IMG/VR virus record: IMGVR_UViG_3300049259_000177 | Coordinates: 1-64,000 of that record | Source: a virus | Direction: 5' to 3' (one strand) | Length of the DNA stretch: 64,000 nucleotides | Shown: positions 1 through 64,000 of the stretch, in pieces | Position numbering within the stretch: the first letter of the stretch is position 1 | Layout of the letters: every line of letters starts with the position of its first letter | The notes under the pieces: generated by a model | What the model was told of the DNA's origin: nothing | Databases searched by the model: none | Seen by the model: only the letters and a program-made list of their open reading frames with translations | Translations under genes and position numbers: made by a program

Positions 1-44
1 GGGTTCTTGCGCCCGGTGACCGGGTTGGTCTTGGTGAGGTTCAC
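1..44 (-). CDS. Start of a truncated small gene
   Basis: Only the first 14 codons are inside the window (MNLTKTNPVTGRKN, GTG start); the gene runs leftwards past position 1. The start is supported by an AGGAG ribosome-binding site six bases upstream and by the promoter and hairpin leader directly in front of it. No function can be assigned from so short a fragment. Confidence 0.6.
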   Translation of the reverse strand, partial: MNLTKTNPVTGRKN

Positions 45-63
45 GTGAGGCTCCTGTCTTGGG

Positions 64-123
64 CGGCGGGTCGCTCTCCCACCGATGCAAGCATCGTACA
101 CCCGCTTAGCGTCCTTGAGTCAA
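64..123 (-). promoter_or_regulatory. Class I promoter-operator with hairpin leader
   Basis: On the minus strand TTGACT (118-123) and TACGAT (93-98) are separated by 19 bp that contain the operator CGCTAAGCG (103-111). Downstream, 64-84 forms a 7-bp stem (one G-U pair) around the loop AGAGCGA, followed by the CAGGAG ribosome-binding site of the gene at 1-44. The layout is shared with 6.9, 11.2, 25.5, 33.1, 39.3 and 44.4 kb. Confidence 0.8.
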
Positions 124-169
124 CCTCCCCGAAGATTCCGGCGCCAGTGCGGGTAGCCGATGCACGTCG

Positions 170-547
170 TCAGGAATCGACGAGAACGACCGGCCCGGCG
201 ACCTCGATCCGGGCGGTGATCGCAGGGAAGCGCTCGCGGGCGGCAGCGAGCGCAGCGTCGAAGTCGAGGTCCGCGTCGAAGATGAAGTTGGCGTTGGAGT
301 TGCCACGCTTGTCCTGGCTGTAGTCGTGCATCGCAAGCGCCGTCCAGCCGTCGCGGTGGTGCAGCAGGGCAGCCGACTGCGCGGTTGTGGACTTCGGGGG
401 CAACTGTCCGTCGATGCGCTCGAACGGCCCCGCCCGGTTGTAGCCGAAGGTGCCCGAGTCGTCCCGGTAGTCGGGCTGCTTGCCGTTGGGCAGCCACAGG
501 AAGTGGCCGAGGTGGGCGTCCCAGCACCCGAAGAACACGGCGATCAT
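170..547 (-). CDS. Hypothetical protein, 125 aa
   Basis: Begins MIAVFFGCWDAHLGHF and ends VLVDS. The ATG overlaps the stop of the upstream gene by 4 bp (ATGA), which fixes the start. The protein is acidic with a mixed alpha/beta composition and no recognisable motif. It is the last gene of the leftward operon that starts at about 6.85 kb. The same frame is open much further upstream, but that part is an arginine- and serine-rich shadow and not coding. Confidence 0.75.
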   Translation of the reverse strand: MIAVFFGCWDAHLGHFLWLPNGKQPDYRDDSGTFGYNRAGPFERIDGQLPPKSTTAQSAALLHHRDGWTALAMHDYSQDKRGNSNANFIFDADLDFDAALAAARERFPAITARIEVAGPVVLVDS

Positions 548-1281
548 GTTGCGCCCCCCGGGCGCGGGTGATCGACTACCCACGCGACGCGCGCCATCTC
601 GGCTCGGACGTGCGGCTCCGTGCACGCCTCCGGGCACTTGTCGCCGCCGTACTCGCCCTGACAACGGCAGCCGCACCCGTGGCACGAGCCGTGGTCGTCG
701 GCCCGGCAGCGGAAGCAGCCGATGCAGCCGTAGAGCCCCGGCAGGCCCTCGTCCATCGCGACCAGCGCCGTCGTGTAGTCGTAGTCGGCGACGACATGCT
801 CGCCTTCCCAGCGCCACTGCGGCGGCTGGATCTGCGGCTTGCCGTCGGCGTCGCGGTGGGTATCGTGCTCGACCTCGTTCCGCGCCCGGATGCGGCTCTC
901 CTCCCGGCCGACGCGGTCGGCGAGCGCGGCGAGATCGGCGTCGGCGTCGCGGTCTTCGTCGACCGTCTCCCACAGCCTGCCGGTCTGGATCTTGATGAGC
1001 ACGTCGAGGAACGCCGCGAGCAGGTGCACCGGGCAGTAATCCCATGTCTCGGTCGGCTCGGGGCCACCCTGCACGTGTAGGCGCCACGGCGCGGAGGCCC
1101 GACAGTGCTCGGCGGTTTCGCACGTCGTCGGCTCGACGATGGCCTCGACCATGACGGTGATGTCGTCGAAATGGTCCGAGATCAGGTGCACGCGCGGATC
1201 GTCGGGGTCGTTGAGGTCTGATGCCGACGGGCACGCCGCCGCATGCTGTTCGTCGAGCGACGTGCCCGTCGGCGGGGTCAC
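544..1281 (-). CDS. Cysteine-rich hypothetical protein, 245 aa
   Basis: Starts at a GTG that overlaps the previous stop by 4 bp (VTPPTGTSLDEQ). The C-terminal third holds a dense cysteine cluster (CIGCFRCRADDHGSCHGCGC, then further Cys residues to about residue 220), suggesting a zinc-binding region. The N-terminal half is acidic and has no family match that I recognise. Member of the 6.85 kb leftward operon. Confidence 0.75.
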   Translation of the reverse strand: MTPPTGTSLDEQHAAACPSASDLNDPDDPRVHLISDHFDDITVMVEAIVEPTTCETAEHCRASAPWRLHVQGGPEPTETWDYCPVHLLAAFLDVLIKIQTGRLWETVDEDRDADADLAALADRVGREESRIRARNEVEHDTHRDADGKPQIQPPQWRWEGEHVVADYDYTTALVAMDEGLPGLYGCIGCFRCRADDHGSCHGCGCRCQGEYGGDKCPEACTEPHVRAEMARVAWVVDHPRPGGAT

Positions 1282-1637
1282 GGCTGCTTCGCGGACGTCG
1301 GCGGGTGCACCTTGCCGACCTCGGTGTAGCCGAGCGGTTGCACGTTGTTGAACGCTGGGCCCGGCTCGGAGTAGATGAGCATCTGCTGGCCTTGGCCGGT
1401 CGTCCATTCGAGGTACTTGCCGGTGTTCGCGTCCTGGGCGTAGTAACGCTGGCAGTCACCGCCGGAGTAGAACGCCGCATCGACCGACGGGTCCTGGATG
1501 AGCAGGTTGCCATCACTGTCGTCGCGCACGTGCTGTGTAGGCGTGAGCGAGACGCAGTACGACACGGGCAGGCCGCGCGTCACGTAGTAGCCGACCGGAT
1601 CCCCATTGACGTTGCGCAGGTAGCTCTTGCGGCTCAT
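1278..1637 (-). CDS. Hypothetical protein, 119 aa
   Basis: Begins MSRKSYLRNVNGDPVGYYV and ends TSAKQP. Rich in Gly, Tyr and Gln with no helix-turn-helix or metal-binding pattern. Its ATG overlaps the stop of a 15-codon micro-ORF, whose coding sequence also holds the GAGAGG that could serve as its ribosome-binding site. Function unknown. Confidence 0.75.
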   Translation of the reverse strand: MSRKSYLRNVNGDPVGYYVTRGLPVSYCVSLTPTQHVRDDSDGNLLIQDPSVDAAFYSGGDCQRYYAQDANTGKYLEWTTGQGQQMLIYSEPGPAFNNVQPLGYTEVGKVHPPTSAKQP

Positions 1638-1681
1638 CGGATGCCGTCCTCTCGTACCTTGCTCTCGGCATTCTCGACCAT
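1634..1681 (-). CDS. Micro-ORF, 15 aa
   Basis: ATG to TGA encoding MVENAESKVREDGIR. It starts inside the TGATG overlap with the gene at 1681-1893 and ends in an ATGA overlap with the gene at 1278-1637, so it exactly bridges a 43-bp gap. This arrangement fits a coupling ORF that carries ribosomes to the next start. It may have no function as a peptide. Confidence 0.4.
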   Translation of the reverse strand: MVENAESKVREDGIR

Positions 1682-1893
1682 CACATCTCCCGGTGACGCT
1701 GGCCGCGAAGGTACTGCGCGATGACCTCGCCAGTGCTCTCGTTGACGACGCGCTGAACCTGCCGAGAGGTGTGCGACATCGCCATGCCTCTACGTCGGGC
1801 GGCGTTCTTGCTCAGCCCACGCGGAGCCAAGTCGTCGTTGCGGAAACCGCCCCACGTCGGGTCGTAGCGCTCGACGCGAAACGTGTCAGCCAC
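1681..1893 (-). CDS. Hypothetical basic protein, 70 aa
   Basis: Begins MADTFRVERYDPTWGGFRND. Small and basic, with an Arg-rich middle (KNAARRRGMAMSH), so nucleic-acid contact is possible but unproven. It overlaps the end of the upstream gene by 8 bp. No family recognised. Confidence 0.7.
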   Translation of the reverse strand: MADTFRVERYDPTWGGFRNDDLAPRGLSKNAARRRGMAMSHTSRQVQRVVNESTGEVIAQYLRGQRHREM

Positions 1894-2218
1894 GGCCGGG
1901 GCTCAACTCGCGGATACGAGCGACCCCGTGCGTGCCGCCCGGCCCGAGCCGGGCATGGTTGGCGCGCAACTTCGCCGTGCACGGGGTACACGCACGTAGG
2001 GTGATCCACTCGTGGGTACCGGCCTGATAGATGACTACCTCGTAGACCTGCTGCCGTTCGCAGCCGACAAAGATCCGAGAGTGGCAGTCGCCCTCGCGGC
2101 CCTCATCACGAACTGGGCGCGGGCTCTCCGGCGTAGTGTGCGGCGGCAGTTGGTAGTCGTGGTCGAACAAGCCCGGGCCGCACGAGCCGGTGCCTTGCTG
2201 TTCGAGAACGTCTCTCAT
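1886..2218 (-). CDS. Hypothetical protein with Cys pairs, 110 aa
   Basis: Starts MRDVLEQQGTGSCGPGLF at an ATGA overlap with the 57-aa gene upstream. The second half has two cysteines spaced as CTPC, following RIFVGCERQQVYEVVIYQAG, which may be a small zinc ribbon with the earlier cysteine. The open frame continues upstream as Arg/Pro-rich shadow sequence, so the ATG at 2218 is the better start. Confidence 0.7.
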   Translation of the reverse strand: MRDVLEQQGTGSCGPGLFDHDYQLPPHTTPESPRPVRDEGREGDCHSRIFVGCERQQVYEVVIYQAGTHEWITLRACTPCTAKLRANHARLGPGGTHGVARIRELSPGRG

Positions 2219-2388
2219 CGCCCCACGACCATGCGTGCGGACTCTGGGTGCGTCTCGTACGGGGGCCACGGCAGCCGCGCCACCGCGTCGAGGCGGAGCG
2301 ACGGTGACATCACCTCGCCGTAGACCTCCACCTCCATCCGGGCGGACCGGAGCAGGCAGCGCACCCAGTCCTGGGTCGTCCGCCTCAT
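2215..2388 (-). CDS. Hypothetical protein, 57 aa
   Basis: Translated directly from the sequence: MRRTTQDWVRCLLRSARM at the N-terminus and SARMVVGR at the C-terminus. Both ends overlap the neighbouring genes by 4 bp, which is the strongest argument that it is real. Amphipathic and basic. No known family. Confidence 0.65.
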   Translation of the reverse strand: MRRTTQDWVRCLLRSARMEVEVYGEVMSPSLRLDAVARLPWPPYETHPESARMVVGR

Positions 2389-2894
2389 GACTGCTCGGTC
2401 TCAGCGGGCGGTGGCTGTCCGGTGCGCTCCTGTTTGGTGACGAGGCGCCGAACCGCGCGCCCGAGGATCTCGTCGTCGACGTTGAGCGGCTCGCCGTCAC
2501 TGCGGGCTTTGGTTCGGGCTTCGGCTTCACGCAGATGGTCGTAATCGTTCATGACGAACGGCCCGTCGGCGTAGCCGAGCGCGGCGAGCAGTGGTCGCAA
2601 GGCCCGCCACCCACCGACCGGCACGTGCTGCATCCGACAGAAGTCGTGGACGCCGAACATCCGATCGAGTGGAAGCACGCAGTGCCCGAGGTTCGGGAAG
2701 ATCAGCCACCGGCGCCCCCGGTGCTCGGCGATGACAGTCACGTAGCGGGTGCCGTCCCCGGGTGCGTAGACGACTTCGCGGTTGCCCTCGCGCAGTCCGT
2801 ACGCGGCGAGTACCGGGTCGGCGACCTCATGCGCCCAGTCGGTCAGCCACGCACGTTCGGCAAGAGAGCCTGGCGGGAACGGCGTCGGAGTCAT
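2385..2894 (-). CDS. Hypothetical protein, 169 aa
   Basis: Begins MTPTPFPPGSLAERAWLTDW and ends PPPAETEQS. Has the composition of a globular cytoplasmic protein (several Trp, a hydrophobic core RRWLIFPNLGHCVLPLDRMF) and a charged C-terminal helix. Four-base overlaps join it to both neighbours. No function recognised. Confidence 0.75.
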   Translation of the reverse strand: MTPTPFPPGSLAERAWLTDWAHEVADPVLAAYGLREGNREVVYAPGDGTRYVTVIAEHRGRRWLIFPNLGHCVLPLDRMFGVHDFCRMQHVPVGGWRALRPLLAALGYADGPFVMNDYDHLREAEARTKARSDGEPLNVDDEILGRAVRRLVTKQERTGQPPPAETEQS

Positions 2895-3274
2895 GCGGGC
2901 GGTCCTTGCTCGCCGCCTGGCACGGAGCGCACACCAGACGCCTTCCGGGCGGGCTCAGAAGGCTCCGTTGACTGCCCGGCGAGTTCTTCGGCCACGGTCG
3001 CCGCGCCGATCGGCACGACACCGTCCGGGGTGATCTCGTGGCTGGCGCGGTCCTCGACCGGCAGGCCGAGGGAGAGTCTCTGCATGGCGGCTTCGGCGTC
3101 GAACATGAGCGCCCGCAGGACGCTCGCTTCCTCGGCGGTGGTGAACGACGCGTCGACGGTCACCCGGTGGCGGCTTGCCGTGACGGCGGCGGCGCGGTTC
3201 TTCGCGGCACGCTCGCTCGTGTACCAGCGCACGACGGTGCCGTCGGAGATGGTCGGGGTGACAGTGACGATCAT
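2891..3274 (-). CDS. Hypothetical protein, 127 aa
   Basis: Begins MIVTVTPTISDGTVVRWYTS. A central helical region (AEEASVLRALMFDAEAAMQR) is followed by a Pro/Gly/Ser-rich tail that is probably disordered. Coupled by 4-bp overlaps in the same operon. No family recognised. Confidence 0.7.
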   Translation of the reverse strand: MIVTVTPTISDGTVVRWYTSERAAKNRAAAVTASRHRVTVDASFTTAEEASVLRALMFDAEAAMQRLSLGLPVEDRASHEITPDGVVPIGAATVAEELAGQSTEPSEPARKASGVRSVPGGEQGPPA

Positions 3275-3456
3275 CCTTTGATGACCTCCCAGCCTCCGCA
3301 GCGATTGCCGTTGACGTCCATGAGCACCGCGCGGGTGCCGACGACCGCGCCAGCGGCGTCGACCTGCTCGGCGGCTTCGCGGAGCAGGCGCGCGGTTTCG
3401 GCGGCCGGGTCGTCGAACGCGGCACCGGACATCTTGAGAGACAGGACGAACTGCAT
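3271..3456 (-). CDS. Hypothetical protein, 61 aa
   Basis: Begins MQFVLSLKMSGAAFDDPAAE and ends GGWEVIKG. The fold prediction by eye is beta-alpha-beta. It has its own GGAG ribosome-binding site and a 24-bp gap upstream. A TACGCT hexamer 12 nt before the start could be a -10 box, but I see no good -35 partner. Confidence 0.7.
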   Translation of the reverse strand: MQFVLSLKMSGAAFDDPAAETARLLREAAEQVDAAGAVVGTRAVLMDVNGNRCGGWEVIKG

Positions 3457-3480
3457 GATGGCTCCGAAGCGTAGGGCCGG

Positions 3481-4158
3481 TCAGCGACCGCTTGGCGCGT
3501 CAGCCGTCGACGAGTCGCGGATCTCTAGCAGGCGGTGCAGGGCGACAATCGGCGCCGTGTCCAGTGGCAGGTCGATCGCGTGCATGGTGAACCCGTCCTC
3601 GCCGGGCTCCCAGGAGATCTCGTGCCCGCACGGGGCGAACCGGGCGGTGGTGCGGACCGGCTCCTGCTTGGCGATCGTGCCGGGCACTTCGAGGATCGGG
3701 CCGCCCGGCCAGGCAGGCGCGGTCTCGACGACGTCGCGGTACTCGGTGTCGATCTGCCAGGACTCGACGAGTCGCTCGCAGTCGTCGGCCGGGCACAGCG
3801 CGTAGGTACGGGTGAGGCCAAGCGCCCTGCTCGCGCGCTCAACCGCTGCCTTCGCGGCCGGGTCCTCGGCAATGACGCGGTCGGCGATCCGGTTGACGCC
3901 GTGCCAGACCGACGTGTGGTGCATCCCGAACACACGGCCCAACGCGGGCAGTGACAGGTTCGTGCGGACTCGGCACAGGTACATCGCGACGTGCCGAGCC
4001 CATACGAGGCCAGCCATCCGTCGGTCGCCGGTGATGTCGGCCGGGGTGAAGCCGAAGGTCTCGGCGGTCACTTGGATGATGCGCTCGGCCTGGATCTCCC
4101 CGGCGGTGGCCTCGGGCTCGGCGGGTGTGCAGCAGCCGTCGCCGGTGTGCTCATGCAC
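3481..4158 (-). CDS. DnaA domain IV-like DNA-binding protein, 225 aa
   Basis: Residues about 25-95 match the DnaA C-terminal DNA-binding domain (domain IV, Bac_DnaA_C): VTAETFGFTPADI, then RMAGLVWARHVAMYL and the signature-like stretch LSLPALGRVFGMHHTSVWHG (consensus LPxIGxxFGxRDHTTVxxA). There is no AAA+ domain, so it cannot act as a full initiator. It may bind DnaA-box-like sites to recruit or compete with host DnaA. The C-terminal 125 residues are unassigned. GTG start (VHEHTGDG) overlaps the DUF3039 gene end by 8 bp; an ATG 2 bp away is in another frame. Confidence 0.8.
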   Translation of the reverse strand: MHEHTGDGCCTPAEPEATAGEIQAERIIQVTAETFGFTPADITGDRRMAGLVWARHVAMYLCRVRTNLSLPALGRVFGMHHTSVWHGVNRIADRVIAEDPAAKAAVERASRALGLTRTYALCPADDCERLVESWQIDTEYRDVVETAPAWPGGPILEVPGTIAKQEPVRTTARFAPCGHEISWEPGEDGFTMHAIDLPLDTAPIVALHRLLEIRDSSTADAPSGR

Positions 4159-4435
4159 CGGATTGCTCGCGTTCCTGCCACTCACGCATCCTGCCTTCCG
4201 GTCCGAGTTCGTAGAGCCGCTTGCACTCGGGACAGACCGGGAACTGCTTGGGATCACGGGTCGGCACCCACACTTTGCCGCAGAGCGCGACGACGGGCTC
4301 GCCGGTCAGCGCGGACTCGGTGGCTTTGCTCTTGTCGACGTAGTGCGCGAACCGTTCGTGGTCGCCGTCGTCGAGTCGGTAGTCGGGCTTGCCGGTGGTG
4401 GTCGTGCCGTGCTCGGTCAGGGTCTCCGTTGTCAT
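4151..4435 (-). CDS. DUF3039-like protein, 94 aa
   Basis: The segment VVALCGKVWVPTRDPKQFPV with the following CPEC and LYELGP matches the actinobacterial DUF3039 pattern (Ala-Leu-Cys-Gly-Lys, Trp-Val-Pro, Asp-Pro, CPxC). The cysteines likely bind zinc. Start MTTETLTEHG is set by a 4-bp overlap with the gene upstream. The molecular role of DUF3039 is not known. Its presence supports an actinobacterial host. Confidence 0.8.
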   Translation of the reverse strand: MTTETLTEHGTTTTGKPDYRLDDGDHERFAHYVDKSKATESALTGEPVVALCGKVWVPTRDPKQFPVCPECKRLYELGPEGRMREWQEREQSGA

Positions 4436-4893
4436 GGGCGCATCACGTCCAGTGCCATGAGGCGGGCCGTAAGGCCCTCCCACTCGTCGAGGGTGGCGGC
4501 CAGCAGTCCCAGTCCGCCGGACACGTGCTGGAACCCGGCCTCGTGCAACTTCGCGCGCACAGTCTCCCATCGTTGCTCCCGCGCCGCCTGCTCATCGCGC
4601 TTCTCCTGCGCGGCTACACATGCCTGCGCATAGGTCGCCGGGGTGTAGAGCCGCGACGGGCTCCCGACCCTGACGATCTCGCCATCGGTGACGAGCCGCT
4701 GGATCGCGCGGGTCACCCGACCTTGGAAGGTGCGGCCGGGATGGTAGGGGCCGGTGTATCCCAGTTGCGCCATGACGCGGCGTTCGACGTCGGCCGAGTG
4801 GACATGACCGCGCTCGGCGATCGTGTCGGTCAGGCACAGCCGGGCAGCGTCGAGCACGTTCTCCCACGGCTCGTCATAGAGCGGGTGCGTCAC
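4432..4893 (-). CDS. Hypothetical winged-helix-like protein, 153 aa
   Basis: Residues about 25-85 (HVHSADVERRVMAQLG, then FQGRVTRAIQRLVTDGEIVR and LYTPATY) have the helix-helix-wing layout of small winged-helix DNA-binding domains. The C-terminal half is a charged helix followed by an amphipathic segment. This is a fold inference only. Overlaps both neighbours by 4 bp. Confidence 0.7.
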   Translation of the reverse strand: MTHPLYDEPWENVLDAARLCLTDTIAERGHVHSADVERRVMAQLGYTGPYHPGRTFQGRVTRAIQRLVTDGEIVRVGSPSRLYTPATYAQACVAAQEKRDEQAAREQRWETVRAKLHEAGFQHVSGGLGLLAATLDEWEGLTARLMALDVMRP

Positions 4894-5252
4894 GACTCGT
4901 CCATCCCTCGCACCCAGCCGATCACGTCGGGCCAGCGCTTCGACGGGATCGCGTTGTCGATCCCTGCGATGCGACCAGCCTCGTGCATGTTGTGCCGCTT
5001 GGCACTGAGGTTGCGCTGGGCAGCCCGAAGCGCCTCGATGGCCTCGGCGACACCTGCCTCGGCCTCACGGAAGTCACGCACGGCGGTGACGAGCGGGCCC
5101 GTCGTGGCGACCGTCGGTTTGTCACCAACCGTCCAGCCCTTCGGGTAGGTCGCCCCGCAGTTGTTGACCGCGCAGTAGCGCTCGGGGATCGAGCCGTCGG
5201 CGATCGGCGCGTCGAACCACCGGTGAATGTGCCGGTCCGTGGTGGCGGTCAT
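4890..5252 (-). CDS. Hypothetical protein, 120 aa
   Basis: Begins MTATTDRHIHRWFDAPIADG. Early His/Cys residues (HIHRW, YCAVNNCGA) suggest a small metal site; the middle (about 60-95) is an Ala/Glu/Arg-rich helix with coiled-coil character. No family recognised. Confidence 0.7.
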   Translation of the reverse strand: MTATTDRHIHRWFDAPIADGSIPERYCAVNNCGATYPKGWTVGDKPTVATTGPLVTAVRDFREAEAGVAEAIEALRAAQRNLSAKRHNMHEAGRIAGIDNAIPSKRWPDVIGWVRGMDES

Positions 5253-5458
5253 GTCGTTGCTCCTGCTCGCTCCTGCTCCCGCCGAGTGGCGAGGTCGTCG
5301 TAGAAGTCGGCGCGGTTGTGCTCTTGCGCCGCTATCTCCTCGTGCCGCCGTGCATCCTCGCGCGCACTCTTCGCCATCTTGCGCAGGACAGCGGGCGGAG
5401 CCGGGTGCGGGAATCTCGCCTCGGCGCGAAAGTAGGGCGGTGCCGGGTCGTACGTCAC
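5249..5458 (-). CDS. Hypothetical helical protein, 69 aa
   Basis: GTG start overlapping the upstream stop by 4 bp (VTYDPAPPYFRAEARFPH). Residues 30-69 are almost entirely charged helix (KMAKSAREDARRHEEIAAQE). Possibly a coiled-coil protein. Function unknown. Confidence 0.7.
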   Translation of the reverse strand: MTYDPAPPYFRAEARFPHPAPPAVLRKMAKSAREDARRHEEIAAQEHNRADFYDDLATRREQERAGATT

Positions 5459-5673
5459 AGCCACATCACAGCCAATAGTTGGTCGACCTCGGCTCCGAGC
5501 CGGTGGACGATGCCCATGACGTCCTCGCCGGTGCGAGCGGCAAGCCAGATCGCCATGCCGTACGCGACGTCGAAGCCGGCGCGCTCGACGCGGGTCGTTG
5601 CGTGCTTGCGGTCGGTGACGAGTTGGCGCATGAGCCGCGCCTCGACGTCGGGCACTTGCAGGGCGTGGCTCAC
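5455..5673 (-). CDS. Hypothetical protein, 72 aa
   Basis: GTG start (MSHALQVPDVEARLMRQLV). Helical, with a hydrophobic stretch near the C-terminus (IVHRLGAEVDQLLAVMWL) too short and interrupted to be a clear membrane span. Coupled to both neighbours. Confidence 0.65.
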   Translation of the reverse strand: MSHALQVPDVEARLMRQLVTDRKHATTRVERAGFDVAYGMAIWLAARTGEDVMGIVHRLGAEVDQLLAVMWL

Positions 5674-5801
5674 TTCGGTTCCCCCGTCGTCCAGTCGCGG
5701 CCGGTACGGGCCTCGTAGCGCTCCTCAACCTCGTCGAGTACCTGCCAGGCGATCCAGGCGAGCACGGACCCGGCGGTCAGGATGCCCAGCGCGGCGATCA
5801 T
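5670..5801 (-). CDS. Small membrane protein, 43 aa
   Basis: Translated by eye: MIAALGILTAGSVLAWIAWQ followed by an acidic tail ending TTGEPK. The first 20 residues form one transmembrane helix, so the C-terminus would face the cytoplasm or periplasm depending on topology. Overlaps at both ends by 4 bp support it despite its size. Confidence 0.6.
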   Translation of the reverse strand: MIAALGILTAGSVLAWIAWQVLDEVEERYEARTGRDWTTGEPK

Positions 5802-5899
5802 GTCTCCTCACAGTCATGGCCGTAGGCCCACTCGTTCGGGTCGTCGTCGGTCGTCCATTCGCGCTTGCACTCCGGGCAGCGGTAAGCAACGGTCGTCAT
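5798..5899 (-). CDS. Mini zinc-ribbon protein, 33 aa
   Basis: Sequence starts MTTVAYRCPECKREWTT and ends GHDCEET. CPEC plus HxC at the end gives four ligands for one zinc ion. Both ends overlap neighbouring genes by 4 bp (ATGA). It is one of the shortest supported genes here. Confidence 0.6.
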   Translation of the reverse strand: MTTVAYRCPECKREWTTDDDPNEWAYGHDCEET

Positions 5900-6219
5900 G
5901 CGGGACTCCTGTCCCTGACTGGGTCAGCGCGGTGACCACAGTCCTCCGCCGGACCGTTGCAGGTTGCGCAGGTCGACTGTCGCAGGTAGACCCCGTTGAC
6001 CTCGATGAGTTCCACCCAGCGTTCGGTCGCCAGTCCCGCGTCATGCACCATCGGCCAGCGATCGCTGTCCAGCGTCACCGAGCCGGGCAGGTGGCCGCTG
6101 GCGAAGATCGCCGGGATCTCCCCGGCGCGCAGCAAGTGCAGCGGCTCGCTGATCGTCGTGTAGGACGTCCAGCGACGACTGCCGCGACGGCGGACCTCGA
6201 AGGGGCGGCGCGTGCTCAT
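5896..6219 (-). CDS. Hypothetical protein with C-terminal Cys motif, 107 aa
   Basis: Begins MSTRRPFEVRRRGSRRW, strongly basic at the N-terminus, and ends with a CATCNGPAEDCGH cluster that could hold zinc. The middle (ISEPLHLLRAGEIPAIFASG) looks globular. Start chosen at the 4-bp overlap. No family known. Confidence 0.7.
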   Translation of the reverse strand: MSTRRPFEVRRRGSRRWTSYTTISEPLHLLRAGEIPAIFASGHLPGSVTLDSDRWPMVHDAGLATERWVELIEVNGVYLRQSTCATCNGPAEDCGHRADPVRDRSPA

Positions 6220-6617
6220 CGCCCCATCGCCTCCGTCACGGTCTTCGCCGTCCAGAAACAGTCGCGTTCGACGACCCACTGCAATGTTCCGGTGCCGACG
6301 AGGCCCTGGGTGTTACCGGTCGGCGTGTACGAGCCGGACGGCCGGACCTCCTCCAACTCGGGCAGGAAGATCGAGCCCCACTCGCCGTCCGGGCACATCG
6401 GCGAGCGGACGATACCGAACGCCATGCCGGTCTCCCAGTCGGCTTCGGTGATCCACCAGTCGAAGCCGCCGACGAAGTAGTGCACGTGCACCGCCTGGCC
6501 GAATGGATCGTCGCTGTCGGCGGTCGAGTGCAGCGCTGGCACCTTCGTGCGGACGTCTTTCGGCGGGTAGAAGTTGTGGCCGCGCGTGCGGCGCTGGGTC
6601 TCGGCTGGCAGCGTCAT
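6216..6617 (-). CDS. DUF2958-like protein, 133 aa
   Basis: The order of features resembles DUF2958 proteins of plasmids and phages: a PAL-type start (VPALHSTADSDDPFGQAV), an aromatic core HVHYFVGGFDWWITEADWET, GMAFGIV, and an LPELEEVRP helix before an ERD motif near the end (VVERDCFW). DUF2958 has no established biochemical role. Start MTLPAETQ follows the 4-bp overlap. Family assignment made from memory of the pattern. Confidence 0.65.
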   Translation of the reverse strand: MTLPAETQRRTRGHNFYPPKDVRTKVPALHSTADSDDPFGQAVHVHYFVGGFDWWITEADWETGMAFGIVRSPMCPDGEWGSIFLPELEEVRPSGSYTPTGNTQGLVGTGTLQWVVERDCFWTAKTVTEAMGR

Positions 6618-6850
6618 GACGCGCGCTCCACCTTGGCGCGTAGCGTGCTGCCGTCGGTGCCGTGCCACACGCGGGTGTAGACGTCGCCTTCGCGATGTGG
6701 CTGGGCGCCGTGGAAGATGATGCCAGCGGTGCGGGCGGCTTCGCGGACGACGGCTTCGCTCGCTCGGATACCGGCGTTGAACACGCGCCGGGTCTCCTCG
6801 TGGACGGGCATGGGCTCATCATCGGCGGTGACGGTGACAAGAATGCTCAT
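6614..6850 (-). CDS. First gene of a leftward operon, 78 aa
   Basis: Begins MSILVTVTADDEPMPVHEET. It is the promoter-proximal gene of the class I unit at 6.9 kb and has an AGGAG ribosome-binding site. Composition is soluble alpha/beta. Function unknown; first genes of such units are the most directly controlled by the operator. Confidence 0.75.
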   Translation of the reverse strand: MSILVTVTADDEPMPVHEETRRVFNAGIRASEAVVREAARTAGIIFHGAQPHREGDVYTRVWHGTDGSTLRAKVERAS

Positions 6851-6868
6851 GGTCAGTGCTCCTGTCTG

Positions 6869-6926
6869 CGCGGGTCGCTCTCCCGCGTCCGGCTCATCGT
6901 ACACCCGCTTAGCATGGTCCCGTCAA
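6869..6926 (-). promoter_or_regulatory. Class I promoter-operator with hairpin leader
   Basis: Minus strand TTGACG (6921-6926), 19-bp spacer with operator variant TGCTAAGCG (6906-6914), TACGAT (6896-6901). The leader hairpin at 6869-6887 has a 6-bp stem and the loop AGAGCGA, followed by CAGGAG. The stop codon of the upstream gene (6923) lies inside the -35 box. Confidence 0.85.
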
Positions 6927-7285
6927 GGAAGCGCCCAAACAGCCGGGCCGCGCGTCGCGACCAGCCAGACGCCCCGCTTGTAGATCCGGTCATAGACCCG
7001 CCACTCGTAGTAACGGCAGCCGTCTAGTGGCCCCCAGGGGCGCTGGCGGTGGATCTTGTGACCTTCGCCCAGGCTGACCTGCCATAGATCCCAGGCGGGC
7101 ACGTCCGGGTGCAGTGCGCCGGACAACTGCCACGCCCAGTGCGGGTTCTCCGCCAGGCAAACGTAGGGCGCCCGCCAGCCAGGCGAGGAGACCGTCGGCG
7201 CCCGGCCGGGGACGAGCCCGAGGCGCTCGATCGAGGCGCGACGCGACGTCGGCGACCAGTGGTAGAGCGGCGGGTGTGGTCTCAC
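6923..7285 (-). CDS. Possible ADP-ribosyltransferase-like protein, 120 aa
   Basis: Begins VRPHPPLYHWSPTSRRASIE. The pattern LYHWSP, then SIERLGLVPG, then YVCLAENP and YYEWRVYDRIYKRGVWLV recalls the H-Y-E layout of small ADP-ribosyltransferase or KptA-type folds (His on strand 1, 'GL.P' after helix 1, Glu near the C-terminus). This is weak pattern matching, not a proven homology. GTG start overlaps the upstream gene by 4 bp. Confidence 0.65.
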   Translation of the reverse strand: MRPHPPLYHWSPTSRRASIERLGLVPGRAPTVSSPGWRAPYVCLAENPHWAWQLSGALHPDVPAWDLWQVSLGEGHKIHRQRPWGPLDGCRYYEWRVYDRIYKRGVWLVATRGPAVWALP

Positions 7286-7491
7286 CGAGGCGCCGCCAGG
7301 CAGACGAGGACCCGACCGGTGCCCTTGCACGGCGTGCACTGCCGCCGCTTGAGCGCCACGAGAGCGTCGGCGGGCCAGCGCCACCACGGCGCGCGCATCC
7401 GGCGCAGGTGGCGCACTCCGACGATCTGGAACCAGCCTTTGCCCTGGCAGTCCTCGCATGACAACGTCCAGTAGCCGTCGACGACCTTCAC
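7282..7491 (-). CDS. Zinc-knuckle protein, 69 aa
   Basis: Two CxxCxGxG repeats (CEDCQGKGW at residue 12 and CTPCKGTGR at residue 52) are the motif of DnaJ-type zinc fingers; here a single pair encloses a basic Trp-rich stretch. It probably binds one zinc and might contact nucleic acid or an unfolded chain. GTG start (VKVVDGYW) at the 4-bp overlap. Confidence 0.75.
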   Translation of the reverse strand: MKVVDGYWTLSCEDCQGKGWFQIVGVRHLRRMRAPWWRWPADALVALKRRQCTPCKGTGRVLVCLAAPR

Positions 7492-7625
7492 CGCAGCAGT
7501 GTCAGCACGACGGCCGTCGCGGCGGTCAGCGCGAGAACCTGCACCGATTGCCGGTTGTCCCGGGTGACCCACGCGACGCGGGCGAGCACGAGCAGGAGGA
7601 TCGTGCACGCGAGCCATGCCCTCAC
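7488..7625 (-). CDS. Small membrane protein, 45 aa
   Basis: Read from the sequence: GTG start, MRAWLACTILLLVLARVAWV, a short charged loop TRDNRQ, then a second hydrophobic stretch to the end (VLALTAATAVVLTLL). Two transmembrane helices in a hairpin. The stop overlaps the next gene by 4 bp. The 24 bp upstream hold no gene. Confidence 0.6.
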   Translation of the reverse strand: MRAWLACTILLLVLARVAWVTRDNRQSVQVLALTAATAVVLTLLR

Positions 7626-7649
7626 GACGTCATCGCCTGGTCACGTTGC

Positions 7650-7937
7650 TCAGCCGCCGCCTTCCCGGCACAGTTTCAGCACGGCGAGGACCTGCTCGCG
7701 GCGGACACGCACGTGGCAGGTCCGCCACCGACCGGACGCCGGGTCGACGATCTCGCCCTCGATCCAGACCTCGCCGCGCATCCCAACGTCGAACATGAGG
7801 GTCTCGCGCACCTCGTCGGGGACGCGGCCGGTGCCGAAGATCGCCTTGATCCACTCCGGCGCGGTCTCGCGCTCGGCCTGGTCGACCTCGATCCGGGTGA
7901 TCGAGCGGCCCATGCTCGTGCGGGGCTCGACGATCAT
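7650..7937 (-). CDS. Hypothetical protein, 95 aa
   Basis: Begins MIVEPRTSMGRSITRIEVDQ. Looks like a small beta-rich protein (ETLMFDVGMRGEVWIEGEIV) with a C-terminal helix. Start defined by the ATGA overlap with the gene upstream. No family recognised. Confidence 0.7.
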   Translation of the reverse strand: MIVEPRTSMGRSITRIEVDQAERETAPEWIKAIFGTGRVPDEVRETLMFDVGMRGEVWIEGEIVDPASGRWRTCHVRVRREQVLAVLKLCREGGG

Positions 7938-8443
7938 CGGGTGCCCGCCTCCCCGGCTGCGAACCGGCCGATCGCAGCGCGCTGGCTGTAGCGCGGGTCG
8001 GCCTCGGCGATCGCGCAGCGCTTCGCGTGCTCGGCGAGCGAGCGGCGGTCCCACGGGCCGTAGGAGTCGTTGCGGGCGGCCACCTCGAACGCGATGTCGG
8101 AGCGGTAGCGCTTGAACGTCTCAGCGGCGTAGAGCCGCTCGAACTCGCGCCGCTCCCAGGCCTGGCGGATGACCGGGTCGCAGCAGATGACGCCGTCACT
8201 GCCCTCGATCTCGACCCACGCGTGCGGGTTGACCGGCGGCAGCGGGAGCCCGTGCATCTCCGGCCAGTGGCGCATGCCCTCGGCCCGATCCGGGTGCAAC
8301 AGGCCGTGCACGAGGAACATGCGGCGGCCGAACCGGTCGAGGTTGTACAGCACGAACTCCATCGCGAGGGTGTAGCACTGCCCGGCGCGCTCGGCGAGAT
8401 CCTCCGAGCCCGGCCACATCGCGAGCACCGTCGGCGGCGTCAC
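7934..8443 (-). CDS. Papain-like-fold (transglutaminase-like) candidate, 169 aa
   Basis: The segments AGQCYTLAMEFVLYN, then VNPHAWVEIEG, then CCDPVIRQAW give an ordered Cys-His-Asp triad as in NlpC/transglutaminase-type folds: Cys at a helix start after Gln, His in a HAWVE strand, Asp two strands later. It could be an active peptidase, amidase or transferase on a host target. No signal peptide. GTG start (VTPPTVLAMWPG) at the 4-bp overlap. Confidence 0.7.
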   Translation of the reverse strand: MTPPTVLAMWPGSEDLAERAGQCYTLAMEFVLYNLDRFGRRMFLVHGLLHPDRAEGMRHWPEMHGLPLPPVNPHAWVEIEGSDGVICCDPVIRQAWERREFERLYAAETFKRYRSDIAFEVAARNDSYGPWDRRSLAEHAKRCAIAEADPRYSQRAAIGRFAAGEAGTR

Positions 8444-8643
8444 AGTGGGACCAACTCGGAGACGACGACGGTTGTTGTGATGCGGTGATCGAGCAATGGA
8501 GCGTAGACGGCGACGTCCTCGCTGACGGCGAACGTGCGCGCCTTGTCTTCGACAGTGAACCGGCGCGAGCGCTCGGGCGCGTCCGGCGGGAACCACACAA
8601 CGACCCATTCCTCGACGGTCGTCACGGCCTCGTCGGGGGTCAT
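8440..8643 (-). CDS. Hypothetical protein, 67 aa
   Basis: Begins MTPDEAVTTVEEWVVVWFPP and ends VVVSELVPL. Beta-rich small protein. Coupled by 4-bp overlaps to both neighbours. No motif seen. Confidence 0.65.
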   Translation of the reverse strand: MTPDEAVTTVEEWVVVWFPPDAPERSRRFTVEDKARTFAVSEDVAVYAPLLDHRITTTVVVSELVPL

Positions 8644-8903
8644 TGCGCTACCTCGACAAGCACTGGTGTCTCACAGGCGCCATCGGTGCCGACCTTGACG
8701 GTGAAGGCGCGCAGCGCTGCCCACCCGAGCGGCTCGTGGCGGGTCAGTCGCTTGTGCATGCGAAGCGCGCAGTTCGCGGCGGTCGCCTGACTGCGATGCG
8801 TATGTCCGCAGATCTCGCCGGGGAGCGCAACGACGGTCGTCGGGGTCACGGCGGCGGCAAAGTAGGCGCGACCCATGCCGGTGACGGTCGGCTTCTCGAT
8901 CAT
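8640..8903 (-). CDS. Hypothetical protein, 87 aa
   Basis: Begins MIEKPTVTGMGRAYFAAAVT. The segment GEICGHTHRSQATAANCALR has the Cys/His spacing of a zinc-finger-like loop (C-x-H-x-H ... C). No family known. Start at the 4-bp overlap. Confidence 0.65.
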   Translation of the reverse strand: MIEKPTVTGMGRAYFAAAVTPTTVVALPGEICGHTHRSQATAANCALRMHKRLTRHEPLGWAALRAFTVKVGTDGACETPVLVEVAQ

Positions 8904-9163
8904 GACGACGGCCACCCCTTCCAGCCGTCGGCGGCGCCCTTATCTAGCGCTTCCTGGGGCGTGAGGCCCTGCCGCGTGAGCCAGCCACCTTCGCCTTTGC
9001 TGCGCATGACGATGGCCCTCACGCCGACAGCGCGCGCAACGCGGACGGCCTCGATGGTGACGTCGTCGCTGGTCGTGATGTCCGGCGTCGGGATGACAAG
9101 CCCGGGGATCGCTGTCTCGGTAGCGTGACTCAGCAGGATCGCGTACTCGTAGCGGGTGGTCAT
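8900..9163 (-). CDS. Hypothetical protein, 87 aa
   Basis: Begins MTTRYEYAILLSHATETAIP. Contains one predicted helix (IEAVRVARAVGVRAIVMRSK) and a Trp-rich C-terminus. Function unknown. Confidence 0.65.
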   Translation of the reverse strand: MTTRYEYAILLSHATETAIPGLVIPTPDITTSDDVTIEAVRVARAVGVRAIVMRSKGEGGWLTRQGLTPQEALDKGAADGWKGWPSS

Positions 9164-9474
9164 CGGCGTGCCTTCCGCCACAGCCAGCGCAGCAGGGTGA
9201 ACAGCCCGGGGACTTCGGGCTTCGTCGGTATCGGCTCCCAGTCGGATGCCCTCTCGTTGCGCATCTCCCACCGCGACTTGTCGCAGGTCCGCTGCCGACT
9301 CTTTACGTGCTCTGCGGCAACGAGTAGCGCGGCACGGACCTTGTTGTCCGGCGTACCCACGGAGGCGCAGGTGAGCCAGCCGTGCATCTCGTGGAAGGCG
9401 TCAGCGTTGCCGTCCATGTACGCCTCACCAAGTGAGAGGTAGAACGGCTTGTCGTCAAGTTCGGCTGTCATCAT
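9160..9474 (-). CDS. Hypothetical protein, 104 aa
   Basis: Starts at a double ATG (MMTAELDDKPFYLSLGEAY); the first gives a 4-bp overlap with the upstream gene. The C-terminus is basic and hydrophobic (LFTLLRWLWRKARR), which could be a membrane-associating amphipathic helix. No family recognised. Confidence 0.65.
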   Translation of the reverse strand: MMTAELDDKPFYLSLGEAYMDGNADAFHEMHGWLTCASVGTPDNKVRAALLVAAEHVKSRQRTCDKSRWEMRNERASDWEPIPTKPEVPGLFTLLRWLWRKARR

Positions 9475-9710
9475 GTGCGGGCTCCAAATCGGTCGCGCAG
9501 GAACGTGACCACGAGCGTCCACGTCTCCTCGCTGGCGGTGACGCGCTTACCACGGCGGCGGGACAGTTCGGCGAGGGCGCAGCGGCGCACCTCGTCACAG
9601 ACGGCGCCGTCTCGCAGGGTGACGTGGTGGTTTCCCGCGTTGACGATGATCTGCTCAAGGTCGGTCGCCTTCGCCTCGCGGGCGGCCTGGTCGGCCCAGC
9701 GGTTAGCCAT
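9471..9710 (-). CDS. Hypothetical protein, 79 aa
   Basis: Begins MANRWADQAAREAKATDLEQ. Helical and basic with a short Arg cluster (LSRRRGKRVTAS). Overlaps the upstream gene by 8 bp. No family recognised. Confidence 0.65.
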   Translation of the reverse strand: MANRWADQAAREAKATDLEQIIVNAGNHHVTLRDGAVCDEVRRCALAELSRRRGKRVTASEETWTLVVTFLRDRFGART

Positions 9711-9933
9711 TCGACGGTCCCACATTGAACTCGAACGAGAACGGCGCAGCCATGTCGCCAGGGAGTGGCTTCATGCGTGATCCGGGCGGCGCGCCGACGT
9801 CGCCCGTGTGGCTGTGGCCGACTGCGCGTGCGCCCTGCCGGTCCCGGCACTCGTCGCAGTAGCCGTCTTCCTGTGTGGCTCGGTTCGAGCAGGCGATGTG
9901 GCAGCGGCACAGCAGCCGCTCGTCGACGATCAC
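9703..9933 (-). CDS. Small zinc-finger-like protein, 76 aa
   Basis: GTG start (VIVDERLLCRCHIACSNRAT). Cysteines at CRCHIAC and YCDEC resemble the treble-clef arrangement CxC...C...CxxC often found in small phage regulators. The C-terminal half is Pro/Gly-rich and probably unstructured. Confidence 0.65.
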   Translation of the reverse strand: MIVDERLLCRCHIACSNRATQEDGYCDECRDRQGARAVGHSHTGDVGAPPGSRMKPLPGDMAAPFSFEFNVGPSNG

Positions 9934-10118
9934 GGTGTGCTCGCGTCGCGGGCTGCGTCGTATGCGCGACCTCTTGTGCCGAGGGCACGTTCGACCGCCG
10001 ACCGTGCTTGGTCGTAGGAGAACTCGATCTCCTGCCACGCGGCGCGCTGTTTGATCGCCGCTTCGAGGGCGTCGAGTCGTCGCAGGATGACTGCGGTCTG
10101 ACCGTCCACGTCAGTCAC
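9930..10118 (-). CDS. Hypothetical helical protein, 62 aa
   Basis: GTG start (VTDVDGQTAVILRRLDALEA). The middle is a continuous helix with heptad-like hydrophobics (ILRRLDALEAAIKQ), suggesting a coiled-coil dimer. A second GTG nine bases downstream is possible. Confidence 0.6.
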   Translation of the reverse strand: MTDVDGQTAVILRRLDALEAAIKQRAAWQEIEFSYDQARSAVERALGTRGRAYDAARDASTP

Positions 10119-10422
10119 CCACCGAATAGGCGCGGACCTCGTAGACCTCGCGCTGCGTCTCATCCTCGACGCGCTCGTTCTCGACGGACACGACCGTCAG
10201 GTCGTCGAATGAGATCTCGTCTTCCTGCAAGGCTTCCCGGGCCTCGTCCATGAACTCGGCAGCGCCGAGGGTGTCGAGCGCATCCTCGGCGGTCAGCACT
10301 TCGCCATGCTCGGCGTGCAGAACGCCGCTTGCGCAGCGCATTGCCCACGCCTTCCGTGGCTGCCAATCCGGGTCCACGTTGTCAAACGTCGACCCCCAGG
10401 CTCCGTCCGGCATGTTGCTCAT
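10111..10422 (-). CDS. Acidic hypothetical protein, 103 aa
   Basis: Begins MSNMPDGAWGSTFDNVDPDW. Strongly acidic (many Glu and Asp from residue 40 on), a feature of DNA-mimic and anti-regulator proteins, though nothing else supports such a role. Coupled to a 31-aa gene upstream. Confidence 0.65.
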   Translation of the reverse strand: MSNMPDGAWGSTFDNVDPDWQPRKAWAMRCASGVLHAEHGEVLTAEDALDTLGAAEFMDEAREALQEDEISFDDLTVVSVENERVEDETQREVYEVRAYSVGD

Positions 10423-10514
10423 CGGCGGCTCATGCAGCGCATATCGGCTGCCATTTCGGCCAGCGTGATTCGCTCGACGGCCACACTGCTCTGGGCATCT
10501 CCGGTTGCCGTCAT
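10419..10514 (-). CDS. Very small protein, 31 aa
   Basis: Translated by eye: MTATGDAQSSVAVERITLAE to a basic end (DMRCMSRR). It overlaps the genes on both sides by 4 bp (ATGA), which argues for translation. One amphipathic helix predicted. Confidence 0.5.
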   Translation of the reverse strand: MTATGDAQSSVAVERITLAEMAADMRCMSRR

Positions 10515-10894
10515 GACTCCCTCCCGTGGGCCTGCTCGTGCAGTCGGTCCAGGTCCCACGGTCCAGTCTGGCGACCGTCGACGGTGACCCAGGTGAAGCC
10601 GTACTTGCGGACGACCTCGGCGTGAATGTCATGGTGGGCTATCAGGTGCCAGGCGAGGCGGGGTGTGAACCGGTCGAACGCCTGCCGCGTGGCGCGGGCG
10701 TTGTTGGTGATGCGCTGGTCTGAGCCGAGCGCACGGAGGACCGACTTGCGCAGCCGCTCGATCTCGCGCTCGGCGAACTTCACGCGCACGTCGGCGCCGG
10801 GCATGTCGGGGATCTCGCGGGCGGTCTGCTCGCGGAACCATGCCGTGTCCTTGCCCCGTGTCGGACCGGAGCGGCGGGCGCGGGCGGTTCTCAC
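10511..10894 (-). CDS. Hypothetical protein, 127 aa
   Basis: GTG start (MRTARARRSGPTRGKDTAWF). Basic N-terminus, then helix-rich (VKFAEREIERLRKSVLRALG) and an aromatic C-terminal part (YGFTWVTVDGRQTGPWDLDR). Possibly nucleic-acid binding, but no recognised domain. Confidence 0.7.
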   Translation of the reverse strand: MRTARARRSGPTRGKDTAWFREQTAREIPDMPGADVRVKFAEREIERLRKSVLRALGSDQRITNNARATRQAFDRFTPRLAWHLIAHHDIHAEVVRKYGFTWVTVDGRQTGPWDLDRLHEQAHGRES

Positions 10895-11175
10895 TCCGCA
10901 CCGCCGATCAGCAGGGCCCGGATAGCGGCCTCGCCGCGCGCGGACAGGCCGTCATCGGCAGTTCTGCCCGTACCGACGAGGTCTCCGATACGGGAGCCGT
11001 CCTGGTTGACGACGATCGACGCGAACACGGCGCGCGGGGCATTCGCAGACAGTCTCCCCGCTTGGCCTTCGACGATGACCTCGTATCGGCCGCGCCAGCC
11101 GGACTTCCAGGCGCGGTAGCCAGCGGCGCGCAGGTCGGCGATCAGTTGTCCGACGGGCGTGAGTGCGGTGGTCAT
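10891..11175 (-). CDS. First gene of the 11.2 kb leftward operon, 94 aa
   Basis: Begins MTTALTPVGQLIADLRAAGY with an AGGAGG ribosome-binding site. The core YEVIVEGQAGRL with VFASIVVNQDG looks like a small alpha/beta fold. It is the first of about 18 tightly overlapping genes running to 6923. Function unknown. Confidence 0.75.
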   Translation of the reverse strand: MTTALTPVGQLIADLRAAGYRAWKSGWRGRYEVIVEGQAGRLSANAPRAVFASIVVNQDGSRIGDLVGTGRTADDGLSARGEAAIRALLIGGAE

Positions 11176-11187
11176 CCTGTCCTCCTG

Positions 11188-11246
11188 TGGTGGCCGGTCG
11201 CTCTCCGGTCCCACGTAGCGTATACCCGCTTAGCGTCGGCGTGCAA
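11188..11246 (-). promoter_or_regulatory. Class I promoter-operator with hairpin leader
   Basis: Minus strand TTGCAC (11241-11246), 18-bp spacer with CGCTAAGCG (11227-11235), TACGCT (11217-11222). The leader hairpin at 11194-11208 has stem CCGG/CCGG around AGAGCGA and an outer GTGG/CCAC pair of arms. The stem sequence differs from the other copies but still pairs. Confidence 0.85.
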
Positions 11247-11318
11247 GCCGAACGCCCGGGTTGCCGATATCCGCGCCCCGGCGGGTCCGCAATCAGCAGA
11301 TCTGAACGCGCGGGTAGG

Positions 11319-11528
11319 TCACCGGTTCTGCTGCCGCGACTTGCGCGCCGCCTTGTTCGCGGCGCGGCGCTTCTCGATGCTGCGCATCTGCTGGACGGTT
11401 CGTGACAGCGCCTCGATCGTCTCCCGATCACCGATGACCTCGACGACGTCGGAGGGCTTCTCGTGCGGCTTGAGGTCTGCCAGGGCTTCCGCCATCGTCG
11501 GGTAGACCTGACCGGTGTTGATGTTCAT
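11319..11528 (-). CDS. Hypothetical protein, 69 aa
   Basis: Begins MNINTGQVYPTMAEALADLK and ends with a very basic tail (KRRAANKAARKSRQQNR). Last gene before the 11.2 kb promoter; 72 bp between its stop and the promoter's -35 box hold no gene. The basic tail suggests RNA or DNA contact. Confidence 0.7.
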   Translation of the reverse strand: MNINTGQVYPTMAEALADLKPHEKPSDVVEVIGDRETIEALSRTVQQMRSIEKRRAANKAARKSRQQNR

Positions 11529-11830
11529 CACTTCTCCGTCTCTTTGTAGCCGCGCCACTCGCGGACCTCGTTGGGCTTCATCGGTTGGCCGGGCTTCATC
11601 GCGACGGCCAACTCGTCGGGCAGCACGCCTTCGGCGTACAACTGCCGAGTGATCGCGCCCTCGTCGGAGCCGGTGATGATGTAGACGACGGTGCCCGCGA
11701 GCGCCGGGTCGAGGTCGCCGAGATCCACCCGGATCGGGTCGCCCGCGCGCATCCGCTCGATGTTGTGGTCGGTGATGCCGAGCAAGATGCCGGTCTTGCC
11801 GGACTTCATCGTCATCCGCGCCTTGATCAT
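11528..11830 (-). CDS. Hypothetical protein, 100 aa
   Basis: Begins MIKARMTMKSGKTGILLGIT. The pattern LLGITDHNIERMRAGDPIRV with DPALAGTVVYIITGSDE looks like a small beta-rich domain often found next to other phage proteins of unknown function. TGATG overlap with the downstream gene. Confidence 0.7.
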   Translation of the reverse strand: MIKARMTMKSGKTGILLGITDHNIERMRAGDPIRVDLGDLDPALAGTVVYIITGSDEGAITRQLYAEGVLPDELAVAMKPGQPMKPNEVREWRGYKETEK

Positions 11831-12456
11831 GGCACCACGTACTCGGCTGGCAGAAGATCGTCGATGCGGCCGACGATCTCGGCGGCTTCGGCGACGAGCC
11901 CGGCGACCGCCGACGGGACCTCGTGCGGCTCATCCGATACATCAGCGAGTTCGGGTCGCTGTAGCCGGACGCTCTCGTACAGGACGAAGTGGCGGCGCTG
12001 GGTGACGAGCAGGGCACCGCGCGACTGCGGCAACGGCGCATAGCGTGCCTCGCATTCGCCGGGCTCGTCGACGTTCTCGGCGGCGCAGCAGTTCGGGCGC
12101 TGGCAGTGCCGCCACCGCGACGTCGTGCCGTTGTCGTGCCGGTCCGACGTGCCGCCGCACATGCACGTGCGCCACTCGCCCCAGTCGTGCCCCTGGGCCG
12201 TGCAGAACCGCGTGGCGGTGCATGTCTTGCACAGCAGGATCTCGGCGCCGTCGGGTTCGGTGAGGGTCCAGCCCCAGTTGTCTTCGTTCGCGTCCTCATC
12301 GGTGTCGCCGTCGCCGGTCGGCGGCAGCCCGATCAGGTACATCAGCGCTTCGGTGCGGTCCTTGAAGTGCGGCATGCCGTCGAAATCGCCGTCCTGCCAG
12401 CCGTCGCCGCAGTCGTCGCACTTCGCGGTACAGCAGGCCACCTCGGTGATTGGCAC
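11827..12456 (-). CDS. Cysteine-rich protein, 209 aa
   Basis: GTG start with AGGAGG in front. About 14 cysteines fall in clusters: CCTAKCDDCGDGW at the N-terminus, then CKTC, FCTAQGHDW, CMCGG and CQRPNCC between residues 75 and 130. Several zinc sites are likely. The C-terminal third is acidic helix. No known family. Confidence 0.75.
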   Translation of the reverse strand: MPITEVACCTAKCDDCGDGWQDGDFDGMPHFKDRTEALMYLIGLPPTGDGDTDEDANEDNWGWTLTEPDGAEILLCKTCTATRFCTAQGHDWGEWRTCMCGGTSDRHDNGTTSRWRHCQRPNCCAAENVDEPGECEARYAPLPQSRGALLVTQRRHFVLYESVRLQRPELADVSDEPHEVPSAVAGLVAEAAEIVGRIDDLLPAEYVVP

Positions 12457-12488
12457 TACTCGGCCCTCCTTGACTGTCTGGTCTTCAT
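12456..12488 (-). CDS. Micro-ORF, 10 aa
   Basis: ATG to TAG encoding MKTRQSRRAE. It overlaps the upstream stop by 4 bp and ends on the first base of the next start codon, and it contains the AGGAGG of that next gene. Probably a coupling ORF, not a functional peptide. Confidence 0.35.
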   Translation of the reverse strand: MKTRQSRRAE

Positions 12489-12724
12489 CGGTGACCCCCG
12501 ATCACGATGCGCGGCTTGAGTGGCGGCCGGATGGCGTCGCGGATCTGTCCGCGCAATGTTGGCGGGACGTCGAGCATGCCCAGTCGGATGAGACTGCTGC
12601 TCGCGTCGAAGGCCATCCACTGACCGGTCAGCGGCATGTAGTCGATACGGGTGACGACCCGCTGGCACCACACGAAGAACTCGCTCGGTTCGAGCACCGC
12701 GACGACGCGCGCCTGAACCTTCAC
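12485..12724 (-). CDS. Hypothetical protein, 79 aa
   Basis: GTG start (VKVQARVVAVLEPSEFFVWC). Beta-strand-rich first half, then a helix and basic end (LKPRIVIGGHR). Resembles a small OB- or barrel-type fold, but that is a guess from composition. Confidence 0.65.
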   Translation of the reverse strand: MKVQARVVAVLEPSEFFVWCQRVVTRIDYMPLTGQWMAFDASSSLIRLGMLDVPPTLRGQIRDAIRPPLKPRIVIGGHR

Positions 12725-12879
12725 GAGTCGTCGCGGTGATGGCTCACGACCTCGGCGATCGAGGAACAGAGGACGAACCCGAAGCCGGTGCCGACAATCA
12801 CGGCGCCGCCGAGTGTGTGGCCGACGAGCATCCCGACGGACATGACGCCGATGCCGAGCAGTATTCCGATCGTGGTCAT
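12721..12879 (-). CDS. Small membrane protein, 52 aa
   Basis: Begins MTTIGILLGIGVMSVGMLVG and continues with a second hydrophobic stretch (GGAVIVGTGFGFVLCSS), giving two transmembrane helices and a short charged C-terminus (SHHRDDS). Overlaps both neighbours by 4 bp. Could be one of several phage inner-membrane peptides. Function unknown. Confidence 0.65.
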   Translation of the reverse strand: MTTIGILLGIGVMSVGMLVGHTLGGAVIVGTGFGFVLCSSIAEVVSHHRDDS

Positions 12880-13037
12880 CGGCGGTCCCAGGGCAGCGGT
12901 CGGAAGCGGTGCAGGGCGGCGCGCTCGTTGAGTCGAGTGACCGCCTCGTCGCATTCGCGCGCGGCTTTCGCAACAACAGGGTCCTCTTCCTCCAACCGGC
13001 GCAGCGACTCGGTGAGCGTCACCCACTCGCCGGTCAC
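12876..13037 (-). CDS. Hypothetical helical protein, 53 aa
   Basis: GTG start; translated sequence begins MTGEWVTLTESLRRLEEEDP and ends RPLPWDRR. Almost entirely helical and charged. The 4-bp overlaps on both sides are the main support. Confidence 0.6.
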   Translation of the reverse strand: MTGEWVTLTESLRRLEEEDPVVAKAARECDEAVTRLNERAALHRFRPLPWDRR

Positions 13038-13332
13038 GGGAACCTCGCGACGAGGTCGGACATGAGCGGGGAACGGAACACGTGCCAGGCGCCGTCGCCG
13101 CCCGCACAGACGGCCGAGCCGGCGAACACCCAGCCGGACGGGCCGTTGATCGGCTGGCCGGTGCCGAACAGACGCAGGCGCATCTTCTCCCCGGGCACCG
13201 GCATGCGGTGCTCGATCCAGACGGTCGGCGCCACGTCGTCCGGCCGCTGCGCGGCGACGAGGCGCACCGTGCCGACCGCACGTCGATCTCGGCTTCCACG
13301 CCGAACGCGTACTTGTAGATGATCGTCGTCAT
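13034..13332 (-). pseudogene. DUF7352-like gene split by a frameshift
   Basis: From the ATG at 13332 the frame reads MTTIIYKYAFGVEAEIDV, the usual N-terminus of small DUF7352-like actinophage proteins. The conserved remainder (VRLVAAQRPDDVAP, WIEHRMPVPGEK, LFGTGQPI, WHVF) is in the -1 frame and ends at 13034. The two parts meet near 13267-13276, about codon 20. No slippery heptamer is visible there. It may be a real inactivating indel, a sequencing error, or a shorter GTG-initiated product (13034-13267, 77 aa). Confidence 0.6.
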
Positions 13333-13334
13333 CG

Positions 13335-13604
13335 TCACAGCCCGAACAGGTTGCGGATGAAGTCGCCGTCGTCGGGCGGGACGAACAAGAACGCGCTCGG
13401 GTCGTGCGCCCACGTGCTCTTGCGGCGCTCGCCGGAGTAGTCGACGAGGTTCGCGGTCAGGTTCTCCGGGTCGTGATCCGGGCAGGGCGACTCGTCGACG
13501 TGATGCGGGCACAGGTCAAGCCACACGCCGTCGCTGTCGCGTAGCACCGTCATCGGCGCGCTGCACAGCACGACGTGCTCCTCGGCCTTGACGAGCGCGG
13601 TCAC
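13335..13604 (-). CDS. Hypothetical Cys/His-rich protein, 89 aa
   Basis: GTG start (VTALVKAEEHVVLCSAPM). Residues 14-44 contain C, CPHH and CPDH, which could form one zinc site. The C-terminus is an aromatic, acidic stretch ending RNLFGL. Two bases separate it from the next start. Confidence 0.65.
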   Translation of the reverse strand: MTALVKAEEHVVLCSAPMTVLRDSDGVWLDLCPHHVDESPCPDHDPENLTANLVDYSGERRKSTWAHDPSAFLFVPPDDGDFIRNLFGL

Positions 13605-13912
13605 GACTGCGTCACCGGCCCCATGATGACGACCGGGAACTTGAGGTGCTCCATATCGTCGGGCTCCATTCCACTGCACTCATCGCAGCGGTACGGTCCG
13701 TCTCTGGCGACCTCGCCTTGCCACGGACTGTCGAAGAACACGTCCTCGTGCTCGGCGTACGGACCGGTCAGGGTGATGAGGAACGGTTGGCCGCCGTTAT
13801 CGACGCCGACCGCGACCGGGTGTACGCCGGACTCGTTGAGCCCGTCAAGATGTGCGCGCAACGCATCCTCGTCTTCGAGGATCATCCGGTGCGGCAGGAC
13901 GACGTCAGGCAT
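13601..13912 (-). CDS. Hypothetical protein, 103 aa
   Basis: Begins MPDVVLPHRMILEDEDALRA. Alpha/beta N-terminus (VGVDNGGQPFLITLTG), then a CDEC pair at about residue 77 and another hydrophobic strand at the end. Overlaps the upstream gene by 8 bp. Confidence 0.7.
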   Translation of the reverse strand: MPDVVLPHRMILEDEDALRAHLDGLNESGVHPVAVGVDNGGQPFLITLTGPYAEHEDVFFDSPWQGEVARDGPYRCDECSGMEPDDMEHLKFPVVIMGPVTQS

Positions 13913-14591
13913 CCCAGCCCCACGACGTGCTGCCGTCGAACTTGTCCGGCCCGGCCTGCTGGTCGATGTAGACCATGTGCGTCGCGAACCGCGCGAACGC
14001 GATGCCGAGCAACGCACCGACGATGCCGAAGAACACCCGCTGCCATACCGCGTAGGTGTGGTCGGCGTAGACCGCGATGCCGACATGGACGAGCGCGAGC
14101 CCGGCGAGTAACAGCGCGGTAAGCGCGTCGATCATCATGCCCCAGTGCGAGTAGCGCGGCGAGCGGAAACGCGGGCGCTGCAAGGCGGTGATCCACTCGA
14201 CGCGGTTGCCCTGCTCGTCGTAGCCGAGGTGCATGTGGTCGTCGACGAGTTTGCCGAACTCGTCGCGCTGGATCCCGTGCAGGCAGCGCACACCTTCGAG
14301 GGTGCGCGGGCAATCGTAGGCACCCTTCGATGCGCCGACCGGTTCGAGCAGCGCACGCAGCCGTTTCGGCACGGTCGACGAGGCGGGCGGGAGCGGCGGG
14401 GTGTCCTCGACGGGCATGGGTCCAGTGTCCGCGTAGTCGGCCTGTTCGTGGAGCATCACGGCCAGTTCGCGCGCCGCGTCCGGGGAAAGCACCACGGCGC
14501 CGGGTCGGTTGCCGGTGAGGGTGAGCGACACGCACGCGTTGCCGTGGGCAACGCTGGCCCGGCCGCCGAACAGCGCGTCGACGTCTAGCAC
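13905..14591 (-). CDS. Membrane protein with two C-terminal spans, 228 aa
   Basis: GTG start (VLDVDALFGGRASVAHGN). The first 145 residues are soluble; LALVHVGIAVY and VFFGIVGALLGIAFARFA near residues 155-205 form two transmembrane segments. An N-terminal cytoplasmic domain anchored to the inner membrane is the likely topology. Function unknown. Confidence 0.7.
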   Translation of the reverse strand: MLDVDALFGGRASVAHGNACVSLTLTGNRPGAVVLSPDAARELAVMLHEQADYADTGPMPVEDTPPLPPASSTVPKRLRALLEPVGASKGAYDCPRTLEGVRCLHGIQRDEFGKLVDDHMHLGYDEQGNRVEWITALQRPRFRSPRYSHWGMMIDALTALLLAGLALVHVGIAVYADHTYAVWQRVFFGIVGALLGIAFARFATHMVYIDQQAGPDKFDGSTSWGWDA

Positions 14592-15133
14592 GCCGCCCGC
14601 TCGGCCTCGGTGAGCGACGCCCAGCACTTGCCCTTGACACCGCCGACCGGCGTGCCGGGTTCGAGCGGCGCGGCCATCCGGCGCACGTGCAGCGCCTTCG
14701 CGCGCTTGACGGCTCCGTCGGCGGTGAGCGCCCGGCGCGCGTTGCACGAGCAGCCGGGCACTGCCATCTCCGCCTGCCACGGCCGGTGCGGGCGACGGAT
14801 AAGCCTTACGCGGCGCCATAAGGCTTGCCGGTAAGCCTTACGGGACGAGCGGACCGTGACCGGATGGATCGTGTCGACGGTCACTCGGCCGGTAAGCGCC
14901 CGCCACAGCAGTTCCCGCGTCGGCCACCACTTGTGGGTCCACCACCCGATCCGGTAGGCGGTGGTCGGCGGGTTCAGTGAGCCCCGTTCGACGCCGAGCA
15001 CCACGAGGCCGTCGTCGCGTCGGCGTTGCAGGGTGTTCTCGATCGCGACGCGCTGGCCGAGGTTCCTCGGCTCCATCTCCTCGACGTAGCGCTGAATGTC
15101 CGGGTCGATCCGGCCGTGCGTCGGGTCCCTCAA
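14585..15133 (-). CDS. Hypothetical basic protein, 182 aa
   Basis: TTG start (LRDPTHGRIDPDIQRYVEEM) supported by GGGAGGG seven bases upstream and an overlap with the previous stop; a GTG or ATG about 15 codons later is possible. Basic and Trp-rich centre (RIGWWTHKWWPTRELLWRAL), then CSCN near residue 140. May bind nucleic acid. No family recognised. Confidence 0.65.
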   Translation of the reverse strand: MRDPTHGRIDPDIQRYVEEMEPRNLGQRVAIENTLQRRRDDGLVVLGVERGSLNPPTTAYRIGWWTHKWWPTRELLWRALTGRVTVDTIHPVTVRSSRKAYRQALWRRVRLIRRPHRPWQAEMAVPGCSCNARRALTADGAVKRAKALHVRRMAAPLEPGTPVGGVKGKCWASLTEAERAAC

Positions 15134-15366
15134 TCGACGGCCCTCCCACCCTGGCCGGGCCTGCCGCGCGCCACGCCGGAGCCGGAAGCCGCCGCCCGCT
15201 CGCGGGCCCGACGTCTTGCGTCCTGCCAGTCGGTGTAGCCGTCGTAGAGCCGTTCCTTCTCCCACGCCCGGCGCCGGTAGTCGGCGTTGCGCAGCGGTGC
15301 GAGCAGGCACACCCACAGCGCGCCGTTCGCGCCGCACAGCAGACCGGCGATCGCGGCGGCGGTCAT
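15130..15366 (-). CDS. Membrane-anchored small protein, 78 aa
   Basis: Begins MTAAAIAGLLCGANGALWVC with one hydrophobic N-terminal segment, then an Arg/Ala-rich helical domain. The layout suggests a single N-terminal anchor with a cytoplasmic basic tail. 4-bp overlap with the gene upstream. Confidence 0.65.
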   Translation of the reverse strand: MTAAAIAGLLCGANGALWVCLLAPLRNADYRRRAWEKERLYDGYTDWQDARRRARERAAASGSGVARGRPGQGGRAVD

Positions 15367-15683
15367 GCCGTCTGCTCGCGGGCCTTCGCCGTAACCTCGT
15401 CGTCGTGCCACGGGTCCAGGCAGAGGTTGACCTCGCCGCCGTCGGCTTGCATGGCCGGATGCAGGTTCGGCGCCTTCGAGTCGCAGCGTGGACAGCGCGG
15501 CGGTTTCGACAGGAGCCCGGCGAGCGGCACGTCCGGTAGGGAGCCGACCCGGTAGATCGTCGCGGGCATGTCGGTCGACTCGTTGCCGTAGTGGTCGACG
15601 GCGACGACGCGGCACGAGTCGGAGGCACGCAGCACGTCAGCGTCGTCTTCCTCCATCCGCAGGAGCACGGTGACCTCAGCCAT
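15363..15683 (-). CDS. Hypothetical protein with CPRC motif, 106 aa
   Basis: Begins MAEVTVLLRMEEDDADVLRA. A CPRC pair at residue 64 and a later Cys/His (CLDPWHDD) may hold zinc. The N-terminal half appears beta-rich. Overlaps the 388-aa gene by 8 bp. Confidence 0.7.
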   Translation of the reverse strand: MAEVTVLLRMEEDDADVLRASDSCRVVAVDHYGNESTDMPATIYRVGSLPDVPLAGLLSKPPRCPRCDSKAPNLHPAMQADGGEVNLCLDPWHDDEVTAKAREQTA

Positions 15684-16842
15684 CGGAGCGCTCCCCGACA
15701 CCGAGCCCGTGCGTGTCGACGAGTTCGACCTTGACCTCGCCGTGCTCGATCTCAGGATGCTCGGCGTTGAGGTGTTCGTGCAGGGCGGCGCCGAGTTCCC
15801 GGCTGGCCGGAGCGGCGATGCGCCGCTCCGGGTGGTGGCCGACCTCGACAACGAACGACTCGCCGCAGGTCGGGCAGGAAGTGACGACCGCGAGATCGAG
15901 CGGACCGTCGGCGAACTCGACCGGCTCGACCGGTGGTGGCGGCGGGACGCGCTGCCAGCCCGCTTCGCGCATCTCTTGCTCGTCGAGGGTCTCGATCGTG
16001 ATGCCCAGGTTGTCGGGCAGCGCGAGCATCAGCGCCGCACCGGCTTCGGCGCGCAGCAGGTTGCCGAGACCGTCGAACTCCGAGGCGTCGACGGCGGCGG
16101 CTTCGCTGATGTGCAGCACGACGACCCGGCCCTGCATGTCGAGGGAACCGAGGACCTGGCGCGCGGTCTCGGTCATCAGCGCCCGCCAGTTGTCCGGCAG
16201 AGCCTCCCACAACGTCTGCGTCTCTTCCGGCACGCGCAGGTCGAAATCGGGCGCGAGGCGCTGGTAGGTGTCGTGGAACAGCCGCGCGACGGTAACGGCG
16301 GCGCGGTCCACCCGGGTCGGCTCGACGATGCGCAGCCCGTCGTCGAGGATGGCGTCGACCGCGAGGCGCGCGACGTGGGCGGCATACGTCGCGCACTTGC
16401 CGACGTGCCCGCACTCATCCGGAGCCGGGTGCCCGCCGACGACAGGCCCGAGCGCGGTCGCGACGGTCTTCCAGGCGATCCAGCGCGGCTGCTGCGACTG
16501 GCGCGGGTCGGCGGGCACCCATTCGCGCTCCGGCTCGCCTTCGGTTTGCTCGCGGATGATCGCGGGCTCACGGAACGCGGCGGTCGCATGGTCGGTGTCG
16601 ATGAGGTACTCGACGGCGACGATCTGTTCGCGGACCTGCGGCGGCCAGGTCTGCGGTGGCTCACCTTCGGCGATGGCGAAGCCGTGCGAGTTCGCCCACG
16701 TGCGCGGGTCGACCCACTTGCCGTCGGCGGCCTTGATCGCGAGCGCGTTGAGCGCCCGCACGCCAGGGGTGACGTCGAAGGTGGTGCCGTCGAGCGGGCC
16801 GCCTTCGCACGTGACCGTGACAGTGTCCGTCGTCTCCGTCAT
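15676..16842 (-). CDS. Large hypothetical protein, 388 aa, leaderless start
   Basis: Begins MTETTDTVTVTCEGGPLDGT. The largest protein of this block. A CPTCGE pair near residue 320 and HEHLNAEHPE further on suggest a C2H2-like zinc finger close to the C-terminus; the middle is helical and acidic. No ribosome-binding site precedes the ATG. Instead a TAGTCT -10 box ends seven bases before it, so the mRNA should begin at or next to the start codon. Heads the leftward run of genes to 11319. No known family. Confidence 0.75.
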   Translation of the reverse strand: MTETTDTVTVTCEGGPLDGTTFDVTPGVRALNALAIKAADGKWVDPRTWANSHGFAIAEGEPPQTWPPQVREQIVAVEYLIDTDHATAAFREPAIIREQTEGEPEREWVPADPRQSQQPRWIAWKTVATALGPVVGGHPAPDECGHVGKCATYAAHVARLAVDAILDDGLRIVEPTRVDRAAVTVARLFHDTYQRLAPDFDLRVPEETQTLWEALPDNWRALMTETARQVLGSLDMQGRVVVLHISEAAAVDASEFDGLGNLLRAEAGAALMLALPDNLGITIETLDEQEMREAGWQRVPPPPPVEPVEFADGPLDLAVVTSCPTCGESFVVEVGHHPERRIAAPASRELGAALHEHLNAEHPEIEHGEVKVELVDTHGLGVGERSDG

Positions 16843-16849
16843 GGCGAGC

Positions 16850-16879
16850 AGACTAGAGCCCACGGAGCCGCTAGTGGCG
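16850..16879 (-). promoter_or_regulatory. Class II promoter, leaderless
   Basis: Minus strand CGCCACTA (16872-16879), 16 bp, TAGTCT (16850-16855), then seven bases to the ATG at 16842. The first box contains the stop codon of the helix-turn-helix gene upstream (Arg-His-stop). Same layout as at 25.26 and 45.97 kb. Confidence 0.6.
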
Positions 16880-17602
16880 CGTCACTCCGCGACGTCGGTT
16901 GATCGTCGGCTGCGGGCTCGACGGGTCGATTCCCCGCTGCTTGCACTCCTGCTCCCAGGTGCGCAACAAGGCCGCGTACCGGCGTGCGTGGACGAACACG
17001 CGGGTCATCGGTGGACGGCGCCCGTTCTCGATCTTGCTCAGTGCGGTGTGGCCGATGCCGAGATGCTGCTCGACAGCGGTGGTGGTGATGCGCAGGGCTC
17101 GGCGCATGTTCTTCGCCTTACCGGAGGAGACCATCTCGGCGACGTAGCAGCGGTCATCCTCGGTCTCGCGACGGTACTGCTCGGCCTTCTCTCGCATCGC
17201 AGCGCGGGCGGCACGGCGTGCGACTATCGCCCGGCCGGTGTCACTCGCCAGGTAGCGGGCTCGGCGCCGCGCCGACTGGTCGGCGCGGCGCTGCGTGCAG
17301 CCGGGGCAGTCGGGGTCTGTCGTCACCCCGGGATGCAGGCGGTGTCGGTAGCGCCACAGACGGTTGTGCCCGGGCCACCAGTCCTCGTGGCCGTAGAGGC
17401 GGCGCAACGTCGACGGTGACGTGGTGAGCCTCCGCGCGGCCTCGACGACGCCGTACTCGCGGACGAGGCGGCGAACTTCGGTCCTGCTGATCTGGACACC
17501 GCCGCCGGTGCACCATGTGGTGCTGTGCGGGCGGTGGTGCGGGCGGAGCGCGCCGGTCGCGAAGGTGCCGACCTCGCGGTGACAAGTCGGACACGAACGC
17601 AT
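16871..17602 (-). CDS. Zinc-ribbon and helix-turn-helix protein, 243 aa
   Basis: N-terminal CPTC zinc knuckle, then a first HTH-like segment (SRTEVRRLVREYGVVEAARR with LTTSPSTLRR), a basic linker with CPGC, and an XRE-type HTH near residues 165-200 (ITTTAVEQHLGIGHTALSKI, ENGRRPPM). It is the strongest transcription-regulator candidate on the minus strand and lies next to a divergent promoter region, so it may control the plus genes at 17.7 kb. Six bases upstream of the ATG is TAACGT, a possible -10 box, and no ribosome-binding site is visible. Confidence 0.75.
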   Translation of the reverse strand: MRSCPTCHREVGTFATGALRPHHRPHSTTWCTGGGVQISRTEVRRLVREYGVVEAARRLTTSPSTLRRLYGHEDWWPGHNRLWRYRHRLHPGVTTDPDCPGCTQRRADQSARRRARYLASDTGRAIVARRAARAAMREKAEQYRRETEDDRCYVAEMVSSGKAKNMRRALRITTTAVEQHLGIGHTALSKIENGRRPPMTRVFVHARRYAALLRTWEQECKQRGIDPSSPQPTINRRRGVTRH

Positions 17603-17618
17603 GCCGAGACGTTACGCC
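17590..17618 (+). promoter_or_regulatory. Divergent promoter region between 17602 and 17661
   Basis: On the plus strand GACACGA (17590-17596), 16 bp, TACGCC (17613-17618) is one or two mismatches from the class II consensus and points at the plus-strand genes. On the minus strand TAACGT (17609-17614) lies six bases before the ATG of the HTH gene. The two start sites would overlap. Weak evidence from motif similarity only. Confidence 0.35.
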
Positions 17619-17660
17619 GTGACGCGCCTTCGGTGCCGCGTCATGTGGGACGGTGACGTC

Positions 17661-18044
17661 ATGTGCACAGCAACAACCACCGTCAGCCCATACACCGGGC
17701 ACGGCCATCTCGTCTCCGGGCTCAGCGACAAAGGCTGGGACAAGCCGGACGCCGTCGCCCGGTGCGGCGGGGTCGGGATCTGCCCCTCGTGCTCGACGGA
17801 TGCCGCGCGCATCAAGATGGCGACCCGGGAGAGCCCCGAGCCGGGCCAGCCGCATTCGATCGACTCGGACCCGGAGTTCTACTCCGGGCTCACCATGTGG
17901 GGGACAGCGGTCTCTGCGCAGGTCAGCGACACGACGGTCGTCCTGCATCCGACGAACAGCCTCCTCGACGTCGAGATGCCACACACCGACGCCCGACGCT
18001 TGCGCGACCTGCTCAACGTCGCGACCGCACGCGGGTACCTGTAG
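17661..18044 (+). CDS. Hypothetical protein, 127 aa
   Basis: Begins MCTATTTVSPYTGHGHLVSG. First gene of the plus-strand run to 20.77 kb. A CPSC pair at about residue 45 sits in a Gly-rich loop; the C-terminal half (VVLHPTNSLLDVEMPHTDAR) resembles a small regulatory domain, but no family is recognised. An in-frame ATG 18 bases upstream is an alternative start. Confidence 0.65.
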   Translation: MCTATTTVSPYTGHGHLVSGLSDKGWDKPDAVARCGGVGICPSCSTDAARIKMATRESPEPGQPHSIDSDPEFYSGLTMWGTAVSAQVSDTTVVLHPTNSLLDVEMPHTDARRLRDLLNVATARGYL

Positions 18045-18046
18045 CC

Positions 18047-18256
18047 GTGGAGGTCCCCTACACCGGCACCCGGATCGACCCGCAGGACGGCGGCTTGGTC
18101 CACGTCTACGCCGATCCGGAGACAGGTGTGGTCGTGCTGGACGTGAACGACGCCTCCGGCGACGCCACGACGGTCCGGCTCGCGCCGGAAGAGGCGGCGA
18201 TCCTCGCGGTGAACCTGCTGCGTGACCGCTCGATGCTCGTAAACGGTTCGGGATGA
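18047..18256 (+). CDS. Hypothetical protein, 69 aa
   Basis: GTG start (VEVPYTGTRIDPQDGGLVHV). Beta-rich with a helix AILAVNLLRDRSML near the end. It resembles, in its second half, the LLDVEMP...ARRLRDLL segment of the preceding gene, so the two may be distant paralogues. Overlaps the nuclease gene by 4 bp. Confidence 0.6.
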   Translation: MEVPYTGTRIDPQDGGLVHVYADPETGVVVLDVNDASGDATTVRLAPEEAAILAVNLLRDRSMLVNGSG

Positions 18257-18858
18257 AGCAGCGCGTAGTGCTCGCGGCGACCGTTGCGATTGGCGGCGTC
18301 GCGATTGGTGTCGGTGTCGCCGCCTCGCAAGGTGGACCGGCGGTACGCACGACGGTTGCGGCCAGCGCCCCGCCGTCGAGCCTGCCGTCGAGCCTCGTGC
18401 TGCCACCGCGCTGGACCGCGACGCTGGACTACGTGATCGACGGTGATACGCAGCGGGTGATCGTCGACCTCGGTGGCGTCACCGGCTACAACGACCGGGC
18501 GTTGTGGAGTCATCTCGACGTCGTCGGCCACCGGTTGCTCGTCGACGTCGACGTCCGTGACGAAGGGATCAATGCCGCCGAGCACGACACCGCTGCCGGG
18601 AAGGCGGCGATCTCCTGGTCCAAGGCGTGGTTCCTGGTCAACCCTGGCCCGTACACGCTGACGACGACCGAGACCGATGCCGGGGCGTTCGACAAGTACG
18701 GCCGGTTCCTCGGCGTCATCACCGCGAAAGACGGCCGGACCTACAACGTCGACGCGGTGCATGCGGGCTACGCGTCCCCGTACGCCGGTACCGGGACGAA
18801 GCCGGTGCCGGGATATCCGCCGACACTGGCGCCAAATGTCAGCCCGGCATACGGCTGA
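18253..18858 (+). CDS. Secreted staphylococcal-nuclease-like protein, 201 aa
   Basis: An N-terminal signal sequence (MKQRVVLAATVAIGGVAIGV) is followed by the SNase core: YVIDGDTQRVIVDLG (DGDT at residues 63-66, a calcium-binding loop in the family) and FDKYGRFLGVI, the conserved DxYGR motif. SNase-like enzymes cleave DNA or RNA. An exported or membrane-tethered nuclease could degrade competing DNA outside the membrane or act at entry. The arginine and glutamate of the classical active site are less clear here, so activity is uncertain. Confidence 0.75.
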   Translation: MKQRVVLAATVAIGGVAIGVGVAASQGGPAVRTTVAASAPPSSLPSSLVLPPRWTATLDYVIDGDTQRVIVDLGGVTGYNDRALWSHLDVVGHRLLVDVDVRDEGINAAEHDTAAGKAAISWSKAWFLVNPGPYTLTTTETDAGAFDKYGRFLGVITAKDGRTYNVDAVHAGYASPYAGTGTKPVPGYPPTLAPNVSPAYG

Positions 18859-18887
18859 GGTTGAGACATCAAGCAGATGGAGGGGCA

Positions 18888-19139
18888 GTGGCACTGACCT
18901 GGAACATGAAGTTCACCCGCGACAGCCAGGGCCGGGCGACGAAGGTCGTCGGCACCACGAAGGTGAACAGCCGACCGGCAAGCATGGAGATCACCCGCAA
19001 GCGGGTGCGCCTCTCGATCGAGGGCACGATCAGCGCTGCGACACCGGAGCGCCTCGCCGAGTTCGCGCAGGTCGCCGCCAACATGCAGAACGACATGGAG
19101 GCGCAGTTCGCCCGGGGCGGCGCCCCGCTGCCCGGGTGA
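18888..19139 (+). CDS. Hypothetical protein, 83 aa
   Basis: GTG start with GGAGGGG upstream (VALTWNMKFTRDSQGRATKV). Beta-rich N-terminus, then a helix rich in Ala and Gln (LAEFAQVAANMQNDMEAQFA). No family recognised. Overlaps the next gene by 4 bp. Confidence 0.7.
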   Translation: MALTWNMKFTRDSQGRATKVVGTTKVNSRPASMEITRKRVRLSIEGTISAATPERLAEFAQVAANMQNDMEAQFARGGAPLPG

Positions 19140-19441
19140 GTCACGCCACCCTGTACGTGCGCTTCGCTGACGGCGCGGTCCGCTACGGCTGGTACGACGG
19201 CTCGAACGACGTCGTGCTCGCGCCGTTGTTCGACACGCCACAGGAGGTGTGGGCTCGCCGCCCGCAGACCGGCGCTCACGGTCACGGCGGCGAGCCGGTG
19301 CGGTTGGCAACCGACTACGGCGGTGGGTCGTCCTGGGACGGCCGGGCGACCCACGAGCACGTCATCGACGGCGGCGCGCAGGACTGGCCGGGCTACGAGG
19401 CGGGGCTGCCGACCTGGGCGCGTTACCCGGACAGCCGGTGA
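19136..19441 (+). CDS. Hypothetical protein, 101 aa
   Basis: GTG start (VSHATLYVRFADGAVRYGWY). A beta-rich domain with conserved-looking Gly/Trp/Tyr residues and a Gly-Gly-Gly-Ser turn. Function unknown. 4-bp overlaps on both sides. Confidence 0.7.
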   Translation: MSHATLYVRFADGAVRYGWYDGSNDVVLAPLFDTPQEVWARRPQTGAHGHGGEPVRLATDYGGGSSWDGRATHEHVIDGGAQDWPGYEAGLPTWARYPDSR

Positions 19442-19830
19442 GGTGGTACTGGAAGTACCGCCGCTGGTTGCACCGCGATTGGAACTGGGGGAAGCGCCGC
19501 CCGCTCACGGGCTCCCATGACGTCGGCCGCTGGTCGGCGAGCGTCGACGTGACCGGATTGAACGTCCCGCAGGTCAAGGTCTACGGCGAAGGCGAGGACT
19601 ACGCCTACGTCATGATCGGCTACGGCTCGCCGGGCAGCGATCCGGTGCTGCGCCTCGAAGTCGACCTTGAAGGCACCGCGCTCGGGCGGGCGATCGCATG
19701 GACGTGGTGGCGGGCCCGGCAGGCCCGGCACTGGGACTGGCGTCGTGAAGCGCCGCAGACTACTGCGGCGGCGGCAGAATCGACGGGTGAAGACGAGCCT
19801 GACGAACGAGGAACTCCGGTCGCTGAGTAA
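19438..19830 (+). CDS. Hypothetical Trp-rich protein, 130 aa
   Basis: GTG start (VRWYWKYRRWLHRDWNWGKR). The N-terminal 20 residues are extremely rich in Trp and Arg, and another WTWWRARQARHWDWRR stretch follows near residue 100; such segments often bind membranes or nucleic acids. A beta-rich core lies between. The C-terminus is acidic. Confidence 0.65.
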   Translation: MRWYWKYRRWLHRDWNWGKRRPLTGSHDVGRWSASVDVTGLNVPQVKVYGEGEDYAYVMIGYGSPGSDPVLRLEVDLEGTALGRAIAWTWWRARQARHWDWRREAPQTTAAAAESTGEDEPDERGTPVAE

Positions 19831-20116
19831 GCGACTGGAAGACACGTACGGCGACGACTCGATCCCGACGATCGAGACGCACTACCTGCGCGGCGAGCAC
19901 GACGAGCCCGGCGCCCCGTTCCTGTGCGCGTACTCACGACCGTTGACGATGGGCCAGCATGACTGCCGGTACCGACGCCGGGACCCGGTCGTGATGTGGC
20001 TGCACGTGCACTTCACCGGCCACGGCTTGTCATTCGTCGGCGGCACGACCCCGGAGCGGGTGCTCGCCATGCTCGATGCCGGGACGTTGGAGCGCACGCC
20101 GGTGGGGGCGCGCTGA
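19787..20116 (+). CDS. Hypothetical protein, 109 aa
   Basis: GTG start (VKTSLTNEELRSLSKRLEDT) inside the end of the previous gene; another GTG 42 bases upstream would add an Arg-rich leader. Contains HYLRGEH, CAYSRPLTMGQHDC and WLHVHFTGHG, a His/Cys pattern that could bind metal. Function unknown. Confidence 0.6.
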   Translation: MKTSLTNEELRSLSKRLEDTYGDDSIPTIETHYLRGEHDEPGAPFLCAYSRPLTMGQHDCRYRRRDPVVMWLHVHFTGHGLSFVGGTTPERVLAMLDAGTLERTPVGAR

Positions 20117-20298
20117 TGAGCATCAGCCCCAAGCAGCGCGACGTGCTCGATCAACTGACGATCGCCGGTGCGTTGACTCTCGACGAGTTGAAGGCGCGGC
20201 TCGGCGCCGGTCACGGTGTGACCCAGGCGCTCGTTGCGCTCGTCCGCCGCCGGATGGTCGCAGTGACCGACGACGGCAAGTACCGGCGCACCCTGTGA
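20116..20298 (+). CDS. Winged-helix-like small protein, 60 aa
   Basis: Begins MSISPKQRDVLDQLTIAGAL. The order helix, TLDELKARLG, helix THQ-like (GVTQALVALVRRRMVAVTDD) with a short C-terminal wing is typical of minimal winged-helix repressors. TGATG overlap with the preceding gene. Could regulate this cluster; not proven. Confidence 0.65.
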   Translation: MSISPKQRDVLDQLTIAGALTLDELKARLGAGHGVTQALVALVRRRMVAVTDDGKYRRTL

Positions 20299-20771
20299 GG
20301 TGTCCTGAAGTCCTCGGGCTCCCGTTCGACTCGGGTCCACTGCCGGAGCCGCGCTGCCCGGTGTGCGGCGGCTGGATCGTCCGGCCGGTGCCGCCGCCGG
20401 ACAAGCGGATCACCTACGTGGTGAAGCGTGAGCGCTGGGTGAAGATCGGCATGACCGGCAACCCACCTGCCACGCCAGCGGCGGAGTCGCTCGCGGACGT
20501 GCTGCGCGACGTGCGCGCGTGGGCGCGGCAGGGCCCGTCGGCGGTCAACTGGTCGAACCCGGGTGGCGCGCCGCCGTGGGGCACGCTCGTCGAGTCCGGC
20601 AACCCGATCTGCCGTGGCTGCGGCGTGCGACTGCTCACTCTCGGCTTCAACTGGGTGGACGAGGTAACCGGTAGCCGGATCTGCGGCGGCGACCCGGGCA
20701 CTGTGGATCAGTCCCACCAGTCCGGACCACCGCCGCCGTCCGCGCTGTCAGCGATCGACGCGACGCCTTAG
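20295..20771 (+). CDS. Hypothetical zinc-binding protein, 158 aa
   Basis: GTG start (VRCPEVLGLPFDSGPLPEPR). CPVCGG near residue 22 and CRGCG near residue 112 make a split four-cysteine site. Its TAG stop overlaps the TAA stop of the convergent minus-strand gene. Confidence 0.65.
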   Translation: MRCPEVLGLPFDSGPLPEPRCPVCGGWIVRPVPPPDKRITYVVKRERWVKIGMTGNPPATPAAESLADVLRDVRAWARQGPSAVNWSNPGGAPPWGTLVESGNPICRGCGVRLLTLGFNWVDEVTGSRICGGDPGTVDQSHQSGPPPPSALSAIDATP

Positions 20772-21880
20772 TCGTCGAGCACGGCGTCGTCTACGGGCAG
20801 GCCGGTGAGACTGCGCAGCGTGCATGCGACGGCCTGCACGATCTCGCGCTTCGCATGGGCGCTCAGGTCGACACGGGTAGCGCTCGGCGCGGGCATGTAG
20901 TGCATCACGTCCCACTGACCCGGCATGTCCGGCACCGGGACGCCGTCGACGGTGAGACCGCCGTCCTTCCAGCGGACGAAGAACTTGCCGCGCGGGTGCA
21001 CCGGCCGGAGGTAGCCCTGCCGGATGAGATGGCCGATCGTTGTTGACAGTGGTGCCTTCGTCACCTCATGGAGCGCAGCGACGGCGTCGTAGTACGCCTC
21101 CGCGCCGGAGCGCTGTGCGCCGGTCACGACCGCTTCGCCTTTGCCTTGTTCGGCGAGCCACGTGACGCCTTGGTGGATCGGCACCTCGCTCTTGTCGGCG
21201 TCGGGCCAGCCCAGTTGACGCAGCGTCTCGCGGGCGGACACGCACTCGTTCCAGAACCATGAGCGTTCGCGCAGCGCCCACTGTAGGTAGTCCTCGCCGG
21301 GCTCTGGTTTGATCTCGTCGCCGCCGGTGCCGACCTCGTAGTCCTCGGGGAACGGCGTCGAGGTGTCGTCGATCGTGAAGATCGTGCCGCCGTCGTCGAA
21401 GCCGATGCCAGGTGCGACGACCGCGCCGGACTCCTCGCGGCGCAGCCACATCGACGCGGGGCGGCCCTGAGCATCGGTCCACAGGGCCCACGTCCGATCG
21501 GCGTCCTCGACCATGACGCCCTGCCCACCGGCGACGCGTTCGAGCCGCAGTGCGTCCAGTTCGACGTGGCTGGGCGCCGAGCCGATGACCATCGAGCCGA
21601 TCGTGAGATCAAGGCGGCCGATCGCGTCGAGCGCGGCCGGGTCTTCGGTGCCGTGCGAGGTGTGGACGTGGCCGGTCTTGCTGTCGTGCCCGGGGATCGC
21701 CACGTGCTCGTGAATGACGGTGACGACCCAGTCTCGGCCGCCCATGTAGTGAGCGTCGACCTTGCCGACGACCCGGCTCGGGTCGCGCACGCCGTCGAGC
21801 ATCTCGGGGCCGGTGTCGACCCACTCGTCCATGCAGGCGGCGAGGTTCTTGGTCTCGGTGCGGATAACATGGCTGTGCAT
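20768..21880 (-). CDS. Large hypothetical protein, 370 aa
   Basis: Begins MHSHVIRTETKNLAACMDEW with GGAGG upstream. The first 130 residues are beta-rich (VVGKVDAHYMGGRDWVVTVI), the middle is acidic, and the C-terminal part contains a helix-rich section (YYDAVAALHEVTKAPLSTTI, GHLIRQGYLR) that could be a winged-helix domain. It stands alone between two strand switches. No family recognised. Confidence 0.7.
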   Translation of the reverse strand: MHSHVIRTETKNLAACMDEWVDTGPEMLDGVRDPSRVVGKVDAHYMGGRDWVVTVIHEHVAIPGHDSKTGHVHTSHGTEDPAALDAIGRLDLTIGSMVIGSAPSHVELDALRLERVAGGQGVMVEDADRTWALWTDAQGRPASMWLRREESGAVVAPGIGFDDGGTIFTIDDTSTPFPEDYEVGTGGDEIKPEPGEDYLQWALRERSWFWNECVSARETLRQLGWPDADKSEVPIHQGVTWLAEQGKGEAVVTGAQRSGAEAYYDAVAALHEVTKAPLSTTIGHLIRQGYLRPVHPRGKFFVRWKDGGLTVDGVPVPDMPGQWDVMHYMPAPSATRVDLSAHAKREIVQAVACTLRSLTGLPVDDAVLDD

Positions 21881-21959
21881 AGGGGCCTCCCTGGCTCCTC
21901 CGGCCTCGAAGTCACTTATCGAGGGCTCCGGTGAAGGTGCCAGCGTCGCACAGGTGTCC

Positions 21960-22002
21960 CCGGATCTCGGGCAGACTGTCCGGCTTTTGCGGACAGATCC
22001 GG
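21960..22002. repeat. Nested inverted repeat in a divergent intergenic region
   Basis: Outer arms CCGGATCT (21960-21967) and AGATCCGG (21995-22002) enclose a second pair CTGTCCG (21976-21982) and CGGACAG (21990-21996) with the loop GCTTTTG. The 246 bp between 21880 and 22127 hold no other supported feature. A control site for the divergent genes, or a structured RNA, are both possible. Confidence 0.5.
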
Positions 22003-22126
22003 CCGGTGCGGCGAGGCCCAGCGGGAGCAGAGTGTCGTCGCCACGCGGGCTCGCTCTGGCGGCACAGCCGCCTCGTCATCCGTCGCCGGGCCTCGCCGGA
22101 CAGAATGTCACGGTCAGGCGTCTTAG

Positions 22127-22441
22127 GTGGGTGTGGACACACACGACGCCATCACCAGACTCGCCACCCTGCTCGCCGAGATCACCGCTTGCTCGCATGA
22201 CACGCTCGGGACCAGTCGAGCCCAGCGGATCAACGCCTGCTGCTTCGAGATCGTGAGGGCGATGGACTTTCACCCGGACCCGCCACCGCGACAAGGGGGC
22301 ATGACGACCGAACCTTGTCCACATGTGGACAACCTCTGTGGAGATCTCTGTCCAACCGACACGACCGAGCGGTGTGTCCGGCCTACCGAACACTCAGGGC
22401 CGTGGCACGAAGGCGAGCGGCTGCGCTGGCGGCGCGCCTGA
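22127..22441 (+). CDS. Hypothetical protein, 104 aa
   Basis: GTG start (MGVDTHDAITRLATLLAEIT); a second GTG two codons later is equally likely. The N-terminal half is helical. The C-terminal half has a spaced set of Cys/His residues (CPHVDNLCGDLC, RCVRPTEHSG) like a zinc finger. It is a single plus-strand gene between two minus-strand blocks. Confidence 0.6.
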   Translation: MGVDTHDAITRLATLLAEITACSHDTLGTSRAQRINACCFEIVRAMDFHPDPPPRQGGMTTEPCPHVDNLCGDLCPTDTTERCVRPTEHSGPWHEGERLRWRRA

Positions 22442-22450
22442 CGCCGTCGC

Positions 22451-23191
22451 TCAGGTACACGTGCCAGCGGGCCCGTGGACGAACGCCTCCGGGTTGGCGG
22501 GCCACGGGTTGGCGTCTTTGGCGGGCACGATGTGCGCCGGGCTCGTGCACCGGATGTGCTCCCCGGCGAGGTGGGCACTGCCGGTGCAGGCGAAGCCCTC
22601 GGTGACGCGCGGCAGGCCGGTGAGGGCGCGCAGGTCGTTGAGCCTGTCGAGGTAGGTGAGCACCCGGTCGGTGGGCTCGGCGCTGACCATGCCGCCGTCG
22701 TCGCAGAGTCGCTGCTCGCTCGTGTACGGGTCCGGCCGGAAACGGCCGTCGACAGGCCCGGCATCCTCGATCTTGTCGGGCCCCGGGGCGGTCCGGGCGA
22801 GGCGGCGCATGTCGTTCTCGAACCACGTGAGCACCCCGCCCCGGCGCCAGACGCCGACCTCGACGATGTTCTGTCCGAGCAGGCCGAAGAACACCGGCCG
22901 GGTGTTGAGCACGATCCAGCGCGACGTCGCCCGGCCGTCTGTGATCGCCTGGCGGGCCACGTCCGGCATCGTGTCCGGGTCGCGCACCCAGGTGGCAGTG
23001 AGGAACGAGCCGAGCGGCGGCGGGAGCAGCAGGTCGACCATCGGCTGCTTGCCGAAGTTCACGGCGATCTCGACCGGGCCGACCGCAAGCCGGTGCTGCC
23101 CGCTCTTGCGCCGGGCCCGCTCGAAGCGGATGAAGCCGTCCGGCATGAGCGCGAGCCCGGTCAGGACGACGGTGCCAACGAGACGCTTCAC
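22451..23191 (-). CDS. Hypothetical protein with N-terminal hydrophobic segment, 246 aa
   Basis: GTG start (VKRLVGTVVLTGLALMPDGF). The first 18 residues could be a signal peptide or anchor. The middle (GPVEIAVNFGKQPM, LLPPPLGSFLTATW) is beta-rich and the last 80 residues include CTGSAHLAGEHIRCTSPAH. Last gene of the 25.5 kb leftward unit. No family recognised. Confidence 0.65.
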   Translation of the reverse strand: MKRLVGTVVLTGLALMPDGFIRFERARRKSGQHRLAVGPVEIAVNFGKQPMVDLLLPPPLGSFLTATWVRDPDTMPDVARQAITDGRATSRWIVLNTRPVFFGLLGQNIVEVGVWRRGGVLTWFENDMRRLARTAPGPDKIEDAGPVDGRFRPDPYTSEQRLCDDGGMVSAEPTDRVLTYLDRLNDLRALTGLPRVTEGFACTGSAHLAGEHIRCTSPAHIVPAKDANPWPANPEAFVHGPAGTCT

Positions 23192-23448
23192 GCGCTCCTC
23201 CGGGTGTAGTCCGCCGAGCCGTGCCGCTCGGACGCTAAGCGGGTAATCTCTGCGGGCCGTGGCCGGGTCCACCGATGACTGACCACGAAGCCGACGACGA
23301 CCGCGCCGACCCCGGCGAGCAGGGCCGTCGCGCCGGTGACGACGGCCAGCGTCGCCGTCAGGGCACCGGCTCCCGTCAGGGCGACCCCGGCGGCGCGCCG
23401 GGCTGGATGAATGGTCCGTTCGAGGCGGCGGGGCGCCGTGGCGGTCAC
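23188..23448 (-). CDS. Small membrane protein, 86 aa
   Basis: GTG start (MTATAPRRLERTIHPARRAA). After a basic N-terminus come two hydrophobic spans (GVALTGAGALTATLAVVTGA and LLAGVGAVVVGFVVSHRW), then a basic tail. Holin-like size and topology, but not next to any lysin. Contains a plus-strand operator copy at 23233. Confidence 0.65.
   Translation of the reverse strand: MTATAPRRLERTIHPARRAAGVALTGAGALTATLAVVTGATALLAGVGAVVVGFVVSHRWTRPRPAEITRLASERHGSADYTRRSA
23221..23249 (+). promoter_or_regulatory. Operator copy and possible antisense promoter
   Basis: Plus strand GTGCCG (23221-23226), 17 bp including CGCTAAGCG (23233-23241), then TAATCT (23244-23249). The operator plus following GGGT matches the class I units exactly, but the site lies inside a minus-strand gene and no plus-strand gene or leader hairpin follows. 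Either a silencer/roadblock site or an antisense promoter. Confidence 0.45.
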
Positions 23449-24149
23449 GAGGACTCACTATCGCTCTCGACGATCTCTGTGTCCACCGGGGCCGCGTCGC
23501 CTTCGCCTGCCGGTAGCGCGGCCTGCTCGCGCTGCCACGCGAAGGACTCGGCGAGTCGGTCCGCGAGCGACGCCAGCGCCGTCCGGTCCGTCACCTCGAT
23601 CGGGCCGCCACCCGGACCCGACACCTCAAGGTGATGTTGCTGCACCTGACGGCCGAACTGGCTCGGGAACGCCCGCTCGATCCACCACTGCGCCGCCTTC
23701 CAGTCCGGCCCGGCGTACGTCCGCGTCTCGACGAAGCCACCCTCGGCCGTGTGACTTCGCGTATGGGACAGCAACGTCCCGCCACGCGCCACCTTGTCGA
23801 CGATCTCAAGCATCTCGCCCAGCCGCTTCGCCCGCACACGCGAGACGGCGTCCAGTAAGTCCACATAGGGCCACTGTTCGGGCCTGGGTGTGGGGTTGGG
23901 GTTCTCGGGGGTCGCGAGCGCGGAGAGCCGGTCGAGTTCGGTGGCGGCTCGGTTGGCCCAGTTGTAGAACGTGGACCGGGAGATCCCTGCCGCGTCGCAG
24001 GCTGTCTCGACGGAGTACCCGGCGGCGAAGGCTTTGATGAGCCGGTCGCGGACGCCTTTCTCGACGAGGCGTGAGGGCCGCGCCTGGGGTTGGCGTGCCG
24101 AGTGGCCGGACCGCTCGGAGTGACGGCGGGCCTTGGTCGCGCGGGACAC
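23445..24149 (-). CDS. HTH protein resembling small terminase subunits, 234 aa
   Basis: GTG start (MSRATKARRHSERSGHSARQ). Residues 33-70 form a helix-turn-helix (AAGYSVETACDAAGISRSTF, YNWANRA). Later GPDWKAAQWWIERAFPSQFG is the 'AAxWxLER' segment common after the HTH in small terminase subunits. It could recognise the packaging site. Its position far from the expected large-terminase region is unusual, so a plain DNA-binding role is also possible. Confidence 0.6.
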   Translation of the reverse strand: MSRATKARRHSERSGHSARQPQARPSRLVEKGVRDRLIKAFAAGYSVETACDAAGISRSTFYNWANRAATELDRLSALATPENPNPTPRPEQWPYVDLLDAVSRVRAKRLGEMLEIVDKVARGGTLLSHTRSHTAEGGFVETRTYAGPDWKAAQWWIERAFPSQFGRQVQQHHLEVSGPGGGPIEVTDRTALASLADRLAESFAWQREQAALPAGEGDAAPVDTEIVESDSESS

Positions 24150-24266
24150 GGGCGGGATCTCCTCGGTGGGGCTGTGGCGGCGTGCTCGGACGAGTCTGCC
24201 CCGAATGATGCCCGGTGGGGCGCGTCACCGCACCTTCTACGGCTTGGACGCGCAGGGCCCGACGTG

Positions 24267-24281
24267 CCACGGGATCCGTGG
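24267..24281. repeat. Inverted repeat CCACGG/CCGTGG
   Basis: Six-base arms (24267-24272, 24276-24281) around GAT, in the 162-bp gap between 24149 and 24312. It follows the stop of the 128-aa gene on the minus strand, so it may help end transcription, although no T-tract follows. Nothing else is visible in the gap. Confidence 0.35.
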
Positions 24282-24311
24282 TGCTGCCGGGGGAGGTCCG
24301 GCCGTCCCGTT

Positions 24312-24698
24312 CTAACTCAACGGGCGCCGGATGGTGAGAGCGAGGTGCTCGTCGGGCCGGAAGTCGGTGACGTCGAACGGGCCGGGCTCGTCGCGCTCCC
24401 ACTCGACGGTGCGGACGCCGAGAGCCGGGTCGGCGCCGACCATCACGAACGGGCACGAGGTGCAGTGGACGACGGTGAGCACGGTGCCGCCAGTGGTCGG
24501 CGGTTCGGACGGGGAGCAGGTCATCGGGGCCGAGCAGTGCGGGCAGGTCACCTGCGCACCTCCGATCCGATAGAGCGGCCCGGACGCGCTGGTCATAGGG
24601 GTGTCGTCACCGGTATGAGCGGCGGCGTCTTCCTGGCCGATGCGGCGCGCCGGGCCGAGAGCATCGTAACCCGCCGGGTGGCAGGTGTGGCGCTTCAC
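24312..24698 (-). CDS. Hypothetical zinc-ribbon protein, 128 aa
   Basis: GTG start (VKRHTCHPAGYDALGPARRI) fixed by a 4-bp overlap; an internal ATG (MTSASGPLYRIGG) 34 codons later is an alternative. CPHC at about residue 52 and CTSC at about residue 80 form a standard zinc ribbon. The C-terminal part is acidic. No family recognised. Confidence 0.65.
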   Translation of the reverse strand: MKRHTCHPAGYDALGPARRIGQEDAAAHTGDDTPMTSASGPLYRIGGAQVTCPHCSAPMTCSPSEPPTTGGTVLTVVHCTSCPFVMVGADPALGVRTVEWERDEPGPFDVTDFRPDEHLALTIRRPLS

Positions 24699-25051
24699 GA
24701 CGAAGCCGCGTCGACCCAGCGGCCGGAGCGGACATGACCGTGGCAGCCGGGCAGCGGTGAGCAGCGGGAGCCGTTGGCGTGCAGGGGCAACGAGGTGTCG
24801 GACTGGTCGCGGGCCCGGTGCCACAGACTCGGGGAGATCGTGAGGTGCTCGACGTCATCCGGACCGCCGGAGACGAGAACGTGCCGGGCGACGATCGGCG
24901 GCGAGGCGTCCGGCACGCTCACCCAGGCGACGTAGCCACCACCGGCACAGACCTCGAAATCCTCCGGGTGCTCATGGCGCTCGATCAGCCCGACGATCGC
25001 GCCGTTGTGGGAGAACCACATGCCTACGTGGCCGCCGCCGAGGTCGATCAC
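24695..25051 (-). CDS. Hypothetical protein, 118 aa
   Basis: GTG start (MIDLGGGHVGMWFSHNGAIV). Beta-rich core (YVAWVSVPDAS, IVARHVLVSGG) with a late Cys pair (CSPLPGCHGH). Coupled on both sides by 4-bp overlaps. Confidence 0.65.
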   Translation of the reverse strand: MIDLGGGHVGMWFSHNGAIVGLIERHEHPEDFEVCAGGGYVAWVSVPDASPPIVARHVLVSGGPDDVEHLTISPSLWHRARDQSDTSLPLHANGSRCSPLPGCHGHVRSGRWVDAASS

Positions 25052-25254
25052 GACTTGTCGCGGTTGACAACGGCGGTCAGCAGGGTGTTGGCGGCGCCGA
25101 GGATCAGCGCCAGCCAGGACAACCCGAGAATCCCTTGGGGCTCGTGCTTGAAGACCGTGAGCGAGGTCAGCGGCCAGCCGACGAGCGACACGGCGAGAGT
25201 CACCCAGGCGAGCCAGACGATCCAGGCGTTGCGACGGTCCTGCTTGCCGGGCAT
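25048..25254 (-). CDS. Small membrane protein with leaderless start, 68 aa
   Basis: Begins MPGKQDRRNAWIVWLAWVTL. Two transmembrane helices (AWIVWLAWVTLAVSLVGW and LSWLALILGAANTLLTAV) with a basic N-terminus and a short charged end. No ribosome-binding site; the ATG lies six bases after the predicted -10 box. A longer in-frame start upstream is open but overlaps the promoter and previous gene. Confidence 0.7.
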   Translation of the reverse strand: MPGKQDRRNAWIVWLAWVTLAVSLVGWPLTSLTVFKHEPQGILGLSWLALILGAANTLLTAVVNRDKS

Positions 25255-25260
25255 ACAGAC

Positions 25261-25288
25261 AGTGTCCGGGCGGCGACCGCTAGTGGCG
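25261..25288 (-). promoter_or_regulatory. Class II promoter, leaderless
   Basis: Minus strand CGCCACTA (25281-25288), 14 bp, GACACT (25261-25266), six bases to the ATG at 25254. The first box again contains the Arg-His-stop end of the upstream gene. The first eleven bases CGCCACTAGCG are identical to the site at 16.87 kb. Confidence 0.5.
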
Positions 25289-25480
25289 AGTCGAGGCGCT
25301 GGCAACCTTTCTTGACGTAGTCTCGGCCGGAACGGCGGTGGCATCCGGGTCCGGTTCGTGGCCGGTCATCAGGTGGCCGCGCTCCAGGACACAGGTACGC
25401 CAGACCAGCCCGTCGACGTCCTCGTCGACGCGGGGGGCCTCACGCCAGCGGAAGCCGCAGCGTTTGCCGTGCTCGTGCAT
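25280..25480 (-). CDS. First gene of the 25.5 kb leftward unit, 66 aa
   Basis: Begins MHEHGKRCGFRWREAPRVDE with AGGAG upstream. Contains a CGF and CVLERGH pattern and many acidic residues; ends with STRH-stop, whose codons overlap the class II promoter. Might bind metal. Function unknown. Confidence 0.7.
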   Translation of the reverse strand: MHEHGKRCGFRWREAPRVDEDVDGLVWRTCVLERGHLMTGHEPDPDATAVPAETTSRKVASASTRH

Positions 25481-25496
25481 GATGTGCTCCTGTTCG

Positions 25497-25555
25497 CCTG
25501 GGCACGCTCGTCCCAGGTCAAGCGGAGCGTACACCCGCTTAGCGTGTAGTGGCAA
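25497..25555 (-). promoter_or_regulatory. Class I promoter-operator with hairpin leader
   Basis: Minus strand TTGCCA (25550-25555), 18-bp spacer with CGCTAAGCG (25536-25544), TACGCT (25526-25531). The leader hairpin at 25497-25517 pairs CCTGGG with CCCAGG around ACGAGCGTG, the most divergent loop of the set. The operator includes the TAA stop of the gene at 25539-25748. Confidence 0.8.
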
Positions 25556-25748
25556 GCCCGCGCGCGGCGTCGGAGGCGATCAGGGCCCGGGCGGCACGAG
25601 CGAGGCACTCGTCGCAGTCGGCGCGGCCGTGCGAGCAGGCAGCGGACAGCCCGGCGCGGCGGGCTGCCTCGCGGATGGCGATGTCGAGCGGGTCCGGCCG
25701 GAACGACTCCGGCAGGTCGGCCGTGGTCCACGTGCGCGCAGGGGCCAT
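25539..25748 (-). CDS. Hypothetical protein, 69 aa
   Basis: Begins MAPARTWTTADLPESFRPDP with AGGAGG nine bases upstream. Helical; C-S-H-G-R-A-D-C-D-E-C spacing near residues 38-48 suggests a small zinc site. An in-frame ATG 17 codons upstream lacks a ribosome-binding site. Stands as its own short unit. Confidence 0.7.
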   Translation of the reverse strand: MAPARTWTTADLPESFRPDPLDIAIREAARRAGLSAACSHGRADCDECLARAARALIASDAARGLATTR

Positions 25749-25768
25749 CGTGGGGGCCTCCTGTCTAT

Positions 25769-25830
25769 CGGGCGAGCCCGGGGTGAGGTTCGCTGACACA
25801 CAGGATGGTGCCCATCCGCTTAGCAGTCAA
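25769..25830 (-). promoter_or_regulatory. Degenerate class I control region
   Basis: Operator variant TGCTAAGCG (minus, 25817-25825) with TTGACT (25825-25830) joined directly to it. CATCCT (25802-25807) 17 bp away is a weak -10 box. A short hairpin CGGGC/GCCCG (25769-25780) and CAGGAGG follow, as in the full units, but the loop lacks AGAGCGA. It likely keeps operator binding with reduced promoter strength. Confidence 0.5.
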
Positions 25831-25834
25831 TGCG

Positions 25835-25855
25835 TTACGGATTACGGATTACGGG
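25835..25855. repeat. Three 7-bp tandem repeats
   Basis: TTACGGA at 25835-25841 and 25842-25848, then TTACGGG at 25849-25855. The stretch is notably less GC-rich than its surroundings and sits between a hairpin and a degenerate promoter. Could bind a regulator. Confidence 0.6.
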
Positions 25856-25856
25856 T

Positions 25857-25872
25857 TCGACCGAAAGGTCGA
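25857..25872 (-). terminator. Hairpin after the gene at 25876-26106
   Basis: TCGACC (25857-25862) pairs with GGTCGA (25867-25872) around a GAAA tetraloop. Located four bases beyond the stop codon of the minus-strand gene. No T-tract follows, so termination efficiency is uncertain. Confidence 0.45.
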
Positions 25873-25875
25873 GGA

Positions 25876-26106
25876 TCAGTTGGTCAGGCGGATGCCCGGC
25901 CATGCCGGTCCGGTGTGCCGGTGCTGGCGTAGCAACAGCGCTCGGGCCTTGGCGTCGACCTCGGGCGGCGGAATGACGGGCCGGAGCCGTTTGAGCGCCG
26001 CGACCACCTCGCGGACCAGCCGGGCGAACACCTGAGCCATTCGGCGCCCGGCATCGGCGATCGCAGCCATGAGAGCACGCACGCGTTCGCGCTCCTCGTC
26101 GGTCAT
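25876..26106 (-). CDS. Hypothetical helical protein, 76 aa
   Basis: Begins MTDEERERVRALMAAIADAG with GAGGAGG upstream. Long amphipathic helix in the first 45 residues (RRMAQVFARLVREVVAALKR), then a Pro-rich turn and a basic end. Might be a small DNA- or protein-binding factor. Single gene between two control regions. Confidence 0.65.
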   Translation of the reverse strand: MTDEERERVRALMAAIADAGRRMAQVFARLVREVVAALKRLRPVIPPPEVDAKARALLLRQHRHTGPAWPGIRLTN

Positions 26107-26404
26107 CCAAGGCCTCCTCGTGGGTGGGGCGGGGAGCCCGGTGCCACCAGTGCGAGCGAAGCGACCCGCTCACAGCCCGGCCCGGCGAGCCGGACGACCT
26201 TACCAACCCCTCCGGGGCGCCTGATCTTGCAAGCCGGGTTCCCCGCCGACGGCACCGGCCCCTGGCCTGGGCCCGGCTCGCCGTCTGGCCGTCACCGTGT
26301 GCACCGGCGACGGCCCGCCTTGAATCTAGGGCCGAGTGTCCTCGACGTGGCGCATCAACGAAGCACGAGCCAGGACTTGCGCGGGATTAACGCGCGAATT
26401 TTCG
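26107..26404. other. Intergenic stretch without a supported gene
   Basis: About 300 bp between the helical-protein gene and the palindrome cluster. Plus-strand open frames here are Arg/Pro-rich and lack ribosome-binding sites, and no tRNA cloverleaf could be folded. It may hold a promoter for the gene at 26106, but no class I or II motif is visible. Confidence 0.5.
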
Positions 26405-26498
26405 GCCGACTGTCGGCACCCTTTGTAAGTAAGCAACCGGTTGCTTACTTACAAAAGCGCCCCGGCCGGGGGTTGCTTGTGGCAAGCAACTTACTTAC
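26405..26498. repeat. Palindrome cluster with a 34-bp perfect palindrome
   Basis: 26422-26455 is a perfect 34-bp palindrome whose left arm is TTTGTAAGTAAGCAACC. It is followed by CCCGGCCGGG (26461-26470), an 8-bp inverted repeat GTTGCTTG/CAAGCAAC (26472-26490) and TTACTTAC (26491-26498), a partial second copy of the same half-site. GCCGAC/GTCGGC (26405-26417) lies on the other side. The region is AT-rich for this genome and sits directly downstream of a HTH gene at the end of the replication block: candidate operator, origin or partition-type site. Confidence 0.8.
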
Positions 26499-26721
26499 GT
26501 GGCACGTCGGGCGTCGGGCGTGGTTTCGACAGGGTGAACCGCACGAGTGACACGCTCACGCCCAATCGGCGGGCGATCTCCGGCGGGCGCAGCGAAGCGT
26601 CCTCGACGCGCATGTCGTGGATGGCGGCATCGCGGCGGGCTCGGGCACAGGCGGCAGCCGACTCGTGGCGCTGCTCGTCGGCGATTGCCTGCTTCGCGCG
26701 AACCTCCGGGGTGGCGCTCAC
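26491..26721 (-). CDS. Helix-turn-helix protein, 76 aa
   Basis: GTG start (VSATPEVRAKQAIADEQRHE). The C-terminal half contains a clear HTH (RPPEIARRLGVSVSLVRFTL) with a basic tail. The N-terminal half is a charged helix that might mediate dimerisation. Its stop codon TAA lies in the half-site TTACTTAC of the palindrome cluster, which makes it the natural candidate to bind there. Confidence 0.75.
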   Translation of the reverse strand: MSATPEVRAKQAIADEQRHESAAACARARRDAAIHDMRVEDASLRPPEIARRLGVSVSLVRFTLSKPRPTPDVPRK

Positions 26722-27287
26722 GGGGTGATCACGGGCAGTGGGCCCAGGTGATAGGGGTCGCCGGGTGCGGGCAGGTACGCGCCGACGCACGGCAACAACA
26801 GGACCCGGCGCCCACCGTAGAGCACGACCGGCACGTCGTCGGGTTCGAGGTTGTTCTCCCGGTCGATCAGCCAGCCGAGCGCGCGGGCGGTGTTGCGGTT
26901 GCTCTCGATCCATCCGTGCACGCCGGTGGTGCCGTCGCCGGTGACCGCGAGCAGGTTCGCCAGCGAGTTCGTGTTCGGCCGGTCGGTGCCGCCCATCCCG
27001 CGCGCTCGCCGGTGGTGCGCGCTCCATCGCCCGGCCCGCAGTGGCGCACCGGTGACCTCGCACCGGCCGCCGCAGCGCAGGATCAGCATGTTGCGCACAG
27101 CCGACCATTCGGCCCGGTCGAGGTGCGCCTTCGGGAACGGCGCCGAGTTGCCCCAGTCCAGCCCGCATGAGCAGACGTAGGACAGGTCACCGTCGGCGTC
27201 CCAGGGCAGGGCTCCACCGCAGTGTGGGCAGCGCGACTCGGTGACGATCGGCCGATTGCCGGTGTCACGGAACGCCGGTGATTTCAC
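26718..27287 (-). CDS. HNH endonuclease, 189 aa
   Basis: N-terminal zinc ribbon (CPHCGG, CSCG) followed by the actinophage-type HNH domain: CGGRCEVTGAPL, then WSAHHRRARGMGGTDRPN, NSLANLLAVTGDG and TTGVHGWIESN. The HH pair, central Asn and final His are the metal-binding catalytic set of the beta-beta-alpha-metal fold. Such enzymes nick or cut DNA in homing, packaging or restriction roles. GTG start (VKSPAFRDTG) at the 4-bp overlap; an ATG three codons earlier is possible. Confidence 0.8.
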   Translation of the reverse strand: MKSPAFRDTGNRPIVTESRCPHCGGALPWDADGDLSYVCSCGLDWGNSAPFPKAHLDRAEWSAVRNMLILRCGGRCEVTGAPLRAGRWSAHHRRARGMGGTDRPNTNSLANLLAVTGDGTTGVHGWIESNRNTARALGWLIDRENNLEPDDVPVVLYGGRRVLLLPCVGAYLPAPGDPYHLGPLPVITP

Positions 27288-27517
27288 CCGACCCATCGGA
27301 CCCGGCCTCGCAGGTCGACGTGCTGGCGCGCGCCGCAGCGTTGGCAGACGACGTGACTGGCGTCGACGTGCACGGCCGCGCCGGTACCGCCGGTGACGAA
27401 CGCCACCGAGTCGACCGTCGCCTTGTCGATGATCTTGAGCGGCCGGTGGTGCGCGATGCGGCAGGCGGTGCGGCGGATGGCTTGCTTGATGTCCTGCCAC
27501 AGTGGCCCCGGGTTCAC
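27284..27517 (-). CDS. Small zinc-binding protein, 77 aa
   Basis: GTG start (VNPGPLWQDIKQAIRRTACR); a GTG one codon earlier is possible. The end carries CQRCGARQHVDLRG, half of a zinc ribbon, with further ligands possibly from earlier Cys/His residues (ACRIAHH). Sandwiched between the helicase loader and the HNH gene, so it may act in replication. Confidence 0.65.
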   Translation of the reverse strand: MNPGPLWQDIKQAIRRTACRIAHHRPLKIIDKATVDSVAFVTGGTGAAVHVDASHVVCQRCGARQHVDLRGRVRWVG

Positions 27518-28242
27518 CACGTCATCTCACCGCCGTCGATGCGCTCGCCGGACACCTTGAGCACGGTGCAGTCGTCGAGGAGGCGTTGAACGATCGGGTC
27601 GCCGTAGCGCTCGACAAGCCCGTCGTAGCCGAGGTTGGTCGTCGATGCGGTCCGTAGCCCCTCCCGGTTGCGATGGTCGAGGACCCGCTGCAACTGCTCC
27701 AACGTCCACGCGGACACCTGCTCCCGGCCGATGTCGTCGAGCACGAGTAGTCCGACACCGGTCGCCCGGTGGTAGGCGGTGTCATCACCATCGGGACGCA
27801 GTGCCGCGTTGAGGTCCGCGAGCGACCACGCGGCTGCGTAGCCGCCCTCGGCGACATAGGTGTTGCCCAGGGCATAGACCCCGAAGGTCTTGCCGTGGCG
27901 ACTGGGACCGGCGAGCAGCAGGTTCAGCGCCTTCGGGTCCTCGCCGACGGCGAGCGCGAGCCAGTCGCGCAGCAGAGCGGGTCGTTGCTGCGGCCGTAGC
28001 GCGTCCAGGCTGGCGTTCACGTACCGGCGTGGCAACCGGCCCCGCCAGACCCATTCGCGCGCTTCCTGCTGGCGGCGCTGGCGCTCAGCCGCGTCCTCGG
28101 CGGGCTCGACGGTCTCGGCCGGAGCGGGCTCGACGTCACCGAACCGGTCCCGCACCTCCGCCATGATCTTGCCGAACGGCATCGGACCGGCATCTTCGAG
28201 CGCGGCACGCACCGGCTCGGGTGCGTGGCGGTGCATTCTCAC
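27514..28242 (-). CDS. DnaC/IstB-like AAA+ helicase loader, 242 aa
   Basis: Walker A GPSRHGKT at residues 112-119, Walker B LLVLDDIG at 165-172, sensor I-type TTN at 201-203. This is the layout of DnaC/IstB-family ATPases, which load the replicative helicase on single-stranded DNA at the origin. The N-terminal 100 residues would contact the helicase or the initiator encoded directly upstream. GTG start at the 4-bp overlap. No phage helicase or polymerase is seen, so it likely recruits host DnaB. Confidence 0.85.
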   Translation of the reverse strand: MRMHRHAPEPVRAALEDAGPMPFGKIMAEVRDRFGDVEPAPAETVEPAEDAAERQRRQQEAREWVWRGRLPRRYVNASLDALRPQQRPALLRDWLALAVGEDPKALNLLLAGPSRHGKTFGVYALGNTYVAEGGYAAAWSLADLNAALRPDGDDTAYHRATGVGLLVLDDIGREQVSAWTLEQLQRVLDHRNREGLRTASTTNLGYDGLVERYGDPIVQRLLDDCTVLKVSGERIDGGEMTW

Positions 28243-29162
28243 CCGGTCTCCTCGAACATCGCCCGCTGCTCCTGGCGCAACGTGTCCTGTCCAGTGTCGA
28301 CGTGCTTGGTCGCAACCTGCCGCGTCACCCCGCCCAACGACGACTTGCCTTCACGCATCGCCCGGCAGGCGCGATCGAGTTGGGCAGTCGACGGCCAGAC
28401 CGTGTCGTCGCGGGTCTTTATCGCCCGCAATGCGTCAGCGATTTCTCGCTGAGTGAACCCTGAGCGTCGGGCCCCACGGATGAGGTTGCGGAAGCCCGGG
28501 AACCCTGAGCCCCTCCCGGCAGTCACCGGCTTCGGATCGAGGCCCTCCCACCACCACGTCGCGACCTCGTCAGCCTCTTGCTCGGGCGTCTTCTCCCCGG
28601 CCGCCTGCGTCGCAGGCGGATCTTTGGTTCCCTCGGTAGTTGCTACCTCGGTAGTGGTTCCTTCTGTACTTACTCCACCCGGGTTTCCCGCATCCGGGTC
28701 GCCCGCATCCGGGTCGCCCGGTTCCTGAGAATCCGTGTCTGGAACGCTCGAAGGGCTCGGATTCTCCGGTTCCTGAGAATCCGTGTCTGGCGATGACCTG
28801 GGCGTTTGCTTGTCCTCGGCGCCCTCCTGTTTGTTGTCCGCGCCACCCTTGCCGTCAGCGTTGAGTGCGTAGCGGGTGCGGCGCAGGTTGCCCTCGTAGT
28901 AAGGCTCGCGCTCCATGAGGTCGGCGACGGCTAACTCCCTCAGCGCGGTATAGATGGCATCACGACCCTCTTTGAACACCGTCGCGAGGTGGTTCGCGCG
29001 GCACGTCCAGCCATCAGGGCGCCCGATCAAGTAGACGAAGATGCCCCAGGCGCGGGCGCTGAGTTTGCCGTCGGCGGGGAGCAGGTCGTTGTAGACCACG
29101 GTGTAGCCGCGCCGCCGTCGCACGACGATGCCGGGACCACCCTGTTCGACTTCCTCCGTCAT
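28239..29162 (-). CDS. Winged-helix replication initiator, 307 aa
   Basis: Residues about 15-90 form a winged-helix domain of the kind seen in phage initiators (GYTVVYNDLLPADGKLSARA, WGIFVYLIGRP, HLATVFKEGRDAIYTALREL, then YYEGNLRRTRY). A long acidic, repeat-bearing linker (residues 105-190) joins it to a C-terminal helical domain (FRNLIRGARRSGFTQREIAD). The linker DNA carries iteron-like repeats, as in lambda O. It directly precedes the DnaC-like loader gene, the usual initiator-loader pair. Confidence 0.75.
   Translation of the reverse strand: MTEEVEQGGPGIVVRRRRGYTVVYNDLLPADGKLSARAWGIFVYLIGRPDGWTCRANHLATVFKEGRDAIYTALRELAVADLMEREPYYEGNLRRTRYALNADGKGGADNKQEGAEDKQTPRSSPDTDSQEPENPSPSSVPDTDSQEPGDPDAGDPDAGNPGGVSTEGTTTEVATTEGTKDPPATQAAGEKTPEQEADEVATWWWEGLDPKPVTAGRGSGFPGFRNLIRGARRSGFTQREIADALRAIKTRDDTVWPSTAQLDRACRAMREGKSSLGGVTRQVATKHVDTGQDTLRQEQRAMFEETG
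28690..28790. repeat. Iteron-like repeats inside the initiator gene
   Basis: Two identical 25-bp units beginning CCGGTTCCTGAGAATCC lie at 28718-28742 and 28766-28790 (48 bp apart, in frame). Next to them are two 15-bp tandem copies of GCATCCGGGTCGCCC (28690-28719). GGATTCTC (28759-28766) and GAGAATCC (28775-28782) form an inverted repeat. A candidate replication origin bound by the encoded initiator; alternatively only a repetitive linker. Confidence 0.65.
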
Positions 29163-29602
29163 GCGGCTCGCCATTCTTCGAGTAGGCGTCGGCCCTTCGA
29201 GGAGTTGCAGGGTTGGCACGCCAGCACGAGGTTGTCTGCTCCATTGCCGCCGCCTCGGCTGCGCGGCACGACGTGATCGACGGTGTGCGCCCAGATCGGT
29301 AGCGGGGCGGCACAGTAAGCGCATCCAAAGCCGTCCCGCAAGCCAAGAGTCACGTACCGGCGCACCTTGACCGGGAGGTTCTTCGGTCCCGGCCACTCCG
29401 AGCCCTTGGCGATCTGCTTCAACGTGAAGGTGAGGCCGACACCCTCAGCAAGCGCCAGCATCTCCCGCACGTACTCCACGTCCAGTGCGGCGGAGCAGTA
29501 CCCACACGACCGACAACAGCCATGTGGATCAGCCTCGCTCCGAGGCCGCGTCAAGTCGACGGCGACCCACTCATCGGGCGGGGCTGACAGCGCGATGCTC
29601 AC
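29159..29602 (-). CDS. HNH endonuclease, 147 aa
   Basis: GTG start (MSIALSAPPDEWVAVDLTRP). Classical HNH core in the C-terminal half: CAYCAAPL, HTVDHVVPRSRGGG, NGADNLVLACQPCNSSKGRR, with the catalytic His-Asn-His-type residues and two CxxC zinc pairs. An extra cysteine cluster (CCRSCGYCS) is near the N-terminus. Lies between the initiator and a gene of unknown role, so it could act in replication, recombination or packaging. Confidence 0.85.
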   Translation of the reverse strand: MSIALSAPPDEWVAVDLTRPRSEADPHGCCRSCGYCSAALDVEYVREMLALAEGVGLTFTLKQIAKGSEWPGPKNLPVKVRRYVTLGLRDGFGCAYCAAPLPIWAHTVDHVVPRSRGGGNGADNLVLACQPCNSSKGRRLLEEWRAA

Positions 29603-30090
29603 CGGGGCTCCGCCTCCTCCTGGGCCGCCTTGGCGATGCGGTGCAGTAGATCGCGGGCGGCGCGCAGTTCGTCGGCCTGCTGGGCGACACGGAACCCCGG
29701 TCCGTCCCCGAGCCGCTTGGTGGCAGCAGTGAACGCGACGTCGACATCGGTCGGCGAACTGAGCAGCGATCGCCAGCCTTCCGTGACCTGGGTGTAGCGC
29801 GGATGGTCAGACTGCTCCGCGAGCCACTGGGCGGTCTGCTCGGCCGACTCCTCCTGCTTGACGTGCTGGTCGCGGGTGAGCGCTCGGGCCTGGTCGACGG
29901 CCGCGACGAGGGCGACGTCGGCCCGCGCCAGAGCAACGTCGTACTCCCCGCCGAGTTCCCCGCCGAGCACATCGACCACGAGCCCCTTCGGGCAACCGGT
30001 CACCGCCTCGATCACCGCCTCGGTGATGCCGATGCAGCCAAGCAGCCGGACGACCCGGGCAACATCGGCAGAGACCGGGCCGTCGTTCAC
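29599..30090 (-). CDS. Hypothetical helical protein, 163 aa
   Basis: GTG start (MNDGPVSADVARVVRLLGCI). Starts with a helix-turn-like segment (GITEAVIEAVTGCPKGLVVD) and continues as a long charged helix (ALTRDQHVKQEESAEQTAQW). May be an accessory replication factor by position. No family recognised. Confidence 0.7.
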   Translation of the reverse strand: MNDGPVSADVARVVRLLGCIGITEAVIEAVTGCPKGLVVDVLGGELGGEYDVALARADVALVAAVDQARALTRDQHVKQEESAEQTAQWLAEQSDHPRYTQVTEGWRSLLSSPTDVDVAFTAATKRLGDGPGFRVAQQADELRAARDLLHRIAKAAQEEAEPR

Positions 30091-30449
30091 AACGCGACGC
30101 CGACGTCACCGGCTTCGACGGCGCGTTCGAGATCCCCTCGCATCTTGCGGCGCTGCCGCGCGGACGCGGCCCCCCACACGCCTTCCGGGGTGCGGGTCGT
30201 CTGCGAGTAGGCGAGACACTCGTCGGCGACCGAGCAGCGCTGGCACAGCCGTTTGGCGGCAGTGGCCTTGCGGTGCTTCGGCGGGAAGAACGCGTCTGGG
30301 TCGATGCCATCGACACACAGGGCGTCGTCCATCCAGTCGGTGTTTCCGGCGTCGGCTGGGAACAGTAGCGACCAGTCGAAATCGTCCGGCAACTGTAGTG
30401 GCGTGCTCGCCACCTCCGGTACGAACTCGGTCTCGGCTTCGATCGTCAC
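30087..30449 (-). CDS. whiB: WhiB-family transcription factor, 120 aa
   Basis: Four conserved cysteines (C45, C69, C72, C78) in the WhiB order C...CxxC...C (ALCVDGIDPDAFFPP, LCQRCSVADEC), followed by the G-[VI]-W-G turn (EGVWGAAS) and a basic tail (RQRRKMRG). WhiB proteins are actinobacterial iron-sulfur proteins that bind the main sigma factor and change promoter choice. The phage copy may redirect host RNA polymerase to the promoters described here. GTG start at the 4-bp overlap. Confidence 0.92.
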   Translation of the reverse strand: MTIEAETEFVPEVASTPLQLPDDFDWSLLFPADAGNTDWMDDALCVDGIDPDAFFPPKHRKATAAKRLCQRCSVADECLAYSQTTRTPEGVWGAASARQRRKMRGDLERAVEAGDVGVAL

Positions 30450-31840
30450 GCGGTCACCGCCTGCTGGTCGTCGGGGGTTGCTAGCGGCACCACGGCGTCA
30501 GGGGCGCTGGCGAGCACTTCCTCGGGGGTCGGGGGCTTGGGCTTGCCGGGCCGCTTCGCGGCGCGGACCGGCTTGACCGAGGTCCACTTGTCTCGGCGCT
30601 TCGGCGGGTCCGGCAAGGCGGCAAGTCGTGGCCGCGCGTCGTCGGGCTCGTCGAACAAGCCCTCCAATTGGGCAACGCGTTTCTTCGGGTCCGGCATCCA
30701 CCGTCCGCTCTCGCCGACCTCGAACGCGCCGTAGGTGTCCGGCGGCACGCCATCGAGCAGCGCGAGCCCCTCTTTCTCCTGCCTCTCGGCGGCGGACTTG
30801 CGCTGCTTGGCGTCGTACGTCGCGGCGGCGAAGTATTCGACCTCGACCGGGTCGACGTCTTCACCGAGCACCGTCAACGACTCCGGTGAGCGGCCGAGCG
30901 CCTTCGCTTTCGGAATGTTCCAGCAGTGACTACGAGCAAAACAGCCCCGGCAGATGCCGTCGGTGCTCGGCCCGGAGCGGGTGCGCGGCAGGTGACCACC
31001 GGCGTCGAGTGTCGCGGCATAGCCGAGCAGCCGATCGAGGGCCTGCTGTGCACGCTCCTCGTCGTAGGGCCGGGCGAAGACCTCGTCGTGGCCGTTCTCG
31101 CGCTTGATGTAGACGAGCCGCACGGTGTGCACCGGGAAGCCCATGCGGATCATCGCCAGCGCGTAGATGTAGACCTGCTCCCACGTCTCCTCGTCGGGCC
31201 CCTCGTCGCCGAGATGGTCCCACTTCCAGTTGCCTGCCGTCTTCCCGTCATCGAGGGTCATCGTGACCGGGTCGTAGCGGTCGAGCCGGGTGTTCTTCGA
31301 GTCCAGTCCCGGCACTTGCACGACGTACTCGTGCAGACGCCACGGGTAGAGCACCTCGGAGACGTTCACCCAGTCGCGGTGGACCATCGCGCCGATGCGC
31401 GCGGGTCGCTTGTCTTCCGGGTCCGGCTTGAAACCCTCCGGTGGTCGCTCGCGGTACTCGATCGCCTTGGGGCAGTTCGCTGTGTCCGACGGCCCGATGC
31501 CGAGAGTGCCTTCGGCGCGCGGGGTGCGCTTGGCGCGCTCGCGCCGCTCGAACTCCCGCAGTTCGTCGCCGAAGGTCATCTCCGATGCGTTGAGGGCTTT
31601 CTCGACGAGCACGTCGACGACGTCGCGCCGGTAGCGAGCACAGCCGGTGCGGGGGCACTTGCCGGATCGACTGGTACCGGTGTGCTCCCAGCGTGGCGCA
31701 CTACAGACACACGGTTCGGGCGCCGGGCCCATCGGAGTGTCCGAGTCGGTGAGCCGGGCGAGCACGCGCTCGCGCGCCTGCTCGATCGGTAGTCGGCGTA
31801 GCCTTGGTGGCAACACCGGTTGCTCGACAATGGTGGTCAC
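30446..31840 (-). CDS. Cas4/RecB-like PD-(D/E)XK exonuclease, 464 aa
   Basis: Recognised by the order: early Cys (NCPKAIEYRERP), a His in IGAMVHRDW, an active-site DxxxxK-like strand (VTMTLDDGKTAGNWKWDHLG), the EQVYIYALAM (QxxxY) helix and a late CRGCFARSHCW cluster that would hold an iron-sulfur centre. This is the Cas4/RecB nuclease common next to RecT in actinophages. It would make 3' single-stranded ends for annealing. Here RecT is 10 kb away. N-terminal CVCS and CARY cysteines are extra. GTG start with AGGAGG; C-terminal 100 residues are a basic Pro-rich tail. Confidence 0.8.
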   Translation of the reverse strand: MTTIVEQPVLPPRLRRLPIEQARERVLARLTDSDTPMGPAPEPCVCSAPRWEHTGTSRSGKCPRTGCARYRRDVVDVLVEKALNASEMTFGDELREFERRERAKRTPRAEGTLGIGPSDTANCPKAIEYRERPPEGFKPDPEDKRPARIGAMVHRDWVNVSEVLYPWRLHEYVVQVPGLDSKNTRLDRYDPVTMTLDDGKTAGNWKWDHLGDEGPDEETWEQVYIYALAMIRMGFPVHTVRLVYIKRENGHDEVFARPYDEERAQQALDRLLGYAATLDAGGHLPRTRSGPSTDGICRGCFARSHCWNIPKAKALGRSPESLTVLGEDVDPVEVEYFAAATYDAKQRKSAAERQEKEGLALLDGVPPDTYGAFEVGESGRWMPDPKKRVAQLEGLFDEPDDARPRLAALPDPPKRRDKWTSVKPVRAAKRPGKPKPPTPEEVLASAPDAVVPLATPDDQQAVTA

Positions 31841-31857
31841 GTCGATCCTCCTGACTT

Positions 31858-31937
31858 GCCGGGGTTCGCTCTCCCCGGCGGGGGTGGCGGCTGAGGTCGA
31901 GACGCGGGACGCTACGCCTCGGCCTCACTAACGTCGC
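31858..31937 (-). promoter_or_regulatory. Class II promoter with hairpin leader for the exonuclease operon
   Basis: Minus strand GCGACGTTA (31929-31937), 14 bp, TAGCGT (31909-31914). The leader then folds at 31858-31879 into a perfect 7-bp stem (GCCGGGG/CCCCGGC) around AGAGCGAA, followed by AGGAGG and the GTG at 31840. It combines the second promoter class with the leader hairpin of the first. Confidence 0.65.
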
Positions 31938-31946
31938 GTCGAGCGG

Positions 31947-31955
31947 CGCTAAGTG
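31947..31955 (+). promoter_or_regulatory. Reverse-oriented operator variant
   Basis: CGCTAAGTG followed by GGTGTGCT on the plus strand, one mismatch from CGCTAAGCG. It lies just upstream of the exonuclease promoter, in the opposite direction, without a good -10 box. A protein bound here could affect both divergent units. Confidence 0.5.
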
Positions 31956-32000
31956 GGTGTGCTTTCACAGTAGGGGAACCTAGCGCACCCCGCCGACAGA

Positions 32001-32049
32001 AACCGACAACCCGTTACGGGTTGTCGGTTCGGCGTGTCGGGTGTACGGT
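32001..32049 (+). promoter_or_regulatory. Promoter with 29-bp perfect palindrome
   Basis: TTGTCG (32021-32026), 17 bp, TACGGT (32044-32049) drives the plus genes at 32104. The -35 box sits in the right arm of a perfect 29-bp palindrome (32001-32029; left arm AACCGACAACCCGT, central T). A dimeric regulator bound there would block the -35 box. The -10 region GGGTGTACGGT is identical to the class I unit at 39.3 kb, but CGCTAAGCG is absent. Confidence 0.75.
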
Positions 32050-32103
32050 CTCAGCACCTTGTCGGGCACCGGCCCGGCCACCACGAGCAAGAGGAGTGTC
32101 GTC

Positions 32104-32706
32104 ATGCACACCGTCAAGGCACGCCCGATCACCGTCGCCGACGTCGAGGTCGGCCGCAAGATCCTCCACGCACACGGCGTCGGCTACGTCGACGCGGAGG
32201 TTGTCAACGTCCGTACCAAAGAGCGCGTCCGCCGTGAGGGTGGCGACCGGGGCCCTGTCGTCGAGACCGGAACCGAGACCCACTTCGGCATCCGCAGCGC
32301 CACCGGCTACGAGACGGGCGGTGCGTTCTATCCGGCGTTCCTGCCGCCGCAGTCCCGTGGCTCGGACCCTGGTCTGTCCTTCCTTGTTCCCGACGAGGAC
32401 GGCGAGATCGAGGCGCCGGTGCTCGACTACATCGGCTGCGTCACCCGAGGCATCGGACTCAACGTGTTCATCCGTGACGAGACCGACCCGGAGGTCGCCG
32501 CTAAGCGGGTGCGCGAAGCGCTCGGCGATGCCGGACTGGAAGTCATCGGCGACGCCGTGACCTGCGTACCCGTCACCGAGCAACGTGTCGTTATCTACGA
32601 CATCGGCAACGACAGCCCTCGGGGCGTCTGCTTCGAGCACGAGTCGTCGACGATCTCCAAGCGCAGTGCGTACCGCACCGACTACCTGCCCGTCGGGGCT
32701 CAGTGA
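32104..32706 (+). CDS. Hypothetical protein, 200 aa
   Basis: Begins MHTVKARPITVADVEVGRKI with GAGGAG upstream. First gene behind the palindromic promoter. Mixed alpha/beta, with FIRDETDPEVAAKRVREALG near residue 130 and a beta-rich C-terminus. Contains an intragenic operator copy. No family recognised. Confidence 0.75.
   Translation: MHTVKARPITVADVEVGRKILHAHGVGYVDAEVVNVRTKERVRREGGDRGPVVETGTETHFGIRSATGYETGGAFYPAFLPPQSRGSDPGLSFLVPDEDGEIEAPVLDYIGCVTRGIGLNVFIRDETDPEVAAKRVREALGDAGLEVIGDAVTCVPVTEQRVVIYDIGNDSPRGVCFEHESSTISKRSAYRTDYLPVGAQ
32499..32507 (+). promoter_or_regulatory. Intragenic operator copy
   Basis: CGCTAAGCG followed by GGTG (13 bases identical to the class I operator) inside the 200-aa gene, in the direction of transcription, with neither -35 nor -10 boxes around it. 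It encodes part of Ala-Ala-Lys-Arg-Val. Comparable to intragenic stoperators of cluster A mycobacteriophages, which block elongation when bound by the repressor. Confidence 0.5.
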
Positions 32707-33086
32707 CCGAGGGCGAACGCGAGGGCTGGCCGAAAGGCTGGCCCTCGCCGGTGCTGGACCCGACGATGCACCCCCGAGTCATGGAGATCTGCGACCCGGA
32801 CACCTCGGAGGTGCTCGGCGGCGCGGTTTTCGGTGAGGACGACGAGTACGTCATCGTGAACCCGGCGACGCTTGCGACGCTGCGTGACTTCCCCACCTGC
32901 CATGTCGCCAGCGGGCCGCCACAGATGCCGCCCTGGCGGGTCGAAACGCCGGTCTACGCGGCGCTGGTCGACACGCTCGGCATCGAGCCCGTCGGCGTAG
33001 CCGCACGGCAGTGGACCGACGTGATCGCGAACGCGGTCTGGCACGACACCGGCGTGTCCTGGGATCGGCTTGCACTCTCACGCTAA
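32703..33086 (+). CDS. Hypothetical protein, 127 aa
   Basis: GTG start (MTEGEREGWPKGWPSPVLDP). Alpha/beta (CDPDTSEVLGGAVFGEDDEY, VIVNPATLATLRDF). The stop codon lies inside the operator of the next promoter (Arg-stop, CGCTAA). Function unknown. Confidence 0.7.
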   Translation: MTEGEREGWPKGWPSPVLDPTMHPRVMEICDPDTSEVLGGAVFGEDDEYVIVNPATLATLRDFPTCHVASGPPQMPPWRVETPVYAALVDTLGIEPVGVAARQWTDVIANAVWHDTGVSWDRLALSR

Positions 33087-33124
33087 GCGGGTGTACGATG
33101 AGCCGACGCGGGAGAGCGACCCGC
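33070..33124 (+). promoter_or_regulatory. Class I promoter-operator with hairpin leader
   Basis: TTGCAC (33070-33075), 18-bp spacer with CGCTAAGCG (33081-33089), TACGAT (33094-33099). The leader hairpin at 33108-33124 (GCGGG/CCCGC, loop AGAGCGA) is followed by GACAGGAG. The best consensus copy of the set. Confidence 0.9.
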
Positions 33125-33142
33125 CGGACAGGAGACAGGGCA

Positions 33143-34111
33143 ATGATCGAGAACCTCGCCACCGCAACACCTTCCGAGATCGACACCGTGCTTGCCGACC
33201 TCTACGACAAGGCGTGGGCGCTGGGCATGGAGTGCTCGCGCCGTGTCGACGCCGTGTTCTACGAGGCCGGTGCAAAGCGGGTCAGCCGCAGCGCCCGCCA
33301 CCGCGACTGGAACATGACGCTCGACGAGGCGACGGCCGTCGTCGAGGCCAGGGCCAGCGAGGGCAACGAGAAGTCCTGGGAGCGCGCAGGCGCACAGCAC
33401 GTGCTCGACGCTCTCGCCGACGCCCGCAAGGCCTCCGCTGCCAACCGTGACGAGCAGGCCCCCCTGCACGCCGAGTTCACCCGGCGTGGCGGCTGGACCC
33501 GCGCGTTCCTCGTCGTCACTCAGGGCACCGGCCATGTTCATTCGTCGATGCACTGCTCGACCTGCTTCGACACGACCCAGTTCGCCTGGCTCCCCGAGTT
33601 GTCCGGCAGCGACGAGACCGCCATCGTGGCCGCCGCCGGTCAGGACGCCTGCACCGTCTGCTACCCGAGTGCGCCGGTCGACACCGCAGGCCCGCGCAGC
33701 ATCTACTCGAAGGGCGAGCGCAAGACGGCCGAGGAGCGCGCGACCTGGCAGGCCGAACTCGCCGAGAAGCGCGCCGTGCGGGAAGCCAAGGCGATCTATG
33801 ACGTGGACGGCTCGACGCTCCGCGACGGCCACGGCTTCGAGATCAAGACCGAGCGCACCGCGCAGACCGTCTATGTCAACGCCGCCGCCGATGCCATCCG
33901 CTACGCAGCCGAGGCCGAGGGGCCGATCGCCTCGTGGGTTACCCGGGGCCACGACGAGTACCGGGCGCACCTGCGCACGCTGGCAGTCGAGTACGCCGCA
34001 CAGGCCGAGCGCGTCCTGGCCGCCCTTGCCGCCAAGCGGGCCACGACGGTCGAGGAGCAGCGCGAGGCGCTGGCCCGCAAGGTTTCCGCCAAGGTCAAGC
34101 AGAACGCCTGA
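33143..34111 (+). CDS. Large helical hypothetical protein, 322 aa
   Basis: Begins MIENLATATPSEIDTVLADL with GACAGGAG upstream. N-terminal helical part (LADLYDKAWALGMECSRRVD), a cysteine set in the middle (HCSTCFDTTQ, CTVCYP) and a long C-terminal helix rich in Ala/Arg/Glu (LAVEYAAQAERVLAALAAKR). The two CxxC pairs likely bind zinc. A single gene between a class I promoter and a strong terminator, so it is probably highly expressed. Function not known. Confidence 0.8.
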   Translation: MIENLATATPSEIDTVLADLYDKAWALGMECSRRVDAVFYEAGAKRVSRSARHRDWNMTLDEATAVVEARASEGNEKSWERAGAQHVLDALADARKASAANRDEQAPLHAEFTRRGGWTRAFLVVTQGTGHVHSSMHCSTCFDTTQFAWLPELSGSDETAIVAAAGQDACTVCYPSAPVDTAGPRSIYSKGERKTAEERATWQAELAEKRAVREAKAIYDVDGSTLRDGHGFEIKTERTAQTVYVNAAADAIRYAAEAEGPIASWVTRGHDEYRAHLRTLAVEYAAQAERVLAALAAKRATTVEEQREALARKVSAKVKQNA

Positions 34112-34123
34112 GCGCAAACCACT

Positions 34124-34158
34124 AAGGGCCCTGGGCAAGTCGCCCGGGGCCCTTTCTT
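34124..34158. terminator. Strong bidirectional terminator
   Basis: AAGGGCCC/GGGCCCTT arms and an inner GGGC/GCCC pair (34124-34154) around AAGTC, followed by TTTCTT on the plus strand and preceded by AAG with an A-tract complement on the minus strand. It separates convergent genes ending at 34111 and 34157. Confidence 0.85.
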
Positions 34159-34426
34159 ACTGTCCGGGCTCGTTGAGAGCCTCGATGTGCGCCTTGAACT
34201 CGGCGTCACTGCGTTTCTTGATCGCGGCAGGACCCTTGCTCTTGTTCTTGACGTCGATGAAATTCCGGCCCATCTGCATCGGGGTGTCGGCGTCGATAAG
34301 CATGACGGGGTCCCCCTTACCTGCCCGAGCGCTGACCTGCCCGATGGCGTCCTGCTCGGTCTCGCCGTACACCTCGCAGATGTGGATGATCTCGCCGCTG
34401 CCCGGGTCGTACTCGATGTACTTCAT
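34157..34426 (-). CDS. Hypothetical protein at the end of the fibre module, 89 aa
   Basis: Begins MKYIEYDPGSGEIIHICEVY. Beta-rich N-terminus and a basic Lys-rich C-terminal half. Its small size and place at the end of a tail-fibre operon fit an accessory or chaperone role for the fibre. Overlaps the upstream gene by 4 bp. Confidence 0.65.
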   Translation of the reverse strand: MKYIEYDPGSGEIIHICEVYGETEQDAIGQVSARAGKGDPVMLIDADTPMQMGRNFIDVKNKSKGPAAIKKRSDAEFKAHIEALNEPGQ

Positions 34427-34764
34427 ACGTACTCCACCACTTCGTAGGAGATGGCGACGCCGCCCGAGTTGTTGACGTTGTTGAACCACGACAACGTGTT
34501 AGCGCTCGCGAGTTGCAGGTATCCCGCCACGGCGCCGCTCGCGCTGCTGTTGATCGCCGCGATGTTGATGAACGCCGACAGTAGGTTCACCTCCGCCTTT
34601 GCGGGGTTCACACTGGTCGGCAGGATGATCGTGGAGGTCAGGCCCGCCGACGTGGACTGGGGCTGGGCGACGCCCCGGATAACCTGCCTGATGACGGAGG
34701 TGCCCGCCGCGCTCGCGGCGCTACCGGCCGACAGTTTCGTGCTGCCAATCGTTTGCAGCGGCAT
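34423..34764 (-). CDS. Hypothetical fibre-module protein, 113 aa
   Basis: Begins MPLQTIGSTKLSAGSAASAA. Low-complexity Ser/Ala N-terminus, then beta-rich (STIILPTSVNPAKAEVNLLS, AGYLQLASANTLSWFNNVNN). Composition typical of small virion-associated fibre components. TGATG overlap with the preceding gene. Confidence 0.65.
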   Translation of the reverse strand: MPLQTIGSTKLSAGSAASAAGTSVIRQVIRGVAQPQSTSAGLTSTIILPTSVNPAKAEVNLLSAFINIAAINSSASGAVAGYLQLASANTLSWFNNVNNSGGVAISYEVVEYV

Positions 34765-35738
34765 CAGGTCGTCACCACTCCCGATGCGTTCAGCGTGCAG
34801 CCCGGTCCGTTCGCCGACGCGGCGAGCACCTCGTTTGCGGCCATCGGCTGGCGCAGTTGGTACTGGCTGGTCGACTTGGCCGGAACGACCAGTCCGGGCA
34901 CGAGGATCGAGCCGCCGTCCTTGACGCGGAACGTGTGCTCGTACAGGTCGTCGTTGACCATCTCGATCTCGGTGATGGTGGTCGACACTCCGGCGCCACC
35001 GGAGGTATAGAGCGCCGTCGGCGGCGCCGCTTGCGGCGCCGCCGGGACAAGGAAGTTGGCGTACACGTAACCGGTGCCGACGTTGTTGTAGACCTGTGAC
35101 GCGAGGCTCTGTGTTCCCGCCGTCACCATGCTCCGATAGAAGAGGTACAGGTAGGCGCCAGCCGCCGCCGGGCCGCCGCCGACAAGGGTCCAGCCCGTCG
35201 GCGTGGTCACGGTGGCGGAGTTGCTGACGTGCACCTGCACGGCGGTGCCGAAACTCTTGGCGAACAGGTTGGGCGAGGAGGCAACACTCGTGCCTCCTGT
35301 CACCGTAACCCGGCTGAGCGCATACCAGCCGAGCACCGGGTCGCCGCCGGAGTAGACGGCGTAGACGAGTTGCGCTGAGTTGGTATTCGCGAAGCCGGGG
35401 GTCCACACGAACATCGTCGCCTCGTTGCCGTCGGCGACTTTGTAGTAGATCCACACGCTGCCGACAGCGGCGCTCTGTCCCCCGGGATAGAGCGGCCCAA
35501 TGCGGGTGTAACTCGCGAGCGCGCTGTCATCCTGTGTCGCCCCGGGGATAGATGATGACGAAGCGACGGTGAAGGCCAGGATGACGAAGTCGCCCGGCAG
35601 GATCGTCCCGAGTGTCACACCGTAGGACTGCGCGGAGCCGAGATTGCTGAGCCCGCTGGTACGTAGCGCGGGAGCGACCGGGGCGCTGTCGACGACGGCA
35701 GCGGCGCACAGCCGGGTCGGCGCAGCGGAGGCGACCAT
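34764..35738 (-). CDS. Minor tail (fibre) protein, 324 aa
   Basis: Begins MVASAAPTRLCAAAVVDSAP. Very rich in Gly, Ser, Thr and Val and dominated by predicted beta-strands (GDFVILAFTVASSS, SVWIYYKVADG, AYLYLFYRSMV), as in jelly-roll tail-tip or receptor-binding proteins. No catalytic motif. Immediately follows the stop of the upstream fibre gene. Confidence 0.65.
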   Translation of the reverse strand: MVASAAPTRLCAAAVVDSAPVAPALRTSGLSNLGSAQSYGVTLGTILPGDFVILAFTVASSSSIPGATQDDSALASYTRIGPLYPGGQSAAVGSVWIYYKVADGNEATMFVWTPGFANTNSAQLVYAVYSGGDPVLGWYALSRVTVTGGTSVASSPNLFAKSFGTAVQVHVSNSATVTTPTGWTLVGGGPAAAGAYLYLFYRSMVTAGTQSLASQVYNNVGTGYVYANFLVPAAPQAAPPTALYTSGGAGVSTTITEIEMVNDDLYEHTFRVKDGGSILVPGLVVPAKSTSQYQLRQPMAANEVLAASANGPGCTLNASGVVTT

Positions 35739-36806
35739 CTACCACGCTCCCATGAACGTCATGGTCGCCTCGGCGTAGTACTCGACGTCGGTGACGAAGC
35801 GCTGCCACACACCGCCAGGCACCCCCGCGTCAGTACCGTCGCCACCCTCGAAGTGCCGGTACCACAGGGTGCCGGGGTTGGTGCCGGTCATGTGCTCGGC
35901 GATTTGGAACCCGTAGTTGTTGTTCTTGTTCTGATGACGCACTTGAAGCACGAGCCACCAGTCCGGCTGGTTATCGCCGAGCGGCGTGTGCTGCACGTTG
36001 CCCGACCCGTTGTAGAACCCGCTCATCCGATTCTGCAACGTGTTCATGTCGGGGTTGCCGCCAGCGTTCGACGGAAGCGAGGCGGTCAGGTTTGGCTGAT
36101 TGATGAAGTCCAGCGGGCCGAAGTACTTGTCGTTGGCTCCCCCGACCCGCGACGACATGTCAAGGGCTCCGGCGAGACTGAGCCCGGCACGGGCGAGGCC
36201 GCCCGCGACGCGCGTCTGGCCGGGCGTGAGCGCATCGCCGTTGCAGGTGAACACCGGGGAGTTCGCGATGTCGCCGTTGCGGACCGCGAGGAGCAGCCAG
36301 TTGGACGGCGGCGGCTCCCACGTGCCGGTGTAGGCCGCGATGTAGAAGTTACCGGGGACCGAGTTCTGGACGTCGCCGACGGGCAGCGCGTAGTAGAGCG
36401 CCTCCCACAAGTTGAGTACCACACCCTGCGCGGTCCAGTTCCGGGCGGGGGCGCCGCCGACCACGTTCAGAGGTGTCCCGGCGGCGGGCACCGTGATGTC
36501 GAAGTAGCCGCTCGTAGCCGCGTCGGTGGCGTGCCCGGCGGAGATGACGATGAAGCGCTGCGTCCAACTGAGGCTGTAGTTGACGTCGAGGGAGACGACG
36601 CCACCGCCGGTCACGTTGAACCCGGCCCGCAGTCCGTAGAGCGCGGACGGCGGGGGGGTGCCGAGGACCACCGGGGTGCCGCCAGGCGCGAGGGTGTAGA
36701 CCTGGCCGCCTTTGACGTAGAGCAGGGTGCCCTGACCTGCGGCCGGGGCGGCCGGGTCGGCGGCGTTCTCACCGAGGAGCAGGGCTCCCGAGACGGGTAG
36801 GGCCAC
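35739..36806 (-). CDS. Minor tail (fibre) protein, 355 aa
   Basis: GTG start (VRVALPVSGALLLGENAADP). An N-terminal segment that resembles the beginnings of modular tail fibres (LLYVKGGQVYTLAPGGTPVV) is followed by a beta-rich lectin-like region (FDITVPAAGTPLNVVGGAPA, WLLLAVRNGD) and an Asn/Gln-rich C-terminal domain. Possibly host-surface binding. The start has a weak ribosome-binding site and lies six bases after the preceding stop. Confidence 0.65.
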   Translation of the reverse strand: MALPVSGALLLGENAADPAAPAAGQGTLLYVKGGQVYTLAPGGTPVVLGTPPPSALYGLRAGFNVTGGGVVSLDVNYSLSWTQRFIVISAGHATDAATSGYFDITVPAAGTPLNVVGGAPARNWTAQGVVLNLWEALYYALPVGDVQNSVPGNFYIAAYTGTWEPPPSNWLLLAVRNGDIANSPVFTCNGDALTPGQTRVAGGLARAGLSLAGALDMSSRVGGANDKYFGPLDFINQPNLTASLPSNAGGNPDMNTLQNRMSGFYNGSGNVQHTPLGDNQPDWWLVLQVRHQNKNNNYGFQIAEHMTGTNPGTLWYRHFEGGDGTDAGVPGGVWQRFVTDVEYYAEATMTFMGAW

Positions 36807-36811
36807 CCTGA

Positions 36812-38227
36812 CTAGACCTTGCCGCTCACGACGACGTGGTAGGCGTTGAGCGCCGGAGGCGTACCGAAACGCAGCGTGATGGTGTTCGCGTCGGTGACGT
36901 CCCACTCGGTCAACGTGTTCTTGCCGTCGGAGTTGCGCCGCACCGACACGGCGGCGACCTGCGTGCTGCCGAGGTTGTGCGGGATCGCGTACACAGTCGC
37001 AGCCCCGTCGCCGACATCCTGCTCGTAGGCGCGGACCGCCCCGGAGATCTTCGAGACGGCGATCGCGGCGGCGGCCGCAACGTCCGCATTGACGATGGTT
37101 CCGTCGGCGATCTTCGCTGACGTGACGGCACCGTCGGCGATGTTGGTCGTGCCGATCGCCAGTGCTGCGATGTCAGTGCCGACGATGGTTCCGTCGGCGA
37201 TCTTCGCTGACGTGACGGCACCGTCGGCGATCTTCGCGTTGGTGATCGCAAGGTCGGCGACGTTGGTAGTGGCGATCGTCAGGTTGGCGATCTTCGCGCC
37301 AGTGATCGTCGCGTCCTGCATGTCACCGGCGACGATCGTCCCGTCGGCGATGTGTGCGCTCGTCACACCACCGGCGGCGAGACCGATCTGCGGGTTGACG
37401 CCGCCGGTCGAGGTGATCGGCCCAGCGCCGGTGACGGATTGCACGCCGTCGACGGGGCTCTGAAGTTCCTGCCAGTTGGCGAGGACCGTCGGGTCGGCGC
37501 CTTGCAGGATGAACGAGTCGTGGATGTCGGTTCGGATCGCGACGTCGCCGGGCTCGGCAGCGAGCGCGAGCATCGCGGCCTGGCTGGCGACGACAAACGT
37601 GTTGGTGATCGCGAGCGCCGGAAGCAGGCCGGTCGGCAGTAGTCCGTTCGCGTCGAGCCCGGCGAAGCCGTTGGCGACGTTGCGGCCACCGACGATGTTG
37701 GTGACGCGTGCATCGGTGGCGAAAGCGAAGTCGGAGATCGTCGCGGCGGTCTGCGTGCCCGTGTGGTTGGCGCGGGCGAGCGGGTCGACCGCCAGTTTGC
37801 TCAGCAGGATCGCGGCACCGGCCGCAATGTCGGCGTCGACGATGTTGAGCGCGGCCAGTTTCGCTTTCGCGATTGCGGCACCGGCCGCAATGTCGGCGTC
37901 GACGATGGTTCCGTCGGCGATCTTCGCTGACGTGACGGCACCGTCGGCGATCTTGCCGGTGGTCACGGCGAGCGGAGCGACCGTCGGGTTCGGGTAGTTG
38001 CCCGCCAGGTCGCCTCCGGCCGGGCCGGACGGAGCGGTCGAGCCGAACACGACGGACTGTACCTGCGCGCCGTCCCAGTAGCGGATCTGGTCGGTCGAGG
38101 TGTTGTACCAGACCCGGCCCTCGTCGGCGGCTATCAGCCCGGACGGGTCGGCGGCGAGCGCCTGCAACTTGAGGTTGAAGATCTGGAACCCCGCCATGTC
38201 GAGGTTGTTGGTTGCCGGGATAGCCAC
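36812..38227 (-). CDS. Repeat-rich tail fibre, 471 aa
   Basis: GTG start with TAGGAG (VAIPATNNLDMAGFQIFNLK). The N-terminal module ('GFQIFNL', 'VWYNTSTDQIRYWDG') is a typical fibre-attachment head. Residues about 90-380 contain repeated units of the form IADGAVTSAKIADGTIV, suggesting a long triple-stranded beta-helix or shaft. A C-terminal domain (VYAIPHNLGSTQVAAVSVRR) ends the fibre. The DNA repeats could recombine to change length. Confidence 0.8.
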   Translation of the reverse strand: MAIPATNNLDMAGFQIFNLKLQALAADPSGLIAADEGRVWYNTSTDQIRYWDGAQVQSVVFGSTAPSGPAGGDLAGNYPNPTVAPLAVTTGKIADGAVTSAKIADGTIVDADIAAGAAIAKAKLAALNIVDADIAAGAAILLSKLAVDPLARANHTGTQTAATISDFAFATDARVTNIVGGRNVANGFAGLDANGLLPTGLLPALAITNTFVVASQAAMLALAAEPGDVAIRTDIHDSFILQGADPTVLANWQELQSPVDGVQSVTGAGPITSTGGVNPQIGLAAGGVTSAHIADGTIVAGDMQDATITGAKIANLTIATTNVADLAITNAKIADGAVTSAKIADGTIVGTDIAALAIGTTNIADGAVTSAKIADGTIVNADVAAAAAIAVSKISGAVRAYEQDVGDGAATVYAIPHNLGSTQVAAVSVRRNSDGKNTLTEWDVTDANTITLRFGTPPALNAYHVVVSGKV

Positions 38228-38235
38228 CGTTGCTC

Positions 38236-38904
38236 CTAGATCTCGACGCTGCCGGACATCGGTGCACCGAAACGGACCTGCACAGTGTCCGCGTCGACGT
38301 ATTCCAGGTCGACCATTCGCAGTTCGCGGCCGGTCGAGTCGCGGACGGTCACCGGGAGGATCGCGTGCTTGTTGTGCTGGATCGTCCAGACTGCGCTCGG
38401 CATCGGCACGTCGTAGTGGTCGCGCTGGTAGGCGCCGAACGGACCGGGCTCGCCCTGGATGCCCTGCTCTCCCCGCTCTCCCTGGTCGCCTTTGGAGGAC
38501 CACAGCCGCCAGTACACCGAGTCGAAGGCGGCCATCGGCGGCAGGTCGATCGGCGTGCCCCACGTCGCGCCGTCGAAGTGCACGAGGGACTGCGCCACGT
38601 ACGCCGTGCCGGGCTGCCACTCGCCGGTGTCGACCCACGGGGGACCCGGCGGGCCCGTGCGACCCGGCGGGCCCGGCTGGCCGGTATCGAGCACAGTGAC
38701 GTCGGTTTCGACGTCGGCGCTGCCGTCAACAGGGATCGTCGAGCCCGCTGGCTGGTCGCCGACCACGACAAGGCTCGGGGCGCCCGGCGCAGGCTCCTCG
38801 GTGACGACGCCGGGCTCTGGGTCGGCGTCCTCGACGACGACAGTCGTCGGCGGCGGCTCCGGGTCGCCGACGACGACGATCGAGCCGTCGGAACCGGCCG
38901 TCAC
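38236..38904 (-). CDS. Collagen-like minor tail protein, 222 aa
   Basis: Two short collagen-type stretches with Gly every third residue (GQPGPPGRTGPPGPP near residue 75 and GDQGERGEQGIQGEPGPFG near residue 135), which form triple helices in phage fibres. Between them is a WxxGTAYVAQSLVHFDGATW carbohydrate-binding-like module. The N-terminal 60 residues are Pro/Glu/Val-rich. GTG start at the 4-bp overlap. Confidence 0.75.
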   Translation of the reverse strand: MTAGSDGSIVVVGDPEPPPTTVVVEDADPEPGVVTEEPAPGAPSLVVVGDQPAGSTIPVDGSADVETDVTVLDTGQPGPPGRTGPPGPPWVDTGEWQPGTAYVAQSLVHFDGATWGTPIDLPPMAAFDSVYWRLWSSKGDQGERGEQGIQGEPGPFGAYQRDHYDVPMPSAVWTIQHNKHAILPVTVRDSTGRELRMVDLEYVDADTVQVRFGAPMSGSVEI

Positions 38905-39284
38905 ACCGTCACCCTCGGGCGAGTGACGCTCGTGTCGATGGACTGCGCCCCGGCGGCGAACTTCACCGGCACGCCGCCGTCCGGCGGATAGAGGAACAGG
39001 TCGTAGACACCGGCACGCCGCACGGTCCAGCCCTGCTCCTCGGCGAGCGTGAGCGTGATCGTCCCGGCCGGGCCACCCAGTTCGATCAGGCCCTCGCCGT
39101 CACCCGGAGCCGTGTCGAAGGCGACGATCAGGTGACTGTCACCGGCCGCCGGGCGAGACTCGGCCCGGGCGGTGTAATCGGAGATGTCGACCGGGCTACC
39201 GTCGGCGTGCTCCCAGGTGAACGGCAGCCGGAACGGCAGGCCCCACGTGATCGTGAAGTCGTGCACGACGATCGGCTTGGTCAC
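38901..39284 (-). CDS. Small minor tail protein, 127 aa
   Basis: GTG start (MTKPIVVHDFTITWGLPFRL). Beta-rich domain (WEHADGSPVDISDYTARAES, WTVRRAGVYDLFLYPPDGG) like the N-terminal modules of actinophage baseplate or fibre-attachment proteins. First gene of this module; GGGAGC precedes the start. A class II-like GCGACACTA lies 35 bp upstream, but no good -10 box follows. Confidence 0.65.
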   Translation of the reverse strand: MTKPIVVHDFTITWGLPFRLPFTWEHADGSPVDISDYTARAESRPAAGDSHLIVAFDTAPGDGEGLIELGGPAGTITLTLAEEQGWTVRRAGVYDLFLYPPDGGVPVKFAAGAQSIDTSVTRPRVTV

Positions 39285-39331
39285 GAGAGCAGGCTCCCCG
39301 ATCGAGGGGGTTAGTGTCGCCCCGACCCCGC

Positions 39332-39387
39332 TTGCGCTCTCACGCTAAGCGGGTGTACGGTCTTGGTTGTGCGGGAGAGCGACCCGC
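39332..39387 (+). promoter_or_regulatory. Class I promoter-operator with hairpin leader
   Basis: TTGCGC (39332-39337), 18-bp spacer with CGCTAAGCG (39343-39351), TACGGT (39356-39361). The hairpin at 39371-39387 (GCGGG/CCCGC, loop AGAGCGA) and the following CCGGACAGGAGAC are identical to the 33.1 kb unit. Confidence 0.9.
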
Positions 39388-39403
39388 CGGACAGGAGACG
39401 ATC

Positions 39404-39757
39404 ATGGCGAAAGGCAACTGGCGCCGCCGGGACTTCGGCTGGCTGCGCGCCGACGGCGAGGCGTTCCTAGAGCGAGGCGCCCCAATGAGCGACACCGGCA
39501 AGCCCGCGTGGCTGGTCTGGATTCGCGCGCTCGACAGCGAGATCGAGATCGGCGAGGGCGGCACCGTGCTTACCCGCGATGGCTGCGACCCGGTCCGCGC
39601 GCTCGGCGAACTGTGCGGCAACGAGCCGTCGCAGGTCCGCCCCGACGGCCCGTGGTTCATTCACCGTGGCGACGAGGGCTGGCTGGCCGACGCGAAGGCC
39701 GCCGCCGAATACCACCTCGCGCGTCGTGACGAGAAGGCCGACGCGGTGACGCGCTAG
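39404..39757 (+). CDS. Hypothetical protein, 117 aa
   Basis: Begins MAKGNWRRRDFGWLRADGEA with a GACAGGAG ribosome-binding site. Basic N-terminus, acidic middle (LDSEIEIGEGGTVLTRDG), helical C-terminus. Promoter-proximal gene of the 39.3 kb plus unit. No family recognised. Confidence 0.75.
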   Translation: MAKGNWRRRDFGWLRADGEAFLERGAPMSDTGKPAWLVWIRALDSEIEIGEGGTVLTRDGCDPVRALGELCGNEPSQVRPDGPWFIHRGDEGWLADAKAAAEYHLARRDEKADAVTR

Positions 39758-39809
39758 ACCAGCGCCGACGTGACCTACGGTGGCCGGGAGATCTCGACGA
39801 GAGGACGCC

Positions 39810-40205
39810 ATGACCACCGACGCCGCACCGCTCACCCGGGCCAAGGCCGTCATTCGCAAGCAGCCCGCAGCAGACGGCAGGGGCCAGCCGTGGGAAGCGC
39901 ACGGCTGGCAGTGCCCGTGCGGCAGCGACAACGGCAAGACCGTGATAGCGACGAAGCAGGACGCGGAGAACGCCGCCGACCAGCACACTCGCGAGTACCA
40001 CCTGTCGACGGTGCTTGCCGACCTCGGGTCGCTGCACAGCCGCGACCAACTCAAGGTGGGCGCCACGTTCGTCGGCGACATCGTGCGCTTCGTCAAGGAA
40101 ACCGAGAAGGGCACCTACGTCGAGACTGCCGCGCACGGCCGCTACGTCATCGACGATTCGAGTCAGGCGAAGCCGTACACCGATGGCCCAGCGCGGCCGG
40201 AGTAG
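39810..40205 (+). CDS. Hypothetical protein, 131 aa
   Basis: Begins MTTDAAPLTRAKAVIRKQPA with GAGAGGA upstream. The segment CPCGSDNGKTVIATKQDAEN with HTREYHLS has a Cys/His arrangement that may bind zinc. A beta-rich C-terminus ends in YVIDDSSQAKPYTDGPARPE. No family recognised. Confidence 0.7.
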   Translation: MTTDAAPLTRAKAVIRKQPAADGRGQPWEAHGWQCPCGSDNGKTVIATKQDAENAADQHTREYHLSTVLADLGSLHSRDQLKVGATFVGDIVRFVKETEKGTYVETAAHGRYVIDDSSQAKPYTDGPARPE

Positions 40206-40527
40206 CCGCCGGGCCGAGGAACTGCAACGCGAGGCGCTCGACGAGAAGGCGAAGCCTGTCCGGCTCGAATGCGTGCCGTGCGGGCACCGGTGGCGGATGC
40301 AGCGGCACGACACGTGGAACGAGACCTGCCACGCGGCCGTGAGGTTCCTCGACCAGCACCAACAGACTTGCGAGGCGTATCAGCGTCTCGCCGAACGGAT
40401 GGCAGCGGAGGCCGCAGGTGATCCCAGCACTGGGCAAGGCGACGTACCCGGACGAGAGCAAGGCGACGCCAGTGCCGATCCTGTTCCTCGACACCGAAAC
40501 TACGTCCCTGCGCCCGCCGTGGCGTAG
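40183..40527 (+). CDS. Hypothetical zinc-finger-like protein, 114 aa
   Basis: Begins MAQRGRSSRRAEELQREALD. CVPCGHRWRMQRHD followed by CHAAVRFLDQHQQTC gives a possible C4/CH zinc site. The last 35 residues overlap the next gene in another frame and look like shadow sequence, so the protein may be effectively shorter. Start overlaps the preceding gene by 23 bp. Confidence 0.6.
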   Translation: MAQRGRSSRRAEELQREALDEKAKPVRLECVPCGHRWRMQRHDTWNETCHAAVRFLDQHQQTCEAYQRLAERMAAEAAGDPSTGQGDVPGREQGDASADPVPRHRNYVPAPAVA

Positions 40528-41092
40528 CGCACCTCGGCGGCCGTGGGAGATCGGCGCGATCCGACGCGAGACGAACGGCTCCGAGCAGGAGTGGCAGTGC
40601 TTCGTCGAGGACGTCGACCTGACCGACGCTGACCCGATGTCACTGTCGTTCGGCCGGTTCTATGACCGACACCCGCAGTACGCGGGTCATATTGTCCACG
40701 ACCCGGACGCGCGAGTGCGTCGTGACGGCGCGGGCTGGCGGATGGACTCAGAGGCCGAAGTCGCGCTGCTCGTCGAGTGGCTCGCGCGCGGCGCCCATAT
40801 CGTGGGCACCGTGCCCGACTTCGACGTGACGACGGGCGACCAGATGCTTGAGCGTTGGGGGCTCGCGTGGCCCGCGCACTACCACCTGATCTGCGCCGAA
40901 GTGTACGCAGCCGGAGCGATCGGCTGGGTGCCGCCGTACGATTCGAAGGAACTCTCGCTGGCGTTGGGCGTCGACCCGTCGGCGTACACCGCACACGAAG
41001 CGCTGGAAGACGCTCGCTGGGCGAGGGATCTTTTCGACGCCACCCGGACGCATACCGGCACTCGCGTCGCTCAGCCGTCGACGCGACACTAA
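40418..41092 (+). CDS. DnaQ-like 3'-5' exonuclease, 224 aa
   Basis: DEDDh motifs are present: Exo I ILFLDTETT (D25, E27), Exo II GTVPDFDVTTG (D134/D136) and Exo III YTAHEALEDARWARDLF (H193, D198). Family members remove 3'-terminal nucleotides for proofreading or nucleic-acid decay. Here no polymerase domain is attached, so it may degrade RNA or act in recombination. GTG start has GGAGG six bases upstream; a GTG 54 bases downstream is possible. Confidence 0.8.
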   Translation: MIPALGKATYPDESKATPVPILFLDTETTSLRPPWRSAPRRPWEIGAIRRETNGSEQEWQCFVEDVDLTDADPMSLSFGRFYDRHPQYAGHIVHDPDARVRRDGAGWRMDSEAEVALLVEWLARGAHIVGTVPDFDVTTGDQMLERWGLAWPAHYHLICAEVYAAGAIGWVPPYDSKELSLALGVDPSAYTAHEALEDARWARDLFDATRTHTGTRVAQPSTRH

Positions 41093-41170
41093 CCAGCCCC
41101 TCGGGGGACGCTACGCGCGGCACAGTAGTCGCGCCGCGACGCCTTCCGCCATGCACCGAGGAGCGCACCC

Positions 41171-41893
41171 GTGGCAGTCACCACCCACAACGGCCGTACC
41201 TTCGACCGGCGCGTGCACTTCGACGAGAAGTCGCGCGCGTTCCCGATCCGCACCGTCATCGGGCCGGTCGCACGAGTGCCGAAGCAGTGGCGTCCCGGCA
41301 TGACCCTGGACCAAGGCGAGGAAGGCACTTGCGTAGGCCACGGCTGGGAGGCTGAACTACTCGCCAGCCCGGTGCGAGTGAAGGTTGCCGATGCGGCGGC
41401 CGGTCACCAACAAGCCGTCGGGATCTACGAGCGCGCAAAGCAACTCGACGACGAGCCGGGCGAGGCGTACGAGGGCACCTCGGTGATCGCCGGTGCGAAA
41501 GTGCTCGTGGAGCGCGGCTACATGGCGGAGTACCGGTGGGCGTTCGGCATCGACGACCTGATCGACGCCGTCGTCGCGCACGGCCCGGTGGTCGTCGGCA
41601 CCGACTGGCACGACGGCATGTATCAAACGCGGCCCAGCGGGTTGATAGAGGTCGGTGGGCCGGTCGTCGGCGGCCATTGCTGGTTGATCTACGGCTACCA
41701 CCCCGCCATGCGCATCCGGGGCGAGGACTGGAAAGCGCGATACGAGGTCCTGCGTATGAGGAATTCATGGGGGCCGACCTATGGACTCGGAGGTTCCGGG
41801 CTCATCAAGGTCGAGGACATGGACGCCCTGCTGAAAGCGCAGGGTGAATGCTGCGTCCCCACTCGCCGAGCCTACGGACCAGCCGCCGCTTAA
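41171..41893 (+). CDS. Papain-like (C1) cysteine peptidase, 240 aa
   Basis: Active-site residues appear in papain order: Q48 (oxyanion), C54 (LDQGEEGTCVGHGWE), H169 (VGGHCWLIYGY) and N198 in the RNSWG motif (MRNSWGPTYG). The peptide chain has no signal sequence. It could process a phage or host protein, or take part in lysis. GTG start follows GAGGAG. Stop TAA overlaps the opposing TAA in CTTAAG. Confidence 0.85.
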   Translation: MAVTTHNGRTFDRRVHFDEKSRAFPIRTVIGPVARVPKQWRPGMTLDQGEEGTCVGHGWEAELLASPVRVKVADAAAGHQQAVGIYERAKQLDDEPGEAYEGTSVIAGAKVLVERGYMAEYRWAFGIDDLIDAVVAHGPVVVGTDWHDGMYQTRPSGLIEVGGPVVGGHCWLIYGYHPAMRIRGEDWKARYEVLRMRNSWGPTYGLGGSGLIKVEDMDALLKAQGECCVPTRRAYGPAAA

Positions 41894-42036
41894 GGGCCGC
41901 GCCGCCCGCCCTGCACAGCCAGTCCGATCAGCCAGATCACGAGCATGACCAGCGCGACCCACCACAGGACGTGCACGGCAAAGCCGACGCCGCCGAGGAT
42001 CAGCGCGAGCAGTAAGACCAGCAGGAGAGCGCCCAT
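41890..42036 (-). CDS. Small hydrophobic membrane protein, 48 aa
   Basis: Begins MGALLLVLLLALILGGVGFA and continues with a second span (VHVLWWVALVMLVIWLIGLA) before a basic tail GGRRGP. It resembles the roughly 50-residue hydrophobic proteins encoded by Streptomyces and related hosts. No ribosome-binding site is clear. May be a membrane-modulating gene picked up from a host. Confidence 0.65.
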   Translation of the reverse strand: MGALLLVLLLALILGGVGFAVHVLWWVALVMLVIWLIGLAVQGGRRGP

Positions 42037-42046
42037 ACTCGGCACG

Positions 42047-43633
42047 TTACCCGGCTGGGCCCTCGCCAACGCCTGCTTCGAGGTCCGCCACGGTGTGGAT
42101 GGGGTCGTCGCGGTAGAACCCGCAGCCGGGAGCCTGGCACTCCGGGTTCGACTTACGCCGCTTGTCCTGCATGAACTCGTGTGGGCCGTCGACCTCCTGC
42201 TCGGCCTCCGGGGTGTGTGCCACCTCGGGCGCCTGGGCGTCAGGAGCGGGCTCCGCCGTTGTCGGCTCGGCGGCGGCCACGGCTTCGCTGTCAGCGGCAC
42301 CGTCGACAATCTCCGCGTCCTCGACGTCGCCGGGCTCGCCCGCGTCCTCGCCGCCGGTGCCGGACAGTACGGCGTCCAGGTCGGCGATCACCGGCGCGGA
42401 CTCGTCGCTCGCCCACACGGCGTAACGTTCCGCCTCGGCCCGGCGGGATTCGTCGCCGCGCAGTTTCTCGACGATCATCGAACGAAAGCCGTGCACCATC
42501 GGCGCAAGCGCGTTCAAGGGGAAGTCCTCGATGTTCTGTCGCCGGGCACGCACGAAGCGGCTGGCGAGTCCCGCCGGGGTGTTGCCCATCTGCTCGGCCT
42601 GCCACCCAAGTTCTACGAGCCAGGCGGCCCGGGCGGCTTTCTCGTCGAGTACCTCGCCCGTCGTCCCGTCGACGGGCTCCTGCTGCTCAGCGGTGGCGTC
42701 GGCGGGCTTCCCTGGCTCCGTCGGCGGTTCCGGGGCCGCAGCGGGTTCCTGAGGGGCACCGGGGGCCGTCTGCGCCGCCTTGGCACGAGCGAACGCTTCC
42801 TTGCGCTGCGCGGCCCGCTCTCGCTCCTCCCGGGCCTTCTCCTCCATGTCGGCGCGGTGCATCTCCTCAAAGGTGACAGTCCCAGCGAACTCGTCGGGGA
42901 ACACCTTGCGCAGCACCAGTGCTTCACTGCATTTCGCAAGCATGTGGTGGAAGCCCTTCTGCCACATCTCGCCGAGTTCCATGATCTGCGTGCCGTCCTC
43001 GCCGACGACCGGCACCTTGCGACGACTACCCTGTGCGCCCTGCCACTCGAACTTCGGGTAGAGCGGCGCGTACATGCCCCAGTGGGCGACGGCGTCGGAG
43101 ACGACCATCTGGCCGAAAGCATCGTAGTGACGGATGACGGCCTTGGCTGCGCCCGGGTAGCCCCGCGATTCGGGCCACTCGTCGTACCACACGCGCTGCA
43201 TGACGCCGGTGGCCTCGTTGTAGCGCCAGCAAGCGGGGTCGTCGTCGTCGCCGGTCCACAGCCAGGTGGCGGAGCCGACGAGGAGTCTGGTGCGGGCAGC
43301 GATCGTGCGATACCCATCAATCCCGACCTGAATGGTGAACTTTGCCTTGTCGCCCTCGCCACGCTGAATGAGGTACGCCTGCCTGCGCCACGGATCTACG
43401 TTCATCCGCTGGCAGACGTGCAGGAAGACTCTGAGGTGCGGGCGGGCGCGCTCATCGTCCGGGTTGGCGTTGGTGATTGCCGACAGCGCGGCTTTCTGCT
43501 CCGGGGTGAGCCGGGTCTGGTTCGGTTCGAGGGTCAGCGAGCCAAGGGTGACTACACCTTCCGGCTCAGGAATCTCGTCGGTGGTCGGGATCTGCTGTTC
43601 CTGCGGTGGCGCCTCGGCCGTAGTGCTGGTCAC
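42047..43633 (-). CDS. recT: RecT-family single-strand annealing protein, 528 aa
   Basis: The RecT/Bet core lies at residues about 40-280: LRVFLHVCQRMNVDPWRRQ, AYLIQRGEGD, FTIQVGIDGYRTIAARTRLL, AVIRHYDAFGQMV and LAKCSEALVLRKVFPDEFAG. Residues 281-528 are an unusually long acidic Ala/Glu/Pro-rich extension that ends in a Cys/His motif (CQAPGCGFYRDDPIH); usual RecT proteins are about 270-350 residues. RecT anneals complementary single strands in homologous recombination and would work with the exonuclease at 30.4-31.8 kb. GTG start with AGGAGG. Confidence 0.88.
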   Translation of the reverse strand: MTSTTAEAPPQEQQIPTTDEIPEPEGVVTLGSLTLEPNQTRLTPEQKAALSAITNANPDDERARPHLRVFLHVCQRMNVDPWRRQAYLIQRGEGDKAKFTIQVGIDGYRTIAARTRLLVGSATWLWTGDDDDPACWRYNEATGVMQRVWYDEWPESRGYPGAAKAVIRHYDAFGQMVVSDAVAHWGMYAPLYPKFEWQGAQGSRRKVPVVGEDGTQIMELGEMWQKGFHHMLAKCSEALVLRKVFPDEFAGTVTFEEMHRADMEEKAREERERAAQRKEAFARAKAAQTAPGAPQEPAAAPEPPTEPGKPADATAEQQEPVDGTTGEVLDEKAARAAWLVELGWQAEQMGNTPAGLASRFVRARRQNIEDFPLNALAPMVHGFRSMIVEKLRGDESRRAEAERYAVWASDESAPVIADLDAVLSGTGGEDAGEPGDVEDAEIVDGAADSEAVAAAEPTTAEPAPDAQAPEVAHTPEAEQEVDGPHEFMQDKRRKSNPECQAPGCGFYRDDPIHTVADLEAGVGEGPAG

Positions 43634-44061
43634 GTGCTCCTCCTGGTTGCCGGGTCGCTCTCCGGCGATCGGTCTGTCCTCGATGATGGGGTACGGGTAC
43701 GACAGTTTGGCGCGACATAGTCATTCGCAAGTTGCAGCACGACGTTGCACGCGATGGCCCACAGGTCGGGCCGGGCCTGCCGCAACCGGAGGGCGCGCGC
43801 GACCTCGCGGCGCTTGTCCTCGGGAATGCGCTGCCAGCACATCGCGCACACGACGTTGCCGTAGCGCACGGACAGGCCGCAGCCATGTGTCGGACAGTGG
43901 TGACGGCCACGGGTCTCGACGAACGGCTGGGTATAGACGCCGGGCGCCCGCCACTCGCGTGGCTGGGTCTCCGGCGGCAGTTCTTCGAGGTAGGCGATCT
44001 CGGCGGCGGTCATGTCGGGGCGCCGGACCCGTAACGGCCTATGCGGAAGGGCGCCGCTCAC
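43630..44061 (-). CDS. Hypothetical zinc-binding protein, 143 aa
   Basis: GTG start (MSGALPHRPLRVRRPDMTAA) at a 4-bp overlap; an internal ATG 16 codons later is possible. CPTHGCG and CAMC in the middle give a zinc site, and a helical part follows (RREVARALRLRQARPDLWAI). The last 20 codons contain the leader hairpin of recT. Function unknown; it may assist RecT. Confidence 0.65.
   Translation of the reverse strand: MSGALPHRPLRVRRPDMTAAEIAYLEELPPETQPREWRAPGVYTQPFVETRGRHHCPTHGCGLSVRYGNVVCAMCWQRIPEDKRREVARALRLRQARPDLWAIACNVVLQLANDYVAPNCRTRTPSSRTDRSPESDPATRRST
43649..43666 (-). promoter_or_regulatory. Leader hairpin in front of recT
   Basis: Minus strand GCCGG (43662-43666) pairs with CCGGC (43649-43653) around an AGAGCGAC loop, followed by CAGGAGG and the GTG at 43633. 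It lies within the coding sequence of the upstream gene. No promoter of either class could be identified just upstream, so here the hairpin may act on translation or on transcript stability. Confidence 0.7.
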
Positions 44062-44369
44062 CGCGAGCAGGCGCCGGTGTGCCCGGGCGGCTTGCGCGGC
44101 CCCGGTTCACCGGCGGGGTCGCCGATGCCGCAGAAGGGGCACAGCGCACGCTCGCGCTCGGAAGAGGCGAGCATCTCGACGACGATGCGGCGGGTCAGGT
44201 CGTGCGGCAACCGAACCCCGGCAGCCTCAGCGGCGCCGGACCACTCCTCCTCGGTGAAGTGCGCAGCCTTGTCGGCGGTGATGTCCATGCCGGACAGCCG
44301 CAGGTACAGACTGAACGCCTTGTTGCGGCGCGCGACCGTCTCGCGCTCCTCGGCGACGGTGGTGATCAC
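44058..44369 (-). CDS. First gene of the recT unit, 103 aa
   Basis: GTG start with AGGAGG (MITTVAEERETVARRNKAFS). Helical N-terminus, then WSGAAEAAGVRLPHDLTRRI, and a CPFCGIGDPAGEPG zinc pair near the C-terminus. Promoter-proximal gene behind the 44.4 kb class I promoter. No family recognised. Confidence 0.75.
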   Translation of the reverse strand: MITTVAEERETVARRNKAFSLYLRLSGMDITADKAAHFTEEEWSGAAEAAGVRLPHDLTRRIVVEMLASSERERALCPFCGIGDPAGEPGPRKPPGHTGACSR

Positions 44370-44386
44370 GGATCTCTCCTCCTGGC

Positions 44387-44447
44387 GGGCCGGTTCGCTC
44401 GCCAGCCCTCACCACGGAGTGTACCCGCTTAGCGTGACAGTCCGCAA
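44387..44447 (-). promoter_or_regulatory. Class I promoter-operator with hairpin leader (recT operon)
   Basis: Minus strand TTGCGG (44442-44447), 18-bp spacer with CGCTAAGCG (44426-44434), TACACT (44418-44423). The leader hairpin at 44387-44408 has a 7-bp stem (GGGCTGG/CCGGCCC, one G-U pair) around CGAGCGAA and leads to CAGGAGG. Confidence 0.85.
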
Positions 44448-44454
44448 CAAGGGA

Positions 44455-44570
44455 TTGCAGCAGGGCCCGCCCTGGCGAGTACGTGTGCCGGGTCATCGGG
44501 GGAGCGACCCCTCGCCGACACTCGGCCACTGTCCCGGCCAGGAGGGGGACCGAAGTCCCACACTTTTCAC
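44455..44570 (+). ncRNA. Orphan leader-like transcript (candidate small RNA)
   Basis: TTGCAG (44455-44460), 19 bp, TACGTG (44480-44485) form a plus-strand promoter divergent from the recT unit. Then come a leader-type hairpin GGGG-GAGCGA-CCCC (44498-44511), an AGGAGG (44540-44545) with no start codon in reach, and a terminator-like stem GGGAC/GTCCC with loop CGAA (44546-44559) followed by ACACTTTTC. It would give an RNA of about 80 nt that resembles the mRNA leaders but codes for nothing. The other 65 bp to 44634 hold no feature. Confidence 0.45.
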
Positions 44571-44634
44571 CGGGGAGCGCCTCGTGACGTGACCGCCAGG
44601 ACGAGCCATCTGTGCAGCGATCAGGATAGGGCCG

Positions 44635-45105
44635 TTACACGCCTCCGCTCAATGATGCGCTCCGGCGTTTCGCCGTTGGTGACGCCGTGGCACCTTCGAT
44701 CTTCTGTGTCACCTTCACCTTCGACCAGAACTCACGGTAGGTGGTCTGGCTGGCGACGAGCACGGTACCGATGGTGGCGATGAGGGTCTGTCCGTGCCCG
44801 ATGGTGCCGTCGACTACGCAGGTGATGACCGCGACGGCGACCGCGACGGCAGCGCCGACGAGAGTTCGGGTGGTCGTCGACCAGTGCGGTTGCTGAATGA
44901 TCGCGACGATCGGCGGGGAAATTACGCCCACCACGAGCCCCCACAGTGCCGTGGTCGTGACGATCGAGCCTGCGCTGTCCGCTGGGGGAGCCTTGCCGGT
45001 GGTGGCATACGCGGTGTGCTGCGCAGTGACGAGCAACAGGAGGCACGTAGCGAGCAGGACGAGGAACCTGATCACCCACGAACGCTGCCATAGTCGGACG
45101 AACAT
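44635..45105 (-). CDS. Multi-span membrane protein, holin candidate, 156 aa
   Basis: Begins MFVRLWQRSWVIRFLVLLAT with GAGGAGG upstream. At least three and probably four hydrophobic spans (VIRFLVLLATCLLLLVTA, GLVVGVISPPIVAIIQ, TLVGAAVAVAVAVITCVV, IATIGTVLVASQTTY) and a basic C-terminus. Size, topology and place after the tail genes fit a holin. No lysin gene adjoins it, so this is inference. Confidence 0.65.
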   Translation of the reverse strand: MFVRLWQRSWVIRFLVLLATCLLLLVTAQHTAYATTGKAPPADSAGSIVTTTALWGLVVGVISPPIVAIIQQPHWSTTTRTLVGAAVAVAVAVITCVVDGTIGHGQTLIATIGTVLVASQTTYREFWSKVKVTQKIEGATASPTAKRRSASLSGGV

Positions 45106-45116
45106 GCTGGACCTCC

Positions 45117-45656
45117 TCAGTAGCCGAAGCCGTAGAAGTAGAACCCGATTGGGTCGATGGCGAGGGTGTGGGGCGGCAGACGTACCAAGCATCTGCCGTC
45201 CAGGGGGCTGTAGGCCGTGCACGAAGACTGGCTGGGAGTGGGGGACGGGCTGTGCGGATGGTGGCTAGGGTGCGGCTTGGGTGAGCGATGGCTCGGGCTC
45301 GGTGACGGTGGCGGTTCAGACTGAGGTTGCGGCGTCGAAGGTCGCTGGGCCTGCTGCTCGATCTGCCGGATCATCTGCGGGCTGACCCCAGCGTTCTTGA
45401 GTGCATGACGGAACGCAGCCAACTGCCGATTCGCGCTTCCTATCCGGCCACTGAGCGCCTCGACCTGGCGGTTGGAGTGGCGCAGCGCGTCGAGCGCCCG
45501 GTCGAGACGCCGCCCATTCTGCTGGCTGCTCTCGTACGCCGAGTAGATGCCGTAGATAGCGACCGCGACGATGGCGAGTGCCGCAACTCGTCTCCATAAG
45601 GGCCCACTGCCCCGGGCGCGGGCATAGGTGGCTCGCGCTCGGTCACGTGTGGTCAC
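45117..45656 (-). CDS. Membrane-anchored coiled-coil protein, 179 aa
   Basis: GTG start (MTTRDRARATYARARGSGPL). One N-terminal transmembrane helix (VAALAIVAVAIYGIYSAY), a coiled coil of about 50 residues (RLDRALDALRHSNRQVEALS), then a Pro/Ser/His-rich outer region and a C-terminal domain with one Cys pair (SCTAYSPLDGRCL). An extracytoplasmic spacer protein, perhaps part of the lysis cassette. Confidence 0.7.
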   Translation of the reverse strand: MTTRDRARATYARARGSGPLWRRVAALAIVAVAIYGIYSAYESSQQNGRRLDRALDALRHSNRQVEALSGRIGSANRQLAAFRHALKNAGVSPQMIRQIEQQAQRPSTPQPQSEPPPSPSPSHRSPKPHPSHHPHSPSPTPSQSSCTAYSPLDGRCLVRLPPHTLAIDPIGFYFYGFGY

Positions 45657-45958
45657 GAGTGACCTCCGTTCTTGCGTTTCTCGTCGGCCCCGAACACAAG
45701 CGGCAAGCCCGTGAGGGAGACGCCGACGGCAACCGCAGCCGGGTCGACTTTCTTGGACAGGAACACCTCGTGGACGATGATCGCCATACCCGCGAGGAAG
45801 GCGATCACGTCGCGGACGGTGGCGAATCCTGTCGGCAGCCGGATGGTGATGCTCCGGCCGCGCCGAGGCGGTTCCGGTTCCGGTTCCGGAGGTGCCGTGA
45901 CCTTGCGTGGCGCACGCTTAGCCGGTGTGCGCTTCACGGGCTGCTTACGCTCGGTCAC
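45653..45958 (-). CDS. Two-span membrane protein with leaderless start, holin-like, 101 aa
   Basis: GTG start (MTERKQPVKRTPAKRAPRKV) without a ribosome-binding site, seven bases downstream of a TAACCT -10 box. A basic, Pro-rich N-terminus of 40 residues is followed by two transmembrane helices (VRDVIAFLAGMAIIVHEVFL, PAAVAVGVSLTGLPLVFGAD). Resembles small phage holins or antiholins. Overlaps the next gene by 4 bp. Confidence 0.65.
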   Translation of the reverse strand: MTERKQPVKRTPAKRAPRKVTAPPEPEPEPPRRGRSITIRLPTGFATVRDVIAFLAGMAIIVHEVFLSKKVDPAAVAVGVSLTGLPLVFGADEKRKNGGHS

Positions 45959-45965
45959 GCACCGA

Positions 45966-45995
45966 AGGTTAGGCGCGGAGTCTGGTTAGCGTCGC
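45966..45995 (-). promoter_or_regulatory. Class II promoter, leaderless
   Basis: Minus strand GCGACGCTA (45987-45995), 15 bp, TAACCT (45966-45971), seven bases to the GTG at 45958. The TAA of the upstream gene overlaps the first box. It would allow the membrane (lysis-type) genes to be expressed separately from the tail genes. Confidence 0.65.
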
Positions 45996-46447
45996 CCCGT
46001 CGCCTTGCGCGGCGAGGCTTTCTTGACGGCCGGTTTCTGTCCGTCCGCCGTCGGCGTAGGCCGGGGTTCGACCGGCGGTAGTTGCTCTCGCTGCCGTGTC
46101 TTGCGCGAGCCGTGCTGGCCGTCCTGCAACCGGGCGATCTGCGCGAGCAGGCGCTCCCGCTCCTCGTCCCACTGGGCCTTCTCGCTGACGTAGCGCTGGG
46201 CCAAGGTGTTCAGTGACGCCCGCGCCTGCGCCTCGCGGTCGAGCCCTTGGAGCATCTGGTCGCGGACGACTTCGATCGACGCGTCCTTGACGGCATCGGC
46301 GCTGACGTCGAGATTCAGCGCGCCCCCTGGCGCTGGCGGCGCAGGAGCCGGTTGTTGCGCGGTCCGGTCGGCGACGCGCTCGACGGCTGTCTTCGCTGCC
46401 GCGACTGCGGCCTCGACGTCCGGGTCGGGTTCAGGCATGCACGGCAT
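45986..46447 (-). CDS. Hypothetical coiled-coil protein, 153 aa
   Basis: Begins MPCMPEPDPDVEAAVAAAKT (a second ATG three codons later is equally likely). Long helix with heptad pattern between residues 55 and 115 (EVVRDQMLQGLDREAQARAS), then a basic Pro-rich tail. 30 bp separate it from the giant fibre gene. Perhaps a small virion or fibre-assembly protein. Confidence 0.65.
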   Translation of the reverse strand: MPCMPEPDPDVEAAVAAAKTAVERVADRTAQQPAPAPPAPGGALNLDVSADAVKDASIEVVRDQMLQGLDREAQARASLNTLAQRYVSEKAQWDEERERLLAQIARLQDGQHGSRKTRQREQLPPVEPRPTPTADGQKPAVKKASPRKATGRR

Positions 46448-46477
46448 GCTTGCACACGCTGTCCCGAGCCTGGCGCA

Positions 46478-49400
46478 TCACGCGGCGGCGAGAGCGTCGA
46501 CCTGCTTGCGTAGCGTTGCGATCTCCGCCTTGAGCGCAGCGAGGTCGGCGTCGTGCTCCTTGACGATCGGGAGCAGCGGAACCCAGCCCCGGGCGTAGTC
46601 GACGCTGTCGACGCTGTCGAGGTAGTGGATGACGAGTTCGTCGAGACCGGCCGCCCACACCTCCTCGGCGATCAGCCCCCACTGCAACTGCTCGTTGGGC
46701 TCCTCGTCGTCGAACAGGTCAGTGCGCCAGTTGTACTCGACGGCACGGGCCTTGAAGATGCGGCGCGGGTCGGACAGGTCGGCGATGTTCTGCTTGAACC
46801 GTTCAGAGGATGAGATCTTGCCGAGCCTGAATGGCGAGCCAGACCCCCAGATCGTCGACGCATTGTTGGTCGTATATCCGTTGATCGTGTCGGCGCCGTA
46901 GAACGCCACGCCGGTCAACTCGAAGTTGGCGTTACAGGAGATGGTGCCACCACCGTTGTTGATCTGGCCGACGGCGTTGATCGCGTAGCCGCCCATGCCC
47001 AGCCCGCCGGTGATCGACGGGCTGGCGAGCGTGACACCGGAGATGGTGTGGCCGTTGCCGACGACGTCGGTGCCGAGGTAGATCCCCGTACCGATGCTGC
47101 CAAGGCTGACCGACCCGTTTATGGACACCGATTGGTTGGCTGCGCCGATACTGATCAGGCCGTTGCTTTGCATGATGATCAGCGAGCCTGCGTTGACCAG
47201 CGTCAATGACGTGCCGCCGCTGTAGCCGATACCAGCCGAGCCGCCGGAAGAGTTGTAGAAGTAGATGGTGTCGGCACCACTGCTGCTGATCTCGACGCGC
47301 GCACCTGACGCGGCGGTGCGGATCAGGCCGCCGGTGATCGTCCCGCCGGTGACCGAGATGAACGGCGCACCGCCGCTGATCGCCATAGTGGCGACTTCGA
47401 TGCCACCGGAGTCGAAAACATGAAAGCCGGAGCCGTTCATCTCGGTGCGTGCGCCGGAGTCGGCGGTCTTGATGCGCGCGGACACCGTGACGTCCGCCGT
47501 CAGGAGACCGGCGATGAGCGAGCCGACGCTGACCGTCGCGATCTTCGCCGCCTGAATGGTCGCGTCGACGATCTTGGCGTTGGTGATCGTCGCGTCACCG
47601 ATCTTGGCGTTGATGATCGTGCCGTCGGCGATCTGCGCGGTGCCGATAGCGGCGTTGGCGATCTGCGCGGTGCCGACAGCGGCGTTGGCGATCTTGGCTG
47701 TGACGATCGACGCGTCAGCGATGTTCGCCGTCCCGACGGCAAGGGCGCCGATCTTCGCGTTGGTGATCGCCGCGTCCGCGATCTTCGCCGTGGTGATCGC
47801 CGCGTCCGCGATCTGTGCCGATCCGACCACTCGCCGCAACTGGATGTCGTCCACCCAGATCGAGGACCCGGCGGGGGAGGTGTTGAGCGCCCAAACCGAC
47901 AGCAGCATCTCTTGCATACCGGCAGGCACCACGAACAAGCCCTCGTACTTCGCTGTCGCGACGCCGACAGCCGTCGGGGCGATCGGCGTCGCGCTCAGTG
48001 TGGCCGCCGCGTTGAACATGGTCACTTGCAGCATCGCCCCGGCCACTGAACCGCGAGCCTGTATCGAGATGTACCACACGTCACCGGGCGTGGTGCCTAT
48101 CGTCCCTTGGGGCGCAGCGGTGACCAGGATCGCGCTGTTGCTGGTGGCGGCCGTTCCCGAAGGTGTCAGTTTCATCGACTTCGAGCCGTTGATCGGCGCG
48201 GCTACATCCAATGCGACGGCGCCCGAGTATCCCGATGCAACCCCGGACTTCCAGCCTGCCGCCATCGTCGGTGCGGCGGACGATACTTCCTCGAAGCCGG
48301 GGTTGAGCAGCACGTTGTCGGACAGTGCGCCGACGGTCAACTTCTCGGTGCTGACGGCACCGGAGGCGATCTGTGTCGCCGTAATGGCGCCCGCAGCGAT
48401 CAAGCCGGTGGTGATCGCGCCGGTGATGATCTTCGGCGTGGTGATCGCACCGTCGGCGATCTGCGCCGTCACCGTGACCTTGCGCATCTCCACGGCATCG
48501 ACGCATAGGTAGTTCCCGGTATTCGGGTGCGAGTTATAGACGACGACCTGGGCGTAACTGGCTCCGGCGGGCGCTGTCCGCTGACCCTCGTAGACTTGGT
48601 CGTTCTTCGTGCCACCGGGGCCGCCGACATTGCTCAGGTAATCGACTGAACCGATCAGGCTCTTGTTGCCGTCGTACCAATTGACGCGCAGATAGATGCC
48701 GTTGGTCACGGCAGTGGTGTTGCCGTAGAGCATGCGCAGAAAGTAAGCCGCGCCGCCTTGGACAGGAATGAAGTCCGACCAGATGGAGGTCCAACTCGCC
48801 GGATCGGCGAACAACACGGCATATTGCTGCCCCGACGTCGCCCGTGCGGCGCTGAGTTCCAAGTAGGAGTTCGCCTGATTGGAGGTGTCCGCGTTGTTGT
48901 ACCAGCGCGCAATATTCAACGTGTTACCGGTCGGTGCGTTTAGTGCGACGCCGATGTCCTCGAAAGAGGAGTTCGGCAGGAGGTTGTCGCCGATGGCCCC
49001 GATGGTCAGTTTCTCGGCAGTCACCGCCCCGGCGGCGATCTGAGTAGCCGTGACCGCCCCGGCGGCAAGGACTGCTGTGGTAACGCTGCCTGCGATGAGT
49101 TTGGGGGTGGAGATCGAGCCGTCGGCGATCTGCGTCGACGTGACTGCGTTCGCCGCAATGATTGCAGAGGTGACCGAGTTGACCGCGAGCACAGCAGTCG
49201 TGACGCTGCCAGCAGCGAGTTGGGTGGTGCCGACCGTGCCGGGCAGGATCTCATCGGGCATCGGCGAATAGGCTGTGGCGACATTACCTCGCTCGATCTG
49301 TAGCCCGTCGAAGTAAACGCCCGCGCCAGTTGTGCCGTAGAGACGCAGGTCGACAGACGTTGTCGTCGGTCCGGAGGTGAGCGGGATCTCGATGATCTGC

Positions 49401-51796
49401 CACTGGTCTGTCTTGGACCAGTCCACCGAGACGGTTGGCAACGCGACGTAGACGCCCGGGTGGGACCAGTCGATAACCCATACGGGAGAGGAGATTCCGC
49501 TCGCCGGTGCCGCTACGTTCGGCGGCGCCATCGCTGCGGTCACACCGGCCGGTATCCAGACGGCCATGCTGAACGTGTACTCGGTGCTCGGCTTTACTGC
49601 GTACGTCTTCGCGGCGTAATGGTCATGGGCTGTGTCCGGGTTCACCACGTGTAGGACGCGTACGCCGTGGAATGGACTCGGATGGTCGGTTGGGTCCGTC
49701 AGGACCGCTGAGAAACTGGTACCCCATCCAGTCAGCGAACCGGATTCGAACGACGAGTCGGGAGCGATGTTGCCGCCGCCGATCGTCACGTCCAGCGCGA
49801 CGGGTGTCACGGCCTTGGCGGCGATCTGCGCGGCAGTGACGGCGCCAGCGGCGATCTCGGCGGTGGCGACCGCATTCGCTTGAATGACGCGGGCGTCGAT
49901 CGCGTCGGTGGCAATCTTCGCGTTGGTTATCGCCGCGTCATTGATGTCGGCGGCGACCAGTGGCGGAACGACGCCCCCGGCGATGTCGGACGGCGTGCTC
50001 ATGTTGCCGGACCGGTCGACCGCGACGAAGCGGACGTAGACGGTGTCGCCCGCACCACCGACGGCGATCGAGGTGCTGGGTCCGATGAGGCTGTCGATGA
50101 TCTGCACGCCCGGGTCGGTGATGGCGAAGTTGTTGGACGCGGACGCATACACGTCGGTGTGGGAGAAGTCGGCGGACATTGGGTTGCCGCCGGAGTCCAG
50201 TCCATCCCAGGTGACGCGGAGCACGCCGAGGTAAGGCTCAGTGACGGGCGTGCTCGGCTTGTTGGGCGGCGTCGTATCTTCGGCGAGCAGGATCGCTTCG
50301 CTCTCGGTCCAGGCGCCTTCGTTGCCGCCGAAGTCGACTGCGCGCACGCGGGCGGTGAACAGATGTCCGACCGGCAGGCTCGACAGGAACATGACGGTGC
50401 CGTCGTTGAACTGCTCGGCGCCGGTCCAGCCGTTCGAGTCGATGCGGTAGGCGACGTCGTAGTGCCCGAAATCGTCGAAGGCGGAGCCGTCCGTGTTCTC
50501 GGTGACGTCGGTCCACGAGATCGTCGCCTGCGCTTCGGTCTGACCGGCGGCGTCGACGTACGCAGCGGAGGAGACGTCGACGGCGAGCGGCGCGGCCGGG
50601 AAGGTGACGTCCGGCCCCTCTTTCTTCGGCTGCGGCGCGCGTGTGTTCGACGTCGAGCCGTTGAGAATGCCGTCGATCTTGCGTTGCAGCCGCATCGAGA
50701 TCTCGACGATGAGGTCGTTGAGTTCGATCGACGTGCTCTGTAATCCGTCCTGGCTGAACACGCGCGCGATGGTGCGCACGCGCTGCGGTGCCCAGCCAGT
50801 GTCGTCGTCGGTGCGCCGCTGGTCGTAGCGGACGTAGTCGCCGAGGTAGTAGTCGACGGAGGGCGTCGGTGCGCCTTCGCCGCCAGGAATGTAGACGAGG
50901 GTGATCGCTTCACTCGTCGCCTGATAACTCGCCGCCTCGACTTCGCCTATAGCCTGCAAGGTGCCGAGGTCGGTGACGCCGCCACGACCGTCGTACGCTT
51001 CGCGGCGACGACCGGACCAGTTCGGCGTGGCTTCCTCGGCGAGCGCGCCTTCATCGCCGACGAGCAGCACCGTCGAGCGCTTGGTACGCCGCGACCGCAC
51101 GCGCGGGCCCTGGGTGACGGACTGACCGAGCCGGAAGATGACGTCGGGGCGGTCGGTGCCGCCGGGCCCGGTGTCCGGTACGAACATCTGCAACGTCATG
51201 CCGTTCATGCGGAAGTCGGCCCAGGCGTTGTCCGCGAACCCTTGCAGCACCTTGAGGTAGTCGCTGCCCGTGTCGTAGGTGATCGTGTACTGCTTCGGCC
51301 ACGGCTGCCCGGCGGAGTCGTTGACGGCGTCGAAGTCGTAGGAGACGTCCTGCAACGCGCCGCGCGCCTTCGCCTTCGAGATCAGGTCGTGCATGATCTG
51401 ACCGGGGGTGGCGTCGGCGAACCCTTGATGCGGGTCGAGGTTGATGACCGGACCGCCCGGGACGTGATCGGCCGGGAAGACGATCGGGTCTTCGAGCAGC
51501 GCAAGGACGCCACGTCCGCCGAACGTCGTCGTCATCGTCGGCTTCGGCTGCTTCGCCGGATCGTCGCTGTCGTCTTCGAGCAGGTACCAGTCGGGCTGGA
51601 TTACCCCGTCGACGACGGGGACGAGGACCGCTTCGTCGAGGTCGATCAGCGCCGAGCCGACGCCGAGCAGCGGGTACTCGGCAGACAGCGCACCGGTTCC
51701 GTTGAACTCTTCCTGGATGCTCGCGGAGGTGAACTCGGACAGGCGGCCGATGTAGGTGGTGCCGTCTATCTCGTAGATGTCGAAGTACACGCCCAT
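46478..51796 (-). CDS. Giant tail protein with S74 autoprocessing chaperone, 1772 aa
   Basis: N-terminal 380 residues (MGVYFDIYEIDGTTYIGRLS, GGRGVLALLEDPIVFPADHV) match prophage tail-endopeptidase/tail-tip hub proteins. Residues about 400-620 hold two fibronectin type III-like domains (AQATISWTDVTENTDGSAFD, RVTWDGLDSGGNPMSADFSH). Long repeats such as AVTAAQIAAGAVTAEKL form a fibre shaft. The end (SSERFKQNIADLSDPRRIF, LQWGLIAEEVW) is an intramolecular chaperone domain of peptidase family S74, which trimerises the fibre and then cuts itself off; the Ser-Lys dyad is the first Ser and the Lys of SSERFK. Main host-contact protein of the tail. Confidence 0.85.
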   Translation of the reverse strand: MGVYFDIYEIDGTTYIGRLSEFTSASIQEEFNGTGALSAEYPLLGVGSALIDLDEAVLVPVVDGVIQPDWYLLEDDSDDPAKQPKPTMTTTFGGRGVLALLEDPIVFPADHVPGGPVINLDPHQGFADATPGQIMHDLISKAKARGALQDVSYDFDAVNDSAGQPWPKQYTITYDTGSDYLKVLQGFADNAWADFRMNGMTLQMFVPDTGPGGTDRPDVIFRLGQSVTQGPRVRSRRTKRSTVLLVGDEGALAEEATPNWSGRRREAYDGRGGVTDLGTLQAIGEVEAASYQATSEAITLVYIPGGEGAPTPSVDYYLGDYVRYDQRRTDDDTGWAPQRVRTIARVFSQDGLQSTSIELNDLIVEISMRLQRKIDGILNGSTSNTRAPQPKKEGPDVTFPAAPLAVDVSSAAYVDAAGQTEAQATISWTDVTENTDGSAFDDFGHYDVAYRIDSNGWTGAEQFNDGTVMFLSSLPVGHLFTARVRAVDFGGNEGAWTESEAILLAEDTTPPNKPSTPVTEPYLGVLRVTWDGLDSGGNPMSADFSHTDVYASASNNFAITDPGVQIIDSLIGPSTSIAVGGAGDTVYVRFVAVDRSGNMSTPSDIAGGVVPPLVAADINDAAITNAKIATDAIDARVIQANAVATAEIAAGAVTAAQIAAKAVTPVALDVTIGGGNIAPDSSFESGSLTGWGTSFSAVLTDPTDHPSPFHGVRVLHVVNPDTAHDHYAAKTYAVKPSTEYTFSMAVWIPAGVTAAMAPPNVAAPASGISSPVWVIDWSHPGVYVALPTVSVDWSKTDQWQIIEIPLTSGPTTTSVDLRLYGTTGAGVYFDGLQIERGNVATAYSPMPDEILPGTVGTTQLAAGSVTTAVLAVNSVTSAIIAANAVTSTQIADGSISTPKLIAGSVTTAVLAAGAVTATQIAAGAVTAEKLTIGAIGDNLLPNSSFEDIGVALNAPTGNTLNIARWYNNADTSNQANSYLELSAARATSGQQYAVLFADPASWTSIWSDFIPVQGGAAYFLRMLYGNTTAVTNGIYLRVNWYDGNKSLIGSVDYLSNVGGPGGTKNDQVYEGQRTAPAGASYAQVVVYNSHPNTGNYLCVDAVEMRKVTVTAQIADGAITTPKIITGAITTGLIAAGAITATQIASGAVSTEKLTVGALSDNVLLNPGFEEVSSAAPTMAAGWKSGVASGYSGAVALDVAAPINGSKSMKLTPSGTAATSNSAILVTAAPQGTIGTTPGDVWYISIQARGSVAGAMLQVTMFNAAATLSATPIAPTAVGVATAKYEGLFVVPAGMQEMLLSVWALNTSPAGSSIWVDDIQLRRVVGSAQIADAAITTAKIADAAITNAKIGALAVGTANIADASIVTAKIANAAVGTAQIANAAIGTAQIADGTIINAKIGDATITNAKIVDATIQAAKIATVSVGSLIAGLLTADVTVSARIKTADSGARTEMNGSGFHVFDSGGIEVATMAISGGAPFISVTGGTITGGLIRTAASGARVEISSSGADTIYFYNSSGGSAGIGYSGGTSLTLVNAGSLIIMQSNGLISIGAANQSVSINGSVSLGSIGTGIYLGTDVVGNGHTISGVTLASPSITGGLGMGGYAINAVGQINNGGGTISCNANFELTGVAFYGADTINGYTTNNASTIWGSGSPFRLGKISSSERFKQNIADLSDPRRIFKARAVEYNWRTDLFDDEEPNEQLQWGLIAEEVWAAGLDELVIHYLDSVDSVDYARGWVPLLPIVKEHDADLAALKAEIATLRKQVDALAAA

Positions 51797-52630
51797 CTAC
51801 ACGAGCCAAGCAGGAGTGCCGGTGACGGTCAGTTTCGTGGTGGCACCGCCGCCGGTGCCGCGCAGTTGAAGCGACGGGGTGTTGCCCGGCCGGGCGGGTG
51901 GCACGTTGTGATAGCGGGCGCCGCTGTAGCGCAGGTGCCCGAGGTTGGGCACGAAGCCGCCGAGCCCGGTTGCACCCCATCCGTCGCTGCCACCGCCGAC
52001 GACGATCGACTCACCGGCCGGGATCGCTCCGTCATAGGTCCACCAGTCGCCGTCGCCATCGGTGGTGGCGATAACGAGAGGGTTGTTGATCGGGCCGTCG
52101 ACCTGAGTGGTGAGACGTTCCTGCGGTGCGGTGACGGCAGCGAACGAGGTGAGCGCGAGCGCCTGCGGCAGACCGGGACCTGCGACGGTTGCGTCGGTGA
52201 CGGGACCTGCGTCGTCCCACCACACGCCATCCGGCACCTGCACCTCGATGGCGGCGCGGATGCCAAGGTTGCCGATCGGCGTCGGCTCGATCGCGGCAAT
52301 GACCTCGCCGTAGCAGTAGCGCGCGCCGCCTCCGGCGAGTGTGCGCCTGTAGCGCTGCAACCTATGTCCGGGCGTGACGGCGCGCAGAAAGAGGTCCCAC
52401 CACTGCTCGACGAGAGAGCGCGTGTCATCGCCGAGCCAGATATTGAGGGTGAAGGTGCCCTGGTCGAACTGCTTGGGTGCCCACAGTTGGCCGGTGCGAT
52501 TGGCGACCTGGCCGTTTTGCCCGCGCTTGGCCGGGCTGCGGTACAAGCCGCTGCGCATCTCGACGTCGCGCAACCAGCCGTCGGTCAACAGCCAGTCATC
52601 CACCCACCAGTCTTCACGTTGATCGGTCAT
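51797..52630 (-). CDS. Distal tail (Dit-like) minor tail protein, 277 aa
   Basis: Begins MTDQREDWWVDDWLLTDGWL. Beta-rich, with an N-terminal belt-type region (DQGTFTLNIWLGDDTRSLVE) and a C-terminal Gly-rich domain. Its place between the tape measure and the tail-tip hub is the standard Dit position in siphoviruses. Four-base overlap with the tape measure gene; stop codon abuts the next ATG. Confidence 0.75.
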   Translation of the reverse strand: MTDQREDWWVDDWLLTDGWLRDVEMRSGLYRSPAKRGQNGQVANRTGQLWAPKQFDQGTFTLNIWLGDDTRSLVEQWWDLFLRAVTPGHRLQRYRRTLAGGGARYCYGEVIAAIEPTPIGNLGIRAAIEVQVPDGVWWDDAGPVTDATVAGPGLPQALALTSFAAVTAPQERLTTQVDGPINNPLVIATTDGDGDWWTYDGAIPAGESIVVGGGSDGWGATGLGGFVPNLGHLRYSGARYHNVPPARPGNTPSLQLRGTGGGATTKLTVTGTPAWLV

Positions 52631-55600
52631 GGGCCGAAGACCCCGATGTCCGCCATCGCTCGCAGCCGCCGGTTGATCGAGTCGCTCGCGGGCTCGGCGA
52701 CCGGATTGTTGGTGACGATCGCCCCTTCCTCGAAGACCACGCCACGATCCTGCACGACTATCGGCCTCGGTTGTGTCTCACCACGCGCCGCACCGACGAG
52801 CGTGTCCAGTGAACTCGGTGCGGCCACCGCGAGTACATCGCCACCGAGTCCGTTGAGCCGGTCGATGAGGTCATCGCCGAGGAACGCGCGGGCTTTCTCT
52901 GTGAGGACGGCTTCTCCACCGAGTGCACGGATGACCCGCTCACCCCTACCCGGGATGACACCGCCGGTGTGGTAACCGACGTAGGAGCCGCCGGACATCA
53001 TCGCGGCGATGCCGGCGATGCCGGGGATGGCGCCGATGCCGCCGTAGCGGCTGACGCCATAGTTGAGACCGGCGAAGACGTTGGCGTACGGGTCGGTCGA
53101 CACGCCGTAGGAGAACGGGCCGGTGCGCGCGTACTTGCCTGCGTACTTCGCGAACGTCGAGTCGATGACCTGCGCGAGCCCGACGGAGGGGTGCCCGGCC
53201 TGCCAGTTCGAGTCCCACTTGTTGACACTCTCCGGGTCGCCGGAGGACTCGCCGCTGATGAGCCGCAGCACGTACGGCGTCCACTTCGTCGACTGGCCGA
53301 GTTCGGTAAGTACCGAGTCGACCAACGACGACCAGCGCGTGACGTCGCCGGTGAGGCCTGACGTCGAAGGCGAGGGACCGGTCGGGTCGCCGGTGCCCTT
53401 GGCGGCAGCGTCTTTCTTGCCGAGCAGGTCGAGCACGCCGTCGATGAGTTGGTTCATCATGCCGCCGAGGGCCCCGGTGTATACCGGCGGCGCGTGCAAG
53501 TTCGCGTTGATGAGGTGCCGGACGGGGACGAATGCCGCCGTCAGCGCTTTCCTGAGCCCCCCAACGGCCAGGTTCTTCAAGGCGCCGACCGCGTCGCCGA
53601 ACACGTCCTTGACGGCGCCGGTGACGCCGGTGACGCCGTGCCACACCGAGCCAGCGGCGCCCTTGATGTCGTGCCAGATGCCACCGATGCCGAACGCCGG
53701 GGAACCGTCCGCCCCGACCGTCGGGCCCGGCGCGGGCGCGGCGGCGACGCGGGCGGAGAAGGTGGAGTTGATCGCGTGGATGGCGGGCGCTCCACCGAGC
53801 CCGCGCACCGCTTCCGGCACGAGGATGCCCTCGCCGGGAGACACAAGTGCGCGGACGGTGTCGCGGCCGGGTGCGTAGCCGGGGATGACGCCGCCGTGCG
53901 CGAACTTGCCCTCGGGTAAGGGCGGCAGGTTGACGAGGTCGGCGACCTTGTTCCAGGCCCAGCGGATGCCGTTGTTGTAGACGGTGTTGACGACGAACCG
54001 GACCGGCGCCTCGGCGACAGACTTGAGTCGCCCCCAAATCTGGCCGATCGCGCTGACCGTCGTACGGAAGGCGCCCTTGATGTCATTGAGCACATTGGAG
54101 ATCGCCGTCTTCGCCGCCCCGAACATGCTGTCGGCGGCGTTCTTGAGGCCGGTCCAGAACGTCGACCAGCCGGACGACAGTGTGTTCCAGGCGCCCGTGA
54201 ACAGGCCCTTGATCCCGCCCCATATCGTGTCGATCACCGTCTTCACGGCGCCCCACAGGTCGCGCGCGACGGTCTTGAGGCCGGTCCAGAACGCCTGCCA
54301 CCCGGCGGAGATGACCTTCCACTCGGTCAGGTACAGCGCCTTGATCCCGTCCCACACTGCCGCGATGGCGTCCCGCACGCCATGCCAGATCGCGAGACCG
54401 ACGGTCTTGAGGCCGGTCCAGAACGCCTGCCACCCGGCGGAGATGACCTTGAAGGCGTCGGCGAAGACGGCCTTCGTCTGCTCCCAGTGCTTCGCGATGA
54501 ACACGAACGCAAGACCGAGCGGGCCGGTGAGGATCGCGAACAGGTACGGCCAGTTGTCCTTGACCCAGTTCCAGACGAATTCCGCTGCTTCCTTCACTGC
54601 GTCGAAGGCACCGGTCACGATCTTGCGGAAGGTGTCGCTGCGCTGCCACAGCACGACAAAGGCGGCTCCGAGCGCGACGACGAGCCCGATGATGAGGACG
54701 ATCGGGTTCGCGTCCATCGCCGCATTCAGGAGCCATTGCGCGGCGGCTACGGCCTTCGCGGCGGCAGCCTGGGCGAGTTCGGCGGCGGTAGCAGCGATCG
54801 TGCGTGCGCGGACGATGAGGAACTGCGCAGCCGTCTTCGCCAACGCACCGGCGGACAGGGCCATGTTCTTGAGGAACGTCCCGGTCCGCTTGCCCGCGTT
54901 GAGCAGCGCGTCGCCCGCCAACTTCGCTCCGCGCGCGAGTTTGCCGCCGAGCGTCGACGCCGCATTGCTGCCGGAGGTTTCGACGTCATCGAGGGCCTTT
55001 TTCTTCGCCTGGTCCTTCGGCAGTTCCTTGTCGATCTCTTTGGTGGACAAGCCGAGCGCGCCACGGAACTTGTCCCACAACTTCGACGCGCCCGGCACCT
55101 TCGACATGATGCCGCCGAGTTTCGAACCGAGTTTGCCGATGGCGCCGACGGTCAGCCCGATGCCGGTCGCTGCACCACCGATGGCGAGCAGGCCGAGCAC
55201 GAACTGATGAATGCCGGGCACCTTCACGATCGCGTTGACCGCGCGCAGGATCAGGTCGAGGGAACGGGCGGCGGCGGTCAGCGCACCCGACCCGCCGCCG
55301 AGGTCGCCGAACAACTGGGCGACGGTCGTGAGCAGTTGCACGAAGGCCGGGCCGAACGAGGTGCTCATCGACTGCAACGCGGTGACGAGCGCGGGCACGA
55401 ACTTGGTCGTCACTTGGTCGATCAACGTCGCGGTCGACTTGTCGGCGCCGATCTTGCCGATACCAGCGACAAGGCCGTCGAACAACCGGCCGAGCGCCTT
55501 CACGCCGGGGACCGCGTTATCGAAGTAGGTCTTGAGGGCGTTGCCCCCAGTCGTGCCGGGCTCGGTGATCGCCTTGAGTTTCTCGACGGACTTGTCGAGC

Positions 55601-57687
55601 GCGGTGAACAACTGGCGTCCTGCGGGTGCCGCCGCCTGGCCGATGTTGTGCAGTGCACCGAACAGGTCCTTGAACAGATCCCACAGCATCGAGCCCGCGT
55701 CATACGCGCGCTGGAAGAACCCGGTCAGTCCGGCGCCGGGGCCTTGCATCTCGCGCTGCACGTGCACGAGGTCGGAGAGGTTCTGTGCGCCGATTGCGAT
55801 GTTCTTCGCGAACTTCTCGACGAACGGGCCTGCGGCGACGGTCAGGTCGCGGATGATCCGCAGGATCGGGTCGAGCGCGCCACCGAGGCTTTGCAGCACG
55901 CGCACGTTCGAGTCGGTGATGGTTGCGAAGTCGCGCCGCCACGGACCAGAGGAGACCATCGTGAGCGCGCGATCGGCGACGCCGCCCATTACGCCACCGG
56001 TCTTCGATAGCAACGCGTCGAAGTTCGGCAGCAGGCGCATCGCAGCGGTGAGGCCGTCCTGCAACGGCGGCAGAAACGCCTCCTGCGCACTTGAGCGCAG
56101 GCTCTTGAGTTTCGGTTCGAGGGTGTTGGTGAGGAACTTCGCGAACGACTGACCGGCGGGGCCGAGGCCCTTGAGCGCCGCCGTCGCGGCGGCGGCGGTC
56201 GTCGACTGCTTCGCCTCGGCATCGGTCTGCGCCTTCACCGCCTGCGTCAGCGCATCCTGGGCTTCCTGGATGCGCTGGGCTGCGTCTCGGTTGGCGATCG
56301 CCTGCTCGCGCTGCGCGTCGGCGACGGCACGCTCGGCGTTGGCGATGTTCTCGGATCGTTGCAGCCGCTCGCGTTCGAGTTGACGTTCCTGATCGGCGAC
56401 GGAGCGGTTCGCGTCCTGCACCTTGCGCTTTGCGTCGACGACGTTCTTCGCGCCGTTGACGCCCGCCTTCTCGGCATCAGCCGCCTCTTTCTTCAAGGCG
56501 GCGTTCTGCTCTTGGGCTTCCTTGTAGCGCTGGACCGCCTCGTCGTACTGCAACTGCGCCTCTTTGCGGTCCAGGTCGGTCGATGTCGCTGACCGGTTGA
56601 CCGCGTCGAGGTTCTGCTGCGCCTGTTCCAGTGCCAACTCGGCGGAACGTTCGCTCAGGGCCGCGTCGGCGAGTTTGTCGGCGTACGCCTCAAGGTCGGC
56701 CTTCGCCTGCACCCGGGCCGCGTTGAGGTCCTCCTGTGCGTAGGTCGCGCTGCGTTGCGCGTCAGCCAGGGACCGCTCCGCGTCGGCGACCTGCTGGTTA
56801 CCGGTACGGATCGCGTCGTCGCGGCTCTGCTCGGCTTGCTGAACCCGCTCCGCACCGGTGATCGTCGCCTGGTCGGCCTGCTCATGGGCGTCCCGCAGGG
56901 CTCGCTGCGCGGCGACGATGCGCTGCGCGGCTGCCTCCTGCGCGGCGGCGCTCGACGTCGCCGTACTGCCCGACTTGGCCTGCTCGGCGTTCATTGCCTT
57001 GACGGCCTTGCCGATGCCGAGGAACGACGCGACGACCGGCGCGAGACCCTGCACGATCGCGCCGCCGATCGCGGGCAGGGTGGCGAGCAGGTTCACCGCC
57101 GGTGCGGCGGCGGACACGAGCGAGATCAGCCCGGCGCCGAGTTGCGCGACGGCCGCGACGGCGACCTCGATCCCGGCGGCGATCGCCGGGAACTTCATCA
57201 GCGACAGGATCGCGGACGAGCCGGAGAGCAGTGCCGAGTAGTCGAAGTCGACGCTGATCTTCGAGCGGCGGTTGCGTGCCGCCCGGTCGATCTCCGCGTC
57301 GGCCTTCTCGGCGTCCGCGTCGACCTCAAGGGTCATCTTGCGGTCGCGTGCGATCCGGTCGATCTCGGCTTCGGCGGCGCTCGTGTCCGCGTCGACGTCG
57401 ACTGTGATGGTGCCCGCGCTGCGCTGCGCTTGCAGGACAGCGGCTTTGAGGTCGGCGACGAGGCGACCCTTGTCGATCGTGACCGGGATCGAGAGCGACG
57501 CGCGGGTCTCCTTGGCGGCCCGGTTGAGGTCGGCTTGCAGTCGCCGTGCGTCGATCTCCGCCTGCACTCGCGCGCGTACGCCGCGCACCTCGGCGTCGAT
57601 CTTGCGTTGCAGGTCCCGGCCGAACCCGGTCGTGTCGCTGCCGACCTCGACGTAGAGCCCGCCAGCGCGGACGTCCTGCTCGGTCAT
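52627..57687 (-). CDS. Tape measure protein with lytic transglycosylase domain, 1686 aa
   Basis: Begins MTEQDVRAGGLYVEVGSDTT. Long helical N-terminal region with coiled coils (residues 230-520, AQRALRDAHEQADQATITGA), several hydrophobic stretches around 880-1050, and repeats of the form ISAGWQAFWTGLKTV. Near the C-terminus (about 1440-1560) LISGESSGDPESVNKWD with SVGLAQVIDSTFAKYAG forms a lytic-transglycosylase (SLT) domain whose Glu is catalytic; it would open the peptidoglycan at injection. Length sets the tail length (roughly 250 nm from 1686 residues at about 0.15 nm each). Confidence 0.92.
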   Translation of the reverse strand: MTEQDVRAGGLYVEVGSDTTGFGRDLQRKIDAEVRGVRARVQAEIDARRLQADLNRAAKETRASLSIPVTIDKGRLVADLKAAVLQAQRSAGTITVDVDADTSAAEAEIDRIARDRKMTLEVDADAEKADAEIDRAARNRRSKISVDFDYSALLSGSSAILSLMKFPAIAAGIEVAVAAVAQLGAGLISLVSAAAPAVNLLATLPAIGGAIVQGLAPVVASFLGIGKAVKAMNAEQAKSGSTATSSAAAQEAAAQRIVAAQRALRDAHEQADQATITGAERVQQAEQSRDDAIRTGNQQVADAERSLADAQRSATYAQEDLNAARVQAKADLEAYADKLADAALSERSAELALEQAQQNLDAVNRSATSTDLDRKEAQLQYDEAVQRYKEAQEQNAALKKEAADAEKAGVNGAKNVVDAKRKVQDANRSVADQERQLERERLQRSENIANAERAVADAQREQAIANRDAAQRIQEAQDALTQAVKAQTDAEAKQSTTAAAATAALKGLGPAGQSFAKFLTNTLEPKLKSLRSSAQEAFLPPLQDGLTAAMRLLPNFDALLSKTGGVMGGVADRALTMVSSGPWRRDFATITDSNVRVLQSLGGALDPILRIIRDLTVAAGPFVEKFAKNIAIGAQNLSDLVHVQREMQGPGAGLTGFFQRAYDAGSMLWDLFKDLFGALHNIGQAAAPAGRQLFTALDKSVEKLKAITEPGTTGGNALKTYFDNAVPGVKALGRLFDGLVAGIGKIGADKSTATLIDQVTTKFVPALVTALQSMSTSFGPAFVQLLTTVAQLFGDLGGGSGALTAAARSLDLILRAVNAIVKVPGIHQFVLGLLAIGGAATGIGLTVGAIGKLGSKLGGIMSKVPGASKLWDKFRGALGLSTKEIDKELPKDQAKKKALDDVETSGSNAASTLGGKLARGAKLAGDALLNAGKRTGTFLKNMALSAGALAKTAAQFLIVRARTIAATAAELAQAAAAKAVAAAQWLLNAAMDANPIVLIIGLVVALGAAFVVLWQRSDTFRKIVTGAFDAVKEAAEFVWNWVKDNWPYLFAILTGPLGLAFVFIAKHWEQTKAVFADAFKVISAGWQAFWTGLKTVGLAIWHGVRDAIAAVWDGIKALYLTEWKVISAGWQAFWTGLKTVARDLWGAVKTVIDTIWGGIKGLFTGAWNTLSSGWSTFWTGLKNAADSMFGAAKTAISNVLNDIKGAFRTTVSAIGQIWGRLKSVAEAPVRFVVNTVYNNGIRWAWNKVADLVNLPPLPEGKFAHGGVIPGYAPGRDTVRALVSPGEGILVPEAVRGLGGAPAIHAINSTFSARVAAAPAPGPTVGADGSPAFGIGGIWHDIKGAAGSVWHGVTGVTGAVKDVFGDAVGALKNLAVGGLRKALTAAFVPVRHLINANLHAPPVYTGALGGMMNQLIDGVLDLLGKKDAAAKGTGDPTGPSPSTSGLTGDVTRWSSLVDSVLTELGQSTKWTPYVLRLISGESSGDPESVNKWDSNWQAGHPSVGLAQVIDSTFAKYAGKYARTGPFSYGVSTDPYANVFAGLNYGVSRYGGIGAIPGIAGIAAMMSGGSYVGYHTGGVIPGRGERVIRALGGEAVLTEKARAFLGDDLIDRLNGLGGDVLAVAAPSSLDTLVGAARGETQPRPIVVQDRGVVFEEGAIVTNNPVAEPASDSINRRLRAMADIGVFGP

Positions 57688-58543
57688 GCCACCACCCGCA
57701 CCGAGCGCTGGGTGGCCTTGAGGACGCTCACGACCCGCTTCACGCCACTACTGCCGTCACCGGTGAGGTGTGCGGGGCGCGGCACCTTGCGAGGCTTCTT
57801 ACGCCGCATATCCGCCGCCAGCACCGACACCTCCTCGATCAGTTGCGCCAGCAGTTCCGTGTTCAGCGTCCAGCGGTCGAGGCTGCGGTCTTCGGGCTTG
57901 GTGCGGACCAAGGCATCCGCAGGCAGCCCTCGGACGTAGACGATCAGCCGTCGGACGCCGATGAAGCCTTCCTGGTCCGGGTCTTTCCAGACGCCCCGGA
58001 GGTCGACCCCGGGGTAGTGGTGAGCGAAGTCTGCTTCGAGGTCCCCTCCCCGCTCGTCGACGAGTCGGAGGACTGCAAGGCTTCCCCCAGGCCCACCCCG
58101 TACTGGCGGAACACGCCCTTCGCGAATTCGGCAACGTCTTCTCGCGTCGGTCGCGCGGCGACGAACTTGTTGTAGCCCTCCGGGTACTCCTCGGAGTTGA
58201 GCAGCCGACGGCCCGACTCGACGATGGCGTCGATCAACTCCGACGGCAGCGTCGGGCGAGCCACGAGCAGGTCGATGAGCAGCGACGTCGCGGCCATCGC
58301 CTGGTCGCGGTCGCTGGCCTGCTGCATGTCCACGGCCTTACGGATGAGCAGTGCGATGTCGAGATCGAGCAACTTGACGGGCTCGAACACGTCGAGCGGC
58401 AACTCGACCGGCAGCGCCGCGATGGTCTCGCCGCCGAGGCGGATCGGAGTCGGCGCGCCTTTCGCTTCGCGGCGTGTGGCGCGGGCGCGGTCGAGGTCGA
58501 TGACGTTCTCGTCGAACGGCGCCGGAGCGTTTGGTGCGGTCAT
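57684..58543 (-). CDS. Tail assembly chaperone, frameshifted long form, about 286 aa
   Basis: Made by -1 ribosomal frameshifting near codon 153 of the short form at the G5 run 58084-58088 (CTG GGG GAA). The new frame reads GSLAVLRLVDERGGDLEADF, HHYPGVDLRGVW, RLIVYVRGLPADA and runs without a stop to 57684, overlapping the tape measure start by 4 bp. This gpG/gpGT pattern is conserved in siphoviruses; the long form binds the tail tube protein and the short form coats the tape measure. Confidence 0.85.
57944..58543 (-). CDS. Tail assembly chaperone, short form, 199 aa
   Basis: Begins MTAPNAPAPFDENVIDLDRA. Acidic and helical, as usual for gpG-like chaperones (FEPVKLLDLDIALLIRKAVD, LLIDLLVARPTLPSELIDAI). 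The C-terminus after codon 153 is Ser/Thr-rich (SSDSSTSGEGTSKQTSLTTT). It keeps the tape measure soluble before tail tube assembly. Preceded by a class II promoter and an AAAGGA ribosome-binding site. Confidence 0.85.
   Translation of the reverse strand: MTAPNAPAPFDENVIDLDRARATRREAKGAPTPIRLGGETIAALPVELPLDVFEPVKLLDLDIALLIRKAVDMQQASDRDQAMAATSLLIDLLVARPTLPSELIDAIVESGRRLLNSEEYPEGYNKFVAARPTREDVAEFAKGVFRQYGVGLGEALQSSDSSTSGEGTSKQTSLTTTPGSTSGASGKTRTRKASSASDG
58084..58088 (-). other. Ribosomal frameshift site in the tail chaperone genes
   Basis: Minus strand CTGGGGGAAGC. A tRNA on GGG (58087-58085) can slip one base back and still pair with GGG (58088-58086), after which reading continues GGA AGC CTT in the frame that ends at 57684. 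The -1 direction matches the known chaperone frameshifts. Confidence 0.75.
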
Positions 58544-58579
58544 CTTGTGGCGTCCTTTCGTCTACCGGGGTCAGCACGG

Positions 58580-58608
58580 AGATTACGGATGGACGGGGGT
58601 AGCGTCGC
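58580..58608 (-). promoter_or_regulatory. Class II promoter in front of the tail chaperone
   Basis: Minus strand GCGACGCTA (58600-58608), 14 bp, TAATCT (58580-58585). It lies between the tail tube gene and the chaperone genes, and the leader of about 35 nt contains the ribosome-binding site. The flanking CTCGACGCGAC is shared with the sites at 59.6 and 31.9 kb. Confidence 0.65.
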
Positions 58609-58960
58609 GTCGAGCGCGCTCCAAGTAGGGGCGTGATCCTGCCGCAAAGGTCTGACGCTCGTCGCGTCGAGCCCGTCGGGGGCGACGGCTGCGGACCCCA
58701 GCCGCGCTGCACAGCCGCCGCCACCCAGTGGATGCGCCCCGAGGCCGCCACAGCCGGGGACGCTGCTCGACCGTAAGGGGCCGCACGACACAACGTCGTG
58801 CTGGGCGCGCTGACCTCTAGTTCGAGGCGGCGGCGCCATAGCCCCGCACCCGGGACTTGCCGGTGAACGGATGACACGCTGTTGGCCCGCCAGAGCGGTC
58901 GATCAACCGCTCTAGACGGGCCAGCAGGTCAGCGCGTTGCGCCTCAGTCAGATTGCATCC
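58609..58960. other. Non-coding interval between tail tube and chaperone genes
   Basis: About 350 bp without a credible gene; minus-strand open frames are Arg/Pro/Ser-rich and lack starts with ribosome-binding sites. It contains one strong hairpin (58883-58923), listed separately. Confidence 0.6.
58883..58923 (-). terminator. Long hairpin after the major tail protein gene
   Basis: TGGCCCG (58883-58889) pairs with CGGGCCA (58917-58923) and inside it AGAGCGGT (58892-58899) with ACCGCTCT (58906-58913) around CGATCA. It lies 38 bp beyond the tail tube stop codon. Without a T-tract it may be a terminator, an RNA processing site or a 3' stabilising structure that raises tube protein output. Confidence 0.6.
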
Positions 58961-59542
58961 TTATGCAGCGAGTGGGTCAAACGCAGGATCGTCCGTTACG
59001 TCATACCACGGGTCACCGACGTCGCTGCCCAAAATTGACAGCCGCAGCGGGAGGGTGGACTCCGCCGTCTTGTGCCACTGCTGGGTGACACCTTCGGACT
59101 GCATGCACTTCGGCACGATCCGGCGGTAGTGCTTGGTGCCGTCGGTGACCTCGATGATCGCGGCGACGTTGGTCCGGCCGCCGATGGCGGGTGGGCTGAA
59201 CTTGTAGTACGGGGCGCCGCCGCCGCTGGGCGTCACCGAGGTGACCGTGCCGCCACCGTAGACGGACTTGAAGTTGTCTCCCGACCACTCCTGCAAGTCG
59301 ACCTGCACCGTCGCGGCGTCGGTCGTCTGGAACCGGCGGGTCGGGTAATTCGACTGATGAGAGTTGACCTCCTGGAAGCCAGGGTTGGTCGCCCATTCCA
59401 GCGAGTCCGGCGTGAACAGACCGACGTCCTTCCATGCCGGATCGAGAGTGGCGACGGGGCCGTCCGGTGCGATGGTGCCGACGGGGGCCAGGTAGACCCG
59501 CGCCATCTGCGCGACTGTGATGCGAGTGGCGTCACCGGCCAC
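58961..59542 (-). CDS. Major tail (tube) protein, 193 aa
   Basis: GTG start with AGGAGG (MAGDATRITVAQMARVYLAP). The order of features (APVGTIAP at the start, DVGLFTPDSLEWATNPGFQE, RRFQTTDAATVQVDLQEW, GTKHYRRIVPKC near the end) follows actinophage tail tube proteins, and the gene lies between tail terminator and chaperones. It polymerises in hexamer rings round the tape measure. A strong promoter and a hairpin flank the gene, as expected for an abundant product. Confidence 0.88.
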   Translation of the reverse strand: MAGDATRITVAQMARVYLAPVGTIAPDGPVATLDPAWKDVGLFTPDSLEWATNPGFQEVNSHQSNYPTRRFQTTDAATVQVDLQEWSGDNFKSVYGGGTVTSVTPSGGGAPYYKFSPPAIGGRTNVAAIIEVTDGTKHYRRIVPKCMQSEGVTQQWHKTAESTLPLRLSILGSDVGDPWYDVTDDPAFDPLAA

Positions 59543-59584
59543 GGTGTACCTCCTGCGGAGATCGACGACGGGTCATCTGTGGGG

Positions 59585-59613
59585 AGATTAGGTGGCGGCT
59601 GGCTTAGTGTCGC
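59585..59613 (-). promoter_or_regulatory. Class II promoter for the tail tube gene
   Basis: Minus strand GCGACACTA (59605-59613), 14 bp, TAATCT (59585-59590). The TAA in the -10 box is also the stop codon of the upstream gene. About 40 nt separate it from the GTG at 59542. Confidence 0.65.
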
Positions 59614-60142
59614 GTCGAGCGAAAGCACTACGCCGGTCCGCCTTCGGCGCCGTCTCCATCGCGCGAACAGCACTCGCTCCCATCTGCTCGGTCGGCAGCG
59701 GGGGGTGCAGGAACACCTGCACGCTGGACAGGTAACGGGGCTGCCCGTTGGGCAGCGGCACCCATCCGAGCGAGCCGTCCGCGCCGATGTTCGTCACGAC
59801 CGGCTCCCCTGGCATGCTCGGTGTCTCCGGCACCCCGGCGACCTCCTGCAACGCGACGAGCAGCAGGCGGCGCAGCGCGGCGGCGCCAGGACGGCCGTCG
59901 AGGTCGCCAACCGCCTCGACCTGCACGATCGGGGACATGAGCCAGCGCAGACCCCGCAGCGACCCGCCGGGGGGGTCGGAAACGATCAGTCGCGGGTAGG
60001 GGACGACGTTACGCAGCCCGATGTGATCGTCGACGTCGTCGTCGGCTGTGAATCCGAGTTCCGTTTTGACCTTGTCGCTACCGCGCAGTCTCGCGACGAC
60101 CACTGCGACGGGGTCGGCCGCCGCGAGGTCGATGTCGGGCAT
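59588..60142 (-). CDS. Tail terminator protein, 184 aa
   Basis: Begins MPDIDLAAADPVAVVVARLR. The pattern of a first helix with a predicted transition (AVVVARLRGSDKVKTELGF), PYPRLIVSDPPGGS, IVQVEAVGDLDGRPGAAALR and a C-terminal helix matches gpU-type tail terminators. Position directly upstream of the tail tube gene is the rule. Caps the growing tail before head joining. Confidence 0.8.
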   Translation of the reverse strand: MPDIDLAAADPVAVVVARLRGSDKVKTELGFTADDDVDDHIGLRNVVPYPRLIVSDPPGGSLRGLRWLMSPIVQVEAVGDLDGRPGAAALRRLLLVALQEVAGVPETPSMPGEPVVTNIGADGSLGWVPLPNGQPRYLSSVQVFLHPPLPTEQMGASAVRAMETAPKADRRSAFARRDTKPAAT

Positions 60143-60144
60143 GC

Positions 60145-60471
60145 TCAGGCAGTCGGCTCCGGTACGGGCACGGCGTCACCGGCCATCTCGGAGACGACCT
60201 TCTCGGCCGCTTCCCGGTCGATGCCGAGTGCACCGGCAACAGCGTCCGGGTCCTCCGGGTCGACCTGTGCGTAGCCCGCGTTGATGATCGCGCGCGCCAC
60301 GTGCGGGTACACGTCGATCTCGTCGCCGACCGGATAGTCCTCGTCCCTGGCGTCGAGCCCGAGCCCGGCCTGGTACGTCGGGCCGATCGGGTGCGCCAAC
60401 GTCAGTCGGACCTTGCCCTCCTGGGGCTCGGCAGCCGACCGGCGACGACTTGTTGTCTTCGTAGGTGCCAC
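60145..60471 (-). CDS. Small connector-region protein, 108 aa
   Basis: GTG start with AGGAGG (MAPTKTTSRRRSAAEPQEGK). Contains LAHPIGPTYQAGLGLDARDE, YPVGDEIDVYPHVARAII and NAGYAQVDP. The last part is similar to the N-terminus of the fibre-like gene at 61294 (DARRLVNAGYAQYADAD). May be a small head decoration or stopper. Family unknown to me. Confidence 0.7.
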   Translation of the reverse strand: MAPTKTTSRRRSAAEPQEGKVRLTLAHPIGPTYQAGLGLDARDEDYPVGDEIDVYPHVARAIINAGYAQVDPEDPDAVAGALGIDREAAEKVVSEMAGDAVPVPEPTA

Positions 60472-60503
60472 GGGTCCTCCTGATCACAGTGCGGTCGAGG
60501 GGC

Positions 60504-60533
60504 AGCGTAGGGCGGTCAGGGCACTAGCGTCAC
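60504..60533 (-). promoter_or_regulatory. Class II promoter in the connector region
   Basis: Minus strand GTGACGCTA (60525-60533), 15 bp, TACGCT (60504-60509), then a 30-nt leader with AGGAGG before the GTG at 60471. It lies between the hydrolase and the 108-aa gene. Confidence 0.55.
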
Positions 60534-60544
60534 GTCGACAGTGC

Positions 60545-61297
60545 TTACGCGGCGGCCGTCCCGGCAAACAGGTCAACGACATCACGGACGTTGACCCCGT
60601 CGAAGACCGAGGAGTGGTCTCTGCCCGCGATGACACGCAGTGCCATGTGCGGGTCGTTGACCGCGTTCACGAATGCCTGCGACTGCGCCAGCGGCACGGT
60701 CGTGTCCGCGTCGCCGTGGTAGATGCGGACCGGCGGCAATCCCCGGTAGTTGGCAGGCTCGCCGATCGGGGCGTGACCGACGATCCCCGCCGCCCAACCA
60801 GCCGATCCGCCGTAGTCGGCCTCGATCTCGGGAGCATACGTCGCCTTGCCCACCGACGTGTCGTGGAAGTAGGCGAGATCGGTCGCGGGTGCGAACACAC
60901 ATGCCGCCTTGACCAGTGTCGGGTTGCGCTTCACCCAGTTCAGCGCCGCCAAGCCGCCCATCGACCAGCCGAGCACGCACACCTTCGGGCTCGCGACGTG
61001 GATCGTGTTGAGCAGGTAGTTGTAGGCGGCCGTCAGATCGGTCATCTCTGCGTCGTCAGCCCACGGCGTCGGCCCGCCAGCGTCGATCGACAGCACCGTG
61101 AATCCCGCGAGCGCCAGCGCCAGCGTGAATCCCCCGGACCCGCTACCCGCCGACTGGAACTGCAACGAGGTGCCGCCGTGGCCGTGGACGGCAATCACGC
61201 CGACGCTGCTCCCGTCCCGCTTGGCGCGTTTCGGTTCGGTCAGCACACTCGACTCGCCCGCGCTGTACGCACCGACCGCGTAGGCCGCGACGGTCAT
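60545..61297 (-). CDS. Alpha/beta hydrolase in the virion operon, 250 aa
   Basis: Nucleophile elbow VLGWSMGGLAA (S112), acid in YHGDADTTVP (D196 or D198) and His in GRDHSSVFDG (H228); oxyanion segment AVHGHGGTSLQF. Family members include esterases, lipases and depolymerases. Inserted between connector genes, it may be a virion enzyme acting on surface lipids or glycans, comparable in idea to mycolylarabinogalactan esterases (LysB) though not closely similar. Could instead be a moron. ATG at a 4-bp overlap. Confidence 0.85.
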   Translation of the reverse strand: MTVAAYAVGAYSAGESSVLTEPKRAKRDGSSVGVIAVHGHGGTSLQFQSAGSGSGGFTLALALAGFTVLSIDAGGPTPWADDAEMTDLTAAYNYLLNTIHVASPKVCVLGWSMGGLAALNWVKRNPTLVKAACVFAPATDLAYFHDTSVGKATYAPEIEADYGGSAGWAAGIVGHAPIGEPANYRGLPPVRIYHGDADTTVPLAQSQAFVNAVNDPHMALRVIAGRDHSSVFDGVNVRDVVDLFAGTAAA

Positions 61298-62460
61298 CGC
61301 TCGACCGCCTCGATCATGCTCTCGACGCCCGGCACATCCCGACCGTAACAGCCCATCGCCAGACCAACCTTGTTGGTGAGCATCTGCGCTCTGAAGGTGT
61401 AGTTCTGGCCTTGCACCGGCTGGAACCGCCAGGTCAGGAAGAACGAGCCGTAGTATTGCTGGCCCGACGCGATCGCCGATGCGTTGGTCTTGGTGTCACG
61501 GCTGGTGATAGATGCGTCGGCGTTGACCTCGGCCAACACCGCCGAGAATCGGCTGACCGTACCTGCTACGACCGTACCGAGGCTGATCGCCAGCACCACG
61601 CTCAACTGGATCTTGATGGGACGGACCCCACCGACGACACCGATCTGCAACCCGGGGATGTCGTGCGCGTTCCCATCCGCCGCATTCGCCTGCGACAGCG
61701 AAGTAGCAAGGAACGCGTAGGCCAGTTCCCGTCCACCGGTGTTGTTAACCGCAGTCGTGTTCGCCGCGATTGCTGCCGCGTTCGCCTGCTCCGCCGCTGT
61801 TGCCCGTGCGACTTCGGCTGTCAAGTCCGTGATCAGCGCGCGCAGGTTGATGGCGGCGGTGTTGGCAGCCTCCGCCGCCTGTGCCCGGTTCGTCTCGGCG
61901 GTCAGGTCGGTGATCAGCGCGCGCAGGTTGATGGCGGCCTGCATCGCCGCCGCGCCGGACTCGTCGCCGCGCAGTTGGGCGTCGATCTCGGCGAGCGTGT
62001 CAAGCGCGACGTCCAGGGTTCCGCCGGTCAGCGCCGAAAGTTGCGCGTTGACGTACGCCCGGTCGCCGTGCACGTCCGGTGCACTGACGTGCGCGGCGAG
62101 CACGCTGTCCCCGTGAGCCCGGTCGCCGTGTGGGTCGGCAGCGGTCTCGTGCGCGGTGATACGCGGTCCTGCGACCGGGTCGGTCTCCGCCGTGATGCCA
62201 CCGCCCGGGCCACTACCGCCGAGTGTCGCGGGGTCGACGCCTTCGGCGAGCATTGTGTCGGCGTTCCAGGTCAGCACTTCGCGGTCTTGCAGCGTCGCGT
62301 AGTCGGCGAAGATGTTGCGCGGTCCGGTGACCAGCGGCGTGTCCGCGTCGGCGTACTGCGCGTAGCCAGCGTTGACCAGCCGCCGCGCGTCCTCATCGGC
62401 GACGTCGATGACGTCGCCGACATGATGACCCTGCCACGGACTTGAGAACTTGACCCTCAC
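61294..62460 (-). CDS. Fibre-like protein in the connector region, 388 aa
   Basis: GTG start (MRVKFSSPWQGHHVGDVIDV). N-terminal module with NAGYAQ shared with the gene at 60145. The middle (residues about 165-235) holds two nearly identical 27-residue units (AAINLRALITDLTAE and following) typical of coiled or triple-helical fibre shafts. A C-terminal beta-rich domain (YGSFFLTWRFQPVQGQNYTF) could bind ligand. Might be a head fibre or a neck appendage. Unusual place for a fibre gene. Confidence 0.7.
   Translation of the reverse strand: MRVKFSSPWQGHHVGDVIDVADEDARRLVNAGYAQYADADTPLVTGPRNIFADYATLQDREVLTWNADTMLAEGVDPATLGGSGPGGGITAETDPVAGPRITAHETAADPHGDRAHGDSVLAAHVSAPDVHGDRAYVNAQLSALTGGTLDVALDTLAEIDAQLRGDESGAAAMQAAINLRALITDLTAETNRAQAAEAANTAAINLRALITDLTAEVARATAAEQANAAAIAANTTAVNNTGGRELAYAFLATSLSQANAADGNAHDIPGLQIGVVGGVRPIKIQLSVVLAISLGTVVAGTVSRFSAVLAEVNADASITSRDTKTNASAIASGQQYYGSFFLTWRFQPVQGQNYTFRAQMLTNKVGLAMGCYGRDVPGVESMIEAVER
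61829..61938 (-). repeat. 81-bp tandem repeat in the fibre-like gene
   Basis: A 29-bp core beginning GTGATCAGCGCGCGC occurs at 61829-61857 and, 81 bp away, at 61910-61938; the intervening sequence is partly similar. The period of 27 codons agrees with the duplicated protein unit. Recombination between copies could lengthen or shorten the shaft. Confidence 0.75.
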
Positions 62461-62996
62461 TGGCTTACCTCCCGCTGACGTGTCTCGACGGCAACAACTT
62501 CGAGCGCGTGGTGCATGAAGTGGGTGCCGACGTCCTCGTCGGTCCCGTACTCACTCTCGGCGGCGCGTGGGAACGTGCAGCGCACGCTGGCCTTCACCGA
62601 CGTGCCCGCGACTGTCGTCGGGCTACGCTCAATGTGTCGGGCGAGTTCGTTGGGCAGCACGACGCTCTCACAGCGACAGTGAATCCGGTTTCCGATCGGC
62701 AGGTCCGGGTCGCCGGGACGGCGGGCGAGGTCGAAGCCAGCACGGATGTCGTTGGCGTCGTTGCCGGTGTTGACCTTTGGGATCTTGTAGCGAAGATTCG
62801 ACGGGACTTCCTGGCCGTCGGCGTAGACATGGCTGGGCCGCACCTTCTCGTCCCGGCGGGTGAGCCACGTCTTCGCGTCCGGGGCACCGCGCTTGGCTTC
62901 GGTCTCGACGCGGACCGTGAGATGGTCGACATAGGGCCGCACGATCTTGGCGGCGACGAGAGTGTCTAGTCCGGCGGTCATCTCGAAGCGACTCAT
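62457..62996 (-). CDS. Minor head / connector protein (Mu F-like), 179 aa
   Basis: Begins MSRFEMTAGLDTLVAAKIVR. The middle WLTRRDEKVRPSHVYADGQE with VPSNLRYKIP and LPIGNRIHCRCESV follows the C-terminal pattern of Mu F-like minor head proteins (RDxxVRPxH, GxxVP, CRC). Lies in the head-tail connector block. The following segment is beta-rich. ATG at the 4-bp overlap. Confidence 0.75.
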   Translation of the reverse strand: MSRFEMTAGLDTLVAAKIVRPYVDHLTVRVETEAKRGAPDAKTWLTRRDEKVRPSHVYADGQEVPSNLRYKIPKVNTGNDANDIRAGFDLARRPGDPDLPIGNRIHCRCESVVLPNELARHIERSPTTVAGTSVKASVRCTFPRAAESEYGTDEDVGTHFMHHALEVVAVETRQREVSQ

Positions 62997-63373
62997 GGCG
63001 TCGTGCTCACCCCGACCCGGATCTGCCCTTGGATGCGCACGTAGTTGACGCTGGCGTCCTCGCTGTGCCGGATGTTGTCGGCAGTGCGGATGAACCACTC
63101 GCGGCCAGTGGCGACGTCGACGGGGTTGCCGTCGTCGTCGAGTTGGTACTCGACGACGAGGTCCTTCGGCTTCATCGGCCACAACGCCGGATCGACAGAG
63201 ATGTTGTAGATGCTCTCGCCGCCTTGCAGGTTCGCGCCGCCGCCGGTGACCCGCCCTGGGTAGGCGGGCGTTGGGTCGGCCCAGCCGCCGGGCACGAGGT
63301 CACCGTGACTGTCCGGCGTCAAGTCTTCCTGACGACGTAGCGCGAGCGCTGTGTTCGGCAGCAAAACGCTCAT
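62993..63373 (-). CDS. Head-tail connector (head closure) protein, 126 aa
   Basis: Begins MSVLLPNTALALRRQEDLTP. A beta-rich protein (GRVTGGGANLQGGESIYNIS, DLVVEYQLDDDGNPVDVATG) with a C-terminal RIQGQIRVGVSTTP. Small size and order in the operon fit a head closure (stopper) protein of the connector. Similarity is by position and composition. Confidence 0.7.
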   Translation of the reverse strand: MSVLLPNTALALRRQEDLTPDSHGDLVPGGWADPTPAYPGRVTGGGANLQGGESIYNISVDPALWPMKPKDLVVEYQLDDDGNPVDVATGREWFIRTADNIRHSEDASVNYVRIQGQIRVGVSTTP

Positions 63374-64000
63374 AGCCGAATGACCCTGCTGCGGCCGGGG
63401 CGGATGAACACTCGCCGCCCGGCGAGGCGCCACCGGTCGAGGCTCTTGAGCGTGGGGGCGCCGTTGGTCGCCTGTGGGCCTGCTTGTGCGCGGCTACTGG
63501 CGAGGCTCTCGACACCGCCTGGGGTCAGGTACTCGTAGGAGATCGACTGGCCCTCGACGGAGACGCTGCGCACCCGCTGCGCTTTCTTGCCCTGCATCGA
63601 CTGCCACAGCCGCACCACGTCCCCACTGCGCAGCACCGTGTTCTCGATGTAACGCCGGACCGGCAGGTAGATCGGCTGGGTGGCGTCGATGCCCGCGATG
63701 TAGGTGATGGTGTAGCGCCCAGTGGGCTGGCCTGAGATCGGGTCGGCCTCCGGTTCGGCGGAGGTGATCGAGATGACCTTCGACTCGCGCAGGCGCCAAC
63801 CATCGGGATAGGCGATACGGCCGGTCTCGATGAACGTCGTCGGCGTGATCGGGCGCCCCAAGTAGCCCTCGACCTCAGCCTGTGCGTCGTAGATGGCGCC
63901 GGTGATGATTTCGGTGGAAGTGTCGTCAAGCGGCTGGCTAAGGCCGAGTCGGATGGCGATCTTCTCGACCGGGACGACGAGCGGGCACGGTTCCTCGAAG
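63370..64000 (-). CDS. Head-tail adaptor protein, partial at window edge
   Basis: Open in frame to the right window edge (first visible residues FEEPCPLVVPVEKIAIRLGL); no start codon in the visible part, so the N-terminus lies beyond 64000. SQPLDDTSTEIITGAIYDAQ and AEVEGYLGRP resemble the helical bundle of HK97 gp6-type adaptors ('AEVEGYLGRP' is a frequent signature). The C-terminal part is beta-rich and basic. Connects portal to the closure protein. Confidence 0.8.
   Translation of the reverse strand, partial: FEEPCPLVVPVEKIAIRLGLSQPLDDTSTEIITGAIYDAQAEVEGYLGRPITPTTFIETGRIAYPDGWRLRESKVISITSAEPEADPISGQPTGRYTITYIAGIDATQPIYLPVRRYIENTVLRSGDVVRLWQSMQGKKAQRVRSVSVEGQSISYEYLTPGGVESLASSRAQAGPQATNGAPTLKSLDRWRLAGRRVFIRPGRSRVIRL

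Follow-up and report, generated by a model that had tools for sequence, protein, structure and literature searches.

Long palindromic operators are already well known, and a number of described systems resemble the locus presented here. The IR1 operator of QacR, a TetR-family regulator of Staphylococcus aureus, is a 28-bp perfect palindrome (CTTATAGACCGATCGATCGGTCTATAAG) built of 14-bp half-sites with zero spacer, to which a pair of dimers binds (PMC9210681). CgmR of Corynebacterium glutamicum is also bound as a pair of dimers, to an operator of 32 bp with 14-bp repeats (PMC3617543). The AcrR operator of acrAB in E. coli spans 24 bp (TACATACATTTGTGAATGTATGTA; PMC9769551). In mycobacteriophage BPs, the small helix-turn-helix (HTH) repressor gp33, a tetramer in solution, recognizes palindromic sites together with sub-sites (PMC4557955). 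The palindrome described below is probably a further instance of such a site, for which several proteins are candidate binders.

The window analyzed here comprises 64,000 bp and is part of a 114,594-bp IMG/VR virus record that has no end repeats and may be a fragment. Positions 26422-26455 of the window form a perfect palindrome of 34 bp, in which two 17-bp arms (TTTGTAAGTAAGCAACC directly followed by GGTTGCTTACTTACAAA) are 100% complementary, with no mismatch and zero spacer. No other zero-spacer palindrome of the window is as long, the runner-up measuring 18 bp (22315-22332), and of all 34-bp stretches it is the richest in AT, with 65% AT compared to a G+C content of about 68% for the window as a whole. 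Centres with arms of at least 17 bp are expected by chance 3e-5 times per 64 kb and 5.6e-5 times per 114.6 kb, figures to which some selection applies, since the palindrome was singled out from a large scan. In 60 windows simulated with a third-order Markov model, the longest zero-spacer arm measured 14 bp, as opposed to the 17 bp observed. The first-pass annotation had described a perfect palindrome in an AT-rich patch of a GC-rich genome that was very unlikely to have arisen by chance, and its coordinates, its symmetry, its base composition and its improbability were all borne out. The palindrome is almost certainly real, and for practical purposes a chance origin is ruled out.

Within the palindrome, TTT and AAA flank a perfect 28-bp core (26425-26452) that consists of an inverted pair of the 14-bp half-site GGTTGCTTACTTAC. 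Parts of this half-site recur next to the palindrome and nowhere else in the 64 kb. The unit TTACTTAC is found at 26425-26432 (- strand), 26445-26452 (+ strand) and 26491-26498 (+ strand), three copies where shuffling predicts 0.02 per 64 kb. The unit GGTTGCTT is found at 26431-26438 (- strand), 26439-26446 (+ strand) and 26471-26478 (+ strand); its clustering is weaker evidence on its own, because 0.61 copies are already expected. Together the six copies lie within 78 bp, those of TTACTTAC within 74 bp, and the two TTACTTAC units inside the palindrome lie 20 bp apart from centre to centre, which corresponds arithmetically to about two helical turns. The outermost units make up a third, interrupted copy of GGTTGCTTACTTAC on the + strand (26471-26498), reading GGTTGCTT-GTGGCAAGCAAC-TTACTTAC, in which 12 bases (GTGGCAAGCAAC) split the half-site and thereby give rise to an 8-bp inverted repeat, GTTGCTTG-TGG-CAAGCAAC (26472-26490). 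Both the recurring half-site at 26491-26498 and the inverted repeat lying in between had been noted previously, and both were recovered in our analysis. Altogether, the palindrome and its right flank have three 8-mers in common, which about 0.04% of shuffled flanks match. We count the third half-site as evidence separate from the palindrome itself.

Short inverted repeats that had not been noted before are located at 26405-26417, 26460-26471 and 26497-26507. The first of these (GCCGAC-T-GTCGGC), on the left side of the array, may be a chance product, and the second, which separates the two main elements and is a GC palindrome of 12 bp (CCCCGGCCGGGG), may likewise have arisen by chance in a GC-rich genome. 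No further copy of the palindrome was detected in the 114.6-kb record at up to 3 mismatches, nor by near-exact patterns in IMG/VR (two patterns) or in GTDB contigs, searches that diverged relatives could escape, and no similar DNA was found in phages or plasmids. A tRNA-type attachment site was rejected, with no tRNA and no Rfam match, as was the end of a mobile element, the half-site not recurring on the far side of the HNH and HTH genes.

Compared with the described operators, the core shares with QacR IR1 the perfect 28-bp palindrome, the 14-bp half-sites and the missing spacer, and with the CgmR operator the 14-bp repeats. It differs from both in its unrelated sequence and in the additional, interrupted third half-site, and any overlap of it with a promoter is putative. 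The long palindrome of approximately 14-bp half-sites that characterizes QacR-type operators is thus found at 26425-26452, while a TetR-family regulator encoded nearby is not: the TetR_N domain has no match in the 114.6-kb record, even at E 1, and a host regulator is possible. The AcrR operator resembles the palindrome in its repeated four-base steps, but has a different sequence, a four-base spacer and a known regulator, and is a near-palindrome. The operators of BPs gp33 are similar in that they combine an actinobacterial phage, a small HTH protein and a palindrome plus sub-sites; they differ in that the palindrome is only 12 bp long, lies in a divergent promoter region and belongs to several sites across the genome.

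The palindrome is located in the replication/terS region, where the leftward gene order is initiator-like gene, DnaC-like loader gene, an ORF of 78 aa, HNH gene, HTH gene, a 384-bp gap, small ORFs and terS. The gap (26107-26490), which contains the palindrome, separates genes on the same strand; its length is unremarkable, with many longer gaps listed by what is a crude gene call. Downstream of it follows an ORF of 76 aa (25876-26106, - strand) with a strong Shine-Dalgarno sequence (AGGAGG) before its ATG and with no clear family, presumed to head the operon that would be under the control of the site. A small tandem repeat of TTACGGA (2.9 copies, 25835-25854) is present in the gap upstream of the next ORF (25539-25799). 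On the other side of the palindrome lies an HTH-type ORF (26491-26721, - strand), also of 76 aa, with a GTG start, which is a candidate binder by position. Its stop codon (TAA, 26493-26491) overlaps the last TTACTTAC and hence the third half-site, consistent with the earlier description of this protein as ending inside the repeat. The protein displays weak HTH matches in Pfam and PHROG, those in Pfam below cut-off, and no detectable homologue in phages, plasmids or IMG/VR. Its structure model (single sequence, mean pLDDT 75.6) consists of just a long helix and a generic HTH, and the fold matches are to generic HTH domains with E above 0.3.

We posit that the palindrome is a DNA operator for a symmetric regulator acting as a pair of dimers, to which we assign a probability of roughly 0.55. 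What is observed is a symmetric, AT-rich site with clustered repeat units, placed between genes of the same strand; from these features we infer protein binding, repression or activation, and a target promoter. The regulator, probably in the form of two dimers or a tetramer, would occupy both 14-bp half-sites in the core (26425-26452), and the third, interrupted one (26471-26498) would serve as an auxiliary or weak site. From this position it would control transcription that passes leftward through the 384-bp gap into the operon extending from gene 25876-26106 towards terS. In a binding-site array, the half-site unit would be expected to recur beyond the palindrome, as it does, and its presence for a third time is an arrangement for which an RNA hairpin has no need. 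The stem also argues for an operator in being AT-rich, whereas terminator-like hairpins at other places in the record are GC-rich. Counting against an operator are the lack of a TetR_N match and of further copies of the palindrome in the record, the distance of about 316 bp from the palindrome to the next start codon downstream, and the better folding of the sense RNA compared with the antisense RNA, which mildly favours a role at the RNA level. A scan for consensus sigma-70-type promoters, the one type covered, detected none within 25700-27000.

The site may be bound by the 76-aa HTH protein, by a different HTH protein of the phage or by a factor of the host. The 76-aa HTH gene has the palindrome on its downstream side and not in its promoter, and its product is a plausible binder by adjacency alone, but an unlikely one. 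Of the operator proposed in the first-pass annotation, the non-random palindrome with the features of a protein site stands, and an operator is its best reading, with the 76-aa protein as a candidate binder.

The strongest competing explanation, although rather less probable, is that the palindrome forms a hairpin at the 3' end of an RNA, either an intrinsic-type terminator or a structure for stability or processing, which closes the replication-side operon after the HTH gene. The hairpin indeed begins directly past the stop codon, in the gap separating same-strand genes, and the region 26380-26510 folds at -58 kcal/mol (z -4.5) as sense RNA and at -53.6 kcal/mol (z -2.7) as antisense RNA. The sense RNA folds better because G-U pairs extend its stem; through these pairs the 10-nt flanks lengthen the sense-strand stem (-31.1 versus -23.0 kcal/mol). 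Among random genomic flanks, just 3.5% match the real ones, a result that is weak and was examined after the fact, and folding past the stop codon ranks just fifth among 69 genes. A stem-loop after a stop codon, as in the intrinsic terminators of GC-rich genomes, is present, but no U-run follows the stem, and no terminator-like site was called at the palindrome. The stem has a G+C content of 35%, whereas the terminator-like hairpins of the record, at 34.1 kb between convergent genes and at record positions 66922-66957, are GC-rich and have loops. The latter, just downstream of the capsid gene, resembles the palindrome in following closely after a stop codon, but it is GC-rich with a four-base loop, while the palindrome is AT-rich with neither spacer nor U-run. 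Moreover, an RNA hairpin leaves the third copy of the half-site and the perfect central symmetry unexplained.

It is improbable that the palindrome is a replication element of the nearby module, such as an initiator binding site, a strand-opening site or a cruciform/nick site. The initiator-like and DnaC-like loader genes are 1.0-3 kb away, the palindrome coincides with the most AT-rich stretch of its length, and as single-stranded DNA it would give a clear hairpin. Cumulative GC skew, which had been suggested as a check on an origin at this position, has no turning point that would single out 26.4 kb at a resolution of 2 kb, the only two exact DnaA boxes of the record are 4 kb off, and no iterons are found beside the palindrome. 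Iteron-like repeats are instead located inside the initiator-like gene at 28.68-28.79 kb, an arrangement known from lambda O. They comprise a 25-bp exact repeat present twice, 48 bp apart, and a 15-bp unit present 2.8 times (28679-28790). These repeats, which also encode a low-complexity linker, are a candidate origin and a better one than the palindrome, for which the origin proposed earlier has neither skew nor iterons in its favour.

Also encoded in the window is a protein of 258 aa that carries DnaA domain IV (3481-4257, - strand; PF08299, E 3e-20), and a related domain is present in few phage records. Both exact TTRTCCACA boxes of the 114.6-kb record are arranged back to back in an 18-bp palindrome, TTGTCCACA followed by TGTGGACAA (22315-22332), which falls within a possible + strand ORF (22127-22441). 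Possible readings are a phage protein that binds DnaA boxes and has a paired site of its own, or a decoy for host DnaA.

Still less probable is an assembly artefact or a functionless by-product of mutation, arising by template switching at a TTRC-type repeat. On inspection, the four-base periodicity of the arms (GTAA GTAA GCAA) favours slippage and quasi-palindrome correction, but the symmetry does not continue into the flanks, and the adjacent ORF remains intact as far as its stop codon in the array. To our knowledge, phage genomes seldom retain long perfect palindromes without selection, which we count against such a by-product. We regard it as very improbable that the array works at two levels, with the duplex bound by the 76-aa protein as a new type of small HTH regulator from phages, whose own stop codon would fall within its binding site, and with the sense RNA hairpin ending or protecting the message, thereby coupling the replication operon to the terS-side operon. 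A parS partition, attachment, telomere-resolution or packaging site is the least probable explanation, for although some of these sites have perfect palindromes and terS is only 2.3 kb away, the 114.6-kb record, possibly incomplete, contains no ParB_N domain (even at E 1), no tyrosine recombinase (PF00589), no serine resolvase (PF00239) and no protelomerase (PF16684), which leaves the partition or attachment site considered previously without its proteins, and terS is far from terL in the record, as it is in Streptomyces phage Gilgamesh, whose terL sits at the genome end.

The 114.6-kb record is an orphan of actinophage-like character. Searches with the HTH, HNH, DnaC-like, terS, exonuclease, initiator and capsid proteins yielded no close kin and only distant ones, of which Gilgamesh was the best. 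The capsid, terS, initiator and loader proteins have distant kin in this phage, the comparisons for initiator, loader and terS being weak but mutually consistent. Gilgamesh has no match to the HTH protein and no copy of the palindrome. Its loader gene is followed by a membrane protein gene instead of the HNH and HTH genes, and because of this different gene order it is unsuited as a test of conservation; no relatives with the same gene order around the palindrome were found.

A second strong inverted repeat, AACCGACAACCCGT-T-ACGGGTTGTCGGTT (32001-32029), is located in a gap between divergent genes and represents another operator-like site, with a sequence different from that of the palindrome at 26422-26455. 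Related tandem repeats of 15, 30 and 90 bp (GTCGGCGATCTTCGCG type) are present at 37091-37297 and at 47561-47827, the second within the tail-fibre gene. Judged by eye from the ORF list, three ORFs of the record are seemingly split by intein-like stretches, namely those of a DnaB-type helicase (record 91723-94275), a capsid-maturation-type protein (record 68456-72061) and a UvrD-like helicase (record 76194-77795).

If the palindrome is an operator, it would identify a site of regulation between the replication and the packaging genes in a lineage of large actinophage-like viruses, to which the collections searched contain no close relatives. It would also provide a concrete DNA bait with which its regulator might be found. 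Since its sequence is unique in the collections searched, it could also be used as an operator, both specific and orthogonal, for genetic work in actinobacteria.
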